Assembly (NCBI GenBank): GCA_013306675.1
Contig: JABLUY010000019.1
Span: forward strand, 124,001-188,000
Length of the DNA stretch: 64,000 nt
Direction: 5' to 3'
Origin: Thraustochytrium sp. TN22
Taxonomy: Eukaryota; Sar; Bigyra; Thraustochytrida; Thraustochytriidae
The first letter of the stretch is position 1; each line of letters opens with the position of its first letter. The translations under genes and the position numbers were made by a program. The notes under the pieces are model-generated. The model saw only the letters and a program-made list of their open reading frames with translations. It had not been told where the DNA came from and did no database searches. Shown here piece by piece: positions 1 through 64,000 of this stretch.

Positions 1-32
1 GATGACAATGTTGTGTGCTCTTGCATGCTTTT

Positions 33-878
33 CTATCTGTATCTGGTCAAACGTTGGAGCGACGCGCTGGCTCGCGCGGTGGCGCTTGCTAGCCGCACTC
101 GGCGAAAGGCCGCCAGGACATCCGCCCGTGCGCGCCGCGAGAGCAGATCGTGCACGAGGCGCAGGAGTTGCGCCTCTCGCGGCGAGTCCAGGGCGTCGTG
201 GAATGCGGAGAGCCCTGACGCCGGCGACCCCACCGGCGCCACCGTCGGCGCGGCGAGTTGCGCCGTCACGTGAAGTGCCACTGGCGTCGCGGCGCTGTCA
301 AGTCCAACCTGCATCGTCCGCGGAGCCCCAAAAGGCGAGCACGACAGTGAGGGCGAACTAGAACTTGCCTCGCGCTCGAGGTCGTTTACAATCACCAGGC
401 CCGCTCGCAAGCGCGCCCATGCAACACGGAGACGGTCGACGCGCCAGCGTGCCCAGGCCGCCCCGCAGATGGCCTGCAACGTCGCGGCGGCGCGAGCGCG
501 ACGGCCGTGGCGTCGCAAGGCGTCCCACGCGTCCCAAGCCTCGCGCTTGCGGCGCTCGCGGCTCGCCCTCTTAATCTGGCGCGCCACGGGTGCCGCGCGC
601 GCGCGCCAGCGCTTGCGTGCCTGCACGCGGCGCACCCAGGCGTCGAAGAACCGCCGCGTCTGTAGCGCCGCGAGCTTGCGCTGCCAGAGCGGCCGCCCGC
701 CATGCCCGACCTCGTGCTCGTCGTGGTCCCCGTCCTCCTGCCAGTGCGGGCGCAGCGGCGCCGCGGCCAAGAGCGCGCGCGCGGCGGTCACGCCCAGCTG
801 CGCGGCGACGGCGCGGCCGCCCTCGGGCGTGCCCAGCGCCGCCCGCCGCAGCGCGGCGGCCGTGTCCAGCGCCTGCAT
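33..878 (-). CDS. Trp/Arg-rich helical protein, possibly Sfi1-like repeats
   Basis: The 281-residue frame is complete, from an ATG with AAA before it to a TAG near the window edge. I do not recognise a family. Residues about 65-165 carry repeated aromatic/basic helices (FFDAWVRR, AWDAWDALRR, AAWARWRVDR, VAWARLRAG). These resemble the W-centred, centrin-binding helices of Sfi1-type centrosomal or basal-body proteins. The C-terminal half is Ala/Ser-rich and ends in more Arg-rich helix. No signal peptide or membrane segment is visible. If the Sfi1 reading is right, the protein would bind centrin at basal bodies, which fits a flagellated cell. That is inference from spacing only: the repeats are few and Ala/Arg-rich frames arise easily in GC-rich DNA. 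It lies downstream of the armadillo gene on the same strand. Confidence 0.5.
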   Translation of the reverse strand: MQALDTAAALRRAALGTPEGGRAVAAQLGVTAARALLAAAPLRPHWQEDGDHDEHEVGHGGRPLWQRKLAALQTRRFFDAWVRRVQARKRWRARAAPVARQIKRASRERRKREAWDAWDALRRHGRRARAAATLQAICGAAWARWRVDRLRVAWARLRAGLVIVNDLEREASSSSPSLSCSPFGAPRTMQVGLDSAATPVALHVTAQLAAPTVAPVGSPASGLSAFHDALDSPREAQLLRLVHDLLSRRARADVLAAFRRVRLASATARASASLQRLTRYR

Positions 879-1281
879 TTTCGGTTCTGTTCGGACTTCA
901 CGTTGGCGAACTTGGCGACACCGCGACCTCCACTGGCAAATTTGAAGGCGCGGCGCACGTCGCGGTCGGCGGCTACTCGAGCTGGTACGGGTAGTGGTGG
1001 TACCAGGACCAAGAATACTGGTGCCAGTACAATGGTGGTATCACCATGGGGCACCATTACCATCGGTACTCGTAGGGCTGCCTGCTCCAGCTGCTTCAGC
1101 ACTTGGAGACGATCGCCCATGACCAGCTGCGGTGCGACCCGGACGTTGTTCGAGGCCCGCTGGATAGCCTTGCTCCCCGCCGCCTTCTTGCGCGCGTGCG
1201 ATACGTCCGCGTAGTTCTTTGTACGGTGCTGCACGCGCCGCCGCATGTCGGCACCGATCGTGGCGGCGGCGGCGACGAGCG
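879..1281. other. intergenic gap with GGTACC-like cluster
   Basis: This 403-bp gap separates two minus-strand genes, so it holds the 3' end of the armadillo gene and the promoter of the Trp-rich gene. Positions about 984-1073 are unlike their surroundings. They repeat variants of TGGTACC and include ATGGTG-GTAT-CACCAT, an inverted repeat with 6-bp arms. Similar clusters occur in other gaps of the window. I see no gene here. Confidence 0.5.
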
Positions 1282-3015
1282 TCAGCCGACGACCATCTCC
1301 AGGTACATGGCCACGATGGAGTCGCGAAAGGATTCGAGCGGGGGCAAAAGGCTATGCATGGCGTCCAGCACCGTGCCACGGTGGTCGTCGGTGCCCGAGG
1401 CGAGGTTAGCCAGGCCTTTGGCTGCGGCGCGGTGGAGGCGTACGCCGACGTCAGCCTCCTCCAGCGACAGGTGCTGGCACAGCACCTTGGCGCAGCCGTA
1501 ACGGAGCAGCTGACGCTTGTTCGCCTCTTTCACGCTGAGGACGGCGAGCACGGACGCCAGATGCAGGCTCTCGGCGCTCTGCGGCGCGGACTGCGCGGCG
1601 GCCGCCATGAGCTGCGGAATGAGATCGTGCAGCTCGTTGTGCTCGTCGGCCTGCGCAGCGCGCAGTAGCGCCTCGCTTGCAATGCGCCGCACGCTGCTGC
1701 TGCCCGACTGCGCCAGGGCGTCCGCCAGGAGGTGCAAGGGGCATCGGTGGCGCGCGTCCAGACAGGCGAGCTCCAGCGTCTCGAGCGCAAGGGGCGCCTC
1801 GGCCCCGAGGCGCCCCGATGCCAGCACGCCCTCGACCGAAGCGTACGAAAGCTTGGCCTCGAGGCCGAGCGACGCCACCTCGGCCTCCTCCACGAGCTGG
1901 ACGAGCAACGAAAAGCCGCCGTGCTCAAAGACGAGCGCGGGCTCGGCCTCGCGCTGCTCGAGCCCCGTGCACAGCAAGCGTGCCACGGCGTCGTGCACCT
2001 TGCAGTCATCAAAGTGTCGTACCGCGCGAGAGAGCGCCTTACCGACGCGGTCGCCCTCGATCACGACCAGGTCCCGCATGCTGGGCTCGCCGCTCTCGCG
2101 GGCCAGCGCGCCCAGCGCCAGCTCCGCCATGGAGGGCGTGGTCGCCTCCTCGAGCATGCGAAGGCTCTCCTGCACGCCCCAGCCCGCTGCCTGTTTGCTC
2201 TCTGCCTGCGCCGCGGCCGCGGCTGCTGAGCGCCCCCCTAATGGAGCTAGACCACCGCCGCTCTTGCGCGTGCGCGAGCCGAAGTCACCCGCCGCATGGG
2301 ACAGCTTCCACAGCGCTGAGGTGGCCAGGGTCCGCGTCTCCTGGCTCTCGGATCGGGACAGGCGCGTGAGCACTGCGGTGGCGCCCGCGTCGTCCATGCT
2401 GGCGGCCGCCGCGGGCGACTGCAGACAGGCCGCGATCACCGCGGCGCAGTCCTGCTCGGTTTGCGAGTCGTCGGCCCTGCGAGCCAGCCCGCACACGAGC
2501 GCCGCGCTGGCCGTGCCGGCAATAGCCTGGAGCCCCGGCGCCGGGTGGCCCGTCTCGGACGTCTCCAAGGCGGCTCGCAGCGTAGCGCAGGCCTTGCGCG
2601 CGAGCGCCATGTCACTGGCCCCGAGCATCTCGAAGAGCACGAGGAGGGCGCCTTCGGTCAGTTGGCCCCTGCGCTGGCCCTTGCGCACGTTTGCGTCCAG
2701 CGCGAGCAGCGTGTACTGCTGGAAATAGCGCCAGCGCGAGAGTACCTGGCCCAGGTCAGCATCCGCAACGGGCGGAAGCTGGCGCTCCAAGAGCACGGAC
2801 ACCTTGGCGCCGTCGGCGAGCACGTCCCCAACGAGGAGCGCATTAGGCAACAAGTAGCCGCCCTCGTCCTGCAACGCGTGCGAGGCAAGCGGTGGCGCCC
2901 GCGGCTGTAGCGAGGCGTACTGGGTCTCGATCGCCCTGCGCAGCTCGCCCACCGTGCTGCTCGCGTCGCAGTAGCTCACGAACCGCACGTCCGGCAGATG
3001 CACATGCAGCTTCAT
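1282..3015 (-). CDS. ubiquitin-like plus armadillo-repeat protein
   Basis: The protein has 577 residues. I chose the ATG at 3015 (AGC before it) because the frame upstream is low-complexity, and the protein then begins with a plausible ubiquitin-like beta-grasp segment (MKLHVHLPDV, then about 75 residues with the ubiquitin-like strand-helix pattern). After a linker containing RWRYFQQYTLLALD, residues about 150-577 are Ala/Leu-rich helical repeats of the ARM/HEAT kind (for example TLATSALWKLSHAAG, AAAKGLANLASG). ARM solenoids bind peptide partners, so an adaptor role is likely. No catalytic residues or membrane segment are visible. I cannot name an orthologue. It shares a 277-bp divergent promoter with the coiled-coil gene on the other side. 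Confidence 0.72.
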   Translation of the reverse strand: MKLHVHLPDVRFVSYCDASSTVGELRRAIETQYASLQPRAPPLASHALQDEGGYLLPNALLVGDVLADGAKVSVLLERQLPPVADADLGQVLSRWRYFQQYTLLALDANVRKGQRRGQLTEGALLVLFEMLGASDMALARKACATLRAALETSETGHPAPGLQAIAGTASAALVCGLARRADDSQTEQDCAAVIAACLQSPAAAASMDDAGATAVLTRLSRSESQETRTLATSALWKLSHAAGDFGSRTRKSGGGLAPLGGRSAAAAAAQAESKQAAGWGVQESLRMLEEATTPSMAELALGALARESGEPSMRDLVVIEGDRVGKALSRAVRHFDDCKVHDAVARLLCTGLEQREAEPALVFEHGGFSLLVQLVEEAEVASLGLEAKLSYASVEGVLASGRLGAEAPLALETLELACLDARHRCPLHLLADALAQSGSSSVRRIASEALLRAAQADEHNELHDLIPQLMAAAAQSAPQSAESLHLASVLAVLSVKEANKRQLLRYGCAKVLCQHLSLEEADVGVRLHRAAAKGLANLASGTDDHRGTVLDAMHSLLPPLESFRDSIVAMYLEMVVG

Positions 3016-3292
3016 GCTGCCCGGCCGCGCCTGCGCCCGCTCGCCGCGCGCAAGCCCCCGGCGTGCCCCCGAAGAGCGGAGCCTGATTGATTCATGCGTG
3101 ACAACGCTCTGCCAGGGCCCAGGTCGGTTCAACGAATACGTGCGCGGCACGTGCCCCGGCCCTGTACCAGCCGCCACCATGGCCAGAGCGTCAATCAATC
3201 AAACAGCTAACTGAGGTCATCGGATTCGATCGATCGGCGAGCAATCGGCGCCGGCGCTGGCCCGCGCTGCGCGCAAAAACAGAAGGGGAGGC

Positions 3293-4354
3293 ATGGCCAC
3301 GGCCAAGGCGGACGGCCTGTACTGGCAGACGGCGCGCGAGCTATGTGCTGCAGCGCTCGAGTGCCGCGACCGCGCGCGGAGCAGACCGCGGCGGCTGCCG
3401 ACGAGCGTGGCGCAGCTCCTGCACGGCGAGATGTGGACGACGTGCGAGAACGCCGCCGTGCACGGGGAAATCGGGCTGGACACGGCCTCGCTCAGCGCGC
3501 GCGCGCTCCTCCTCAGCTTTGAGGCCGTCCTGGAGTACGTGGATCAGCTGGAGCGCGAGCGCGAGCGCGCGCAGGAGGACCTCCAGTCCTCCATCGCGGC
3601 CATGAAGAAGTGGCGAGCCCGCGAGGAGCTACAGCAGCGCAAGGTCCGGCAGCTCGAGGCCGCGCTTCGCTCCGAGGCCAGCGACACCGCAACGCTCGAG
3701 AACGAGGTTGTTGAACTTCGCACTGCGCTGCACCGTTCGCAAAAGGACAGCGAGCAGGCCGCCCGGGCCGATGCGGCCATCCGGCTGCGCTCCTCGCAGG
3801 TCGTTGGCCCGGCGCCGACCTCCCCGCTCGCCTCGATGGCGCGAAAGGGTTCCGAGACGTGGCGCGACGTGCTGAGCTACACGAAGACGCAGCAGGCCGC
3901 CACGGACTCGGACTCCTGTGCTCATGAATCCAAGGACGATGACGACTCAGAGGCCGCCGACCCGCTTCCGGCTTTTTCTTACCATGGCCCGAGGCCTTCG
4001 AAGAAGCCGGCACGAGGGAAGAAGAACCCCGTGTGGGTCGCGATGACGAGAGATCAAGAAGACGATGAGACCAAGACCATAGCATCTGACTGGACAAGAC
4101 CTCGCAGGCCCGACAAGCTTGAAAGGGTGCCATATGAGAGCGTGCCAATCAGGTTCAATGCAGCAGGTTTCGTTACGGCCTGGGCCCGGGACGACGATGC
4201 TGATGCTGATGCTGAAGCAGATGCTGCTACTGCTGCTATTACCGCCGCTCGTGGGGATGAAGACGTGGAGGTTTCCGCAGGTTGGCAAGACGACGCCGAG
4301 GTGGCCGAGGCAGTGCGGTCTCGCATGGAGCGCATCCTGGCGTTCTCAGATTGA
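3293..4354 (+). CDS. coiled-coil protein of unknown function
   Basis: The protein has 353 residues, starting at an ATG in GGCATGGCC context. I do not recognise it. Residues about 1-75 are a helical region without repeats. Residues about 80-165 form a strong coiled coil (LERERERAQEDL, ENEVVELRTALH). The second half is disordered and acidic, with a DADADAEADA run near the end. A short conserved-looking patch (YESVPIRFNAAGFVTAW) precedes the acidic tail. It converges on the ABCF1 gene with only 82 bp between the stop codons. Divergence from the armadillo gene suggests a shared promoter, but nothing in the sequence shows a shared function. Confidence 0.7.
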   Translation: MATAKADGLYWQTARELCAAALECRDRARSRPRRLPTSVAQLLHGEMWTTCENAAVHGEIGLDTASLSARALLLSFEAVLEYVDQLERERERAQEDLQSSIAAMKKWRAREELQQRKVRQLEAALRSEASDTATLENEVVELRTALHRSQKDSEQAARADAAIRLRSSQVVGPAPTSPLASMARKGSETWRDVLSYTKTQQAATDSDSCAHESKDDDDSEAADPLPAFSYHGPRPSKKPARGKKNPVWVAMTRDQEDDETKTIASDWTRPRRPDKLERVPYESVPIRFNAAGFVTAWARDDDADADAEADAATAAITAARGDEDVEVSAGWQDDAEVAEAVRSRMERILAFSD

Positions 4355-4436
4355 CCCTTGGAAGCAAATGCGATTGAATGTGTCCAAATTGATGTGTGAA
4401 TGCAGCGCTTTACGTGGTAGGTCATCTTCAGGGTGC

Positions 4437-6459
4437 TCAGGGCGCGGCCGGGGGCTTGGCAGCGCCAGAGGCGGCGTCCTTGCGCGCCTTTTTGCGCTTC
4501 TCGAAGAACTCCATCTTCTTTTTGCGGTCCTCCTCGGCCTTGGCAATCTTCTCTTCGAGCTTCTTGCGGTTCTCCTCCTCCTGACGGCGCAGGTCATCGA
4601 GGATGGAGTCCCTGTACTCGTCAAAGCCGCCCTCCCACTCGGTAACGGTCTTGTTCTCGAGAACCCAGAGGCGGCACTCGGTCTCGACGATAACGCGCTC
4701 GTCGTGAGAGATGAGGATGACTGCGCCCTCGAAGTTGTTGATGCCGTCGATGAGAGCTTCAACGGACTCGAGATCGAGGTGGTTGGTGGGCTCGTCGAGG
4801 CAAAGGATGGAGGGACGCTGGAGCGCCATGTTGGCGAAGACGACGCGCGACTTCTGGCCACCGGAGCAGTTCATGAGCTTGATGACGTGCGCCGAGCCCT
4901 CGAGGCCGAAGCGGCCAAGCGTGTTGCGCGCCTCCTGGTAGGTGATGTTGTGCTCGCGGCGAAGGAACTCAACCGGGGTCTCCGCAGCCGGAAGGACGTC
5001 GAGAAAGTGCTGGTGGTACTTGGCGATGCGCACGCCACGGTTGATCTTGACCTCGCCCTTGGTGGGCTCCAGATCACCGACGAAGAGCTTCATGAGCGTG
5101 CTCTTGCCGATGCCGTTGGCGCCGACGATGGTCACGCGCGAATCCTTGTCGATACCGAACGAGAGGTTCTTGAAGAGCGTCTTGCCGCCCTCATACTTGA
5201 AGGCGACGTCCTCAACGGAGATGTAGTTGCCGGCGAGCTCAATCTCGGGCTCAGGGAAGTCGAAGTTGACAACATAGTCCTTGGGGCGGGCCAGGAGCTG
5301 GCGGTCGGCCAGCGAGCCGGACGCCGCGCCGCCGGTGTCGTCGTCCTCGTCGACACGGCCCTTCTTCTTCTTGCTGGCGCCGCCGCCCTCGCGCTTCTTC
5401 TTGCTGGCCAGCTGCTCGAGCGCCTTCTTGTTGGTGGCGCCCTTCTTCTTGAGCGCGCGCAGCTCCTTCTCCTGTTTGTCGTACTCCTTCTTGATCTTGT
5501 CCTGGTAGATCTTGTGCTGGCCCTCGTACTGCGAGTACGTGCCGCGGTAGTACTGGATGCTAAGGTCCGCCAGGCACATGATGTCCGTGCACACGGACTC
5601 GAGGAGCGAGGAGTCGTGCGAGACCAGGATGATGGTCTTCTTCCAGTTCTGCAGCACGTTGGTGAGGTAGATGACACTGTTGAGGTCGAGGTGGTTACTC
5701 GGCTCGTCCAGAAGCGTCAGCGTGCGCTCCAGAAAGAGCGCGCGCGCGATGGACACGCGCATGCGCCAGCCGCCCGAGAAGCTCTTGGTGGGCGCGCGCA
5801 GCATCTTCTTGGTGAAGCCCAGACCGGTCAGCAGGCTGAGTGCCTTGGCCTCGGCCGCGTCCGCGTTGCGCAGGCGCAGCTCGTTGCTGATGTCCTCCAG
5901 CTCGCTGAAGAGCGCCTCCTGCTCCTCGATCGGCATGGTGTCGGCCTCCTCGCTGTCGAGAATGGCCATGACCTTGGCCTCGCGGTCGAGCAGCTCCACG
6001 CGCTTCGTGTCCGCCTGCAGCACCATGTCCACGGCCGGCGTGTCGTCCGCCGGCACCTCCTGGTCCACGTAGATGCAGTCGATCAGCGGCGGGATCTCCA
6101 GCTCGCCGTTCGCCAGCAGCCGCAGCAGCGTACTCTTGCCGCCACCGTTGCGCCCGATCAGCCCATACTTGCGGCCCTCCGCGATCTTGAGCTCGGCATT
6201 CTGGAACAGCGTCTTGCCGTACGCGCTCACGGTGAAGCTCGGGATGTTGATGTCCCGTGCGTTCGCCCACGCGTCATCCTTGTTCACCGACGTTGCCGAT
6301 ACCGCGAACTCCGTCGGCTTGGCTTTGATCTCCGACACCAGGCGGTCGCGCTCCGCCGCCTCCTCGGCCTCGCGGATCTTGCGCTTCTCCTTGTTGCTCA
6401 GCTTGCCCTTGCGGCCCTTGCCCTTGGACTTGCCGCCCTTGCCGTCGTCGTCACCATCA

Positions 6460-6490
<31 letters not shown>

Positions 6491-7478
6491 TGTTGTCATC
6501 CTCGCCCTGCTGCTCGTCGTCCTCGTCATCGCCACCCTTGTCCTTGCGGCTCGACTTCTTCTTCTTCTCCTTCTTCTCCTTCTTCTCCTTCTTGGACTTC
6601 TTCGACTTGGAGCTCCGCTTCTCGTCCTCGTCCTCGTCCTCCATGTTGAGCGCGGCGAACGACTTGGACACCTTCGCGGACGCGTCCTCCTCGTCCTCGG
6701 AGTCCTCCATCATGTCCAGCGCGGCGGAGCTGGCCTTCTTCGAGCTGCTCGCCTCGTCGGACGCTTCCTTGCCCTTCTTCTTGCCCTTTTTGTCCTTCTT
6801 GGAGCCACCCTTCTTGCCCTTGGCAGGCTTCGGCGCCTCCTCCTCCTCCTTGTCGTCATCATCACTGTCGCTGCCGTCCAGGGCGCCAAAGCCAGCGCTC
6901 TTCTTGACTGGCGCCTCTTCCTCCTCGTCATCGTCGTCATCGTCGTCCGAGTCCAGTGCGGCAAAGCTCGGAGCAGGCTTGCTCTTGGCCTTGGGCGCCT
7001 CCTCCTCCTCCTCCTCCTCCTCCTCGTCGTCGTCGTCATCGTCGTCGTCCGAGTCCAGCGCAGCGAAGCTGGGCGCCGGCTTGCCGCCCTTCTTCTTCTT
7101 CTTCTTGCCCTTGGCAGGCTTGGGCGCCTCCTCCTCCTCCTCGTCGTCGTCGTCCTCGTCGTCGTCATCATCGTCAAGGCCGCCGAAACCGTTCTTGGAG
7201 GGCGCCTGGCTCTCCTCCTCCTCCTCCTCGTCGTCGTCGTCGTCGTCGACATCGTCGTTATCGTCCTCGGTCTTCTTGGACTTGCCGTCGTCATCGTCTC
7301 CTGGCAGCTTGCCCTTCTTTGCCAGCTTCATCATGCGCTTCTGCTTGCGCGACATCTTGGAGTCATCCTCCTTGGCCTGCTGCTCCTCGGCCTGCTTCTG
7401 CGCTTGCGCCTGCTGCGCGTCCGCGTCCAGGTCGTCCAGGAAGCCCTTCCTGCTGCCCTTCTTCTTGCCCTTGCCCAT
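4437..7478 (-). CDS. ABCF1: ABCF1-type ABC ATPase (translation factor)
   Basis: This is a soluble twin-ATPase ABC protein of subfamily F, 1013 residues. Family members such as ABCF1/ABC50 bind ribosomes and eIF2 and act in translation initiation. ATPase 1 shows Walker A GRNGGGKST (442-450), signature SFSGGWRMR near 567 and Walker B LTLLDEPSNHLDL near 587. ATPase 2 shows GANGIGKST (786-794), CSGGQKSR near 871 and LCLDEPTNHLDL near 892. No membrane segment exists, as expected for ABCF. The first 360 residues are alternating Lys-rich and Asp/Glu-rich tracts, typical of ABCF1 and not of the short-tailed ABCF2. In that tail a short F-A-A-L-D-like motif recurs about six times. The upstream frame is Arg-rich 5' leader, so the ATG before GKGKKKGSRKG is preferred. 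A Lys/Glu coiled coil closes the protein. Confidence 0.95.
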
Positions 7479-8353
7479 GCTGCCCGCGCGCCCGCCGCCG
7501 CGCCGCCGCTCGCCGCTCGGCCCGCGCGCGCCGCGCGCGCCGCCGCTCCGCGCCCGCCGCCGCGCCCGCCGCCGCGCCCGCCGCCGCCGCCCGCCGCGCC
7601 GACGGAGGATGCCGGCCGAGGCTCTGGCTTTGACTTTGCTTTCATTTGATTCACTCTCGCTGCTCGTGATCGCCGCCGCCACTCAGCGCCGCGGAACCGC
7701 CGCGGACCCGCGGCGGAACCGCCCCGCGGGACGACCGCGGGGTCGAGCCCGGCGACGGCGAGCGCGGCGCCGACGAGCCCGGCCCTGCCGGCAGCGGGGG
7801 CTCGGGGCGGGCCGGGGCGAGCACGCTCGGCAAAGGCTCCTGCTGGCTCGCGGCGCGGCCCCGCGAGAGCTAGCCAGCGGGCGGAGATTTGGCGGAAAGC
7901 GAGCCAGGCACAGCGCAGGTTCTGTGGCCGTGTATGGTGGAGGCGCGTGAAGAGGCAGCGAGTTGGCTCTCACGGGATGACGTGCAAGTCTTGAAGAGAC
8001 GCAGACAAGAATTGCAGGAATGAGTGAGTGAGTGAGCGAGTGAGTGAGTGAATGAATGAATGAATGAATGAATGAATGAATGAATGAATGAATGAATGAG
8101 CGAATGAACAACTGCGTGCGAGCGGAGGCGTGGCTGCCAGCGAGGGCACGACCTTGCAGCCAGCTGCGCTCGGCAAGAACACGCTCAGCATAACAACTGC
8201 ACTGCAAGCGACACGTGGTTAGTACAGTACACCTTGGTACTGCACCTGGTACTACTGGTTCGAGCGCGCTGCCACCACGGTGACGAGCCGCACCCCAACA
8301 GACAGAACACCAACCAGACTGAGGCTTGCGCGCGGCTGCGCGCGTCGCCGAGC
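7479..8353. other. divergent intergenic region with tetranucleotide array
   Basis: This 875-bp gap lies between the divergent ABCF1 and TPR membrane-protein genes and should contain both promoters. The ABCF1-proximal part (about 7490-7610) is nearly pure CGC/CCG and encodes no credible protein. Positions about 8221-8252 contain a cluster of GTAC-containing words (TTGGTACTGCACCTGGTACT). No TATA box is obvious. Confidence 0.5.
8019..8107. repeat. TGAG/TGAA tetranucleotide microsatellite
   Basis: About 22 tandem tetranucleotides switch from TGAG (with one GCGAG variant) to an uninterrupted run of TGAA. The array sits in the divergent promoter region between ABCF1 and the TPR membrane protein. 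The switch from one unit to a one-base variant is typical of slippage-driven growth. Confidence 0.9.
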
Positions 8354-9631
8354 ATGCGGGCGGCGTTGACGGCGGCGGCAGTGCTGGCGGCGGCGCTGGC
8401 CGCGGCGCCGTGCGCGGGCACGACGCGGTTTGTGCATGTGGACGGGCACGTGCAGGCCGCAGAGGAGCTGACGCGCGCGCAGGCCCTGGCCAGGGTCCCG
8501 GCCGGCGCGGCGCTGGACGAGGCGACGCTCGTGGACGCCGGGTACCTTGGCATCTACGCGGCGGAGACGCCCGCGCGGCGTCGCGGCGGCGTCGCGGCGC
8601 GCCTCGAGGCGCTACGGGCCAGGAGCGGCAACGGCCAGCGGGCGCAGGCGCTGCAGCGCGAGGAGCCGCTCACCACGGCGCAGGCCGCATACCTCTTTGG
8701 CGTAGGGCAGCAGGAAGACGGAGCCTGGGTCGCGGAGGCCGACATTTTGCCGCTGGAGCAACGGCACCGCTCGGACCAGGGCCGCGAGGGCGTGGACTGG
8801 ACGGCGCTGCGCACGCGGTGGGACCACCTGCCGGGCATGAAGGAGCGCGCGGCGCTCGTGCACGGGCTGGCAAGTCTTTCAGGTCCGGAAGCGGATGCCG
8901 CGCTGGCAGTGCTGACTGCGGAGGCTGCACGCATGCGCGAGGGCGTGCAGGGCGTGCAGTGGCTCGCCTTGGCGCAGATCCAGAACGAGCGCGCCAGAAT
9001 GGAGCGCAAGCTCCTGCGTATGGGCCGCGGTAACCCGAGCACGTGGCCGCTGTGGACGCAGCTCGGGACGATGCTGCGCCAACTCGGCCTTTCATTTGCC
9101 GCTATTCAGAGCTTCCGGCGCGCGCTGAGCCTGCACCCGGAGGCGAGCGAGGTGCATATGAACCTGGCCATCGCGCTGCACCAGGCAGGCCACCTGGACA
9201 GCGCGCTGGAGGTGATGGACTACCTCAAGGGCCTGCCTTCCGGCGGCGCCCTCCACCACTTCGTGCTCGGCTCGCTACTCTTGGACACAGGCGACCGCGA
9301 GGGCGCCGTGGAGAACTTCCGCGAGGCGCTGCGTATCCAAAGCAGCTTCCTGCCGGCGCACCAGAAGCTGCATGAGCTGGGCCTGGCGCCGGTCCCGATG
9401 CATCTGCCCGGGTCGGCGTCCGACGCGGGCCGACGGCCGCCGCCGCTACTCGGCGTGCGCCACCACGGCGGCGGGTCCGGCGTCAGCGGCGATGCGTACG
9501 GACTGGAGGACGTGGCCCTAGCCCTTGTGGCCACCGCAATGGCCGGGCTCTTTGCAATGTTCGTAAAGGACTCTTTGCTCGCTCCTCGCAAGCAGCAAGC
9601 AACGAAGAAGACGCGAAGAAGGCATAAATAA
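8354..9631 (+). CDS. TPR protein with signal peptide and C-terminal membrane anchor
   Basis: The protein has 425 residues. The ATG at 8354 (AGC before it) starts a good signal peptide: MRAALTAAAVLAAALAAA followed by a likely cleavage near AAPCAG. The middle (about 230-345) contains tetratricopeptide helices, the clearest being SFAAIQSFRRALSLHPEA and DREGAVENFREALRI. A hydrophobic segment near residues 385-405 (VALALVATAMAGLFAMFV) is followed by a Lys/Arg-rich tail ending in RRRHK. This predicts a type I membrane protein of the secretory pathway with TPRs in the lumen and a short basic cytosolic tail. ER residence is possible, but the tail is not a perfect KKxx signal. I cannot name an orthologue. 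It converges on the FIS1-like gene. Confidence 0.8.
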   Translation: MRAALTAAAVLAAALAAAPCAGTTRFVHVDGHVQAAEELTRAQALARVPAGAALDEATLVDAGYLGIYAAETPARRRGGVAARLEALRARSGNGQRAQALQREEPLTTAQAAYLFGVGQQEDGAWVAEADILPLEQRHRSDQGREGVDWTALRTRWDHLPGMKERAALVHGLASLSGPEADAALAVLTAEAARMREGVQGVQWLALAQIQNERARMERKLLRMGRGNPSTWPLWTQLGTMLRQLGLSFAAIQSFRRALSLHPEASEVHMNLAIALHQAGHLDSALEVMDYLKGLPSGGALHHFVLGSLLLDTGDREGAVENFREALRIQSSFLPAHQKLHELGLAPVPMHLPGSASDAGRRPPPLLGVRHHGGGSGVSGDAYGLEDVALALVATAMAGLFAMFVKDSLLAPRKQQATKKTRRRHK

Positions 9632-9831
9632 GTTAGATGGGGTTTTGTGGGTAGGTTTGCTTTGCATGCCATGCCATGCACGATAAATATGTAACTGTCT
9701 CTTGCGTAGCGAGAGAGCGCGAGCGATCCTTGACGGTGTTTGACGTGCTGCGTCTGCTGCATCTGCTCCTGCTCCTGCTGCGGGGGCTAGGTCCGCAAAG
9801 TGGCTCGCTTTGCTCGCTGGCCTTGTTTGAT

Positions 9832-10887
9832 TTACACGGTGGAGGTGCCACCACGGTGCCACATAATGGCTGGAACGACCATACCGAGCGTGACGAGAAC
9901 GCCGAGCGCGCCGCGGCCGAGACGCGCCTGCACGGCGGCGCTGCGCAGGCGCCGCGCGCGAGAGGGCGCGCCAGTGCCGTCGGGGCCGCCGTCTGCGTCT
10001 ACGACTGCGTTAGTGTCAGCGCTCGCGCTCGCGCTGGCACCGAGACCGGACAGGAGCTCGTCGCAGGTGGCCACGGCCTTGGAGTAGTTGCCAAGACGGT
10101 AGTAGGCAAGCGCCATGTAGTAGAGGCACTCGACGGGGATGAGCGCCTCGGGAATGTAGGCGTCCACCAGACCGACCTGCACGCGGCGCCCGTCGGCCGT
10201 CTTGCAGCGCGAGCGATCGACCCAGGGAGAAGAGTGTGTGCCGAGCGAGTCGGCGCCGTTGTCGGTCGCGTCATCGTCATCGTCGTCATCACCCGAGAGC
10301 TCCTGCTCCTCGTCATCGTCATCGTCGTCAAGGAAGAAGGATGGGCAGATGCGGCTGTCCCGGCCAGGCGTCTCGCCACGCGCAGCCGTGGCCGCGGAGG
10401 TGGAATCGCCACAGGCGGACTTGCCCTCTCCGAAGACGTCACCGTTGGCGGCAAAGTCCGTGAGGTCGTCATCGTCCTCGTCGTCGAAGCCCGCCTCGGT
10501 CGGCGAGCGCAGCAGCACGAAATCGCCATCTACAACCGGCTCCGCCCGCATGGCGGTGGGAGTTACGCGCAGGGTGCCACTGTCGACGCTCCGCGTGCTG
10601 TGGCTGCCGCTGCTGCTCCGGCGCATGGTCATGGCGCGCGGCGAGGTGGCCGGCGTCCGCGGCTGCGGCTCGCTGCGCACATGCGCGAGCAGCTCCGCCA
10701 GCAAGTCAATGCCGCGCCGCGTCAGGCCGCGGCTCGCGCAGCAGCACAGCAGGCTGCCATAGCGTAGCTTCGACAGGTGCGACGCGTGCTCCTTGCGCAG
10801 CTCCGCGTCGTACACCGTCTTGAGCTTTTGCAGCAGCCCTGTCGTCGCCAGCGCTTCCGCCTGCGCCAGCTCCTCCGCGAACACCAT
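9832..10887 (-). CDS. FIS1: FIS1-like tail-anchored protein with a large acidic insert
   Basis: FIS1 is a small outer-membrane protein of mitochondria and peroxisomes that recruits fission machinery through two TPR motifs. Residues 41-68 here (LRYGSLLCCCASRGLTRRGI plus DLLAELL) match the first FIS1 TPR, which in human reads FEYAWCLV...DIRKGIVLLEELL. Residues about 253-280 (CLYYMALAYYRLGNYSKAV) match the second, human FYLAVGNYRLKEYEKAL. Residues about 325-343 are a C-terminal membrane anchor with a short tail. Known FIS1 proteins are about 150 residues with roughly ten residues between the TPRs. Here about 180 Ser/Asp/Glu-rich residues intervene, giving 351 in all. The acidic runs are coded by GAC/GAT/GAG repeats. 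A generic TPR tail-anchored protein is the alternative reading. Confidence 0.7.
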   Translation of the reverse strand: MVFAEELAQAEALATTGLLQKLKTVYDAELRKEHASHLSKLRYGSLLCCCASRGLTRRGIDLLAELLAHVRSEPQPRTPATSPRAMTMRRSSSGSHSTRSVDSGTLRVTPTAMRAEPVVDGDFVLLRSPTEAGFDDEDDDDLTDFAANGDVFGEGKSACGDSTSAATAARGETPGRDSRICPSFFLDDDDDDEEQELSGDDDDDDDATDNGADSLGTHSSPWVDRSRCKTADGRRVQVGLVDAYIPEALIPVECLYYMALAYYRLGNYSKAVATCDELLSGLGASASASADTNAVVDADGGPDGTGAPSRARRLRSAAVQARLGRGALGVLVTLGMVVPAIMWHRGGTSTV

Positions 10888-11824
10888 GAGTGCCGCACGC
10901 CGTCGCGCGCCGCGCTCGCGCCGCCGAAAGGTACGGACGGTCTCGCCGCCCTCCTCTTCTTATCAAAAGAACAGTAAGTAGTCTCCGGGCGCCACCTGCA
11001 CCAGCAGCACCGGCAGCGCCAGCAGCCAGGCGCAGCCAGCAATCGAAGCTGCAGCGCAGCGCAGCGCGCCCGGCGCTGTGCTGCGCCGGCCAGCCGGCGT
11101 TCGCCGCGCGCAGCGCGCAGCGCGCAGCGCGCCGCGCGCAGAGCGAGCGAGAGCGAGGGAGGCGGCGAGTTCCGGCCGCCGGACCGTGCCGCGTCCCGGC
11201 GCCAGGCCCCGCCTCACCGGGCCGCACCGCGTCGCGCCGCGCCGCGCCGCGCCGCGCCGCGCCGCGCCACGCCGCGCCGCGCCGCGCCCGCGTGGAGAAG
11301 AAGCGCCGCCGCGCTCGCACGCCGCCGCGCCGCCCGCCGCGCGCCGCTCTGCCGCCCGTGCGCCGCGCGCGCGCGCGCAGTCAACGACTTTGGACTGTCG
11401 CCGGCCGACGACGTCGTGTCGCTGGCGCGCGGGCGAGCGCTGGCGGCGCGCTGGCGCGCGAGCGAGCGCTGCGCCGCCCGCGCGCCAGCCGGCGAGGGCT
11501 GGCGGGCGGGCGGGCTGGCGCGGCGCGGCGCGGCGCGGCGAGGCGCGGCGCGGCGGGCCGCGCGGCTGGCGCGCGGCGCGGCCGGCGCGAGGCGCGGCGC
11601 TGCGCGCGCGGAGAGGCGGCGCGGCGCGGCGCGGCGCGGCGCGGCGCGGCGCCGTGGCGGAGGGAGCGCTCGGTGGCGCGCGAGCGAGCGCTGTGAAAGG
11701 CAAAGTATCTGCGATGAAGAGCGAGGAGGAGGAGGAGCAGCAGCAGATCGGGAAGGAGGAGGCGCGGCGCGGGCGGCGCGGCGCGGCGCGCGCGCGGGCC
11801 GCGGCGCGGCGCGGCGGCGCGGCG
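10888..11824. other. GC-extreme divergent promoter region with CCGCG/GGCGC runs
   Basis: The region lies between the divergent FIS1-like and USP10-like genes. It contains long pentanucleotide runs, CGCGC in about 11229-11287 and GGCGC in about 11618-11652, plus many CGCG stretches. Frames on both strands stay open here because of composition, and their translations are Arg/Ala strings with no domain. I treat it as promoter and 5' leader. An in-frame ATG at 11714 would extend the USP10 protein by 37 low-complexity residues. Confidence 0.55.
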
Positions 11825-12255
11825 ATGGTGGCCTTCGGGAGCTTCTCCGAGGAGGAGGCGGCCGCCATCGCGCGCGGCGCGCATCCGGCGGTGCGGGCGG
11901 CGCGCGCGCGCAAGGCCGCCACGCGACGCCGCGTGCAGGAGCTGCGGCGCGCGCGAGAGGAGGCCGCGGACGAGCGCCGCGCGCAGGCAGAGGCGCAGGC
12001 GCAGGCGCAGGCGCAGGCGCAGGCGGACGCCGCGCGGGCGCAGGCGGAGGCGGACGCCGCACGGGCGCAGCAGGGCGCACAGGAGGCTGAGGCGCCGGCG
12101 CCACCCGCGCCGCCGGCGCCGCCGGCCTCGTATGCGGCCTCGCTGCTCCGCGGCCAGCCTCCGCAGCAGGCCCGGCAAGCGCCGCCGCCGCAGCAGCAGC
12201 AGCGCCAGCAGCCGCCGCGGCAGCACCAATCTCCGCAGCCGCCGCCGCCGCCGCC

Positions 12256-12295
<40 letters not shown>

Positions 12296-13867
12296 GCACC
12301 ACCGCCGGCATCGTCATCGCCGCCTGCCGTGGATGAGGCTCTCGCGGACACCGAGCCCAAGGTAGACGTGCCGGGCAGCCTGCGCGCGTTGGCGCAGGGC
12401 AAGCAATCGCATCGACTGGACCTGGCGTCGGCGAGCCGAAAGAGCCAAGTGTCGGCGCGGCGCGGCATTTACAATCTAGGCAACACGTGCTTCATCAACG
12501 CGGTGGTGCAGAGCCTGGTACTGACGCCCTGTCTGGGTGCACTGTGGTTTGCCGTCCTGGACAAGATCCCGGAGCTCGAGGCCGCCTCCGAGACGGAGCA
12601 GCTGGAGCAGCTGAAGCTGTTGCGCGGGTTGTCTGAGCTGGCCGTGGAGATGCTGGGCTCTGAAGACCTGGTCAAGGCGTATTTGGACCGGCCGCTGACG
12701 CGGGGCGCGACGGCCGTGCGGCCGGATCGCTTCATCTGGCTTGTGCGCGCCTTCTTCGAGCGACAGGGCCTGACGGATCGCGTGCAACAGGACCCGACGT
12801 CTGAGGACTTCCGGGTTCGCGTGCACGTGCCGCAGCAAGACGCACACGAGTTTCTCGAGTGGCTCCTGGACACGCTAAACGACGAGCAGGTGGCCATGAG
12901 CGGGCCCGCCAAGGACACTTCGGGCCGGGACGAATCGCCCGGTGCGTGGTCGAACGGCCATGGCAACAACCTATCGCATGACGAGGCGGCGGGCGGGCCG
13001 GAGCAGGACGACGTCGAGGCGCCGGGCGGGGACGGCGAGCAGGAGGACGACGGCTGGCAAGAGGTGGGCCGCAAGGGGCGCAACCACGTGACGACCAGGG
13101 TGGGCCACCACCACGACGACGACGAGGCGTCCGTGCAGACCTTCATCACCGAGAGCTTCCAGGGCGTTGTACGGAGCAGCCTGCGCACGTCGGGCTCGCG
13201 CGAGTCGATCACGCTGCAGCCCTTTATGTGCCTGCAGCTCGAGGTGTTCAACAAGGAGGTGCGGTCCGTCCAGGATGGTCTGGATCTCTTCATGTCGCCC
13301 GAGATCCTCACGGACCTCTTGTCGCAGAAGCACGGGAACATTCAGCGAGGGCAAAAATCGCTTCTCTTCGACAAGCTGCCGCGCGTCCTCATCCTGCACC
13401 TGAAGCGCTTCGTGTACGACAAGAAAACAAACAGCCCCCTCAAACTCAACAAGCTCGTGACGTACCCGGGCAAGTTAGTCATCCCGGACAACTATCTGTC
13501 GAGCAAGCTTCGCCAGCAGCTGCAGGCGGAGAAGGCGACGGCCGCGTCCGGCGCCGGGAACGCCGAGACCGCAGGGGCGGACGGCGTCGACGCTGCGCTC
13601 GCCGTGGCTACCGCGGCTGCCATGCTCCCGCCCTCTGCCGCCCCGCGTCTCACCACGCCCGCCGACCTCCGGGAGTACCGCCTGCACGCTGTCGTGCAGC
13701 ATCAGGGTAATCACGCGGTGCAGGGCCACTACATTGCTTGGACATATGACCTGGCCACTGACACTTGGATGGAGCAGAATGACGACAAGACCAAGCCCAA
13801 GACGCTCGGCGAGGTCCTCGACAACCGCGACGCCTACATGCTCTTTTACAGCCGAACAGCACCGTGA
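11825..13867 (+). CDS. USP10: USP10/Ubp3-like ubiquitin-specific protease
   Basis: This is a cysteine deubiquitinase of the USP10/Ubp3 type, 680 residues. The Cys box is YNLGNTCFINAVVQS, with the nucleophile at about residue 222. The QQDAHEFLEWLLD box follows near 337. The His box is GNHAVQGHYIAW, with the catalytic His about 635, then NDD (653-654) and AYMLFYSR. Features special to USP10 are the DGWQEVGRKGRNHVT stretch before the core, the TLQPFMCLQLEV segment and SVQDGLDLF. I prefer the ATG at 11825 because it puts AFGSFSEEEA at the very N-terminus, mirroring the FGDF motif near the start of human USP10 that binds G3BP. The linker holds an Ala-Gln/Arg helix, poly-Pro and a 14-residue poly-Gln run coded by CAG repeats. 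USP10/Ubp3 acts in stress-granule and vesicle-coat control in other species. Confidence 0.93.
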
Positions 13868-14263
13868 AAGGAAGGAAGCGTGCAAGGAGGGGAATCTTTT
13901 CAGAAACGATAACCAATTTACCCAGAAGTTGTTCCTGTTGTGAAGAGCCTGAAGGGCTAACTTGCAGGTAAGCTCAAGCCAGAGGTCGTCACGAAGAGAA
14001 CGGAACCCTACCAGAAGTTGTTGCGAAGAGACCAGCTCCAGTAGAAGGGGCCGTCGTAGCGGCGGCGGCAGGCTGACGCGCACCAATATCGGATTGCTGC
14101 GTGTTTTCAAAAGAGCCAAGCTCGCGAAGAAGCTCTCCGAGCATCACTGACACTTTCTTGCAAGCTCGCTGCTCAGCTCCCATAACCCCCCCCCCCCAGA
14201 AGACCATGGGCCTTGGACTTCGTTGTTGCAGCCAAAAAGTGAGAAAGAATAGTTTTCCATCAA
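13868..14263. other. convergent intergenic region with poly-C tract
   Basis: This 396-bp gap separates the stops of the USP10-like and DDX31-like genes. A run of 12 C lies at about 14186-14197. The segment 13920-14080 holds two imperfect copies of a word containing CCAGAAGTTGTT followed by GAAGAG. No gene is visible. It should contain both 3' untranslated regions. Confidence 0.5.
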
Positions 14264-16816
14264 TCAGGCAGCAAACTCGGAGTGCTGCGGCAAGGCTGCG
14301 CGCTTGGGCTGCGTGAGCTGCCGAGCGAGCTTGTCGAAATTGCGCTCCGACTTCTTCTTCTCCTTGTACTCCTTGCGTGCCGTAAAGCGGGACTTGCTCG
14401 TAGAGCTCACACCCTTGGGCTGCTCGCGCAGGCCAAACGACCGCGCGACGTGACCCAGATGCAGCAACTTGGGGTGGAAGATGTGCTTGGTCTCCTTGGC
14501 GTGCACGGCATAGGCGCGAATGTACGCGACAAAGGCGTCCTCGGCCATGGCCTTGAGCGAGCCGCGCGCGGCCTGCTTGGCATTGCTGTTGTTAGCCTTG
14601 CGCTTTGCGGAGGCCTCCTCGTCCTGCTTGACCGTGTGACTGTCGACCAGGTCCTCGAGCTTGATCTGCAGCAGTTGCGCGGCCGCGTCGGGGTCAGTCT
14701 GCGCCTTGGCGAGCGCGCTGCCGGAGTTTCTGCGCGCCTTGCGCGAAGCAGCCTTGGCGGCGGCCGCCGCCTCGCTCGCGGGCACCGCGTATTTGGCAAG
14801 CGCCTGGAACATGGTCTCCACGTGCATCTGCGAGAGGCGCACGCCGCGCTTCTTCAAAACGCCAAGGTAGTCCTCTTCGGACGGGGTCAAAAAGATAAGC
14901 GCCGACCCGCGCTGGCCAGAGCGCGCCGTGCGGCCCACGCGGTGCACGTACTCGGACACCTCGCTGGGCGGGTCGTACTGCACGATCCAGTCGACAAAGG
15001 GCAGGTCCAGGCCACGCGCAGCGACGTCCGTGCAGATGAGCACGCCGTGCTCCGCCTTGCTAAAGTCCGCGATGGCCTTGCGGCGCTCGCCGGCGTCGAT
15101 GCTGCCGTGCAGGCGCCACCAGTTCGTGCCCAGACCGCGCTCGCCGTGCATGCTCTCGTCGCCGGCTGCCTCGCTGTCGGCCAGCTCGCGGCGCGGCGGC
15201 CACTCCACCTTGCGCATGACGGCGTACAGAAAGTCCACCACAGCGCGGCACGACACGAAGAGCAGCATCTTTACGTTGTACCGGTAACGCTTTACCTGGC
15301 GCAGCACGAAGCTGCACAGCGCAACGAGCCGCTGCCGGCACTCCACCACCATGTAGTGCTGCATTAGCGTGCTGGGCATGACCACTTGGGCGGTATCCTC
15401 CCCCGCCGCCGCTCCTTTTCCTCCTGCAGTCTCGGCGCCCTCACCGCCCTTTTCGTTGTTGTCGTCGTCGCCGCTACCGCCGCCGTCGCTCTTGGCGTCG
15501 TCGTCGTCGTCGTCGCCGCCCGGCAGTCCGCCGCCGGCAGCCACGGCCGCCGCAGCGGTAGCACGCGCAGCCTCGGCTGGGTCGATGTCGACAGTGACCG
15601 GGTTCTCCAGACTGCGGCTGGAGAGAGCACGCACCTCGCTGCTGAGCGTCGCAGAGCATAGGACGGTCTGCGTGCGCACCTTGCTGGTCGCGGTGACGTT
15701 CTCGTCGATCCACGTCAGGATGTTGTCGATCTGCTTGGAAAAGCCCGGGTCCGTCAGGCGATCCGCCTCGTCCAGAACAAGCCACTCCAGCAGGCCTTTG
15801 CGCAGCGTGTCGCCCAGCGTCTGCGTATTCTTGAGGTGGTCCAGAAAGCGACCCGGCGTGGCGACCAAAACGTTGAAGCCGCGGCGCAGGCGCGCCTTCT
15901 CGCTCTTGCGCTTCTCGCCGCCGATGAGCGCGCCAATGATGAGCCACGGGAACGGCTTCGAGACGCGCTCCAGCACCTGGTTGATCTGAAAGCACAGCTC
16001 CCGCGTCGGCGAGAGGACCAGCGCGCGCAGCCCACTTCCGCGAGACAGGCGCTCCTCGCGCTGGAAGAGGCTGTTGATGATGGGCAGGCCAAAGGCCAGC
16101 GTCTTGCCGGAGCCGGTCTGGCTCTTGATGAGCACGTCGCGGCCCTCGTTTAGCGCCGGCACCGCGCGGCTCTGCACAAGCGTCGGGCGCACGAATCCCA
16201 TGCCGCCCTCCTCCGTGGGCGCCAGCAGCAGCTTCACCAGCCGCTCCGACAGCCCGAGCTCGTTGAACGCGAGTTCCGCATGCTGCTCACGCGGTGGTGC
16301 CTGCGGCTTGGGCGGCGGCCGCGCCGGCTTGGCAGCAGGCTTGGCAGGCGCGGGCTTGGGAACAGCAGCGGCGGTCTTCGACGCTGACGCTGACGCTGAC
16401 GCTGACGACGATGACGACGACGACGGTAACACAGGCTTGGAGGCTGATGACGACGAAGAAGAAGAAGACGAAGACGCCGGAGCCGCCTTCGGGGCCTGGG
16501 CTTGCTTCGAGGGCCGCTCTTGCGGGCGAGCTCTCTTTTGGCCCGGCGCAAAGGACTTGCCCGCGCCAGGCTTGTGCTCCTGCTCTTTGAACGGTCTCGA
16601 CTGTTGCTGTTGCGGCTCTCGCCCAGGCCATGCGGGCCGCGCGCCCTTCGCCGGCCCCCGCTGCGCCTGGCGCTCGCCCTGCGCAGCCGTCTTGGCGCGC
16701 TTAGGCCCCTGCTGCCGGCGCATCGTGTCGGGGGCCTCGGCGGCCCTCTTGCGCGGCGGCGGCGCCGCCTTCGGGGCCGGCGGCGCCTCCTCCGTGTCAA
16801 TGATGTTGAGCAGCAT
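14264..16816 (-). CDS. DDX31: DEAD-box RNA helicase, DDX31/Dbp7 type
   Basis: The 850-residue helicase has every DEAD-box motif: SQTGSGKT (232-239), PTREL (270-274), TPGR (320-323), DEAD (349-352), SAT (388-390), RGLD (601-604) and HRVGRTAR (625-632). The DDX31/Dbp7 assignment comes from the long C-terminal domain (about 715-800) with LLQIKLEDLV, AFVAYIRAYAVH and LHLGHVARSFGLRE. Dbp7/DDX31 acts in the nucleolus on pre-60S ribosome assembly. The first 180 residues are Pro/Ala/Ser-rich and disordered. An acidic/Gly insert (about 425-475) separates the two RecA lobes, and a shorter insert follows VEWPPRRELADSE. The start ATG has ACG before it and is followed by a plausible MLLNIIDTEE. SerRS lies 398 bp upstream on the same strand. 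Confidence 0.94.
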   Translation of the reverse strand: MLLNIIDTEEAPPAPKAAPPPRKRAAEAPDTMRRQQGPKRAKTAAQGERQAQRGPAKGARPAWPGREPQQQQSRPFKEQEHKPGAGKSFAPGQKRARPQERPSKQAQAPKAAPASSSSSSSSSSASKPVLPSSSSSSSASASASASKTAAAVPKPAPAKPAAKPARPPPKPQAPPREQHAELAFNELGLSERLVKLLLAPTEEGGMGFVRPTLVQSRAVPALNEGRDVLIKSQTGSGKTLAFGLPIINSLFQREERLSRGSGLRALVLSPTRELCFQINQVLERVSKPFPWLIIGALIGGEKRKSEKARLRRGFNVLVATPGRFLDHLKNTQTLGDTLRKGLLEWLVLDEADRLTDPGFSKQIDNILTWIDENVTATSKVRTQTVLCSATLSSEVRALSSRSLENPVTVDIDPAEAARATAAAAVAAGGGLPGGDDDDDDAKSDGGGSGDDDNNEKGGEGAETAGGKGAAAGEDTAQVVMPSTLMQHYMVVECRQRLVALCSFVLRQVKRYRYNVKMLLFVSCRAVVDFLYAVMRKVEWPPRRELADSEAAGDESMHGERGLGTNWWRLHGSIDAGERRKAIADFSKAEHGVLICTDVAARGLDLPFVDWIVQYDPPSEVSEYVHRVGRTARSGQRGSALIFLTPSEEDYLGVLKKRGVRLSQMHVETMFQALAKYAVPASEAAAAAKAASRKARRNSGSALAKAQTDPDAAAQLLQIKLEDLVDSHTVKQDEEASAKRKANNSNAKQAARGSLKAMAEDAFVAYIRAYAVHAKETKHIFHPKLLHLGHVARSFGLREQPKGVSSTSKSRFTARKEYKEKKKSERNFDKLARQLTQPKRAALPQHSEFAA

Positions 16817-17214
16817 CGTGGCCGCCCTGCTCGCCGCCCGTCTCCGTCGCCGTCTCGCGTCTGCCGCGCCCGCGCGGCGCCGCCCGCAAGTCTCTCTCAG
16901 GCCTCGGAACTGGTGGTCGCCCTGCCGGCGGCGGGTTCCAAGCCGTCAACCGCGACCACTGCACCGCCTGCAGTGACTGCTCTGCTGCACGACGCCGACT
17001 ACTACCAGGCCGTGAGTAACAACTCGAAGGCCGGCGGCGGGCTGGCCGCGTCGCCGCGCAGCTGTGCGCTGCGCTGCACTGCACTGCACTGCACTCGCTT
17101 GAAGCAAAAGGCAATGAATGCCTGCTTGGGTTCATCAAAACTTCATCTCTCGCAAAAAGCTGATTGATTCTGTGGGTCTCGATCTTGATCAGGGAGCGGT
17201 AGAATGCGGCATCA
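16817..17214. other. intergenic region with CACTG repeat
   Basis: A 398-bp gap between two minus-strand genes holds the DDX31 promoter and the SerRS 3' region. A short tandem of GCACT/CACTG words lies at about 17075-17095. No gene is visible. Confidence 0.5.
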
Positions 17215-18576
17215 TCACTTGCCGCCCTTCTTCTGAGCCTTGGCCTGCTGCTTCTTCTCGGTCTTGTTCTCCATAGGCTCGCGGACAAAGGGGATGAAGG
17301 TGACGCCAGCCATGTAGGGGACGAGGACCTTGGGGACGCGGACGCCGTCGGCCTCCTGGTAGTTCTCGAGGATGCAGGAGATGGTGCGCGTGAGGGCGCA
17401 CAGGGTGGAGTTGAGCATGTGGGCGTACTGCTTGTCCTGCTTCTCGCCAAAGCGGATGTTCATGGCGCGGGCCTGGTAGTCCGTGCAGTTGGAGCAGGAG
17501 ACGAGCTCCTTGTACTCCTGGTAGCTGGGGAACCAGGCCTCGATGTCGTACTTCTTGGCGGCAGCGTTGTTGAGCTCGCCGGAGACAATGTTGACGACGC
17601 GGTACGGGAGCTCGAGAGACTGGAGGAACTCCTCGGCGAGGCGGCGCATCTCCTCGTGCATCTCCCAGGACTTGTCCGGGGAGGTGATGCAGAACTGCTC
17701 GACCTTGTCGAACTGGTGCACACGGAAGATGCCCCAGGTGTCCTTGCCGGCCTTGCCGGCCTCCTTGCGGAAGCAGGTGGACATGCCAGCGTACTTGATG
17801 GGGAGCTCCTGATCCTGGAACCAGTCGCCCATGTGGTAGGCGCAGATGGGCTGCTCGCTGGTGGCGATGAGGTATTTCTCGTTGTCGCCCTTCTCGCCAG
17901 TGACGTGGTAGAGAGACTCGTCGAACTCGGAGAGCTGCGCGACGCCGGCCATGACCTCCTTGTTCATGAAGTAGGGCGGCTGGAGCGGCGTGTAGCTGTT
18001 CTTGGTGAGGAACTGCAGCGAGTAGGTGATGAGCGCCTGGTTCAGCATCACGGCCGGGCCCTTGAGGAAGTAGCCGCGGTGGCCGGCGGTCTTGTTGCCG
18101 CGCTCCGGCTCGTAGCCATCGATGCGCCAGAGCAGCTGGTTGTGCGGCTGCAGGCCTTCGCCGGACTTTTGCTCGCCATAGGTGGACTCCACCTTGTTGA
18201 AGTCCTCGTCGTCGTGGACGACCACGGACTCGTGCACGATGTTACCCACGAGCGGCAGCAGCGTGTCCAGCTCGGCGCGCTTCTCGTCCGCGGCCTTATT
18301 CAGCCGGTCCACCTCGGCCGAGAGCTCCTTGGCCTTGGCCTGCTCCTCGTCCGCGTTCTCCTTCTTCTTCTTCTTCTCGCCCACCAGCTTGCTCACCGCA
18401 TTCTTGTCCTCCTTGGTCTTCTGCGCGTCGAACTGCAGCTGCCGCCACTCCTCGTCCGCCTTGACGATGCGGTCCACGAGGTCCTTGTTCTCCTCGGACG
18501 GAAACCGCGCCGCGTGCGACTTGCGGATCTGCTCCAGCGACTCCGGGTCGCGGAAGAGCGGCAGGCCCAGCGGCAT
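17215..18576 (-). CDS. SARS1: cytosolic seryl-tRNA synthetase
   Basis: This class II aminoacyl-tRNA synthetase charges tRNA-Ser (and tRNA-Sec). The protein has 453 residues, close to the 450-510 usual for the eukaryotic cytosolic enzyme. Residues 1-115 form the two-helix tRNA-binding arm (EQIRKSHAARF, then a Lys/Glu coiled coil). Motif 2 is STCFRKEAG (about 266-274), followed by WGIFRVHQFDKVEQF. The TSEQPICAYH segment (239-248) builds the serine/adenylate site. Motif 3 is ALTRTISCILENYQ, with its Arg at 396. The C-terminus is a short Lys/Gln tail (KKQQAKAQKKGGK), as in other eukaryotic enzymes. No mitochondrial targeting peptide precedes the chosen ATG: the frame upstream is Arg/Gly-rich leader with a CCGCG run about 105-127 bp before the start. 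Confidence 0.97.
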   Translation of the reverse strand: MPLGLPLFRDPESLEQIRKSHAARFPSEENKDLVDRIVKADEEWRQLQFDAQKTKEDKNAVSKLVGEKKKKKENADEEQAKAKELSAEVDRLNKAADEKRAELDTLLPLVGNIVHESVVVHDDEDFNKVESTYGEQKSGEGLQPHNQLLWRIDGYEPERGNKTAGHRGYFLKGPAVMLNQALITYSLQFLTKNSYTPLQPPYFMNKEVMAGVAQLSEFDESLYHVTGEKGDNEKYLIATSEQPICAYHMGDWFQDQELPIKYAGMSTCFRKEAGKAGKDTWGIFRVHQFDKVEQFCITSPDKSWEMHEEMRRLAEEFLQSLELPYRVVNIVSGELNNAAAKKYDIEAWFPSYQEYKELVSCSNCTDYQARAMNIRFGEKQDKQYAHMLNSTLCALTRTISCILENYQEADGVRVPKVLVPYMAGVTFIPFVREPMENKTEKKQQAKAQKKGGK

Positions 18577-19494
18577 CTTGCCTCTCTGCTCGCGCCTGGC
18601 CTGGCCTCGCTGGCCTAGCCCCGCAAAGCTCCCCGCCGCCGGCCGCGAGCGCCGCCGCTCGCCGCCCGCTCCACCCGCCCGCGCCGCGCCGCGCCGCGCC
18701 GCGACCGCCTCCGAGCCCGCGCGAGAGGGCCCTGCGCGCTGCCGGCCTGGCCTGCGCCTGCGCCTGCGCCCGCGCCGCCGCCGCTCCGCCGCTCCGCCGC
18801 CCGCGCCCGCCGCCCGCGCTGCCGTTCTGCGGCCGCGCGCCGCCGCTCGTGGCCGCGGCGCCGCCGACCCGCGCCTTGCTTTCTCCGCCGCGACGAGGCG
18901 GCCTCGCACGCGCATGTGCTGCCCGTCTACTACCAGGCCTAGACCAGAGGCAGGCGGCGGGCGGCAGGCGGCGGGCGGGCAAGGCGCCGACGTGCGCCAG
19001 GAGCCTCGCGGCGCGGCCCAGGCAGGTTTCGTTTTCATTGCAGCCCCGCGCCTCGCTCCGTCCAGCTAGCCTAGACCAGCTGGAGGTCAGTCGGCGTGAG
19101 CTTGGCGAGCTTGCTGCGGTGGAGGAGGACCGAGACGGACGACACGTGGTGGTCGTCCTCGGTCTGCCAGTGCCAGTGCCTGCGGCACGTGGGGTTGAGG
19201 CGGGGCAGGGAGCCTCGATCCTGCCACGGCCTTGCTGGCATGCTCGCTCGCTGTGAGGGCAGGGGAGCGGCGCGAGCGGGGTCAAGATGGATGGGTTGGG
19301 CGGGATCTTCTTCTTGCACGGCCGCTTCGGGACTTGATTTGTCACAAGTTCGTCTCCCTATTCGCATTCGCCTTCTCACCGTCACCTTCAATTTCATCTT
19401 CCCCTTCTTCTTGTTCAACTTCTTCTTTTTCTTCGACGGGTCTGGCTTGCCAAGGTCACCCTTGCCGAGGTCACGCGGCCTCACCTCACAGCGG
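18577..19494. other. intergenic region upstream of SerRS
   Basis: This 918-bp gap between two minus-strand genes includes the SerRS promoter, with a CCGCG tandem at about 18681-18703. Positions 19330-19440 are pyrimidine-rich on the plus strand (repeated TTCTTC and CCTTC). A possible small frame at 19071-19484 is listed separately. Confidence 0.45.
19071..19484 (-). CDS. possible small protein, unrecognised
   Basis: This 137-codon frame is weakly supported. It begins with a Lys-rich stretch (SKKKKKLNKKKGKMK) and ends with a segment that looks more like real protein than its surroundings (HHVSSVSVLLHRSKLAKLTP). It sits 10 bp downstream of the MDR oxidoreductase stop on the same strand. The Lys tract comes from a pyrimidine-rich plus-strand sequence and could equally be a 3' untranslated region. 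I recognise no family. It may be an exon of a spliced gene, or nothing. Confidence 0.2.
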   Translation of the reverse strand: MRPRDLGKGDLGKPDPSKKKKKLNKKKGKMKLKVTVRRRMRIGRRTCDKSSPEAAVQEEDPAQPIHLDPARAAPLPSQRASMPARPWQDRGSLPRLNPTCRRHWHWQTEDDHHVSSVSVLLHRSKLAKLTPTDLQLV

Positions 19495-20631
19495 TCAGTT
19501 TGTCACCGCGGCGTCGGAGCCGACGGAGATGACGACTTTGCCCTTGGCGCGGCCGGACTCAATGCGCTTGAGCGCGTCCAGACTGTCCTGCAGGGGGTAG
19601 ATGTGGTCGATGACCGGGTGCAAGCGGCCGGCCTCGAGCTCGTCGCAGAGAATTTGAACCAGAGGCCGACTGCCGGTGCCAATAATGTGCGCGTAGGAAG
19701 CGCCGCCGCGCTTGTGGCACTTGGAAGTGAGGGAGGCCGCGCCGGTTAGACGGTCAAAGATGGCACCACCCAGGGAGGAGCTGACGAAACCCTGGACGCC
19801 AAAGGTAATGTGGTGAAAGCTGCGCGAGTCGGACTCGTTGAGGAAGTCACGCAGCGCCGCGACGGTGGGCGCCGCGGCGATGCTGACAAGGCCGCCGCTG
19901 TTCCGCAAGAGAGCCGGACAATGCGATGCCTCGCCCGTGCAATCAAAGATGGCGTCGAAGAGCGCGGCCTGGTCCGTGGACGCGAGCGCCTCCCAGAACT
20001 TGGCCTCCCGGTAGTTCACAACCTCATCGGCGCCGAGCGAGCGCACGAGGTCGGTCTTCTCGCCCGCAGACGCCGTCGTGGTCACGTGGCTGGCGCCGTA
20101 GTAGCCCTTGGCGAGCTGAATCGCGACGGAACCCACGCCGCCAGCGCCGCCCAGCACGAGCACGCGCGGGCCAGTGCCCGTGGCATCCTTGGCGCGCGGC
20201 TGCAGGCCACACTTGGCGAAAGCCTTGAGCGTGGTGATACCGACCAGCGGCAAGCTCGCGGCGTCGGTGTGGGAGAGCGCAGCAGGCTTGCGCACGCAAA
20301 TGTCGCCGTCCACGATGTAGAACTCCGCCAAGCCGCCTCTCCGAAGGCCCTTGCACATGCCAAAGACCTCATCGCCTTCCGCCCACTCCGCGCTCCTGCT
20401 GGCAATGACCGTGCCGCTAAAGTCGAAGCCGTGGATCTGCGGCAGCTCGATGGAAAGCAGCGCACGGTGCTTGCCGCTGCGCTGCTTGAAGTCTGCCGGG
20501 TTGAGCGAGGACGCCGCTACGCGCAGCAGTACCTGGCCGTCCTTGAGGTCTTCTGCCCGCGGCCGCGTCACCTCGCCAACCTCGTCCACCTCGGCGCCCC
20601 CGAAGCGCTTGTAGTGGCACGCCAGCATCAT
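19495..20631 (-). CDS. quinone-oxidoreductase-like MDR enzyme
   Basis: This is a 378-residue zinc-free medium-chain dehydrogenase/reductase of the NADPH:quinone oxidoreductase or reticulon-4-interacting (RTN4IP1-like) kind. The N-terminal GroES-like domain shows VAASSLNPADFKQRSG and IHGFDFSGTV. The nucleotide-binding Rossmann motif is VLVLGGAGGVGSVAIQLAK, followed by a shortened SLGADEVVNYRE typical of the family. The C-terminus has the usual GRLHPVIDHIYPLQD and GRAKGKVVISV. There are no zinc-ligand cysteines. Such enzymes transfer hydride from NADPH to quinones or enones, but the substrate cannot be read from sequence. Two ATGs in a row open the frame, and either may be used. The first is preceded by AGC. 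No signal peptide is seen. Confidence 0.9.
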   Translation of the reverse strand: MMLACHYKRFGGAEVDEVGEVTRPRAEDLKDGQVLLRVAASSLNPADFKQRSGKHRALLSIELPQIHGFDFSGTVIASRSAEWAEGDEVFGMCKGLRRGGLAEFYIVDGDICVRKPAALSHTDAASLPLVGITTLKAFAKCGLQPRAKDATGTGPRVLVLGGAGGVGSVAIQLAKGYYGASHVTTTASAGEKTDLVRSLGADEVVNYREAKFWEALASTDQAALFDAIFDCTGEASHCPALLRNSGGLVSIAAAPTVAALRDFLNESDSRSFHHITFGVQGFVSSSLGGAIFDRLTGAASLTSKCHKRGGASYAHIIGTGSRPLVQILCDELEAGRLHPVIDHIYPLQDSLDALKRIESGRAKGKVVISVGSDAAVTN

Positions 20632-21244
20632 GCTGCACTGCGAAATAGCGAGCGAACGAGACGAAGCGTACGAGCGAGCACGAGCGAAGACGAGCGAGCG
20701 AGCGAGCGAGCCAGCCAGCCAGCCAGCCAGCCAGCCAGTGCTTGGATCGGCGCTGCCCGCGCCGCTTGCGTGGGCCCGGCGATGCGCACCGGTGCCAGCT
20801 TTGCAGTTCTGCGGCCCGGGCCATCACCTTGAGAGATGAAGAAGGAACGACTCGGAGGAGGAAGTACCGGGTCGGGTACCTCTCAACCTTCTTGTGCCCC
20901 ATCTTGTGCCGAGTAGCTCTCTGTGACAGAAGCAAGAGACGGGAACACACATACACAGCGATAGCACTTGAGCTAAAAGTCAGAAGCTAACTTGGTCTTT
21001 GCCTTGGCCGCGCGAACGACCGCTCTACGTCGAAAAGAGTACTCTCGACGACGGACCTGCGCCCCTTGACACCGTGGCGTCAGCGGATTATCGCTGGGCT
21101 CAGCTTTGCTTGATAATACTCAAGCTTTCGCTCGCTCGGGATTTGCTTGCTTGCGCTTTGCTCGCAATCGACTTCCCGCTCGCTCACATTTTGCTCGCCC
21201 GGTTTTGTTGGCTCGCTCCGACTTTGCTTTGCTTGGACACTTCG
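20632..21244. other. intergenic region with tetranucleotide arrays
   Basis: This gap between two minus-strand genes holds the MDR promoter and the 3' region of the tubulin glycylase. It has a GAGC run passing into a CAGC run at about 20691-20740. A GTACCGGGTCGGGTACC inverted repeat lies near 20867-20883, and CTTGCTCG-like words recur at about 21116-21240. No gene is seen. Confidence 0.5.
20691..20740. repeat. GAGC then CAGC tetranucleotide array
   Basis: About five GAGC units run directly into about seven CAGC units, only 60-110 bp upstream of the MDR oxidoreductase start. The one-base unit switch is the same pattern as the TGAG/TGAA array in the ABCF1 promoter region. Confidence 0.85.
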
Positions 21245-24154
21245 TCAAAACTCGATCTTTGCCTCGCCCAGAACGACTGGCATCTTGGCCTTGGGCTCGA
21301 CGGCAGGTCTGACAATCTTCTTCGGGGCGCCCTCCCTTGACGACGCACGCCCCGGGGCGCTCCTACGAACCACGCGCACGGGAAGTGCTGCTGTTTCAGT
21401 CTTGCTGTCCTTGTCACTGTCGCCGGCCTTGGACTCCATGTGGTCTTTCGCCGCGAGGTCGTCGCCGCCCTCGACGTCGCCAAGCTTGGACTCGTCGCCA
21501 AGCTTGGACTCGTCGCCAAGCTTGGACTCGGCATCGAGGGTGGCGCTCTCGTCATCATCATCACCATTGCGCGAGGACTTGCGGGACTTGGAAGAGGAGC
21601 GGCGGCGGCGCACGTAGAACTTCTTGGGCTGAAGCGCCTTGTTATACTCCTTGATGCCCTCGCCGGCGAGCGTGAGGTCGGCGGCGCCCTCCATCTTGCG
21701 GCGGAACTCGTTCGGTGAGGCGTAAAGCAGCTTCCAGCGCCCCGTGTCGACCCCGTCGGCATGCTTGGTGCGGAGCCGGCGATTGCCTTCGTTGTCGGTG
21801 CGGAACTTGTAGTCCAGCACGCAAGAGACAGCGGTGCGCAGCGCATCTGCTGCCAGATCCTTGGTGACGGCGGTGGAGTACTCCATGGAGGGACTGGAGT
21901 TGATCTCGATGAGCCACGGATTGAGGTGGTCGTCGAGCATGAAGTCAAAGCCGAAGATCTCGAAGGAGTGCGAGCGCGCTGCCACAAGGTCCTGCACGCA
22001 GCTCATGGATGCGCGCACGATGCTCTCCATGGCCGGCTGCACGCGCTGCGCCCAGACCGCGGCACCAGCGTCGGCGGCGGCGGGCGGGCGCGCCTCATCG
22101 AGATAGCGCAGAAAGTCATCGCGGCGCCACATGTTCTCGGCAACGGGGCCGTTGTGGAAGTCCTCGCTGTACTTGCTGATACTGTTGTTGGCGAGGTGGA
22201 TGAAGCGATCCTCGAGGTCCTCGAGCGAGTACTCGCCGACGCAGAATCGAAAGTAGCAGTCGTCGTAGAAGAAGATGGTGAGCGGGTTCCAGCTGGTGAC
22301 GAGGACCCACTGGCGAATGTCGAACTTGCGGCGGTGGATGATTAGAGAGTTCTCCATGTACTTTTGCACGACCCACTTGGTGGTCTCTTGGGAGTTGGCG
22401 CGCGTGTAGCGGAAGAGCTGCTCGAGGTCGTCGAAGCAGCGGATGCCGCGGCCACGAGACTTGCCGGCAGGCTTGACAATCCACACGTTACGACCGCTGG
22501 CGCCGCCGTTGATGCGCCCCTGGTCGCCTCGGTGCTCCAGCAGGGCATCGAGCGCATCCTGGCAGCGCAGCACGAGGGCGGCGTCGACCTCCGCGTCGGC
22601 GTCAAGAGCGCCCTCGCTCGCCGCCTCGACCAGTTTACGCAGCTGGTGGCGTACGTATTTGCGCATGGCGCGCGAGCGCGGCTGCATGGCATCGCCGGCC
22701 GCGGTGGCCGCGGCGTCCGCCTCGGCGTCCGGGGCCTCTTCCGGGTCCGCGAGCGGGCCCCAGAAGCGATCATGCTCCTGCGGGGCGGTGCAGAGCTCGA
22801 GGAGCTGGTCAAGGTTGCCGGACGCGGCGCACTGTTTGACGTTGGCCACGAAGGTGCGCTGGAGCTCGAGCGAGTCGTGGCTCGCGTGCATGAGGACGGC
22901 CCAGTCGATGGGCGAGATGACGGGCGGGCTGAAGCCAACCGGCGCGTCGACGTAATCGTCGTCGTAGCGGCAAGCGAACTTGCGGGCGACGCGCGTTGCG
23001 GTGCGCAGCAGAAAGGGCGAGGCGAGGCGGTCGCCGTCGCGGAAGCGACGGCAGGCGCGATGGAGCAAACGCTCAGCAGCAGTGACCTTGAAGTCCTCGA
23101 CGAAGTCATCGAGTTCGGCTCGGTCCGTGGTGCCGAGGTTGTAGCAGCGCGGGAAGAAGCAGGCGTGGTCAAGGTCCTCGTACCAAGGTAAGCTGTGCAG
23201 ATTCTTGGCGATGCCAGCCTTGGAGCACATCTCGCCGGTGCCGTAGAAGCGATTAATGATCTGGTCCTCCCGCAGCCCGCGCTTGTCGAACGCGGAGACG
23301 GATCGAGCGAAGTGAAAGTCCCAGATGTTGCTCTCCTTGTCGGTATTCTCGAACCAACCTCTTCGCAAAAGTTCGTCGCGCACGGCCGGGTAGCCGTCGG
23401 CGCAGATGAAGACGGGGCGATCCGTATCAATGCCCTGGCGCTGCGCCCAGCGCGAGCGATCTAGCGAACGCTCCACGTCGAGGTTCTTTTGCAGAGCCTG
23501 CTGGTGCTTGGCGTAGACCTTGGGCACGAGCGCGGCGGGGTTGCTATCCGCGTCTTCGCTGGAAGTCTTGGCCTCTGCATCATCTTCCTCGGTGCAGGCA
23601 CGGGCGCGAGCACTGGCGCGGGCGCTGGCGGGAGGCTCCGCTTCGTCTGTCTCCGGGCCCTGCTGGTGCTGGTGCTGGTGCTGATGTTGCTGTGCGCGCT
23701 GCGCAACGCGGCGCGCAGTTTCGGCGACGGCCAAGCGGCGCTGGCGATCCTTGGCAAGCGCATCTTCGCCGGCCTTGGCATCAGCCTCGCGGCGCTCCTT
23801 GAGTTTGCGCAAAAAGGCAGTGTGACGCGGATCCGGCCCTTGGTTTTGCACGCGCTGCACGATGGCCTGCATTTTGCGCTCGGTCTCCTCACGCGACTTG
23901 GCCTCCTCCGCCGCAATCTCCTCTGGTCGCAGTTTGTTGCTCTTGCGCTGGGGCACGAGCAGTCTGCTACCAATGGCCTCGGCGCCCTCGCCCAGGGCGC
24001 GCTGCTTGACGGCCTGGCGCCTGCGCTCCTGCAACGCCTCCTCACGCTCACGCTCCCTTTCGCGCGCCTGCCTGTCGTCCTGCATCTTCTTTAGCAGGTC
24101 GGCCTGCCGCTGCTCTGCCAGCGTCGGCGTCTTCGCCCCGCGCGGGCTCGACAT
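21245..24154 (-). CDS. TTLL3: tubulin glycylase, TTLL3/TTLL8 type
   Basis: This 969-residue protein has a tubulin-tyrosine-ligase-like ATP-grasp domain. The TTLL3/8 assignment rests on KPAGKSRGRGI (561-571), KWVVQKYMENSLII, KFDIRQWVLVTSWNPLT, LANNSISKY and WLIEINSSPSM (747-757), all close to the monoglycylases. Monoglycylases add the first glycine to glutamates in the tails of axonemal tubulin, so the gene implies a motile cilium or flagellum. The first 230 residues are a Glu/Arg coiled coil with an HQHQHQ run. Residues 230-480 are a TTLL3-type N-terminal extension (DGYPAVRDELLRRGWFEN). The tail is Ser/Arg and acidic, with ESKLGD repeated three times (876-893). I start at the ATG at 24154, because the nine extra upstream codons begin with GTG. 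Confidence 0.9.
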   Translation of the reverse strand: MSSPRGAKTPTLAEQRQADLLKKMQDDRQAREREREREEALQERRRQAVKQRALGEGAEAIGSRLLVPQRKSNKLRPEEIAAEEAKSREETERKMQAIVQRVQNQGPDPRHTAFLRKLKERREADAKAGEDALAKDRQRRLAVAETARRVAQRAQQHQHQHQHQQGPETDEAEPPASARASARARACTEEDDAEAKTSSEDADSNPAALVPKVYAKHQQALQKNLDVERSLDRSRWAQRQGIDTDRPVFICADGYPAVRDELLRRGWFENTDKESNIWDFHFARSVSAFDKRGLREDQIINRFYGTGEMCSKAGIAKNLHSLPWYEDLDHACFFPRCYNLGTTDRAELDDFVEDFKVTAAERLLHRACRRFRDGDRLASPFLLRTATRVARKFACRYDDDYVDAPVGFSPPVISPIDWAVLMHASHDSLELQRTFVANVKQCAASGNLDQLLELCTAPQEHDRFWGPLADPEEAPDAEADAAATAAGDAMQPRSRAMRKYVRHQLRKLVEAASEGALDADAEVDAALVLRCQDALDALLEHRGDQGRINGGASGRNVWIVKPAGKSRGRGIRCFDDLEQLFRYTRANSQETTKWVVQKYMENSLIIHRRKFDIRQWVLVTSWNPLTIFFYDDCYFRFCVGEYSLEDLEDRFIHLANNSISKYSEDFHNGPVAENMWRRDDFLRYLDEARPPAAADAGAAVWAQRVQPAMESIVRASMSCVQDLVAARSHSFEIFGFDFMLDDHLNPWLIEINSSPSMEYSTAVTKDLAADALRTAVSCVLDYKFRTDNEGNRRLRTKHADGVDTGRWKLLYASPNEFRRKMEGAADLTLAGEGIKEYNKALQPKKFYVRRRRSSSKSRKSSRNGDDDDESATLDAESKLGDESKLGDESKLGDVEGGDDLAAKDHMESKAGDSDKDSKTETAALPVRVVRRSAPGRASSREGAPKKIVRPAVEPKAKMPVVLGEAKIEF

Positions 24155-24745
24155 GCTGCTGCGCAAGGCTTGGTTGGGCACGGCTCTGATTCATCAATGC
24201 CTTTTCTCTTGCCAGCGCCGAGCCTGCGGCTCCACTGGCATGGAGAACGAAGCCGTTGGTCAGGGCCGGCCAAGCAGGGTGTGCCCGGGACCACTGCAGT
24301 GGCCGGGCCTGGTCCGGTCCTGCACCACTTTGTGACTTGAGACAGGCCCTTCGGCGGTCGCGGCTGCCTCAGACAGTGGCAGACACCACGGCTTCGAACA
24401 CCAGGGCTTTGAACTTGGGTTGATGATGAACTTTGGTTGATGATGAGCTTGGCTTGTTGGTGAACTTGATTGGCAATGCAACACAGAACGTGAGACGGGC
24501 CGTGCTCGTTTTGTACCACCACGTTTGCTTCTTATTTGCTTTTTGCCGGGGTGTTCGCACAAGAAGAAATTGTCAGGATCAGAGTTTCTTGTCGTACTTC
24601 TATTGGAAAGCTCGGCATGTATCGAAGGCAGGGGGGGGGGGGGGTCGAGCCGTACTCGCTCGCTCACCTGCTGACTCGCTATTCTTCTTCTTTTGTTGTT
24701 GTTGTTGTTGTTTGCTTCACGTTCGCGTTGCATCCCGTGGCTCGA
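24155..24745. other. intergenic region with poly-G tract
   Basis: A 591-bp gap between two minus-strand genes. It holds a run of about 14 G at 24631-24644 and repeated GTTGATGATGA and AACTTTGGTT words near 24418-24465. It also has a GTT-rich stretch close to the TOP1 stop. Lower GC than the genes. No gene is visible. Confidence 0.5.
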
Positions 24746-26745
24746 TCACCTGGGGCCGACGAAGCGGTAGGAGTCCGGCACCGACATGGCCCAGGGGAAC
24801 TTTTGGCGGAGTGCAGTGGGAAAGGTCTTCTCGATAGGGACCTCATTGCGCTTGCACCAGGCAACGGTGATGCGCGGGTCCATGTAGTTGATCTTGGACG
24901 TGCCGAGGGCGACGGACTTGTTGTCGTCCTTGTCCTGGAAGCGAGCCTCGGCCTGGACAAGCTTCGTCTCCCACATCTTGAGACGCTTCTTGACGTCATC
25001 GGCGGACTTGGGGGTTTTGGCGAACAAGTGCGAGACGGCGCGCCTGTCGTCCGGGGTGGCGTCCGGACCGAGGGAGGGCTTGAGCTTCTTGAGTTCCTTG
25101 CCCTTCTTGACGCGCTTGTACATTTCCTTGAGCTCGTCGCGCTGTTTGCGCAAGAGATCGAGGGCGACGGCAGACTTCTGGATGGACGCCTTGAGCGAGT
25201 TGGAGACGCTGCGCTGGTGATTACAGAGGATTGCAACGGAGCGGTTGGCCTCATTGTAGGCGAGCACCTTCTCCTCGACAGTGAGGTAGGCCGGCATGAC
25301 CTCAGGGAGCTGCTCCTCGAGAGTGACGGAAGCATTCATGGTGCGAAAGACCTTGGCAGAGAGGCCCCTCATGAACTGCTTGAGGTAGTCGTTGAGGTCA
25401 GTGACGCTGAGCTTGTCAAAGACCTGTTCGTCGGGCTTCTTCTTCTCGAGAAACTTGGCGAAGTTGGCGAGCACGAGCTTGCCGACGCCGCAGTAGCGCT
25501 CGTCGTCCATGGAGTAGGTCTGAAAGTGGCGCATGGAGTCCTTGCCGAGGAAGTCCATCGTGAGCGTGTTAGCCTTCTTGTCGATCGTGATGTGCTCAAC
25601 GCGGAGAGAGCAGCAGCCGACAGTGTCGGCCTCGTCGTCGTCCTTCTCGCCGCCGACACGGAGCGCGAGGCGGTCAATGACCCAGGTAGCGGTACCGAGC
25701 TGACGACTCTTGAGTTCGCTGGGCTTGGTGAGCTTGAGTTTCTGCTCGTAGTCCTTCCGGATCTTGCCGATGCGGCGCTTGAGCTCGCGCGCCTTCTCGT
25801 ACTTGTGGCGGTCCGAGGCGCCCTTGAAGCCAGAGCTGGCGGCGGTCTGCATGTACTTGGTGCCGTTGGAGACGTTTTCTTTCCAGACGGCGAGCCAGGT
25901 CACCTCGGGCTTGTGCACCACCGCCTGCCAGTGCATGCCAGGCTCGGGGCACTCGGGCACCGGGTCGTCGCGGCCGAGGTTGATTTGCACGTCGCAGGGC
26001 CGCACGCGCTCCTTGAGCTTGCCAGTTTTGGGGTGGATGCCGCGGCCACGGAAGAGCTGCGGCGGCTCGATCATGGTGTTGCCGACCTTTTGCAGGTAGC
26101 CGTCCACGATGGCGAACGAGTTACGCACCTTCTTGTCATCATCGATGGCCTTGAGCCGCAACTTCTCCTCCTTGGTCAGGGCCTCGCGCGCGGCCTTGCG
26201 CGCTTCGCGCCGCTCCGCGACGTGCTCGCGCAGCTTGGTGAAGTCGCACTTGTCAAAGGACTTGATCTTGTGCCCCCTGCCGAGGACGGCGCGAAAGTCT
26301 TCGAAAAAGTTCTTGGTGAAGATCTTTGCCACCTTGGGTGTGCCCAGCTGCGGCCCGTCGATGGGCATTTCCGCAAAGAAGGTGGCTACCTCCTCCTGCT
26401 CGGGCGTCAGGTCCACGGGCTCGCCGTCGTAATACAGCTTGACGCCATGCGGCACGTAAGGTTCCGGAAACGTGATGCCGTTGTGCTCCATTCGAACCCA
26501 GTGCGCGTCGCCCTTCTTGTCGTGCTCCCACCAGCGGTACGCCTGCATCGCGTATTCTAGCAGTTTCAAACGCCCCATGTCGAGCAGGTTGGCTGACTTG
26601 TTCGCGTCGTTCGCACCGTTACTGGTGCTGGCGCTCGTCCCGTTCTTGCTCCTGCTGCCCCTGCCCGTGGCTCGGGCGCTCGCCGGCTCGCGCTTCACCT
26701 TCTTCTTGGCCCTCTTGTTCCCGGGCACGACCAGCTCCTCCTCGT

Positions 26746-26782
<37 letters not shown>

Positions 26783-27367
26783 ATCCTCCTCAGCGTCTTC
26801 GCCCTCTTCATCGTCATCGACCTCCTCTCGCTTGCGTTTCTTGCTCTTTTTGCTCTTCTTGTGCTTCTTGTGCTTCTTGCTCTTCTTGTGCTTCTTATGC
26901 TTCTTGTCCTTGCTGTCATCCTCAAAGTCCTCGTCATCGTCGGCCTCCTCCTCCTCCTCCTCCTCCTCATCCTCATCATCGCCTTCCTCCTCTTCATTCC
27001 CGTTCTCCTCGGCGGCCTCGCCGTCGTCGTCCTCGTCTTCGTCGTCCTCGTCGTCATTCTTGCTCCGCTTGTGCTTCTTGTGCTTCTTGTGCTTCTTATG
27101 CTTCTTGTGTTTCTTATGCTTCTTGTGCTTCTTCCCGTCGCTGTCGCCGTCGTCCTCGTCAGCCTCGTCGTCGTCGCCGCCGCCGTTCGCCGCGTCGTCG
27201 TCCTCGTCGTCGTCGCCGCCGTCGTCGCCGCCGCCGTCGCCAGCAGCAGAAGCAGCAGCAGCGGCGGCGGCCTCCTGGCGCTCCTCGCGCTTGGCCGCGG
27301 TCTCCGCCTCCTCGCGCTGCGCCTGGCCCTCGCGCGCCGCGGCGGACGAGCCTTCGTCCACCTCCAT
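24746..27367 (-). CDS. TOP1: DNA topoisomerase IB
   Basis: Topoisomerase IB relaxes supercoils by transient single-strand cleavage through a 3'-phosphotyrosine. This 873-residue enzyme shows the eukaryotic core from WWEHDKKGDAHWVRMEHNGI (about 279 onward) through HWQAVVHKPEVTWLAVW. It then has GTATWVIDRLALRVGGEKD, a linker coiled coil (DLLRKQRDELKEMYKRVKKG) and the C-terminal SKINYMDPR with the catalytic tyrosine at about 828. The N-terminal 260 residues are charged, as in other eukaryotes, but odd in detail. Two blocks of tandem Lys-Lys-His triplets (about 79-101 and 155-180) alternate with Asp/Glu blocks, and a poly-Gly run follows. This tail should carry nuclear and nucleolar targeting. 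The ATG is in GCCAAGGATGG context. Confidence 0.96.
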
Positions 27368-27802
27368 CCTTGGCTCTGGGCTCTTGCCTTTTGCTCTCTG
27401 CTCTTCGCGTTCGTTCGTTGGTTAACGCCTGCCTGCCCGCCGTCAGGCTGGTGGCCGACGACGCCCCTGCAGGACACCGCCGCCAAGGCGCGCCGAGCAA
27501 GAGAGTGAGGCGAGGCCCGGCCGCCGCAGGCGCACGGGACTGCGCTGCGCCGCGCCGCCGCGCCGCCGCTCACTGCACCGCGCCGCGCCGCGCCGCCGCG
27601 CGCGATGAGAGTCTGAGAAGGCTTGGCTGTCGCTGACGAATCGATGATACAGCAGTCGCGCCAGCGAGCTTACAAGGCTCGCTCGTTGGCGGCTGCGTCT
27701 GGTTGCAGGCTGGCCAGACTCGGACGGCAACGAGTTGTGTGTCAGAAGAGTGATCAGTGTCACTGACTCAGAGTGGAGGATCTCCTCCTAACTTGAATTT
27801 TT
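27368..27802. other. TOP1 upstream region
   Basis: A 435-bp gap between minus-strand genes, with CGCGC pentanucleotides at about 27579-27595, roughly 210 bp before the TOP1 ATG. The end next to the SfsA-like gene is AT-rich (TTGAATTTTTTTATTTC) and probably belongs to that gene's 3' end. No gene is seen. Confidence 0.5.
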
Positions 27803-28810
27803 TTATTTCAAAGCCTCCTGGAGCAACGCAGTGTCCTTGGTGGTCATGTCATCGACCTCGTCGCCAATGTTCGGGAGGTAGAATTGATCGATAAAGTCGA
27901 CCTGCGTAGGTGTGATGCGCGTGTTGATCTGCCAGGAGGCGACGCCGGCATCGCGAGCACGGCGCACGGCGGCCTGGATGGCCTGGCCGTCCTTCTGCTG
28001 CCTGGTGGAGGGCTCCTCGGCCACCGGCCGCGCCTCGAGTCGAGGCTGGAAGAGCGGCGCGTTGAACATGAAGAAGACGATGACGGAGGCGCGCGCCGTG
28101 GGGTCGGTCTCGAGCAGCTCGCTGAGGTCGTCGAAGTGTCGCACGAGGCGATCGCCGATGGGACGGCGCCGAGCCATGCGCACGGCGTCGAAATTTGGGT
28201 GGCCCCTGGACGGCAGGCCACCGAGCGGCGTCTTCACCTCACAGTAGTGGTTGTGGCCGATCAAAAAGTCGATCTTGGACCGCCCCAGGATGCGCTCGCG
28301 CTGTACCTGTGCATCGTTACAATCATCCGTCTGCGCCACCTTTTTCCTCTCCCTCTCCTCCTCCTCTCCGAGGTTTGACTTCTGGGACTGACGCTTCGTA
28401 GCGCGCCGTGCGCGGGAGGCCTTAACCGGCTTCACCTCGTGCGCGAGGTCGACATCGAGCAAGCCTCCCTGTTTGAGGAAGTGCTCCACGTAGCGATTGG
28501 CGCGGTTTTGGTTGATCCCGAACCACTCCATGCGGTCCGGGTCCACCGTGGGCGCGTCCAGCGAGATGGCCTCCACGGTGAAGTCCGTCTTGGCCTTGGG
28601 GCTCTCGTTCTTGCTCATGAGGCACGGGATGCCGCCTCGGTTGAAGTCGAGACCCGCAATGTCGCCAGTCACCGGGCAGTGACACCTGCGCAGCTGGTCC
28701 TCGTGCGCGGCGCCATCGAGGCCCATCTCGCGCACCATCATGACGAAGCGATTTGGCCTTGTCTCGATGACGCCGCGTACCAGCGGCTTGGGGAAAACAT
28801 ACGGCAGCAT
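27803..28810 (-). CDS. SfsA-like protein with nuclease-fold motif
   Basis: The protein has 335 residues and resembles bacterial SfsA (sugar fermentation stimulation protein). SfsA combines an OB-like N-terminus with a PD-(D/E)XK nuclease fold. Matches are the opening PLVRGVIETRPNRFVMMV, CHCPVTGD, WFGINQNRANRYVEHFLKQG, and the core GRSKIDFLIG...HYCEVKTP, which places the acidic/Lys triad at about D181, E191 and K193. HPNFDAVRMARRRPIGDRLVRHFDDL and ASVIVFFMF follow. A Lys/Glu-rich insert (about 130-172) splits the two halves, and the C-terminus is extended beyond the roughly 235 residues of bacterial SfsA. No targeting peptide is obvious. Its function in eukaryotes is unknown to me. A bacterial origin by transfer is possible, although base composition matches the neighbours. 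It diverges from the TPR-J gene. Confidence 0.8.
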   Translation of the reverse strand: MLPYVFPKPLVRGVIETRPNRFVMMVREMGLDGAAHEDQLRRCHCPVTGDIAGLDFNRGGIPCLMSKNESPKAKTDFTVEAISLDAPTVDPDRMEWFGINQNRANRYVEHFLKQGGLLDVDLAHEVKPVKASRARRATKRQSQKSNLGEEEERERKKVAQTDDCNDAQVQRERILGRSKIDFLIGHNHYCEVKTPLGGLPSRGHPNFDAVRMARRRPIGDRLVRHFDDLSELLETDPTARASVIVFFMFNAPLFQPRLEARPVAEEPSTRQQKDGQAIQAAVRRARDAGVASWQINTRITPTQVDFIDQFYLPNIGDEVDDMTTKDTALLQEALK

Positions 28811-29210
28811 GACGTGACGGTTCGTGCAGTGCAGCTTGTGCGAGCCTTGGCGATCGCGATTTGCCGCGATGATCGCCGCGATTTGCCGCGATGATCGCCG
28901 CGATTTGCCGCTCTGCGCTCGTTCTCGTATTCTTCGCTGTTCGCCGCCCGCGCCTTGCCAACAACCACTGCGCCGCTCTCAAGTTGGACAGTGTAGCCTT
29001 TGCGACCAGCGACAGAGCCGAGCGCGCGCCGCGCGCGACGCGGGCGAGAGCGAGCTCCGCCGGCCGGGCGCTCGCAGTCGCGCCGCGCCGCGCCGCGCCG
29101 CGCCGCTTCTTGACGCAAGTAAGTCTGCCAGCTGCCCTGCGCTTGCTGCACACCGGCTCGGCGGCGCTCCCGGGGTACGAGGAGGACCAAACCAACCTCA
29201 GTCGGAGCTC
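28811..29210. promoter_or_regulatory. divergent promoter region with 22-bp repeat and CCGCG run
   Basis: This 400-bp gap lies between the divergent SfsA-like and TPR-J genes. It holds a 22-bp direct repeat at 28856-28910 and a CCGCG tandem at about 29081-29106, the latter 105 bp before the TPR-J ATG. Promoter function is inferred from position alone. Confidence 0.45.
28856..28910. repeat. 22-bp direct repeat, 2.5 copies
   Basis: Two perfect 22-bp units (28856-28877 and 28878-28899) are followed by half a unit. Each unit contains GATTTGCCGC and GATGATCGCC, and overlapping GCGATCGC-like words make it partly self-complementary. It begins only 46 bp upstream of the SfsA-like start codon. Confidence 0.85.
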
Positions 29211-30458
29211 ATGGCTGACGAGGCGGCCGCGGCGGCGCGCAGGGCGCGCGAGCAGGGCAATGGCCTCCTGAAGGAGGGCGAGCTGGAGGGCGCCGTGGCG
29301 GCGTACACGCAGGGCGTGGACGCGTGCGAGCAGGCCGAGGAGGAGGCCGAGGACGAGGCCAAGGAGGCCCTCGTCGAGGAGCTGGCGCTGCTGCTAAGCA
29401 ACCGCGCGGCGGCGCATCTGAGGCGAGGCGCGAACGAGGAGGCGCTTGCAGACGCAGACGCCTGCCTGAGACGACGACCGACCTGGGGCAAGGCGCACGG
29501 GCGGCGCGGCGCGGCGCTCTCGAACCTGGGACGCACCGCCCAGGCACTGCGTGCGTACGAGGAGGGCGCGCAGCACGACCCGAGCAACGCATCGCTGCGC
29601 GAGGGCGCGGAGCGGTGCCGCGCGCAGCTGGAGAGCGAGGGCAAGACGCCGGAGAAGGCCAGGGCCGAAGATGGCAAAGGCGCAGAGGAGCAGGAGGAGC
29701 AGGAGGAGCAAGAGGAGGCAAACGAGGACGACGAGGACGATCCTCTGGCGGATTTCATGAATGATATCGAGGCGCTGGAGTCGCAGACCAAGGCCAGGCC
29801 AAAAGCGGACGCGAAGAAGAAGAAGAAGACAGAGGCCAGCGTCGTCGACCACGCGGCGGAGACACAAGGATGGACGGGCGAGAACCAGATCGAGCGCATT
29901 CTGTGCAAGAACCACCAGTGGCTGAACACGAACCCATTCCAGGTGCTGGGCATCGGAAACGAGGATGCCACGGCTGCGGACGTGAAGAAGCGGTACCACA
30001 AGCTTTCCACGCTGGTCCACCCGGACAAGTGCGCCGATAGCCGCGCGCAGAGCGCCTTTGATGAGGTGAAGCGCGCGTACGATCGCGTCAAAGCGGATGA
30101 CGCGCGCGAGCGTGTGGCCGCCATCATCCGACAGTGCAAGCAGTCGGTGCGCGCGGAGCGTGAGGCCCTGCTCGACAAGGGATTTTCGGAGGCCGAGGTG
30201 GACGGCAAGGTCGGCCCGCGCGCCGAGGCGGAGGACAAGAAGATCAAGCTCGAGTTCGCGCACCGCGAGCACGAGCGGCGCAAGCAGGACCTCATCTTGC
30301 GCAAGCACCACGAACGCGAGCTTGAAAAGGAGAAGGCCGAGGCTGCGTACTGGCAAACTGTCAAGCAGGTCGAGGAGGGCATGCGCGAGTCGCGTGAGGA
30401 CCGCGCCAAGTCCTGGCAGGGATTCTCTCGTGCCAACAAGCGCCAGAAGCGCTCCTGA
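29211..30458 (+). CDS. TPR protein fused to a DNAJC8-like J domain
   Basis: The protein has 415 residues. Residues about 8-135 are three TPR helices pairs (REQGNGLLKEGELEGAVAAY, LLSNRAAAHLRRG, AHGRRGAALSNLGRTAQAL) like those of TTC1/SGT-type co-chaperones. An acidic linker and a Lys run follow. Residues about 235-300 are a J domain (NPFQVLGIG...KKRYHKLSTLVHPDK) with the HPD triad at 270-272, which stimulates Hsp70 ATPase. The region after it (FAHREHERRKQDLILRKH, SREDRAKSWQGF) matches DNAJC8/Spf31, a spliceosome-associated J protein, more than any ordinary TPR-J protein such as DNAJC7. The ATG (CTC before it) precedes ADEAAAAARRAREQG. The upstream frame is composition-driven leader. Confidence 0.85.
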   Translation: MADEAAAAARRAREQGNGLLKEGELEGAVAAYTQGVDACEQAEEEAEDEAKEALVEELALLLSNRAAAHLRRGANEEALADADACLRRRPTWGKAHGRRGAALSNLGRTAQALRAYEEGAQHDPSNASLREGAERCRAQLESEGKTPEKARAEDGKGAEEQEEQEEQEEANEDDEDDPLADFMNDIEALESQTKARPKADAKKKKKTEASVVDHAAETQGWTGENQIERILCKNHQWLNTNPFQVLGIGNEDATAADVKKRYHKLSTLVHPDKCADSRAQSAFDEVKRAYDRVKADDARERVAAIIRQCKQSVRAEREALLDKGFSEAEVDGKVGPRAEAEDKKIKLEFAHREHERRKQDLILRKHHERELEKEKAEAAYWQTVKQVEEGMRESREDRAKSWQGFSRANKRQKRS

Positions 30459-30756
30459 GAATAGTTCTAAAATCAAGGCGCATTTCACTGTCAGTCGGCA
30501 GCGAGAAGGCCGGAGACCAAGACGAGAAAGTAGTACCACACAAGAAAACAATTTGCCTCTTTTTTGTATCGGAAACGGGGTCTGAAGAAGTGAACACGGA
30601 GACGATTGCGCAACCACTGTGATGACGTGGGAGTCTGCAGCCATCACCGGAGCGCGCGCGCAAGCGAGAGCAGACGTGCATCATCGGCGTGCGCGCGAGC
30701 GAGAGAGCGAGCGAGCGCGCGAGCGAGCGATCGGAGCAGAGCAGCGCGCGAGAAGA
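30459..30756. other. short intergenic region before the IPP isomerase gene
   Basis: This gap of just under 300 bp holds the 3' end of the TPR-J gene and the isomerase promoter. A purine-rich CGAGCGAGAG tract lies just before the isomerase ATG. No gene is seen. Confidence 0.4.
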
Positions 30757-31733
30757 ATGGCGGCCAACATGGAGGTGAGTGGCGCGACGCGGGCGGAAAC
30801 CAGGTTGCGCGCCTGTCTGTCTGGCTTTCGCGGACGGGAATGGTCGCACGCAGGCACGTCAACTCCGTCGGCGTGGCGGCCGAGCAGGAGCAGCAGCAGC
30901 AGGAGCAGCAGGAGAAGCAGGAGCAGCAGGAGCAGCAGAAGCAGCAGGAGGGAGAAGAACGCGAGAGACTGACGCAGAGAGACGGGCGCTGGACTTGACA
31001 GGAGTTTGACCCGACGCAGGTGGCGCTCATGGAGGAGCGCGTGATCGTGGTGGACACCGAGGACAACGCCGTGCGGCCCGGCACCAAGCTGGAGACGCAC
31101 CTGACGGAGAACATCGACAAGGGCCTCCTGCACCGCGCGTTTAGCGTGTTCCTGTTCAACTCGGAGGGCAAGCTGATGCTGCAGAAGCGGTCGGACGACA
31201 AGATCACCTTCCCGGCGTTCTGGGCCAACACGTGCTGCAGCCACCCGCTGTGGGTGGAGGACGAGATGGAGCTCAAGGACGCCATGGGCGTGAAGCGCGC
31301 GGCCATCCGCAAGCTGGAGCACGAGCTCGGCATCAAGCCGGAGCAGGTTCCCATCGAGAAGTTCCACTACCTGACGCGCATCCACTACGTCGCCAAGATG
31401 GACGGCACGCAGTGGGCCGAGCACGAGATCGACCACGTGCTGGTCATCCAGGCCGACGTCGACGTGGCGCCCGTGCCGAACGAGGTCGCCGAGGCGCGCT
31501 ACTTTTCGGAGGAGGAGCTCGCCACCTTCCTTGCCGAGGCCGACAAGAACGGCACCAAGATCTCGCCCTGGTTCGGCTACATTCAGCGTCTCTTCCTCGG
31601 CAAGTGGTGGCAGGCCCTGCGCGACGGCAACCTCTCCACCTGCGAGGACCATGACACCATCCACCGCATCCCGCCAGCAGCCGCGGCCTCCGACGAGCCG
31701 CAGGAGGAGGTGGCCGCCGAGGCCGCCGAGTAG
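30757..31733 (+). CDS. IDI1: isopentenyl-diphosphate delta-isomerase type I (spliced)
   Basis: This Nudix-fold enzyme interconverts IPP and DMAPP for isoprenoid synthesis. The coding sequence joins 30757-30774 (six codons, MAANME) to 31002-31733, giving 249 residues. Catalytic features are NTCCSHPLW, with the active-site Cys at about 85, and WAEHEIDHV, with the Glu pair at 146/148. The metal-binding REA/E-type segment is AAIRKLEHELGI, and SPWFGYIQ and KWW follow. Exon 2 starts EFDPTQVALMEERVIVVD, which aligns with the N-terminus of plant and animal enzymes. That alignment, plus GTGAGT at the donor and GACAG at the acceptor, supports the intron. An unspliced start at the ATG at 31029 would lose the first 15 residues (MAANMEEFDPTQVAL). 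An acidic Ala/Glu tail is extra. No plastid or mitochondrial targeting peptide is visible. Confidence 0.93.
30775..31001 (+). other. intron in the IPP isomerase gene
   Basis: This 227-bp intron is phase 0. The donor is GTGAGT right after an ATGGAG codon pair and the acceptor is CTTGACAG. A branch-like ACTGAC lies about 29 nt before the acceptor. The inside holds an imperfect AGGAGCAGCAGC-type purine repeat (about 30885-30960) that would otherwise read as poly-Gln/Glu. It is the only intron in the window I can support with protein homology. Confidence 0.8.
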
Positions 31734-32141
31734 AAAGGGAGAGGGAGAGGGCGATTCACACCTGAAGAGATAGTTTCAACACAACATTACTGTCCGTGTC
31801 CAGTGCAATGTGAACGTGAAAGCAAAAGCACCGATTCGCGCTTTGTCTCGAGCTTCAAAATTCAAGTAGACTCAGACTCGGACTCGCATCTTGAACTCGG
31901 ACTCAGGCTTGCACCCGTACTCAGGCTTGGACCCGGACTCTCCGTCAGTCCTGTCGAAGCCAGTATGAGAGAGAGCCTCCAAGCTGACTTATGGACCCCA
32001 TGAGAGACGAAGAGCGATAGGGCGTTTCTGCACGGATAGGGCGCTTCAGCGAAGGCGGTGGCCGTGGCCGCACTGCGCAAGGCCGCGAGCAGACGAGAGG
32101 CCGCGAGCGAGCGGCGGCGCGCAGGGAAGGGCGCAGCAGCA

Positions 32142-32172
<31 letters not shown>

Positions 32173-32329
32173 GGCGGGGCGCAGCGTGCCGCGGCGCGGC
32201 GCGGCGCGGCGCGGCGCAGCGCGGCGTGGCGGAGCGCGACAGGTCGAGGCCGGCAGATCGATCAGGGCGGCCACGGGGCAGCGAGCAAGCAAGCAAGCCA
32301 GGCAACACAAGCAGCGGCCGGCAGGCACC
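31734..32329. other. intergenic region upstream of mitochondrial uL13
   Basis: This 596-bp gap holds an imperfect ACTCGG/GGACTC hexanucleotide tract at about 31866-31945. A GCGGCG run lies at about 32125-32175, then a GGCGC pentanucleotide tandem at about 32191-32220, 110 bp before the uL13m ATG. No gene is visible. The last part is presumably promoter and leader. Confidence 0.5.
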
Positions 32330-32935
32330 ATGTCGTGCGGCAAGACGCGCATGAACAATGTGCTGTGGCACTTCATCGACGCGCGTGAGCAGGTGGTGGG
32401 CCGCATGGCGACGCGCATCGTGCCGCTCATCATGGGCAAGCACAAGCCGACGTACTCGCCGCACCTGGACCACGGTGACAACGTGGTGGTGGTTCACGCC
32501 GAGCACATGCGCTTCTCCGGCAAGAAGTTTGAGCAGAAGCTCTACCGCTGGCACACGGGCTACCCCGGCGGACTCAAGTCGCAGACGCCGCGTGAGCTCG
32601 TGGAGCTCAAGGGCCGGCCCGAGGAGCAGCTCTCGCGCGCTGTGAACGGCATGCTCCCCAAGAACCGCCTGCGCAAGCTGCGCTTGGAGCGCCTGCGCAT
32701 CTACCAGGGCAGCGAGTTCCCCGAGCTCGCGCACTTTTCTGAGGAGCAGCAGGAGGAGATCGCCAAGATTCTCGCCAGCGACCCGGAGCCCTACATGGAC
32801 GCGGGCCGGCGGCGCCGCCTTGCCAAGCTCCCGCCCAAGATCGAGTACAGCTGGATCGACGAGGAGGACCCGGACACCGTCCTGGACCACCCGCCTCACT
32901 ACTTCCCCCCTGACTGGACGCCGCCCAAGGCGTAG
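32330..32935 (+). CDS. MRPL13: mitochondrial ribosomal protein uL13 (L13)
   Basis: This is a 201-residue large-subunit ribosomal protein. The L13 fold is clear: WHFIDAREQVVGRMATRIV, LIMGKHKPTYSPHLDHGDNVVVV, GKKFEQKLYRWHTGYPGG, then RAVNGMLPKNRLRKLRLERLRIYQG. The bacterial-type GMLPKN motif shows it is the organellar and not the cytosolic (RPL13A) version. The C-terminal 60 residues (PPKIEYSWIDEEDPDTV) extend past bacterial L13, as in many mitochondrial homologues. A conventional presequence is lacking, as mitochondrial uL13 often imports without cleavage. A plastid version is possible but less likely given the C-terminal extension. The start lies in GGCACCATGTCG, a strong initiation context. 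Confidence 0.92.
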   Translation: MSCGKTRMNNVLWHFIDAREQVVGRMATRIVPLIMGKHKPTYSPHLDHGDNVVVVHAEHMRFSGKKFEQKLYRWHTGYPGGLKSQTPRELVELKGRPEEQLSRAVNGMLPKNRLRKLRLERLRIYQGSEFPELAHFSEEQQEEIAKILASDPEPYMDAGRRRRLAKLPPKIEYSWIDEEDPDTVLDHPPHYFPPDWTPPKA

Positions 32936-33039
32936 GCGCGCGGCCCCCTTTTCGAAACGGAAACCAAAACAAAACAAAAAAGTTGTGCAGTGATAATGAA
33001 GAGCTTGGGTCAGCACGAGAATTCAAGCCATAAAAAACG

Positions 33040-33240
33040 AGACAGTGGTGAGCGGAGACATAGAGACAAGAGTGCGGAACCAACGCGCGGGCAAGCAACA
33101 TAGGGAGACACAGAGACGAGAGAGCGGAACCGACGCGCGAGCAAGCCTGAGCAACTCAGGGAGACACTGCGAGGAAAGATTGGAACCGACGCGCGAGCAA
33201 GCAACACAGAAAGGCACAGAGACGAGAAAACGGAGCCAAA
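33040..33240. repeat. imperfect 50-56-bp tandem repeat
   Basis: Four diverged units carry the words GCGGAACCRACGCGCG, AGCAAGCAACA and GAGACACAGAGACGAGA in the same order. GGAACC marks fall at 33076, 33126 and 33182, with a variant GGAGCC near 33232. The array lies about 100 bp after the mitochondrial uL13 stop. Its function is unknown. Confidence 0.7.
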
Positions 33241-33479
33241 GCTTTTGAAGAATGATGTTCGGCTTTGCTCGGCCGCTGTCCCCTTCTGCAGGCATCGACC
33301 TGCGCGAGTCAAGCAAGGGAATAGAGTACATCAGGTCAAAAGACGAGGCGGCATTGCCAATTCTGTGACCTCGAATGGCAATGCTGCAAGCGAGGTGAAG
33401 TTAGATGCAAAGGCTCACACGTGAGCAGCCATCTCCGGTGCACGAGGTTTGCCACGTTCCCGTGGTTAGCTTCCAGCCT

Positions 33480-33760
33480 GAGACTGACTTTCTCACGATG
33501 AGCACGTGAGCTTGCTGGGCGATGGCTGTGCAAATTGTCTCAGTATCGACCAGCGGGTGTCACGTGATGCGATGCAGTCTGCCGCCTCATCTGTCCGTCA
33601 GGGGGGGTGGACCGCTCTCATCAGCCGCAGCTTGCCTGGGGCCGCTCTGGCAGTCAATGCAGGTCTGCCGCAGTTTGTCTGGACTGTCCTTTGTCCTGAA
33701 CTGTCGTTTGTGCCAAGGTGGCTGAGGCCGTCCTTTCCGAGTCCCATCCTTCTTGAGCAA
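33480..33760 (+). mobile_element. possible LINE-type reverse transcriptase C-terminal remnant
   Basis: One plus-strand frame reads DEHVSLLGDGC, then RVSRDAMQSA about 14 residues later, then SLPGAAL. This order resembles the segment after the palm domain of some non-LTR retrotransposon polymerases (H-x-L-x-GC, RHDA, LPG). Composition is less GC-rich than the genes. The frame has no upstream polymerase and no element ends are visible, so this is at best a short old fragment. Confidence 0.25.
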
Positions 33761-33821
33761 GCACGAGCGGACCAAGCACACCACCAGGGTAAATCCCAAA
33801 TCCCCAAAGCGGCCACGGCAT

Positions 33822-33853
<32 letters not shown>

Positions 33854-33854
33854 A
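33822..33854. repeat. CAAG tetranucleotide array
   Basis: Eight uninterrupted CAAG units in the gene-poor region. It belongs to the same class of simple arrays found in several other gaps of this window. Confidence 0.9.
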
Positions 33855-34025
33855 CCCTCAATGGCTGCCCTCGCGAGCTCATCAGACGGGTTGCAAGGCG
33901 GCGTGAGCGCACGATGAGGAAAACCTGCAAGCATGCAAAGCGCCCGAACCGCACGAGCGCCTGGCGAGCACTGCGACGATGATTGCATCCGATCTTGATC
34001 GGCCGCGTCGCTCAGCAACCTCTCG

Positions 34026-34220
34026 TCAGTGACCGTGCGCAAATTCATCCCGTCGTGACCGCCCGGCCGCGGACAAGTACGCACTCTTGCGGTGGTGAAC
34101 CTCTTCCGGGTTCACCGCGGCCATCTTCTTGGCCAGCTCCGGGGTGCTGTGATCAAGCTGGACCGCCTCGTCGGGCCCGAAACTGTGGCGGTACTGCTCC
34201 CCCTGGTCGAGCCTGGCCAC
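34026..34220 (-). CDS. possible small frame or exon, unrecognised
   Basis: A minus-strand segment reads GEQYRHSFGPDEAVQLD and then HSTPELAKKMAAVNPEEVHH. This has a balanced amino-acid composition unlike the Arg/Ala strings around it. Directly upstream, in the next frame, is a mitochondrial-presequence-like stretch (MLASAALRGRATVEARAP). The two are offset by one base and no credible intron joins them. Options are a decayed host gene, a sequencing error in a small mitochondrial protein, or chance. I cannot name a family. Confidence 0.22.
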   Translation of the reverse strand: MARLDQGEQYRHSFGPDEAVQLDHSTPELAKKMAAVNPEEVHHRKSAYLSAAGRSRRDEFAHGH

Positions 34221-36961
34221 GCGCCGCTCACAGCCAGGCTCTGCGCGTGGCTGCGTCGCAGGCGGCGCTAGGCGCGCGCGCTTCTACGGTGGCGCGGCCG
34301 CGGAGGGCCGCGGAGGCCAGCATCCTCGCAGTTGCGAGGACGGGGACCTGGGACCGCGCCGCCGACGCGCCGCTCGCCACCAGCTCCCGAGTCGTCGGCC
34401 AGGACTCGAAGCGCGGGGAAAGTGGCCGGGAAGCCCTGGACTCTACGCAACCTTGCCGGCAACTCGCACGCCCGCCGCGCGGCGCTGCGGCTGCCGAGCC
34501 GCCCACTGCAGCCTCGAGAGAAGACGCCGTCTTGACCGCCAGGCTCCAGCCGAACAGCAAGCAGCCCTCACAGGCTGGCAGGCGCAAGGATGCCAAGCTG
34601 GCGGCCGCAGCTGTGAGCGGGCGCCGGGCGAGTCGGACGCGCGCAGCCGCGCGCAGCGTTTTCGGCCGTTCCAGACGTCACCGTGTTCAAGCTGCGAGGC
34701 GATGTACATGCGGACCGGAGGACGAGGCGGACGCCAGCCCGTGGCACCAGCCAGCCACCATCATCACGTTTGGCATGGCCAAGTGCGAGGCAAGCGGTCC
34801 GAGATCAGCTCGATCCATCCCTTCAAGTTCATGGCTTGGCCCTGGGTCCGGACTCCGGACCACGAGAGCAGAGCCTCGCTCCTTCATAGGGGGTGATGAA
34901 TGGCGGCTGGCGCACACCAGGTCGCCGCCGACCGCCACCCGCGTGCGGCCCCCGGGCGCGGGGCCCCGGCGCTCATTCCGGCCCTTTTCTCCCCGGGCTG
35001 CCCCCTGCGTTGGAGGCGCGCCCCGCTCTCGATGCGGGCGCCGCATACGCAATAGGGGGCAGCGCGCACGTCCCGGCGTCGGGTGCGGGTCTCGGCGGCG
35101 CGTGGATGGCGTGCGTCCCGCGGCGAGGCCCGGACCGGCGCGGGGGCAGCGCGCGAGTCAGGGGTGGCGCCAAGGCCGGAGCGAGGCCGCGCCACCTTGG
35201 GGACGCGCGCGCCGCGTCCCGCGGCGGCGCGCGCGGCGACTCCGCGCGCGCCCCCGCGACCGTCCGACAGGCGGCGGCGGCGCGCGGACCGACGCCTGGA
35301 TCAGATGCGCGGAGCGCGGCGCGCGAGAATCGCCGGCGCTCGCGCGGCGCGCCCACGCGGCCAGCACCACCCGCGGGGCGCGCCGCGCGCGGCTCGCTCA
35401 GCTGGCTGCCTGAGACGTCGTCGAGCGAGCTTCCTGGCCGCCTGCCAGCCTGCCAGCCTGCCTGGCAGGCTGCCGGCCAGCAAGCGTCCCGGCCTCATCA
35501 GGCTCGGCGGCGGCTCGGACTTGGCCATCTTATTACTAACGTGAACGTGACCGTGACGATGGCGGTCTCGGGCTCTTGGCTGGCTGGCTGGTGGCTGGCT
35601 GGCTGCTGCAGTGGCGAGGTGGCCGCCGCGGCTTCGTTGCTGCGGCGCGAGCTCTCGCGAGCTAGCCTGGGCTGATGACGATGCAGGCAGAGCAGCGAGA
35701 ATCTGCCACAAGAGGGCTTGAAGAGGCCGCGCGGCGCCGCCGGCGCGCGTTAAGCTTGCCTTGCCTGGAAGAAGTGCGCTCGGTCGCGAGTTCGCCTCGC
35801 AGTGCGCGTTGCGCTTGCTTGCTTGCCTTGCCTATCACTGGTGCTTGGCAGAGGAGTGAGTGCACTGAGCGGTGAGCGCGGCTTCATTCGATTGATCGAC
35901 CGGTGATCGACCTCGGCCAGCGGCTCGGCTCGGCTCGGCTCGGCTCGGCTCGGCTCGACCCGACTCGACGCTCGGACCTCGCCCCGTCCGCTTGGCCAGC
36001 AGCCGGCCGGGCAGCCAGCCAGCCGGGCAGCCAAGCCGGCCGGGCGTCTCAACTCGGCGTCGCAGGCGGCCTCCCAGCCATCACCAGCTAGCTCGCTAGC
36101 TAGTCGCCTGTGGCGCACGCGACGCGGGCGTGGATTGCCCCGGCGTGTCGACGCCGCTCTCGCTGGCGCCACAGCCTGAGTGCGTGCACAGACAGCGCTC
36201 GCAGGGCCTCCCCGCTGACGGACGAACGATCCATTTGACGGCCGCGCGGGCGGCTCAGCCGATTCGCTAGCGAGCGAGCCTGGCGCCGGCCGTCGCACGC
36301 ACGCACGCACGCACGCTCGGCCGGCGCCCGTCCAGCGCTGCTCTGCTCGGCGCGGCGCGGCGGCGGCGCGGCGTCCAAGGTCAATTCGAATTCGAATTCG
36401 CACTCGCAATTCAAATCGACCACTGCAAAGCGCGGCGGTGGCGGCGGGAGGGCAAAACCGCAACGCAGCAGCAGCAGCAGCAGCAGCAGCGGCAGCCGCA
36501 GCCGCAGCCAAGCGCTCGGCGTGGCGGGCAGCCGCGCGGCGCGTAGCAGCGCAGCGCAGCGCAGCGGAGCGCTTCAGCGCGGGCGACTCAGAAGGCGGCT
36601 GTGGCTGGGCTGACATCGCCAGGGGGGGCAGGCGGCAAAGCTTTCGCTCGCTGGCGCGGCGCTTACAAACAAACAACTGGTGAGGGAAGAGGAAGAAAAG
36701 AGCAGGAGCAGGTGGGGCGCACTGCTGCGCTCGCGCCGCGCAGGCGGCAGAGCGACTTCTCTGCTCGACGCAGCCTCTACGACGGCTTGCGCAAGGCGCG
36801 GGCGGGAGAGAAGCGCACTGCACAGCAGCGCGCACGCGACGACGGGACGCGAGGGGACCGCGCAGGACCGCGCAGGCAGCCGAGCAGGCAGCCGAGCAGG
36901 CACAGGCAGACTCGAGTCGGCCAGGCCGCGCACTCACTCACGCAGCACAGCGGTGAGCACG

Positions 36962-38143
36962 ATGAAGGCGGGCTTTGTGGACGCGCACCTGTACACGCGG
37001 CGGTACCAGCGCAACAACAAGCGGTCGGGCCTGAAGAACCTGCGGTGCTTCCCGATCTGCTCGGATGAGCACAAGCTGCGCGGGTTCTGCGGGCGGCCGG
37101 CATACCTCGAGGTGGAGAACCCGGACGGCAAGCGGCTTCGCGTGGTGGCGGAGTTCGTGAAGCTGCCGAACAAGGGCGACGCCGAGCCCGGTCTGCAGCT
37201 CGAGGAGATTGTTACCAAGGCGCGTATTGCGGACAACCTGCGCACCAAGGCAGAGCAGTTCAACCCGTGGCTCGAGGGCGAGCTGGAGGATGGCGCCGTC
37301 GTGACGGACGCGAGCAGCCCGTGCTTCGTGGTGAACAAGGCCAAGCGTGGCTGGCACTACGCGTGGGTGGCCAACAAGCACACGTGCGAGAGTGAACACG
37401 TGCTTCGTGCCTACGTCTTCGAGGAGACCCCGGCCGGCGCCTACCGCGTCATCATGATCGCCGACACGCCGTCCTTTACGCTCTTCTGCCGCCGCCGCCA
37501 GCGCCAGAACCTGGAGCGCCTCCCCGCGCAGCTCAAGATGCAGCTCGAGCTGCAGGACGAGTTCAAGCGCTCCCGCAAGGCCGTGCCCAAGTCCATTCCA
37601 GTCGCCAAGGACCGGCCTCTGGCGCTCCTCAGCCCGGCCATGCTGCGCATTGCGTCCTCCGTTGCGCCGCCCACGCTGGCGGCTGTCCTCGCGTCCGCAG
37701 ACCCTCTCCAGGAGCTGCAGCAGCACCTGCAGCAGCAGCCGCCGCTCCTGCCGCCGGCCTCGTCGCTCATGAACGGCGTAAACAGCGCCTCGTCGCGCAA
37801 GCGCCAGCAGCGCTCCGGCGGCAACAGCGTGCGCGCCACCAAGCGCGCCCGCGCCTCGCTCTCGGACGACCACGACTCGCTCCTTGGAGACGCGCACCAG
37901 TACGATATGGACGACGACACCTTCGGCACGCTCTCGAGCCTCGAGGACGGCCACGATACGGATGTCCTGGATGGTATGATGTCCACCGTCAAGGGCGAGC
38001 CGCACTATGATGCCGAGTCCGCGCTCTGCTGCCCGCACCCGCACGCCCATGCGCACCCACAGCGCCGCCAGGCCGTGCCGCCGCCGCTGCCGCCTCGCAA
38101 CCTCATGCTCGACCTCGGCGCCATCGACACGGCCGCGCGCGAG

Positions 38144-38178
<35 letters not shown>

Positions 38179-39832
38179 CCCTGAGGAGCTGCCGGCCGCG
38201 CCCGGCTCCCCCGTCGGCGTCGTGGTGCCGCCCACCACGCTCGAGCAGCGCCGCACGCTGCTCTATCACGTGCTGCGCAGCCTTCTGCGTCTGGACATCA
38301 AGTCCTGCACGCCGCTCGCGGACCTGGCCGCCGAGAACAAGGGCGTGCAGCTCCCCGGCTCGCACGATGCCACCTCGGTCATCTCGGTCGACGACTTCGC
38401 CCGCAACATCAACGAGTGCATGGACTTTTTCAGCACACAGAGCGACGACGCCGACCATGTCGCCGCCTCGGCCGACGGCGACAACGACTCGCTCTATGGC
38501 GGCGCCGACCGCGGCAGCATCGCCAACGACCTCGCTAGCCTCGACGACTTTCAGCCGCTTGACATCGACTTCTCCGTGCTTGATCACGTGCCGGTCGGTG
38601 CGCCTCCCGGCGCCTCGCTCAAGTTCGTGGACATCATGAAGGACTTCGCCTACTTCCTCATCGACGAGCAGGAGTTCACCAACACCATCAAGTCGGCGCT
38701 GCGCGGTGCCAGCCTCAACTGCGACTCGTCCAGCCACTCCTCGCTTGCACTCTCCATCCTCCTCGACCTGCTCTGCAAGTTCCTCATGCGCTACCGCATC
38801 AGCATCGACGAGCTCTACTACCTCTTCAAGACCCAGGTCTGGAACAAGGACAGCGGCACCACCTCTGCGGCCGCTGCGGCCGCCGCCGCGGCGGCCGCCG
38901 CGCACTCGTCCTGGAGTGGCGCCGCCGCGGCGGCCGCCTCTGCCTCGGGCGAGCCCATGCGCCCGTCCATCGAGGCCGAGCGCAGCTTTAACGCCAACAT
39001 CATGCACTACACCAACACCTTCAAGACCATGGCCGCCACGGCCGCCGCCGCCGCTGCGCGCGGCCGCTCCAGCAACCTCATCAACCCCAACAAGGCCGCG
39101 CATCAGAGCCCGCGCTCCGTGCTCGAGCTCGATGCCCTGACCTTTGACGCCACGGCCTCGCCGCAGTCCTTTGGTCCTGAGGTGCCCACTGCCGAGCCCG
39201 ATGGCGCCAAGATTCTCTTCTCGCTCAGCAACGAACTCGTCTTCGTGCCGGACCGCGACCCGCGCAACAACCTCACTGGCGAGTGGGTGCGCTTGCCCGA
39301 GTCGCTCAACGTGCTCGAGAGCATTCGCGAGGCTATGGGCGTCCCCTTCATCCTTCGCCGCATGACGCGGATGATGGAGACCAACCTGACCATGTCGCAC
39401 TCGCCCGGCGCCCTCGACACGGTCTGCAGCGCCAAGCTGTTCTCCTCCGGCTTTCAGCGTTACATTCTCGATGGCAAGGAGCACCGCTGGGACGTCCCGC
39501 CCCCGCTTCCCATGGAGCGGCCGCAGAACCACGCCAAGTACACCGCCACCCTCAAGGACGGTTGCCTGCGCCTCGTCATTGTCTACTCGCGCCGCAAGCG
39601 TCTGGTTCGCGAGTCCACCAAGTCGCCCTGCGACACGCGCCTGGACACCGTCGTGCGCTTCCAGTTCCGCGAGGATTCCAAGCACCCCTGGGTCACCAAG
39701 CTCTGCTCCAAGACCTGCGCGATCCGCAAGTCTCACTACAATGCTCACGAGGCAGCCGACCTTGGCGACGCTGCCAACGACGACCTCGTCTCTTGGCTTC
39801 CGGCACCCTGTGACTTCTCCATGAGTCTTTGA
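36962..39832 (+). CDS. orphan protein with FABP/calycin-like C-terminal domain
   Basis: The protein has 956 residues, starting at an ATG with ACG before it. I do not recognise the full architecture. Residues about 20-180 form a beta-rich, Cys/aromatic-rich domain (KNLRCFPICSDEHKLRGFCG, FVVNKAKRGWHYAWVANKH, YRVIMIADTPSFTLFCRR). A disordered middle follows, with a KRQQRSGG...KRARA basic patch (nuclear-localisation-like), His/Pro and poly-Gln. Residues about 425-630 are helical (TLLYHVLRSLLRLDI, FVDIMKDFAYFLIDEQEF, LLDLLCKFLMRYRISIDELY). Residues about 770-915 follow the fatty-acid-binding-protein/lipocalin pattern: LTGEWVRLPESLNVLESIRE, AMGVPFILRR, an ILDGKEHRW strand and ATLKDGCLRLVIVYSRRKR. 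The layout suggests a ligand-responsive nuclear regulator, but that is inference. It converges on hybrid kinase 1. Confidence 0.85.
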
Positions 39833-40193
39833 GCTGAGCGTGCGTGCGTGTATGCGCGTGCAAAGCGCATTGCCGCTTTTTTTCCCTCCTCCCCTTTTTT
39901 TCTTTATATATCGGGTTGAACGACCAACCCGCCCACAGCCATTCAAATTATCCGAGACGCGCCGCATGGCATGTCTCGATGCTGGTCAAACAACGTAATT
40001 TTTCCTTTTGTATGCTGCCTGCCTCGCCTGCCTGCCTGCCTGCCTCCGGAGCATCTCTGCAAGCTTGCCGCCAGCGCCGCACAAGGAAACAAGCGAGAAG
40101 GAGCACTGTGATCAATTGAAGACTTCTTTACAACATAGGGTGGTGTGTGGTGTCATTGCACGGCACGTGACGCACGCTCTCCATTTCGTGCCA
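39833..40193. other. convergent intergenic region
   Basis: A 361-bp gap between the stops of the orphan gene and hybrid kinase 1. It has a T-rich tract with TATATAT near 39905 and a CCTG repeat at about 40017-40043. It probably contains both 3' ends. No gene is seen. Confidence 0.5.
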
Positions 40194-42773
40194 TCAGGCA
40201 GCCCTGAATTTGGAGACCGCATTGTCAATGGCAGTGAGGAGGATGTCGCGCTTGACAGGCTTGATAAGATAACTGTCGCACCCTGCCTCGAGGCAGGCGT
40301 CGAGCTCGCGAGCCTGAGTGAAGGCGGTGAGGGCGAGCACAGGGATGCGGGAGCCGAGCGAAGTCTCGCCGGAGCGTATCCTGCGCGTGGCCTCGAAGCC
40401 GTCCATGACGGGCATTTGGAGGTCCATGAGAACAATGTCAAAGGCATCGTGGCCCTGTGACTCGATGGCGTCCACAGCCTCCTGGCCGTTCTTGGCGAGA
40501 GTGACTTTCATGTTGGCCCGCTCCAGAAAAGTGGTCATGATCACCTGCAGGAGCTGCGTGTCCTCGACGAGGAGCACGCGGAGTCCCTTCAGGCAATCGC
40601 TGGCCTCGCTGCAGGCGCCAAGCGAGGGCCGACGCTCGCGGGACCGCGCCTCAACTTGCTGCACCGGCTCGACTTTCCAGGCTGCCGGGCAAAGCGCAAC
40701 GGGCTGCGCCGTGGGCAGCAGCGGCCGCGAAGACTCGTGCACCGGGAGTGGCAGGTGCAGCGTGAAGGCACTGCCGACGCCAGGCTCCGACTCAAGCGTG
40801 ATGGAGCCGCCAAAGAGCTCAAGGCCGTCGCGGCAGAGCGTGAGACCCAGGCCCGGTCCGCCCTGCTTGCGCGCGTAGGAGTCGTCACAGACCTCAAAGG
40901 CCTCGAAGATGCGCGCCTGGTCGGCCGGCTCGATGCCTACGCCGTAGTCGCGAATCTCCACAACGATTTCGTTGAAGAGAATCTCGTCGTGACGCTTTGT
41001 GTCGCTCTTGTTGTGCATGGACGACCCAGACTTGCGGGACCGCGGCGGCGGGGACTTGGAGGGCGAGTGTGCGGGCGCGTCGGCATGCGGTGGTGGCGCT
41101 GGAAGGCTGCGCTCCTGCGAGCCCCGGCGAGGGCGCGGCGCTGCTGGCGTTGACGGCGAGCAGGACTCTGGCAGGGCGGTCTGCTGCAGCGGATTGGCCG
41201 CGCGCTGCGCGGAGGAAGGTCGACGCCGGGGCATGGCTGCGCCCAGCAGGAAGAGGCTCTCGTCAACAAAGTCCTCCGGTTCTTCCTCTGCGCTATTCTC
41301 GGCCAGCTCGTCGTAGACGTCGAAGGAGCTGGACCTGCACGACATGGGCGAGGTGGACTCGCAGATGCCCGTGTGTTTCTCTTCCACGGCCGGCGCACCA
41401 CGGCTCTCGTTGAGGCTGAGACTGGCCCGGCTGCTGCAGACGTCATCCTCGCCGTCTTTGTAGGCCGGGCTGCGCGAGAACCATCCAGGCCCACTGCGAG
41501 ACACGCGAATGACGACGTCGCCGTGCTTGTGGGAGAACTTGATGGCGTTCTCGACAATAAACGAGATAATCTTGACGAGCTTGCTGCGGTCGCCCAAGAC
41601 GATGGACGGCACGTTGGGCTCGATGTTGATGAGCAGCTGTATGTTGCGCTCCGCCGCCAGGAAGCGCACCAGGCACTCGACATCGGCGAAAAGGTCCGGG
41701 AAGGGAACGGCGTCCCACGCGAAGCGCACGCCGCCCATGCGGTAGCGCGTAAGTTCGATAATATTGCCAGTGAGCTGAATGAGATGCTGCGCCGAGCTTG
41801 CCATGTCATCGAGCATCGAGTTCTGGCGCGGCGAAACGTTTGTGTCTTGCAGGACTTCGACCAGACCAATCATGGCCACGAGCGGCGTGCGCAGTTCGTG
41901 CGTCATCACGGCGAGAAAATTGGACTTGGAGCGCGCCGCCAGGTAGGTGGCGCGGCGCTCGCGAGCCAGCTCGCGGTCAAGGACGCGGCGGTCCGAGACC
42001 TCGATGCCCACGAAGACGAGGCAGGCGCCGGAGCCCTTCTCGTCGACAGGCGTGCAGCGAACGTCAAAAGTCCGCGCGCTAGACAGGCCGTAGCGCACTG
42101 AAGCGCGGAAGCTGTGTTCCTCGCGCGAGTGCAGCGCGCGCAGGAAGCCCGCCGCCTCCGGCTGGCCGGCGAAGACGTGCGCCGCGCGATCGCCGCGCGC
42201 GTTCTTGCACTGTGCAAAGACCTCCGAGAAAGTTTCGTTCGCGTACGCGATGCCGCCGTCCGCGTCCAGGCACAGGACGAACACGTCGGGTCGCGCCAAT
42301 GCCACGTCGGCGCCGATGCCCTTGGCCCTGGCCTCCTCGATGGTCGTCTCCACAGCGGCCGTCTCGGCGCGGAGGCCCACGGCATAGAACCATTGCACGC
42401 CGTCCACCACCTGCAGCGGCGTCTCCTCCCACCGCAGACAGCTGGGCGGCTTCTGCTGGCCGGGGCACGGCTTGCGCTTGGACAGCGGCGGCCACGCCAG
42501 GCCTGCGAGGGCGCACCCCACGCCCACCTTGCCCTGCGGCGCCTGGCTCCAGAAGGCCGCGTTGCCGTACACCAGCTCGCGCTCCTCGCCCGTGTACACG
42601 CACAGGGGCTCGCCGCGCGCCGCGGGCGCCTCGTCCAGCACCTTGGCCAGCGCGTCGCGCTCCGCGCGTGCCCGTCGCGCCGCCGCGTCTCCCATCCCAT
42701 CCACAATGCTGCCCGGCCCCTTTTCCACGAGCGAGACCTTGAGCGAGGCCGCCAGCGCCGCGTCGCTCTGCAT
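40194..42773 (-). CDS. hybrid PAS histidine kinase 1
   Basis: This soluble hybrid sensor kinase has 859 residues. Residues about 55-135 are a PAS-like module (PLCVYTGEERELVYGNAAFW). Residues about 160-265 are a second PAS (DVFVLCLDADGGIAYANETF). HisKA has FLAVMTHELRTPLVAMIGL with the phospho-accepting His at 292. The ATPase N box is IISFIVENAIKFS (402-414), the G1 box is RDYGVGI (608-614) and the G2 box is GGPGLGLTL. The receiver has VLLVEDTQ, phospho-Asp 784 in VLMDLQMPVMDG and Lys 838 in LIKPVK. A disordered Ser/Pro-rich stretch of about 170 residues splits the ATPase between N and G1 boxes. The chosen ATG precedes QSDAALAAS, and the upstream frame is composition-driven. A phosphotransfer partner would be needed and is not in this window. 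Confidence 0.93.
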   Translation of the reverse strand: MQSDAALAASLKVSLVEKGPGSIVDGMGDAAARRARAERDALAKVLDEAPAARGEPLCVYTGEERELVYGNAAFWSQAPQGKVGVGCALAGLAWPPLSKRKPCPGQQKPPSCLRWEETPLQVVDGVQWFYAVGLRAETAAVETTIEEARAKGIGADVALARPDVFVLCLDADGGIAYANETFSEVFAQCKNARGDRAAHVFAGQPEAAGFLRALHSREEHSFRASVRYGLSSARTFDVRCTPVDEKGSGACLVFVGIEVSDRRVLDRELARERRATYLAARSKSNFLAVMTHELRTPLVAMIGLVEVLQDTNVSPRQNSMLDDMASSAQHLIQLTGNIIELTRYRMGGVRFAWDAVPFPDLFADVECLVRFLAAERNIQLLINIEPNVPSIVLGDRSKLVKIISFIVENAIKFSHKHGDVVIRVSRSGPGWFSRSPAYKDGEDDVCSSRASLSLNESRGAPAVEEKHTGICESTSPMSCRSSSFDVYDELAENSAEEEPEDFVDESLFLLGAAMPRRRPSSAQRAANPLQQTALPESCSPSTPAAPRPRRGSQERSLPAPPPHADAPAHSPSKSPPPRSRKSGSSMHNKSDTKRHDEILFNEIVVEIRDYGVGIEPADQARIFEAFEVCDDSYARKQGGPGLGLTLCRDGLELFGGSITLESEPGVGSAFTLHLPLPVHESSRPLLPTAQPVALCPAAWKVEPVQQVEARSRERRPSLGACSEASDCLKGLRVLLVEDTQLLQVIMTTFLERANMKVTLAKNGQEAVDAIESQGHDAFDIVLMDLQMPVMDGFEATRRIRSGETSLGSRIPVLALTAFTQARELDACLEAGCDSYLIKPVKRDILLTAIDNAVSKFRAA

Positions 42774-44195
42774 CGCTCGCTGGCCTACGCCGCCGCGAGG
42801 CCGCGCTCGGGTCTGCTGGCCGGCCGCCCGGCCAGCGGAGGCAGTCAGTCGGTCGGGTCGAGCGCCCGCCAGGTTAGCCGCGCAGGCCCCTACCGCCGCC
42901 GCCGCTGCCGCCGCCGCCGCCAGCACGAGGCCCCGCAGCGCCCCGCCGCGCGCAGGCTCGCCCGCAGGGTCAAGCGGGGCTGAGCGCGCCCCGCCAGCAC
43001 CTGGCCCGCCCGCCAGCCAGCCAGCCAGGCTGCCTGCCTGCCAGCCAGCCAGGCCGCCGGAGCCAGGCAGGCCGTCAAGCGACGGGCTCGCTCTGCTCTG
43101 CGGATGGGTGAGCGCGCGCGCGCTCGAGCTTACTCCTGCGCTGCTACAGGCGCCGGAGGGCATGCCGTCGTTCGTTTCTGGCCTGGAGAGAGAGCGCCTG
43201 CGCTCGCTCGGGCCGGGGCTCACCAAGGCGAAGCCCAGTTGCTTTTCCTCGGCGCTGTGGAGGGGCTGCCCGCACAGCTGGGTTGCTTGGCAGGGGGAGC
43301 CGTAGAGGCGGCTGTGGGCCGCCCGTCGCTGTGTTGCCAAGCAAGGAGCAGATCATCTTCACACTGTTAGGACGGGAAGGGGCTGGCCAGCCAACAGGCT
43401 GGTGGACAGTGGACGACTAACTTTTGATTATTAAAAGTAGGTAGAGCGAAACAGCGACCTCTCCGCGACGAGCTATCTGCAATGCTGGCGAGGCCCTGGT
43501 GCGGTATGTCAGCGAGGGCTGCGGCCATGGACGCGGACTTGCGAAAGCCTCCTAGCTCGCTCCCGCAGCCTTCTTGCTGCGGGAGCTTTGGGAGGTTCAA
43601 AAGACTCAAATGGCGGTCGCTATTCTGAAGCTGGCTTGCTGCGGGGCAATGTTACACAACACATTTTGTGTGTTTCTGCAACTTCTTGGGGTTAACAAGT
43701 TGCCCGACTTTTGGGCTCACATGGACGGCCGCCAATTCCGCGGAGAGGCGGTCGAGCGGCGGACCTTGGATTCGCCCGCACCTCGTGGGAGTGCTGCATC
43801 CGTCCAATGTATGCGGGACCCGGCGATTGTGGTCCCAGGGAGCGTCTGGCACTGCACAGAAAGGGCATTTTGGTGGTCGCTTGCGGGCCGCGTGTATGTC
43901 ATGTGGCGGGCTGCCACATCGGCGTTGCTGGGGCGCACGCATAGGCGACGGCCAGAGAAGACATTCAGACAAGTCAGGCTCACGGGCGTAGCTCCACAAT
44001 TTTCTTCTCTCTCAAGCTTCGGATTCCATGGATGCAGCTCAGCAAAACATACATCATACTTATACACAGACCGGCAGGCCTTGCACGAATACAGATTCAC
44101 AAAATTGCAGGAGCGTGGAGGGTGCAGGAGCGTGGAGGGGGGAAGCGCGCCTCGACTTCTCTGGCTCTTCACGTTCCCCTCGTCCCTTCTTTTCT
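42774..44195. other. intergenic region between the two hybrid kinases
   Basis: This 1.4-kb gap contains the promoter of kinase 1, with CAGC/CTGC simple repeats at about 43009-43060. It also has an AT-rich ACTAACTTTTGATTATTAAAA stretch near 43416 and a block of different composition (about 43600-44000) listed as a possible retroelement fragment. No host gene is convincing. Confidence 0.5.
43652..43999 (-). mobile_element. possible retrotransposon zinc-knuckle remnant
   Basis: A minus-strand frame reads KCPFCAVPDAPWDHNRR then VPHTLDGC. This recalls the C-P-x-C...H-x-L-x-GC knuckle after the polymerase domain of many non-LTR retrotransposons. Codon use and GC are unlike the flanking kinase genes. 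No polymerase core, target-site duplication or tail is visible. It is a fragment at most. Confidence 0.25.
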
Positions 44196-46121
44196 CTAGT
44201 TCGAAGAGCCGCGACGTCTTCGCGAGTCCTCCGCGTCAGCACCATCTGCCGGAAGAGGTTCTGGCGCGTGCATGGGCGCGCCGCGATACTGCGCGATGGC
44301 GGCGAGTAGATCTTTGCGCTTCACGGGTTTGATGAGGAAGCGGTCGCAGCCAGCCTCGAGGCAGCGCTGCAGATCCGACTTGACGGCAAATGCAGTGAGC
44401 GCAACAAGGGGGATCCGGCTGCGGCCGGTGTCAGCCTCGATGGCACGGATGCGGCGCGTTGCGTCGAAGCCGTCCATCACGGGCATCTGAATGTCCATGA
44501 AAATGAGGTCGTACGGGCGGCCGACGCCGTCGCACGTGCTCTTGAACTTATTGACGGCCTCCTCGCCGTTGTCAGCCGTGTCCACGATGACGCAGGCGGC
44601 CTCGAGGAAGCGGCGCATGATGACCTGATTCACAGGCGTATCTTCAACGAGAAGCACGTGCAGCTCCTCGACGGCCTGCACGGGCACGTCCGCCTCGGTC
44701 TCGGGCGCGATCCCGACGGCCTGCTCGTGGAAGCTGGCGCAGGACGCCAGGCGCGAGAGGTAAGCAGCATCCACCTTGCCCGTCGGCAGAAAGACCGTGT
44801 CGGAGCGCACGGCAATCGGGATGACCACCCGGAAGGTGCTGCCCACGTTGAGCGTGGACTGCACGGAGAGCTCGCCGCCCAGGAGGTGCGCGAGGCGCTT
44901 GCACAGCTGCAGACCGAGGCCCGTGCCGCCATACTTGCGCGTCGTGCTGGACTCGCCCTGCGTGAATGCATCGAAGACACGCTCGATGCGGTCCGGCGCA
45001 ATCCCGATGCCCGTGTCGCGCACTTCGAGGCAGAGCGCCGCCACGGACGAAGCGCGCGACCCGCGCAGGCGCTTGCTGCGGTCCTCGGTGTTGGAGCGCG
45101 AGCGCGAGACGGTCTGAACGGGCGAGCCAAGGTTCGCGGCGCGATCCGCGAGCTCCGTGCCGGCCTCGATGCCCGTTGCGCGCAGCGTCACGCGGCCGCC
45201 CCGCGGCGTGAACTTGACGGCATTGCCCAACAGGTTCAGCAAGATCTGCGAGAAGCGGGCCTGGTCGCCGATGAGTTCCGTCGGGACGCCTTCGCCGATC
45301 TCCAGCACCCAGTCCAGCTCCTTGCGCTGCGCCGGCCCGCTGGTGATGTCGTGCACGGTCTTGAGCAGCGTGAAGATCTTCACCTCGCCCTGCTCTAGCT
45401 CCAGCTTGCCGGCTTCGATTTTGGCCATGTCCAGAATGTCATTGAGTAGCTGTAAGAGCAGCTCGCCCGAGTTTGCAATCTGCTTGAGCATCTCTAGCTG
45501 CTGGCCAGACAGCTCCGTACGCTCCATGAGCTCCGCGAATCCAAGCACAGCCACCAGCGGCGTGCGGATCTCGTGCGTGATCACTGACAAGAACTCCGAC
45601 TTGGCGCGGCTCGCGGCTTCCGCCTCGTGCTTCGCGCGCTCCAGAGCGTTCTCGTGCCTGACTCGATCCGTCACGTCAAAAGCCACGATCAGGCATCCCT
45701 GCACGCCGCCGTTGCGAACATCCGGAACCGTGCGTACCTCGTACGAGAGCGTCAGTGGCTCCCCGTCCGGGCCCTTGGCTCCGTCCGGCCGCGGTACAGT
45801 CGACCGATGCGACAGTGCCTCGCCTTGGAGGGCGCGCTCCAGCCGTGGCTCGATCACCGCCACCACCTTGCTCGGGAGCACGTCCTTGTAGTGGAGACCG
45901 AGTACCCGCGGCTGTCTCACAAAATTCCTGTACGCGTCGTTCGCGAACCGGTAGATGCCATCGCGGTCCAGGTAGCCCACCATCGCCGGCAGGGACTGGC
46001 CCGACAGCAGCTCCAGCAGCGCTGCGCGCGTCAGACTACCCGTCGTCTCCAGCCGCGGCGTCCAGAACCCGACAGCGAACGTGCGATGGTCGGCGTCCTC
46101 GTCCGGGCTCGCGTTCTCGTC

Positions 46122-46154
<33 letters not shown>

Positions 46155-46919
46155 GTCGTTCCCAGCGTCAACGTCTTCCTCTTCGAGATCTTCATCACAG
46201 CTTGAGCCGCCCGCCTCGTTCACGGTTGGTAGCACCTCGGCGTCGCTCATTGACGCGCTTCGCGCGCGCCGCCTGCCAGGCTGCTGCGATGCCGCAGCCA
46301 CGCCAGTGCTGGTGCTTGAGCTGCTGGAGGATGATCTGACGCTGGCCTGCAGCGAACTCCCGGGCACACCGAGAAGCTCCTCCGCCGCGGTCGGCGGCAC
46401 CACATCAACCTCGACCTTGACGCTGCTCGCGTCATCGGCGCCAAGGCTCTCGTCCAGGTTCACCTTGGACATGAGCATGCTGCCCACGCCGTCGCCCATG
46501 TCATCCTTGTGGTCGTCCAGGCCGAGCTCCAGTCCGGGGTCCAGGGAGGTGGCCTGGCCCCCCGTGCCGATCTCGTACCATGCAAAATTGTCCTGGCCGC
46601 CGATCATCGGCCAGCCGGCGTCCCTGAGCGACTTGCCAATGGCCACTGTGTCCGTCAGGTTGCGCTTTTGCACCTTCTCCCAGAAGACGCGGTTTCCCCA
46701 CTCCAGCGTCTTGCCCTCGTCGCGCTTGTACCGGCACATGGGCACGCGTGCGCCCTCCAGCGCGCGCGCCATCACATTCCTGTGCGCGCGGAGCCTGCGC
46801 ACCTCCGCCTCCAGCGCCTTGTTGCGCGCCTCCAGCCGCTTCACCATCCGCTCCGCGCGCTCGGCGCGGGCCCGCGCGTCCGCGTCCGCGCCCGCGTCCG
46901 CGTCCATCCCCTCGTGCAT
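44196..46919 (-). CDS. hybrid PAS histidine kinase 2
   Basis: A 907-residue hybrid sensor kinase related to the gene upstream in the window. A short coiled coil (about 15-45) leads to a PAS-like module (PMCRYKRDEGKTLEWGNRVFW, about 60-120) that matches the N-terminal module of kinase 1. An acidic/Ser linker follows, then a second PAS (about 305-420: AMVGYLDRDGIYRFANDAYR). HisKA has FLSVITHEIRTPLVAVLGF with His 449. The ATPase shows LLNLLGNAVKFT, VRDTGIGI and YGGTGLGLQLCKRL. The receiver has VLLVEDTPVNQV, phospho-Asp 809 in IFMDIQMPVMDG and Lys 864. No membrane segment is present. The ATG precedes HEGMDADAGADAD, and the longer frame upstream is Arg-rich leader with a CCGCG run. Confidence 0.94.
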
Positions 46920-47105
46920 CTCCCCCGTGCGTTCAAACGCGCCGCCCGCCGATCCCGGTTCCCCGCGCGCGAGCGACCGCGGCCAAGCGATCCCCTCCCA
47001 GACCGTCGGCCCTCGCGCCCGCGCGCCGCGCCGCCGCCGCGCGCCGCCGCCGCGCGCCACCGCCGCGCCGCGCCGCGCCGCGCCGCGCCGCGTCTTCCGC
47101 GTTTG

Positions 47106-47148
<43 letters not shown>

Positions 47149-48772
47149 GCCGCCTGCCTGCTAGGCCGCCTCCTCGCCGCCCCGGCCGCCCCGCAGCCTC
47201 GCAGCTGCGGTGGGTCGCCCTCCGCCTGGCGCGCGCGGCCCTGCTTCCGCAGCCCCCGCAGCCGCGCGGCTGTGGAGGGGCGCCCGCGCCGCAGCGGCGC
47301 CGCCACTGGCCCCTGCCGAGCCAGGCACCGCGCGTCTGCGACTTGGCCTTGGGCAAGCCAAGTCCAGCTCAGCGCGCGCGTGGCTTCCCGGGTCGGGGCG
47401 CGTGGGCGCTGCTGGCAGCCGGTCACGGCCAGCCCCCTGCGCGCAGCGCCAGCCTGAGCGCGCGCGCGGCGCGAGCTGGCGCCAGCCGCGGCTCCTTGCT
47501 CGCTTGCTCGCTTGCTTGCTTGCTCCGCCTGCTTGCTTGCTCGCTTGCTTGCCTGCTTGCTCGTGCTTCAGTTGCTCGGCACCGATCGGGCTGCGCGTGT
47601 CGCGCCCGGGATGCCGCTGGCTTGCCGCGCGGAGCTGCTGGTGGGCGGGCTGGCCGCCGGTGGGCAAAAACAGCTTCTCCTGGCCGGCCGGCCGCAGCTG
47701 GCCGCCCTCGCGGAGCGGGAGGAGAGGCCACGGCGCGCCGCGCAGCCTGGACGCGCGGCAGCCTGACTCTCCGAGACCTCTCCGAGGCAGGCGAGGGAGG
47801 CTCTGCCGCCAGCGCGACCCGGAGGCGTGACTGGCCAGGACGCGGCTGCAGTGCCGCTCGTGATCGCAGGCCGCGCGATCACGAGCGCCGGCGCACCCAG
47901 CGCGGCCGCCAAGCGAGGCGAGGCGAGGCGAGGCGAGGCGAGCGAGGTGAGGGCTGAGCCAAGCCTGACTGCTGGGAAGAAGAAGCTCAGCAGGCCCGCA
48001 GCGGCCGCGGCCTCCGGCTTCGCGCTCGCCGGTGCTGGCACGGGCGCGCAGCTTGCGCGCTTCCGCCGGCGCGAGCGCCGCGCCGAAGCTGCGCGAAGCT
48101 GCCTGGACCTACGCGGACCTGCGCGGGGGGAGCTAGCTGCGTGGCTCGGCGCCGCCCCGGCCTTGGCAGCTCCGTGCGGCTCGAAGCTGCGTGGCGCGGA
48201 GCTGCCCGCGCCGCGCCGCGGCCTTGCTTGCAGAGCGCAGACGGCCAACAATGCAATGCCGAGGCCAAAGCGCCGGTGCCGCGGACGCCCCACTGCGGAC
48301 GCCCGGTGACGGCACGCCCGCCACTCCGAGTTACCCGCCGCCGCCCGCGCCGTTACCCTCAGCTCGCTCGCCCCGGCCGGCCGCGGCGCGGACGCTTCGC
48401 GCGCGGCGGCGCCGCCGGCGCGCTCTTCGGTTGACACCACGAGGCCAACGCAAGGCAAATCAGCGCCAACGCCGCCAAGCGACTAGCAGGAACCACCTCA
48501 CTCATCATCACAGTCTGCTGCCTCGCACCTGGGACCACCGCAGCTGAGTGACCGCCAGTGGGACGCGGCCCCCGCCGGGTGACCGCCCCGCGGGCACGGC
48601 CCGCGCGCGCGCCGCGCCGCGGCCGGGCGCGAGGCGGGCCAAGAAGCGGCCCACTCGCCTACGAGGCGCCGGTGGCGGCGGCGCAGGCGCGCTGGGACCA
48701 GAGCCGCGCGGGCTCGGCGCGGCGCGGCGGCGCTAGGCGCGGCGAGGCGAGGCGCGGAGGCTGGCGGGCAGC
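46920..48772. promoter_or_regulatory. long divergent intergenic region
   Basis: This 1.85-kb gap separates the divergent kinase 2 and zinc-finger genes. It holds a CCGCG tandem (47063-47093, about 145 bp before the kinase 2 ATG), a CTGC array (47105-47150) and CTTG/CTCG words (about 47500-47565). GGCGC words sit just before the zinc-finger ATG. Open frames here are Arg/Ala/Pro-rich without domains. Promoter content is inferred from position. Confidence 0.45.
47105..47150. repeat. CTGC tetranucleotide array
   Basis: About 11 CTGC units lie next to a CCGCG pentanucleotide run, about 190 bp upstream of kinase 2. A near-identical array sits upstream of the TIR/HET-TPR gene. Confidence 0.9.
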
Positions 48773-49654
48773 ATGGAGCGCGCGCGCAAGGGCGAGGCGG
48801 CCAAGGGAAAGAAGCGGCGCCGCGCAGAGGAGGAGGAGGAGCAAGGCGAGGTGGACCTGGACGACCTCGACGCCAAGATCAAGGCGCTGGAGGCAGAACT
48901 GAGCGAGGATGAGGAGGGAAGCGGCGAGGACAGCAGCGACGATGATGATGATGATGATGATGAGGAGGAGGAGGAGGAGGAGGAGGGCAGCAGCAAGACG
49001 GAAAAGGGCAAGGGAAAGAGTGCAGGGGAGGAGGAGTGGCGCCTCGGCGTTGACGAAGAGCTCGAGCGCGAGCGTATCCCGAAGCTGCCCAAGCATCTGC
49101 TACCGGCCGCCGGCATTAGCAAGGTATTCAACGTACCCGGCGACAAGCCAGCCAAGGCCAAAAAGGTCAAGCAGACCGCCGCGCAGCCTCCGCCGCTCCC
49201 CAGCAGCAAGCCACCAGCGGCCAGGCCAGAGAACAAACAGATGAAAGGGGAAGATGCAGACGTCGCCGAGGGCGACTTGCACGTCTGCGAAGCCTGCAAG
49301 TTCAAGTGCAAATTCAAGGCTGAGTTCAAGCGGCACTTGCGCTCGCTGCGGCACCGCCAGCAAACTGTCCTGGCCGCCGGCGCTGCCTACGAGCCTGCCG
49401 CCAAGCGGCCGTGCTATTGCCGGTCCTGCCAGACTCAGTTCGAGACGCCCGAACAGCTCTTTGCACATCGCGAGACGCCAGAGCACATCAAGGCCGTCGA
49501 GGAGGAGCGCAAAGCCTCATACTGCCACGTCTGTCGCAAGCAATTCACCAGTGCTGCGCAGCTGCGCGAGCACGTGGGCGGCAAGGCGCACATGGAGGCT
49601 GTGGAATCTCGTCGTTCTCGCGCCGTGGGGCCTCATCGGTCGCGCCCTCGCTGA
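48773..49654 (+). CDS. three-finger C2H2 (U1/matrin-like) zinc-finger protein
   Basis: The protein has 293 residues. The first 100 are Lys/Arg then Asp/Glu-rich. Three widely spaced zinc fingers follow: CEACKFKCKFKAEFKRH...H (about 175-197), CRSCQTQFETPEQLFAH...H (about 218-240) and CHVCRKQFTSAAQLREH...H (about 252-275). The C-x2-C...H-x5-H spacing and long linkers resemble U1-type or ZNF346/JAZ-like fingers, which tend to bind double-stranded or structured RNA and not DNA. A nuclear RNA-binding role is therefore plausible but unproven. The ATG is in GGCAGCATGGAG. The tail is short and basic. It converges on the TIR/HET-TPR gene with 145 bp between stops. Confidence 0.85.
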   Translation: MERARKGEAAKGKKRRRAEEEEEQGEVDLDDLDAKIKALEAELSEDEEGSGEDSSDDDDDDDDEEEEEEEEGSSKTEKGKGKSAGEEEWRLGVDEELERERIPKLPKHLLPAAGISKVFNVPGDKPAKAKKVKQTAAQPPPLPSSKPPAARPENKQMKGEDADVAEGDLHVCEACKFKCKFKAEFKRHLRSLRHRQQTVLAAGAAYEPAAKRPCYCRSCQTQFETPEQLFAHRETPEHIKAVEEERKASYCHVCRKQFTSAAQLREHVGGKAHMEAVESRRSRAVGPHRSRPR

Positions 49655-49799
49655 GCTGAGCTGTGAGCTTTGGCTGCGCCATGCTGTCGCCGTGCTCGCG
49701 AGGTAGCAAACAAACAAACAAAACAAAACAATGTGTATTGATCATCATCATCATCATCACCACGCGCGGACTCGGCCTTTCTGTCTGGCCGCCGAAGCA
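49655..49799. other. convergent 3' region with ATC repeat
   Basis: This short convergent gap contains AAACAAAC/AAACA repeats and a CATCATCATCATCATCAC microsatellite near 49742-49760. Both are likely within 3' untranslated sequence. Confidence 0.5.
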
Positions 49800-51620
49800 T
49801 CACTTGGCGTGGTCGAGTCTGGCTCGACAGAGGTCCGCGGCGCGCTGGACGACCTTGGTCTTCCAGTGGTCCGCGCCCAGGACCTCCTTGTAGATGCTCA
49901 AGGCGTCCTCGTAGGATTCGAGCGCGGCATCAATCTTGCCGAGGCGCTTGAAGGTGCTAGCAATGTTGGTGAGGGTCTCGGCCACCTCCGTGTGGCGCTC
50001 ACCGTGGACTCGGCGCTCGATGTCGAGCGCCCTGCCAAAGTACTGGACCGCCTCCTCGTAGCGCCCCTGAGCCTTGTAGACGACGGCGATGCTGTTCAGC
50101 ATGTCCGCGACGGTGCCGTGGGCCGGACCGTAGACCGCCCTGTAAATGGCGAGCGCGTCCGTGTAGTGTTGCAAGGCCTCGTCGTGGAGGCCTTGGGCGT
50201 CGTAGATGGTACCCATGGTCCCGAGCGCGGCGGCCACGTGATGGCTCCGCGGGTCGAAGGCCTCTCGGTACATGTCGAGCGCCTCGTCGCAGGTGCGCAT
50301 TGCATCCTCGTAGCGGCGCAAATGCTCGTAGGTGACGGCCATGCGGTGAGCAATGGCGGCCACGGTGGCGTTGCGCGGGCCGAAGAGCGTCCGCGCCACG
50401 GCGAGCGCCTCTTCGTACAGCTGCAGCGCCTCGTCATATCCCGCCTGCTCGTCCAGCAGGTTGCCGAAGTTCTCGAGCAGCGGCAAGAGGTCCTCCTGCG
50501 CCTCGGCGCCCTGTGCCCGCAGCTGCTCGATGCGGCTACGCGCGATATCCATGAGCCAGGAGCGCTGACGGCCCTGCACCTCCATGTTGAGCGCCGTGTA
50601 GCCGCCCTCGACCTTGTCCTGCACCGCCTTGTCGATCATGGCCTTGTCCTCAGGCTTGCAGCACAGCGCCTTGCGCATGTCCATCTTGTCGGCCATGGTG
50701 GCGCCGACGGACGCAGAGTCCTCGCAGAGCTGGTGCAGAAAGGCGTCCTGCTGGCCCGGCGCATAGACCACCTCGAGCGGCTTGCTGCTCGTGGCGGCGC
50801 CGTAGATCTCCCACACGCACCACGCGCGCTGCAGCGGCGCCGGCTCGTCCCACCGGTCGAAGAAGACCACGGCCTCCTCGAAGCGGTCAATGGCGGTGTG
50901 CAGACCGCTGCGCACGATGCGCTCGCGAGCTTGCACCATTTCTTCCGCAACCCCGCTGTCGCTGCTCGTGAGCAGCGGCTGATTTGCGCAGAAGACGTCC
51001 AGCCACACGAAGCGCTGCTCGGCGCGCTTGCCAGCAAAGTGGTCCGAGAGCGCCGCCACGAGGTCCGAGAACCTGCAACTGCGCGCGTGGCTCACGAAGC
51101 TGCCCTGGTACGCCTGGCCCACGCCGCGCTTGCCCACGGCGTTGAGGTAGAACTGCTTGCCGGCCGGCATACCGCGCGTCGCGGCCATCACCACGTAGGT
51201 CGCCACATCCTCCGTGGTCCACTCCCCGCGCGCCTTCTCCTGCGCGTCCTCGCCCGCGCGGAACCGCACCGTCCCGCTCACAAAGGGTACGCGCCCCACG
51301 CAGGCGCCCTTTCTGCTCGCCTTGACCAGCTCGATGGTCGTGCCCTCGGGCACCAGGTCGCTCAGGTCGCGGCTCGCTACGAAGAGCCGCACCCCCTTGG
51401 CCAGTTTCCCGGCCAGCACCCGCGCCAGCACGGACTGCACCGCGTCCACGCTCACGCTGCGGTAGTCGATGATGCTGCTCTCCTCCTCCAGCGGCTCATG
51501 ATCCTCCAGCAGCTGCTGCTCGTCCAGCTGCTCGCCCTCCGCCGCCGCTCCCTTGCCAGTCGCTTGCCGCGACCCCACGCTCAGTCGCAGGCTCGTACGG
51601 AGCGCCTTGAGCGTGGACAT
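49800..51620 (-). CDS. TIR/HET-like domain fused to kinesin-light-chain-type TPRs
   Basis: The protein has 606 residues. Residues about 170-300 contain a module with SFVSHARSCRFSDLVAAL, RFVWLDVFCANQ and RAWCVWEIYGA. In protists this module commonly stands before TPR or other repeats and is loosely related to TIR or fungal HET domains. Residues about 380-600 hold about five 42-residue TPRs of the kinesin-light-chain kind (LGTMGTIYDAQGLHDEAL, LNSIAVVYKAQGRYEEAVQY, LTNIASTFKRLGKIDAALES). KLC-type TPRs bind peptides, so the protein may be a signalling adaptor or immune-like sensor. That is inference. There is no kinesin-light-chain heptad region, so it should not be called a kinesin light chain. 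The ATG precedes STLKALRTSL; a hydrophobic stretch lies upstream in frame but has no ATG. Confidence 0.85.
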   Translation of the reverse strand: MSTLKALRTSLRLSVGSRQATGKGAAAEGEQLDEQQLLEDHEPLEEESSIIDYRSVSVDAVQSVLARVLAGKLAKGVRLFVASRDLSDLVPEGTTIELVKASRKGACVGRVPFVSGTVRFRAGEDAQEKARGEWTTEDVATYVVMAATRGMPAGKQFYLNAVGKRGVGQAYQGSFVSHARSCRFSDLVAALSDHFAGKRAEQRFVWLDVFCANQPLLTSSDSGVAEEMVQARERIVRSGLHTAIDRFEEAVVFFDRWDEPAPLQRAWCVWEIYGAATSSKPLEVVYAPGQQDAFLHQLCEDSASVGATMADKMDMRKALCCKPEDKAMIDKAVQDKVEGGYTALNMEVQGRQRSWLMDIARSRIEQLRAQGAEAQEDLLPLLENFGNLLDEQAGYDEALQLYEEALAVARTLFGPRNATVAAIAHRMAVTYEHLRRYEDAMRTCDEALDMYREAFDPRSHHVAAALGTMGTIYDAQGLHDEALQHYTDALAIYRAVYGPAHGTVADMLNSIAVVYKAQGRYEEAVQYFGRALDIERRVHGERHTEVAETLTNIASTFKRLGKIDAALESYEDALSIYKEVLGADHWKTKVVQRAADLCRARLDHAK

Positions 51621-51761
51621 GTGCGCGGACAGAACCCGCTGTACTGTCAGGACGGCCAGGACAAGGCTTGCCACGCCGAGCTTGCCGTGGCAAGGCAAGG
51701 CCCTGCGAGCCGAGGCAAGGCAAGGCCTAGCGAATGCTGCGGCGCCTTTGCTGGCCGGCGG

Positions 51762-51805
<44 letters not shown>

Positions 51806-52883
51806 CAGCCGAGCGCGAGAGCGAGGCGCCGAGGCTCGAGCCAACTCGGAGCGAGCCCAAGACCCTTTGACGGTCTGTTGGCTCGAGAGCGGGTGAGCAC
51901 GCTGCGGCTGCGCCGCTGCGGCACGACTGCGGCACGCGCCAAATTTTACGCAAGCCGCCACTACATTCACAGCAACTGGCGAGGAGCGAAGTGGTTGTTA
52001 GCACTGGAGGGAAGCCACGGTGTGCGCGGTCTATGGCCGCGGCCACGGCCGTCGCTCTTTAGTAGGTTAGCTAAGATACCCAAGAGCGAGGGGAACCTGA
52101 CACTGACAATGAGGCCGCGTGAGGCCGCTGCAAGGCTGGCTCGTGGCGCGGTGCGGCGGCTCGCGGGCCGCTGGCCCCGAGAGCGTCCGCAAGTAGCTGT
52201 CGGTCTTGAGCGTGCCGGGGTGGCACATCCCTGCATGGCATGTGTCATACTTTCATCTTCCGAGTCTCGCTCCACCTGATGCAGTGGTTTTACTACTGAC
52301 TTGTACTACTTCTGGCACCACGCCGGCAGGGCCCGGCAAGCTGAGGCTGAGCGCCGCCGGTCGCGCCGCCAGCGGCCAGCATCGTCAGCGGCCGATGGGT
52401 TGCGCGGGAGCCACCCACCCGCTCTCCTCTGCAATGCTGTCTTTGGGAGGCCACAAGGCACGCAAGGCACGACGCACTCGTTGATACTAGGAGGTCGCAG
52501 TGTCGCACCCAGGTACCATGGTGGTACCAACGGGTACCTGGTACCAGGGGTAGCACCACAAGCGTTTTCTCGTGCGGCACGAAGCATTTGTTTGCAGGAC
52601 ACAAAGCACGACAAACCCCTTGTCTGGGTATCGTTAGGCTGGGTATCGTTCGGTATCAACGTACCAGGTACGAACCACCACGTGAAGAAACCCGTCTTCT
52701 CGTTTGGCTGCCTCGGCTCTGGGTCATCGTTCATCGCAGAGCTGACAGCTGCACATCGTTTGATCAGAGAGATAATGTAAAAGAGTCCGTCTTGTCGTTG
52801 AGCTCGCTCGCTCGCTCGTTCGCTCGACGTCCCTTCATTCGTCATTTGCTTCTCGCTTCCGCAGAGGTGTGTCTATGATGGCA
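51621..52883. other. intergenic region with CTGC array and GGTACC palindromes
   Basis: This 1.26-kb gap between two minus-strand genes holds a CTGC array (51761-51807) and a run of GGTACC words (52507-52555). In that run CCAGGTACC at 52509-52517 and GGTACCTGG at 52533-52541 form a 9-bp perfect inverted repeat. More ACGTACCAGGTACG follows near 52661. I see no gene. Confidence 0.5.
51761..51807. repeat. CTGC tetranucleotide array
   Basis: About 11 units, 140-190 bp upstream of the TIR/HET-TPR start. It has the same unit and a similar length and promoter distance as the array before hybrid kinase 2. Confidence 0.9.
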
Positions 52884-54338
52884 TCAGATGCGGTTGCCAA
52901 GCTCCTGGCGGTAGGACTTGAGGATGTCGACAAACTTCATGGTGATGGCGCCCTCGCTGTTGATGACATCGTCGATGCAGTTGACAGCCTTGAGCTTGAT
53001 GTCGTCAGGGAAGCTGAAGACGACGCAGAGGCGGGAATCGGCGAGAACGTTCCAAATAATCGCGCCTTGCACGAAGAGGGAGTTGATGCGGTTGGCGTTC
53101 TCGTACTCGGGCGCGGCCGAGTGCTGCGTGGTGCTGAGCGCCATGATCATGGCTGCGACCTTGCCGACGGCGGGCTTCGCCTTTGAGCCGTATGGAAGCG
53201 CAAGCGTGGACTTGGCGAGCTCCTTTCGGCGACGGTTGCAAATGAGGACGAGGTCCTGGTCCTTGGAATCCTCCCAGCGCTCGCGGTAGTAGAGCATCTT
53301 GGTATCCTTGTCCGGCATGTCGTCGGTAAGCGGGGTGATCTCAACGCCACGGATCGAGTACAGGCGCTGCTGCGTGGCCGTATTGGAGAAGGACTCCCAG
53401 AAGAAGTCGGCCAGCGAGGCGGCGTCGATGCCGGGGAAGAGCACATCCACGCGCACGTTGAGGCGGCGGCGCGGCTTGGCGTCTGGGTCGAGGTCCGGCG
53501 CGGCCGGGCCCTTGGCGGACTCCTTCTTGACCGTGCCGTACTCGTCAATGAACTTGTAAAACACAGAGAGGTTCTGGTACGGCAGGTCAGCCTCGAGCGG
53601 CACGGTGGCCTGCTTCCAGTTGTCCGCCTGGCTCTGCGACACGAGGCCCAGCACGTGCGCCTGCGCCGTGTCCGCGCCCTGCTTGTAAATGGCGTGCCGC
53701 GCGTTTACTGACGAGGGCGCGCCTTCGCTGAGCCGCTTGAAGCACGCCACGAACCGCTTGTGCTCCTCAAGCTGCGCGCGCAGGAGTTCGTTCTCGATGC
53801 GCATGTCTGTTGACCCTTGCTCGCGCAGGCTCTCCACCTTGAGCTGCAGCTCGCCGATCTTGGCCAGGAACTGAGACCGCTCCTCGCGCAGCCGCTCGTT
53901 CTCGTCGCGAAGATCCTCAAGCTCGCGCTTTCGCCGCGCGCGCGACATGCGGCTGGCCGCCGCGATCTGCTTGCGCCGCTTCGCCTTCTTCTCCGCGTCG
54001 TCCTCGTCGCCGCCGCCGCCGCCGCCGCCGCTCCCGCTCGCCTCGCTCGCGGTGCGTTCCACGCGCGTCGCCTTGCGCGTCGGGCGACCGCCGGCCGCCG
54101 TCACCTTCGGCGCGCCGGGCGCCACCGGCGGCGCGCCCAAGTCATCGTAGCCCTCGCTCGACGCCAGTCGCAGCGGCTGGCCGCCCTGCGCGCTCGGGTC
54201 GTAGTACTGCTGCTGCGGCTGGCCCGGCGGCTGGCCCATGGGCGCGCCGTGGCCGCCCATGGGCTCCTCCAGGAACATGCCGCCGCTGTCCGTCACCACG
54301 CCCGGCAGCAGCAGGTCGAACTCGAACAGGTCCCCCAT
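52884..54338 (-). CDS. bZIP transcription factor fused to a START-like domain
   Basis: The protein has 484 residues. The N-terminus (FEFDLLLPGV) is acidic/aromatic, activation-like. The basic region is KRRKQIAAASRMSRARRKRE (120-139). It is followed by a zipper with heptad residues L143, L150, F157, L164 and L171, which continues as a coiled coil to about 200. The spacing from Ser-Arg (132-133) to the first Leu is canonical. However, the near-invariant Asn of the basic region is Ile (125). Residues about 290-475 look like a START-type lipid-binding fold (LNVRVDVLFPGIDAASLADF, LYYRERWEDSKDQDLVLIC, GAIIWNVLADSRLCVVFSF). This would be a ligand-sensing factor in the manner of plant HD-ZIP START proteins. 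Altered bZIP basic regions are known in oomycetes. A poly-Gly run lies before the basic region. Confidence 0.88.
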   Translation of the reverse strand: MGDLFEFDLLLPGVVTDSGGMFLEEPMGGHGAPMGQPPGQPQQQYYDPSAQGGQPLRLASSEGYDDLGAPPVAPGAPKVTAAGGRPTRKATRVERTASEASGSGGGGGGGDEDDAEKKAKRRKQIAAASRMSRARRKRELEDLRDENERLREERSQFLAKIGELQLKVESLREQGSTDMRIENELLRAQLEEHKRFVACFKRLSEGAPSSVNARHAIYKQGADTAQAHVLGLVSQSQADNWKQATVPLEADLPYQNLSVFYKFIDEYGTVKKESAKGPAAPDLDPDAKPRRRLNVRVDVLFPGIDAASLADFFWESFSNTATQQRLYSIRGVEITPLTDDMPDKDTKMLYYRERWEDSKDQDLVLICNRRRKELAKSTLALPYGSKAKPAVGKVAAMIMALSTTQHSAAPEYENANRINSLFVQGAIIWNVLADSRLCVVFSFPDDIKLKAVNCIDDVINSEGAITMKFVDILKSYRQELGNRI

Positions 54339-54681
54339 TTTCCCGGCTCGTCTCGTCCAGCTCGTCCGCCGCCGTCTAGCCCAGCGCCACCTGCACGACC
54401 CCGCGTGCAGTCCGAGGCGGTCACGAGCAGCAGCGCAAGCAAGTCAGCGAGCCCACCCCCGGGCGCTCTCCCCGCGATGCAGCCCGCCCCTTTTGCGCGC
54501 GCGCTCGCTTCGCTCTGCTCGCTCGCCAGGGTGCTTGCGCGCCTGCACGCCACCTGCGCCTTGGCGGGAATGAACGAACGAAGCGAGGGAGACCCGCGCG
54601 CCTCTCTCCAGCCGCAGCCGCAGACGCGCCGCGCAGCGCAGCGCAGCGCAGCGCAGCGTCGCCGCGCGAGCGCCCGCCCCC

Positions 54682-54712
<31 letters not shown>

Positions 54713-55824
54713 GGACTCGTACGCCGCCAGCGCAGTGGTGAAGGAGGTTTGGATGCGCGGGTAATGGGATGCACGCAGCGAGCGCGAATCCGGCCCCGCC
54801 GCCACGCGACCCAGGCAGGCACCGCCGGCGCGGCTGGGCGCGGCTGCGCGCGCGCGGCCGCCGCGCGGCGCGCCCTCGCCGAGGCGGCACAGCGGCGCAG
54901 CGCGGCGCCACGCCACGGCGGCACAGCGGCGCAGCGCCACGGCACGGCGCGGCGCGGCCGCGGCCGCGCGAGGCAGCTGGACTCGCCGGAGCGCGCAGCG
55001 GGATAGGCCGGATCCGGGTCCGGCAAGCGGCTTGGGCCGGGTAGCGGGGGCGCCCGGTCTCCAGCCAGCCAGGCCAGAGCGGGCCTCCTGTTTTTCCCAG
55101 TCTGGCTGACTCTGCCTGACTGACAGTGACTGTGACTGACAGTGAGTGAGTTGGAGCGCGCACTGGCACTGCAGGAGGCGCGTGCGGCAGAGGCGCCGCG
55201 CATGGCGTGGGCTTGCGCATGCCGGCGATCGCCTTCCTGGCCTTGCTGGCCTTCCTGGCGCAGGCTGGCGACGGCGCGCCCGGCGCCTGCAGAGGCGCCT
55301 CCGCATTGTGGAGTAGTAGTCCGCAAGGCTTCCTCGCCGCCGGCATCGCTCAGATGATCGCGGGTCGAGGCTCATCGTCTAGGAGAGTCCGGGCCGAGTC
55401 GGCCTTGAAGGGCTGGCGCAGCGTGCGTGGTGGCGCCCAGGTGCGCGGCGGCAGCGTGGTGGCCGGGCGCGCGGCTCTGCGACAGGGAGAAGGCCTAGCT
55501 AGGAAGATGCACGGACAGTGACATCATGTGAGTCAGAGAAGGAGAGGGAGAGCGCCCGAGCAGCAGGCGGCTGGCGATGGATTCGCGTCACGACGTTCGC
55601 CGAGTCGCCGCGCAGGTCCTGCCAGTGGCAGTCTCGGCGGCCGCGCCGCCGCGTCACCCGCGTGCAGGTTGACCGTGACGTGGCGGTACCGGGTACTACT
55701 AACTTTTAATTAAAATAAGGGTACCAGGTCCAGGTAACTTCGTCACTCTGGCGACATTGCAGACTCATGCAGAGACCCCGCGCGGGCCGGCGAGCTGCTC
55801 GCAGAGCGGGTACGCGGAGCGAAG
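54339..55824. promoter_or_regulatory. divergent region between bZIP-START and CRAL-TRIO genes
   Basis: A 1.5-kb divergent gap with GCAGC pentanucleotides (about 54629-54657), a CCG run (54677-54712) and GGCGC/GGCAC words (about 54890-54960). Near the CRAL-TRIO gene, 55684-55737 holds GGTACC words around a perfect TACTAAC box. GTGAGT at 55528 and CAG at 55725-55727 would allow a leader intron of about 200 bp. No coding frame is credible. Confidence 0.45.
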
Positions 55825-56931
55825 ATGGCGGCGGCTCAGGCGGGCGCGACGGCCGCGGTGGCGGTGGACACGAGCGGGGAGCGCAGCACAGAGGCGCAGG
55901 TGGCGGCGCTGACGGCGGAGCAGCGCGCCGCCTTCGAGGAGCTCAAGCGCGAGTATGAGGCGAACAAGGCGACCACGTACAAGGGGCAGGATTTTGGCGA
56001 CTACATGCTGCTGCGGTTCCTGCGCAACAGCCCGGGTGCGAAGAAGTTCAACGTCAAGACGGCGCAGAAGGTGATGCGCAACTTCGCGGCCTGGAGCCAA
56101 AAGATCGAGCTGGACAAGCTCAACGTGGCCATGGTGCGCAAGCAGCTGGAGACCACCACGCTCAGCATCCCCGGCACGCGGTCCAAGGAGGGCCACCTGT
56201 ATCTGTTCATGAAGCCGGCGCTCTTCTTCCCCAAGAAGGACTCGCTCGACGAGCTCATGCGCAGCCTCGTCTACCTCCTGGAATGCATGACCGAGCTCGA
56301 GACCTGCTGCACAGACGGTATTGCTGTCATGTGCGACATGACCGGTTGGACCTTTTCCAACTTCGGCGTGCGCTACGCCAAGACTTACTTTGACACCATG
56401 CAGGGCCGCTTCCCCATGCGCGTGCGCCAGTTCCTCATCGTCAACCCGCCTTCGTGGTTCGGCGCCATCTGGAAGATCATCCGCCCCATGATGAGCCACG
56501 ACTTCGCAGCCAAGGTCAAGCTCCCCAAGCTCAAGGACGTGTCTGACTTCGTCCAGGACCCCAAGCTCCTGCCCGTCGAGTTCGGCGGCCCCGTGGACGT
56601 GCATGCCTCGATCCGCGACCTCATGCACTACCGCGCCAAGGTCGAGGGCGTCGAGCTCGACGCCGACCACGTCGCCGCGCCCTCCATGACGGCCACTGGC
56701 GTCGGCGCCGGCTACGACAAGCACAACAACGACGACACGCCCAAGGCCGTTGCGGCCGCCCCCAAGACTTCCGAGGCCAAGGCTGACACGGTCGCCGACG
56801 CCGAGACCGAGACCGAAACTGGAGCCGAGGCCGAGGCAGCGACCGAGGCCGAAGCCGAGGCCGCCATCAAGGCGCACACGAGCTCTGCGCCCGAGCCCGA
56901 CAATGCAATTGCCAAGCCCGCTACGACGTAA
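55825..56931 (+). CDS. CRAL-TRIO (Sec14-like) lipid-transfer protein
   Basis: The protein has 368 residues. A CRAL-TRIO N-terminal helix bundle (FGDYMLLRFLRNSPGAKKF, NVKTAQKVMRNFAAW) leads to the CRAL-TRIO fold at about 90-260. The fold shows IAVMCDMTGWTFSNFGVRYA, FPMRVRQFLIVNPPSWFGAIW, KIIRPMMSHDFAAKVKL and LPVEFGGPVDV. Sec14-type proteins exchange phosphatidylinositol and other lipids between membranes. The tail (about 285-368) is Ala/Glu/Thr-rich and disordered. No GOLD domain or membrane segment follows. The ATG has AAG before it, which is strong context. The gene lies 282 bp upstream of the nucleotidyltransferase on the same strand. Confidence 0.92.
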   Translation: MAAAQAGATAAVAVDTSGERSTEAQVAALTAEQRAAFEELKREYEANKATTYKGQDFGDYMLLRFLRNSPGAKKFNVKTAQKVMRNFAAWSQKIELDKLNVAMVRKQLETTTLSIPGTRSKEGHLYLFMKPALFFPKKDSLDELMRSLVYLLECMTELETCCTDGIAVMCDMTGWTFSNFGVRYAKTYFDTMQGRFPMRVRQFLIVNPPSWFGAIWKIIRPMMSHDFAAKVKLPKLKDVSDFVQDPKLLPVEFGGPVDVHASIRDLMHYRAKVEGVELDADHVAAPSMTATGVGAGYDKHNNDDTPKAVAAAPKTSEAKADTVADAETETETGAEAEAATEAEAEAAIKAHTSSAPEPDNAIAKPATT

Positions 56932-57213
56932 CAGCGCACATCATAGAAGCTTCTCTTACGTTTTTCACGCTCGGTGCGCTTGTGCGCATGTGGTGAAACA
57001 CTGAATTATTTCTTTGCTTTCTGCACTGGCAGCTGCGACTTTCAAATGCTACGGGTGTCTTGCATCGCCTCCTGGCGATCTCCATCTTCTGAAAAGTAAG
57101 CTGCTGGTAATAATAAGGCCTACAGCTGCACATCACATACACAAGATCGCGCCTCGGCGGCACACCCGCAGATCGACAACCGCCCTGCCGCTGTCCTTCC
57201 CCCGCACTGCAGC
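56932..57213. other. intergenic region before the nucleotidyltransferase
   Basis: A gap of just under 300 bp between two plus-strand genes, AT-richer than its flanks. It must contain the CRAL-TRIO 3' end and the nucleotidyltransferase promoter. I see no repeat or gene. Confidence 0.4.
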
Positions 57214-60200
57214 ATGGCGTCGCGGCGCGCGGCGGCGGCAGGCGACGAGGCGCTGGAGTCGGGCGTCTTTACTGCCGACGCGCTGCGCGACCTTGCAGAG
57301 GCGCTGCCGGAGGAGAACGAGCACGATGCACGCGAGGCCGATTCAAGGTACGCCGCCGGGCACGACAACGAGGACGAGGACGACGGCGAGGACGACGAGG
57401 ACGACGAGAACGAGGACGGCGTGAGCATCGGTAATGATGATGACGACGATGACGACGACGACGACAACCACAACGGTGGGGATGAGGACGACGAAGGCGA
57501 GGGCCCGCTCGCCGGGCTCGCGCGCAAGGCACTCGAAGTCGTGACGGAGCGCGAGGGCAAGGCGTCGATGGACGAGTGGGGCCAGCGGCGCGCGTTTGGG
57601 AGCGTCGGAGAAGATGCCACGCTGGCGCCGGCCGTGCAAGCTTTCCTGGCAGCGCTGCCAGAGCTGCCCAACCCCAAGGGACTCACCGGAAAGCTCAAGA
57701 CCTTCGTGCAGACGCTGCAGGCGTTCTACGTCGACGAGGTTGACCCGGGGCTCGACATGAAGGGCCATCGCATGGCAGCGCGTACCTTTGCCGGTGCGCT
57801 CTCCGCGACCGTGCCGGCTACTGTGCAGGGCGGCCAGCGCGAGGGCGCGGCGCGCGTCGTGGACTTCGTGTGCGTGGCGCTCCTAGCCGCGCACGACAAC
57901 AGCGAGGACCCCGACTTCCTGGGCTCTGTCACGTACCTAGACCTCTGGCTGCGCAACGCGGAGCGGCGCAACCACTTCTCGCGCGCCTTCGCGCCGGCCG
58001 GCGCCACCACGCGCAGGCTCCAGGATGAGATCAAGAAGCGCCGCGACGCCAACACGCGCGACAAGGACAAAGCCAGGGCGAGCCGAGAGCTCGCACTCAC
58101 CGCCATGACGGCCGACCTCATCGAACCCGTCTCGGCCGGCGTGCTCGCGTTGCTCGCGGAGCTCGAGCCGGCCGCCGAGGACCGCGCGCGCCGCGACTCC
58201 GTCGTCGCCGCCATGCAGGCGACCCTCACGCCCGCGGCGCTGCAAGCCGCGCTCGCCACGCTCGACCCGGAGGCGCCCGCGGACGCGCTCTCGGAAGAGG
58301 CCGCGCTTGGCGACGGCGAGGAGCCCGAGCCCATCGGCGTGGCCATCTTCGGTTCGGCCGCAAGCGGGCTCAACTTCCGCGCGTCCGCGGACGTCGACTT
58401 CTCGCTCGTCGGCGTAGCCAGTCGTTTGGCGCTCGTCGCCGGCCGCCATAGCGCCGCCGTGGCGCAGGAGCGCGCGCACAGCCGCGCCATCGCGCTCGCT
58501 GCCTACGTGCTGTCCGAGTCGGACGCCTTCCTCATCCAGGACATCATTCTCACCTCGCGCGTGCCCATCGTCAAGTGCGTGCACCGCTCCACCGGCGTGG
58601 CCTGCGACGTCGCCTCCGGCAACACCATCGCTCTGCAGAATACGCAACTGCTGCGCGCATACAGCCTCATTGACGCGCGCGCGCGCGCGCTCATCTACGC
58701 GGTCAAGTTCTGGGCCAAGCGCCGCGGCATCTGTGATGCCTCGCTCGGAACGCTCTCTTCCTACGCCTGGACGCTCCTGGTCATCTTCTTCTTGCAGCAG
58801 CGCCGCGACGCGCCCGGCGCCGCGACGGCCGCCGCAAAGAAGGGCAAGCAAGCCAAGCGCGGGGGGCATCGGCGCAAGAAGCAGGACGGCGGCGGTGACG
58901 ACGATGACCACGACGACGAGAACGACCACGATGGTCCCTCTATGAAGACCTCGGCAGCGGCCGCGGCGCACGCTGCTCTCGCACCGCTCCTGCCCAACCT
59001 TCAGGCCGAGGCGGTTCGCCGGGGCATGCGTACTGTCCTCGTCGAGATGGACGGCGAGGAGCTTGACGCCACCTTCGCCGCCGACGCGCCGCCCGGCTTT
59101 CGCCCGGATCTCAACAAGCAGGAAGTTGGCGAGCTCCTGCTTCACTTCTTCCTTTATTACGCGTACGAATTCGACATGAACAAGCACGTGGTGAGCATCC
59201 GCTTCGCAAAGCCCACGAAGCGGGGCTCGCTCGACGGCTACACCGGCGCCGAGTGGCGCCTGGCCATCGAGGACCCTTTCGAGCTGCGCCACGACCTTGG
59301 CTCCAAAATCGCCAGCAAGGAGGCCATGGAGCTCATTCTCGTGGAGCTGCGTCGCGCCGCTGCCCTCCTGCACGAGGATCTGCGCGGCGTTCCTCTGCGG
59401 GACGCCGTGCTCATGAGCAAGCCGGACGAGCCACCCGCCTTCCCGCGCCGCTGCTTCAACTGCGGCAGTGCCCACCACCGCTCCTCCAAGTGTCCCATTG
59501 GCAGCGTGCGACCTCGCGGTGCCAAGGTTTGTCATCTCTGCGGCGAGTCTGGCCACCTCATCAAGGACTGCCCGTCACGCAAGAACAAGAGGCGGGGCAA
59601 CGACCGCGGCGGCCATGGCAATGACCGCGGGAACGGCAATGATCGTGGCCAAGGCAACGATCGCGCCAAGGGTCCCGGCAACAGCAACCACAATGGCCGC
59701 CCAGACCCCAGGGCGTGCCATGTCTGCGGCGTTGTTGGCCACTTTGCTCGCGAGTGCCCGACGCGCGAGGCCAGGGAGGCCACGCGCTTCGGCCGGGGAC
59801 AAGGCAAGAGTCACGCGTCAGGCAAGAGCAACGAGCCTGCTTCCTCGCACCATGAACAGCAGCAACCAACGTCCAAGATCGACAACAAGCAGCAGGGACG
59901 GAGGCAGAACGCAAGCCAGGCGCAGAGCCAGAATCATGGTGAAGCCAAATCGAAGAGCGCCGGGAAGCCTGACAACAGCAAGAAGAAGGGCGCGGGTAAA
60001 CCCGACGACACGAAGAAGAATGACTCGGACAAGCCTGACCACAAGAAGAAGGCTTCGCCGCGTCGCTCGCAGCAGCAGCAGCAAGGCCAGCAAGGTCATC
60101 AGGACCAAAGCTCAAACGCGCAAACGGCCAAGGGCAAGACAGGTCCGAAGCCTCCGCGCGTCTGCCGCGACTGGCTTGCCGGAAACTGCCGCTTTGGAGA

Positions 60201-60252
60201 ACGCTGCAAGTTTCAGCATGTCGAAATTGACAAGCACCCACCCGGGTTCTAA
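57214..60252 (+). CDS. terminal nucleotidyltransferase (TUT/PAP family) with zinc knuckles and CCCH finger
   Basis: This 1012-residue enzyme should add untemplated nucleotides to RNA 3' ends. The Pol-beta motif is FGSAASGLNFRASADVDFSL, with GS at 380-381 and Asp 393/395. The third acid is in GVACDVASG (465). KFWAKRRGICDASLGTLSSY (498-517) and the PAP-associated IEDPFELRHDLG (685-696) are typical of TUTases and GLD-2-like poly(A) polymerases. An acidic/Lys insert (about 535-575) splits the central domain. Three CCHC zinc knuckles (747-760, 773-786, 835-848) follow, as in TUT4/7. A Lys/Gln-rich region and a C-terminal CCCH finger (C-x7-C-x5-C-x3-H, about 984-1001) are added. Uridylation versus adenylation cannot be settled by eye. 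It converges on CLP1 with 92 bp between stops. Confidence 0.92.
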   Translation: MASRRAAAAGDEALESGVFTADALRDLAEALPEENEHDAREADSRYAAGHDNEDEDDGEDDEDDENEDGVSIGNDDDDDDDDDDNHNGGDEDDEGEGPLAGLARKALEVVTEREGKASMDEWGQRRAFGSVGEDATLAPAVQAFLAALPELPNPKGLTGKLKTFVQTLQAFYVDEVDPGLDMKGHRMAARTFAGALSATVPATVQGGQREGAARVVDFVCVALLAAHDNSEDPDFLGSVTYLDLWLRNAERRNHFSRAFAPAGATTRRLQDEIKKRRDANTRDKDKARASRELALTAMTADLIEPVSAGVLALLAELEPAAEDRARRDSVVAAMQATLTPAALQAALATLDPEAPADALSEEAALGDGEEPEPIGVAIFGSAASGLNFRASADVDFSLVGVASRLALVAGRHSAAVAQERAHSRAIALAAYVLSESDAFLIQDIILTSRVPIVKCVHRSTGVACDVASGNTIALQNTQLLRAYSLIDARARALIYAVKFWAKRRGICDASLGTLSSYAWTLLVIFFLQQRRDAPGAATAAAKKGKQAKRGGHRRKKQDGGGDDDDHDDENDHDGPSMKTSAAAAAHAALAPLLPNLQAEAVRRGMRTVLVEMDGEELDATFAADAPPGFRPDLNKQEVGELLLHFFLYYAYEFDMNKHVVSIRFAKPTKRGSLDGYTGAEWRLAIEDPFELRHDLGSKIASKEAMELILVELRRAAALLHEDLRGVPLRDAVLMSKPDEPPAFPRRCFNCGSAHHRSSKCPIGSVRPRGAKVCHLCGESGHLIKDCPSRKNKRRGNDRGGHGNDRGNGNDRGQGNDRAKGPGNSNHNGRPDPRACHVCGVVGHFARECPTREAREATRFGRGQGKSHASGKSNEPASSHHEQQQPTSKIDNKQQGRRQNASQAQSQNHGEAKSKSAGKPDNSKKKGAGKPDDTKKNDSDKPDHKKKASPRRSQQQQQGQQGHQDQSSNAQTAKGKTGPKPPRVCRDWLAGNCRFGERCKFQHVEIDKHPPGF

Positions 60253-60344
60253 CTAGCCTAAAGTTGCCAATCGTGGGATCATCGTCGTCGCCATCATCAT
60301 CATCAACAACAACAACAGCAATATCGTGTTGCCGTCATCCACTA

Positions 60345-61563
60345 TCAGTCCTGCTCGAACCACTTGATGCTGCCATGCAAAAGGTAGGTGGAGGGGAGGT
60401 CGACGGGACAGGCAAAGTCCGCGGCGAAGGAGTTGGTGGCAATATCAACCTCGAGAACGTGAATGAAACCTGCGACGGGAGCGGTGAGGACGTGGTCTGG
60501 GCTCGTGGCGTGTACGACGGCGAGCACGCAGGATTCGAGCGTCTTATCGACGGTGGTCATTTGCGGGGTCTGGTTAGCGTCGAGGTCCTCGTCCATGCCA
60601 ATGGGCATAATCGAGGAATCCGCAATTACGTTTTGTTTTAGCAAAAAGATGGACACGTCGGTTCCGAGCTTGAGCGTCTTGCGCACCGGCGAGAGGTGGT
60701 GCAACGGGCCGTAAAAGTAGGAGCGCATGCGCTCGTTGGCCTGGCGCGCCGTGGCGCGCGCATCCGCCTCAATGACGCCGCCGGAGCGTGTCAACTTGAC
60801 AACGCGCGAGCCGGGCAGCGCCTTGCGCATCTCCGAGAGAAGCCGGTCGTGGCCCATCACTAGAACAATGTCAACGCGGAGCTTCTCGCAGGCGTGCACG
60901 AGGCACTTTTGGGCGGCGGAGCTGCCCGAGGTCCATGCGAAGGTGTCTACAAAGACGCCGGACTGCATCTCGTCGGGCCGCGACGAGAGCCGCACCTCGA
61001 GCGCCTCGGCGAGCGCGTCCACCTGCTCGCGGAAGCGCTTCGGGTTGGCCGAGGCCTTGTCATTGCCCACAAAGTAGGCCAGTGGCTGCCGCGCGCAGAG
61101 CGCCAGCTCGCCCTGCTCCCCGTACAGGTCAAGCGTGGACTCAAGCACCGTGGCGGCCACTGTGCCAGGCACCATGATGTCGTTCTTTGCCAGGTCCAAG
61201 CTCACAAAGGCGGGCCGCCGCCCGGCGCGCACCGCGTAGCCGGCCAGGATCTGGCACAGCGATGTCTTGCCGGACCCGGGCGGCCCCACGACCGCGACGC
61301 GTGGGCCATTTTCCTCCGCGTTGCGCGCGTCCTCCAGCAGCTGATGCACGTTGGCGGCCTCCGCCATGGGCGTCTCCTCCGACACGTAGACGCCCGTGCA
61401 GAAGTCGTCATCCAGCTCCACCTCGCACCCAAACCACGTGAACACGCCGTAGCTGCGTCCCGGCAGCAGCTGGAACGTGTGGCCCGTGAAGAGTTCCGTG
61501 CCGAAGAGCTCCGCGGTCCCGGCCACCACCGTCAACGTCGCCGCCGCCGCCGCCGCGCCGTCC

Positions 61564-61600
<37 letters not shown>

Positions 61601-61664
61601 GCTGCGCCTTGGTCTCAAACCGCAGCTCCTGCGACGCGCCCACGCTCTCGCGCACGCGCGGCAT
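60345..61664 (-). CDS. CLP1: CLP1 polynucleotide 5'-kinase / cleavage factor
   Basis: CLP1 is an RNA 5'-hydroxyl kinase-fold protein of the mRNA 3'-end cleavage complex and the tRNA splicing complex. This 439-residue protein has the N-terminal beta domain (ELRFETKAQ, AELFGTELFTGHTFQLLPGR, YGVFTWFGCEVEL) and Walker A GPPGSGKTS (127-135). The kinase core includes DLAKNDIMVPGTVAATVL and VFVDTFAW. The C-terminal domain begins near RMRSYFYGPLHHLSPV. An 11-Gly run interrupts the N-terminal domain and is coded by a CCG repeat. I start at the ATG preceding PRVRESVGAS. The frame upstream is Arg codons from another CGC repeat with only a TTG. It neighbours an RNA nucleotidyltransferase, but convergent placement does not imply co-regulation. 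Confidence 0.94.
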
Positions 61665-61670
61665 CCTCCC

Positions 61671-61707
<37 letters not shown>

Positions 61708-62077
61708 GCCAAGCATGCGAGTCTATCGCGGCGCTGACCAAGGTTGATTGATTTTCATCGTCGCTGCCGTGTTCACGATGGGGTTCACGCCCGCGGGTGT
61801 CCGCGGGGATGCTCCGTGTGCGCCCCGCAGTCACTGCGGCCTCCGCACACCCTGCCCGGCCGGCCGCCCCCGGACACTCAGCTGCTAGCTGCACAAGTAC
61901 AGCAGCGGAGATGGGCGGGGAACGAGCGCGCGCGCGAGCCTCGCGAGCGCGCGAGGGCGGCGAGCAAATCTCGATTCTCGAGACTTTCGAGGTACGGCGT
62001 CGGCGAGCGCCGGCAGCGCCGCGCCTGGACGGCCGCCCCGGGGAGGAGAGGGGGGCCGCGCGGGGCCGCGGGGCAGG
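61665..62077. other. divergent region between CLP1 and TIR/HET-MORN genes
   Basis: A 413-bp gap starting with a CGC trinucleotide run (about 61671-61708) just before the CLP1 ATG. The rest is GC-rich with CGCGCGCGAG words (about 61928-61960). It should hold both promoters. No gene is seen. Confidence 0.45.
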
Positions 62078-63529
62078 ATGCCGGTGTTCGAGTGCCTCGA
62101 GCCGATGCGCGTGCACGACGCGGAGCGGCTGCTGGCGTACGGGCGGATCCCGCGGTCCGACGAGGCGGCGGACGACCTGGTGGAGCTGGACGCGCTGCAG
62201 CCGCCGCGAGGGCCGGAGGACCTGGTGGTCTTCGTGTCGCACCGTTGGCTGCGGCCGCGAGAGATGATGCCGGACACCGCGGACAACGCCAAGTTCGAGC
62301 GTATTCGAGTCGGCATCGAGATCCTCAAGCGCCAGTTCAAGACGCCGCCGCGCCGCGTCTTCGTGTGGATTGACTTCTCCTGCATCGATCAAGACGACGA
62401 CGACCGCAAGCTGCGCGGCGTACGCTCGCTGCCGGCCTACGTGGAGCGCTCCGACGCGCTGCTCACGCCCATCCTCAAGGACGAGGTCTACACCAAGAGC
62501 GAGCGGCGCGAGCTCGAAGCCTGGGACGACTCCGTGCTGCACAGCGTCACGCAGAGCATGTTTGCGCTCGACCGCAAGCAGCTCGTCCAGTACCTGCACA
62601 GCACAGATCTCTTCCGCCGAGGCTGGATCCGCGTCGAGGAAGTCCTCGGCTCCAACGCGCCCATGCCTGAGAATGGCTTTGAATGGTTCGTCAAGAAGGC
62701 CGTGCCGCACCGCCGCGATCGCCCGCACTTTTTCGTCACGCCCGACATGCTCCCGGAAAACTTCTTGCTCTTGCTGCCGCGCCTGCAAAACGCTACGCTC
62801 GCGCGCCTGCACCCCGTGGACGGCTTGCTCACCAGCGAGGCCGACCGCGATGCTATCCGTGAGCTTGTGTCGCGCGTCGACCTTGACGCCTCAGAGCCCA
62901 CATCTTTCGACGGCCCTACCGACCACGAGGGTCGCCCGCACGGCCCGGGTGCCGTCCAGGTCCTCTTCGACGGCGAGCGCTATGAGGGCTCCTTTGAGCA
63001 CGGCCAACGCCACGGCCCCGACGGCCGCCTCTACTTTCCCACCGGCGACTGGTACGAAGGCGACTTCGCCGATGGCTTCCCGCATGGCAAGGGCGTTCAC
63101 CACTTCGCCGACGGCGACTGGTACGAGGGCGACTTTGAGGGCGGCGAGCACTGCGGCCACGGGACCATGCACTACTCCTTCGGCGACACGCACACCGGCC
63201 TGTGGCGCGCCGACTCGGAGGAAGGCCCAGGCATCACCACCTTCCCTAATGGCGACGTGTACGAGGGCGAATACCACGATGGCAATCGCCATGGCCGTGG
63301 TGTCTACCGCTTGGCTGGCAACGACACCTTTTCCGTTTTCGAAGGCACCTGGAAGGATCGCAAGAAGCACGGCCGCGGCCGCTGGACCCTGTCTGACGGC
63401 ACGTTCCTCTACGTCGTCTACAAGGCAGACCGCCCCCAGTTTTGGGCTTCCCTCTTCGCCGGCACCGGAGCTTCCATCTCGCGCTGGCGCGCGCTCTATC
63501 CGACTCTTTCTTCGGTCAAGACGATCTGA
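62078..63529 (+). CDS. TIR/HET-like domain fused to MORN repeats
   Basis: The protein has 483 residues. Residues about 45-130 show LVVFVSHRWLRPREMMP, then RVFVWIDFSCIDQDD and LPAYVERSDALLTPI. RRGWIRVEEVLGS follows near 180. This is the same general SH-x-W ... W-D-x-C-x-x-Q ... W-x-x-E module as in the TPR protein at 49.8-51.6 kb, related by pattern to TIR and fungal HET domains. Residues about 278-460 contain seven MORN repeats (YEGSFEHGQRHGPDGRLYF, YEGDFADGFPHGKGVHHF, YEGEYHDGNRHGRGVYRL). MORN repeats tend to bind phospholipids or act as membrane/cytoskeleton scaffolds. An enzymatic role (NAD-consuming, as for some TIRs) is not supported by any residue I can point to. The ATG has AGG before it. 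Confidence 0.85.
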   Translation: MPVFECLEPMRVHDAERLLAYGRIPRSDEAADDLVELDALQPPRGPEDLVVFVSHRWLRPREMMPDTADNAKFERIRVGIEILKRQFKTPPRRVFVWIDFSCIDQDDDDRKLRGVRSLPAYVERSDALLTPILKDEVYTKSERRELEAWDDSVLHSVTQSMFALDRKQLVQYLHSTDLFRRGWIRVEEVLGSNAPMPENGFEWFVKKAVPHRRDRPHFFVTPDMLPENFLLLLPRLQNATLARLHPVDGLLTSEADRDAIRELVSRVDLDASEPTSFDGPTDHEGRPHGPGAVQVLFDGERYEGSFEHGQRHGPDGRLYFPTGDWYEGDFADGFPHGKGVHHFADGDWYEGDFEGGEHCGHGTMHYSFGDTHTGLWRADSEEGPGITTFPNGDVYEGEYHDGNRHGRGVYRLAGNDTFSVFEGTWKDRKKHGRGRWTLSDGTFLYVVYKADRPQFWASLFAGTGASISRWRALYPTLSSVKTI

Positions 63530-64000
63530 GCGCTCGTTCGCTCGCAGGTTCTCTTTTTCTCTGGTTGGTTGGCCTGTTTGTCTTTGTTATTTTTGTTGTC
63601 GCCGTTGCTCTTGTCGTTGCAGGCGCGTTTGGCGACAGGAAAGAAACGACGTCTCGCCGGACTGGCTGACATCATGCTCACGTAACAGACCTGCAAAGGC
63701 GAAGAGTCCATGCAAAAGCGAAGATATTATGCAAAGGCGAAGAGTCCATGCAAAGGCGAAGAGTCCATGCAAAGGCGAAGATTCCATGCAAAGGCGAAGA
63801 GTCCATGCAAAGGCGAAGAGCCCATGCAAATGCGAAGAGCCGCGGAGATTTATGCGCGTGCGTCAGTCATTTCGAGCGACGCCGAAACCCTTCGCTGAGG
63901 CCGCGAGCAGCGGGATTGCATGCAAGCATTACGTCTAGCGATAGCACACGAGGCGCACGCGTTTCAAGAGCAGCAAGCACAGATGTTGCTTCCTGGAGCA
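63530..64000. other. window end with tandem array
   Basis: Downstream of the MORN gene there is a T-rich stretch (TTTTTCTCTGGTTGG and TTTGTTATTTTTG, about 63550-63600) and then a 19-bp array at 63692-63843. No complete gene is visible before the window ends. Confidence 0.5.
63692..63843 (+). repeat. 19-bp tandem repeat, eight units
   Basis: Eight units of 19 bp start with TGCAAAGGCGAAGAGTCCA at 63692, 63711, 63730, 63749, 63768, 63787, 63806 and 63825, with a few substitutions in units 2, 5, 7 and 8. The unit length is not a multiple of three, so any translation cycles through three frames. That argues against a coding repeat. There are no spacers, so this is not a CRISPR array. Confidence 0.93.

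Follow-up and report, generated by a model that had tools for sequence, protein, structure and literature searches.

Among the described proteins closest to the gene reported here are BART (ARL2BP) and the BART-like proteins (PF11527). The likeness lies in a helical domain: the isolated domain of one paralogue of the gene, L016, exceeds the Pfam cut-off, and a profile of the family matches BART domains encoded in the same genome. Unlike in the BART proteins, the domain here follows a Cys/His domain inside a large protein of low complexity and nuclear appearance, and the copy in the member studied here has diverged too far to match alone. According to PMC6032216, BART/ARL2-GTP promotes nuclear retention of STAT3, and the same combination of a transcription factor, BART and an ARL GTPase is the logic that we propose below; STAT3, BART and ARL2 are separate proteins, whereas here the parts lie in one polypeptide, and the likeness that we draw is one of logic. 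CudA-like transcription factors, which we compared by description only, are alike in that they form a family specific to one lineage, which has a conserved core and has undergone duplications (PMC8808424 and PMC5923282), and PMC8808424 reports them only from Amoebozoa. Nuclear receptors are alike solely in the proposed logic, a DNA-binding-like N-terminal domain with a possible C-terminal ligand pocket, and show no sequence relation (the Pfam scan of our protein was empty). Among the papers listed in searches of the open-access PMC literature, none gave an account of the present family; its motif KNLRCFP did not occur, and the phrases "fatty acid-binding protein domain" and "DNA-binding domain" appeared together only in actinobacterial work.

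The gene and its paralogues

The gene lies in a window of 64,000 nucleotides, the whole stretch of DNA that was analysed, and is a 956-codon open frame without an intron, from an ATG at 36962 to a stop codon at 39830-39832 of the plus strand. G+C content is 90% at third, 65% at first and 46% at second codon positions, and the four parts of the gene tested all have a base composition of coding type; because of this third-position bias, and because the same frame is kept in paralogues, 36962-39832 is the coding frame. Its features are the following.

36962..39832, plus strand: whole gene, 956 amino acids (open frame, codon composition, paralogues in frame)
36971..37525, plus strand: N-terminal family domain, residues 4-188 (found in 23 of 23 paralogues)
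37043..37090, plus strand: zinc-knuckle-like motif RCFPxC-x3-H-x5-C, residues 28-43 (regular expression, 22 of 23)
37565..37852, plus strand: basic, nuclear-localisation-like stretches KRSRK (residues 202-206) and RKRQQRSGGNSVRATKRAR (residues 279-297), from reading the sequence
37862..37999, plus strand: acidic segment, residues about 301-346, ending in the SUMO consensus VKGE (343-346), from acidic 40-mers
38147..38176, plus strand: poly-Gln run, residues 396-405
38258..38287, plus strand: short hydrophobic motif LLYHVLRSLL, residues 433-442 (LLYH-type motif common to 6 of 23 members, among them this one)
38612..38860, plus strand: middle helical domain, residues 551-633, BART-like (PF11527) by membership of the paralogue family
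39239..39742, plus strand: C-terminal family domain, residues 760-927, a candidate FABP-like domain (12 of 23 members by profile and two by eye)

The sequence-only reading had described an orphan protein with this order of domains, and the elements it listed are found where it placed them: G-E-W at residues 773-775, S-L-N at 781-783, A-M-G-V-P-F-I-L-R at 791-799, DGKE at 837-840, KDG-C-L at 865-869 and the poly-Gln run. The order of domains was borne out and indeed strengthened by paralogues, whose existence makes the word orphan wrong. When the 37.9 Mb genome of the organism was searched with the window protein, 27 matches were obtained, corresponding to 23 genes, and four other members used as queries added none; the count is a lower bound, and the family thus has at least 23 genes. 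Iterated profiles place the N-terminal domain in all 23 members and the C-terminal domain in 12 (two further members, L030 and L033, seem by eye to have divergent copies), a profile places the middle domain in 10, and nine members carry all three. The listed elements exceed chance, as profiles built without the window protein retrieved its domains from the 23 proteins: the N-terminal domain at E = 2.2e-49 (22 paralogues, shuffles included in the search), the C-terminal domain at E = 6.4e-25 (eight paralogues, shuffles likewise included; best of 1000 shuffles of the window C-terminal part, E 0.41) and the middle domain at E 9.2e-6 (seven paralogues, picked by eye).

Outside the family, the window protein matched no Pfam model, and its best PDB sequence match of 10 had an E value of 2.7; five members searched against NCBIfam gave no match. 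Among nine other long window frames scanned with Pfam, seven are ordinary eukaryotic genes; these include genes for DNA topoisomerase I, seryl-tRNA synthetase, a DEAD-box helicase and a poly(A)-polymerase-like zinc-knuckle protein, as well as two PAS-hybrid histidine kinases with receiver domains (40194-43340 and 44196-47426, both minus strand) that adjoin the gene downstream. Two further long open frames (49731-51896, plus strand; 52884-54338, minus strand) have no Pfam match at E≤0.001.

Several members depart from the common layout. L031 (1476-5132, minus strand), which has the N-terminal domain, is possibly a membrane-anchored regulator, since close to its C-terminus lie two stretches of strong hydrophobicity, with mean hydropathies of 2.58 and 2.22. 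L026 (1325-2557, plus strand) lacks the start of the N-terminal domain, its YQRNNK part, in frame right before ENLRCFP, perhaps because the frame is broken there, because of an intron or because the assembly is wrong. In L023 (451-2526, plus strand), about 130 acidic-rich residues are inserted ahead of the last segment of the N-terminal domain, and this insert carries all three SUMO consensus sites of that protein. At two places, three family members lie clustered together: on contig C354 (including L017 and L018) and on contig C22 (L020-L022).

These three-copy clusters, together with a Cys/His motif that comes near CCHC knuckles, are what one might expect of a domesticated mobile-element protein whose zinc-knuckle-like domain was spread by transposition. 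The paralogues are very diverged, with a median end branch of 0.88 changes per column and good support for only 3 of 20 inner branches, and are thus not recent copies. Moreover, scans of the full protein, run for 11 of 23 members, gave no transposase, integrase or reverse-transcriptase match, searches with conserved peptide patterns found no relatives of the N-terminal domain in viral or prokaryotic contigs, and the whole window protein had none in phage records. We therefore rejected a transposon origin, which we consider highly improbable.

The N-terminal domain and the linkers

The domain common to all members begins with YQRNNK..G-KNLRCFP and closes with PSF-x-LFCRRRQR. In the alignment, C29, C33, H37 and C43 of KNLRCFP-x-C-x3-H-x4-FCG are invariant or nearly so, as are W131, Y133 and H146, and the one member that does not match the Cys/His pattern, L027, has one extra residue between cysteines. 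The N-terminal profile was compared with other window proteins, taken as 67 tiles, and the top two scores (25.0 and 22.8; the third was 15.9) belong to two tiles that overlap within the zinc-knuckle protein at 57214-60252. Because these tiles align on exactly the Cys/His motif, it is fair to infer that the domain holds a zinc ion. The likeness to a CCHC zinc knuckle is at motif level only, the spacing C-x3-C-x3-H-x5-C being different, and no zf-CCHC Pfam match was found in the 23 members. Its basic end, CRRRQR, together with its context, makes it a putative DNA-binding domain.

In a Pfam copy of 24,736 families, none of the 23 members had a significant match for this domain; the scan returned scattered matches to eight families, each in one member, with E values of 0.024-0.25. 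The N-terminal profile matched nothing among PDB sequences at E≤10. No p53-like, Rel or Runt Pfam match was obtained in the 23 members, and hhalign of the domain with one RelA and one Runt sequence stayed at noise level in what is a low-power comparison. The Velvet factors (PF11754) gave a chance-level match in one of the 23 members, L031 (profile positions 179-213 of 237, E 0.18), which lies at the corresponding end of the domain and is not significant. The Velvet model had no match in the organism's genome; it had none in the control genomes either, so its silence does not demonstrate absence. Given the lack of a significant signal, membership of the p53-like or Velvet families was rejected.

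The linkers of the family are rich in Ala, Ser, Pro and Gln. In these linkers, taken as everything outside the three domains, 11 of 23 members have the SUMO consensus [VILMF]KxE, with 15 sites in all, compared with a mean of 3.06 and a maximum of 10 in 1000 shuffles and with three occurrences of the reversed motif. Basic, nuclear-localisation-like stretches are present in the linkers of 19 of 23 members, a count taken without shuffle control. Such sites, stretches and linkers are typical of nuclear regulators, and the SUMO-consensus-rich linkers make it likely that the members of this family are nuclear transcription regulators; the regulator-like appearance first noticed in the single protein is thus reinforced by its paralogues. 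Pfam matches to TFIIA in 3 of 10 paralogues (E 0.0015-0.035) lie over runs of Gln, and we regard them as noise from low complexity.

The middle and C-terminal domains

Among the 10 isolated middle domains, that of L016 scored over the Pfam cut-off of 23 for PF11527, with 28.0 bits; L016 reached 26.8 bits in a genome search, and the whole protein, at 22.6, fell just under the cut-off. The genome contains 12 further BART matches, seven of which (L048-L054) formed our comparison set, with the short piece L055 and four others left out. The hhalign comparison of the ten-member middle alignment with these seven domains gave a probability of 91%, an E value of 1.1e-6 and a score of 40.9, which was reached by none of 200 block shuffles (maximum 33.7) and compares with at most 16.0 for 96 single-sequence tiles. 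Omitting L016 left a probability of 88.6% and a score of 37.3 (maximum of 200 shuffles, 30.8), and omitting the window member as well left 88.1%, a figure that comes without a null. Individually, 3 of 10 members (L025, L016 and L024) exceed 70%. The window domain alone scored 14.0, which is inside the tile noise, so its assignment to BART rests on the paralogue profile; in Pfam it matched no family at E≤10.

Other searches with this domain gave little. L025 had sub-cut-off Pfam matches to the CENP-F leucine zipper (E 0.004) and the Rrn7 cyclin (E 0.0065), and the sole PDB match of the L016 domain was ARL2BP (2k0s) at E 0.44. In the PDB, the ten-member profile retrieved no BART chain; it matched S100-A9 (E 0.015, as two weak pieces that overlap) and a mutase (E 0.65), both of which we took as chance. 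An AlphaFold model from the single sequence has four helices at low confidence (pLDDT 54.1), and a PDB fold search with it returned 47 matches, the best at E 2.2 and none informative. Judged from the L016 matches and the profile comparisons, the middle domain belongs, at the level of the paralogue family, to the BART family (PF11527, ARL2-GTPase binding). The layout had been called undescribed; this no longer holds for the middle domain, which the paralogues connect to BART.

Known BART proteins are ARL effectors, and Pfam names the family ARL2-binding, which would also suit a cytoplasmic or ciliary ARL2/ARL3 effector scaffold that is no transcription factor and whose Cys/His domain binds protein or RNA. 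Zinc-knuckle motifs are common in RNA-binding proteins, and the similar motif in the N-terminal domain fits such a scaffold, as do the two membrane-like stretches of L031. Membrane-anchored members occur among transcription factors too, however, as in SREBP and MYRF, and the enrichment of SUMO sites, the basic stretches and the composition of the linkers argue for the nucleus. We regard the scaffold as unlikely and retain the reading of a nuclear regulator with a BART domain.

The order of elements in the C-terminal domain, a G-x-W followed by two helices, then a GV..R segment and beta hairpins, resembles that in fatty-acid-binding proteins (FABPs) and other intracellular lipid-binding proteins. 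Our FABP profile, made from seven sequences of the family, retrieves FABP, CRBP and CRABP chains in the PDB. Against it, the nine-member C-terminal alignment scored 23.4, with P 0.0046 and a probability of 7.6%. The 78 aligned columns begin immediately ahead of G-x-W and stay in register across both helices and the first strands. A 14-member set scored 23.6 over 50 columns, recomputation gave 22.5 for the same nine members and 24.4 for a twelve-member set, and the N-terminal domain scored 8.7. The recomputed nine-member score exceeds the maxima of 200 column shuffles (18.5), 200 block shuffles (21.9), the shuffled FABP profile (16.6) and 67 tiles run against the FABP profile (17.2).

The same domain may instead have a non-FABP beta-rich fold that serves dimerisation or partner binding and has no lipid ligand, in an otherwise identical nuclear, BART-containing regulator. 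Throughout, the family-profile probability stayed at 6-11%. Of the single members, 9 of 12 are within the tile background (the three above 20 are the window member at 23.5, L014 and L024), and of the seven single FABPs one, CRBP1 (25.1), exceeds the reverse-test background of 18.2. Removal of the window member lowers the score to 18.6, a value reached by 2 of 200 block shuffles, and removal of L014 as well lowers it to 17.5. The FABP N-terminal signature (a PROSITE pattern) occurs in 0 of 23 members. FABPs have a C-terminal Arg-x-Tyr carboxylate clamp; in the nine-member alignment, inspected by eye, R-x-Y is not a conserved column, and invariant Arg residues stand at 880 and 883 instead. There is no significant homology to FABPs, nor is there a match to the lipocalin/FABP Pfam families PF00061 and PF14651 in the window protein (E≤10) or in 14 C-terminal domains (E≤1), for which Pfam gave one match, at E 0.17. 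Of two C-terminal profiles run against the PDB, one found nothing and the other one enzyme in two entries at E 2, with no FABP or lipocalin. Two lipocalin Pfam models found no gene in the genome, although the second matched in 0 of 14 control genomes, so that absence is not shown. Secondary-structure propensities give about seven or eight short beta segments, not ten, and an AlphaFold single-sequence model of residues 760-927 was unusable (pLDDT 31.6).

What speaks against a non-FABP fold is that the FABP alignment is in register and that, with the window member included, even the recomputed 22.5 is above the block-shuffle maximum. In addition, the nine-member profile scored 14.3 with beta-lactoglobulin and 15.1 with PR-10, and the propensities after G-x-W are those of two helices followed by beta segments. 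We would put the non-FABP fold a little short of an even chance. As to the FABP-like C-terminus proposed by the sequence-only reading, the in-register alignment beats 400 shuffles with the window protein included, but the low probability and the missing Pfam and PDB matches count against it. The resemblance is only suggestive; for the FABP fold itself we see about even odds, and binding of a lipid by the domain is less probable than the fold.

A possible mode of action

Our preferred reading, to which we give a probability of about 0.5, is that the gene is one of at least 23 that encode nuclear regulators resembling transcription factors, with a built-in BART domain gated by an ARL-type GTPase and some of them perhaps lipid-sensing, in a compact eukaryotic genome that may be that of a labyrinthulomycete-type stramenopile. 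The N-terminal domain would hold zinc and read DNA, probably making contact through the RRRQR end and the loop YQRNNK..KNLRCFP. The acidic and Gln-rich linkers would activate transcription by recruiting the transcription machinery, under regulation by SUMO. By binding a GTP-loaded GTPase of the ARL2/ARL3 type, the BART domain would set nuclear retention or activity, the BART and STAT3 logic being, by analogy, transferred to one polypeptide. Where present, the small, beta-rich C-terminal domain would add a ligand input, possibly lipid, through what may be an FABP-like pocket. Because 9 to 11 of the 23 members do without this domain (two of them being judged by eye), we picture it as one interchangeable input among several that would serve the common N-terminal domain. 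Binding of zinc, DNA, GTPase and ligand is in each case predicted from sequence.

A bolder and rather doubtful extension is that these proteins constitute an undescribed class of transcription factors that has expanded in one protist to 23 genes or more, each chain combining its own BART receptor for an ARL GTPase with an FABP-derived lipid pocket. They would then be an analogue of the nuclear receptors assembled from unrelated parts, in which lipid state and GTPase-driven cargo release are turned into gene expression.

A family of 23 regulator-like members whose N-terminal domain has no significant Pfam match would be a sizeable missing piece of this lineage's gene control. The fusion of BART to a putative DNA-binding protein would make the reported effect of BART/ARL2 on STAT3 nuclear retention a switch that is built in and open to direct testing. 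Should the C-terminus be a lipid pocket, ligand-gated transcription factors would have arisen independently in this lineage, and if in addition the organism is an oil-rich thraustochytrid, these would be of practical interest for lipid production.
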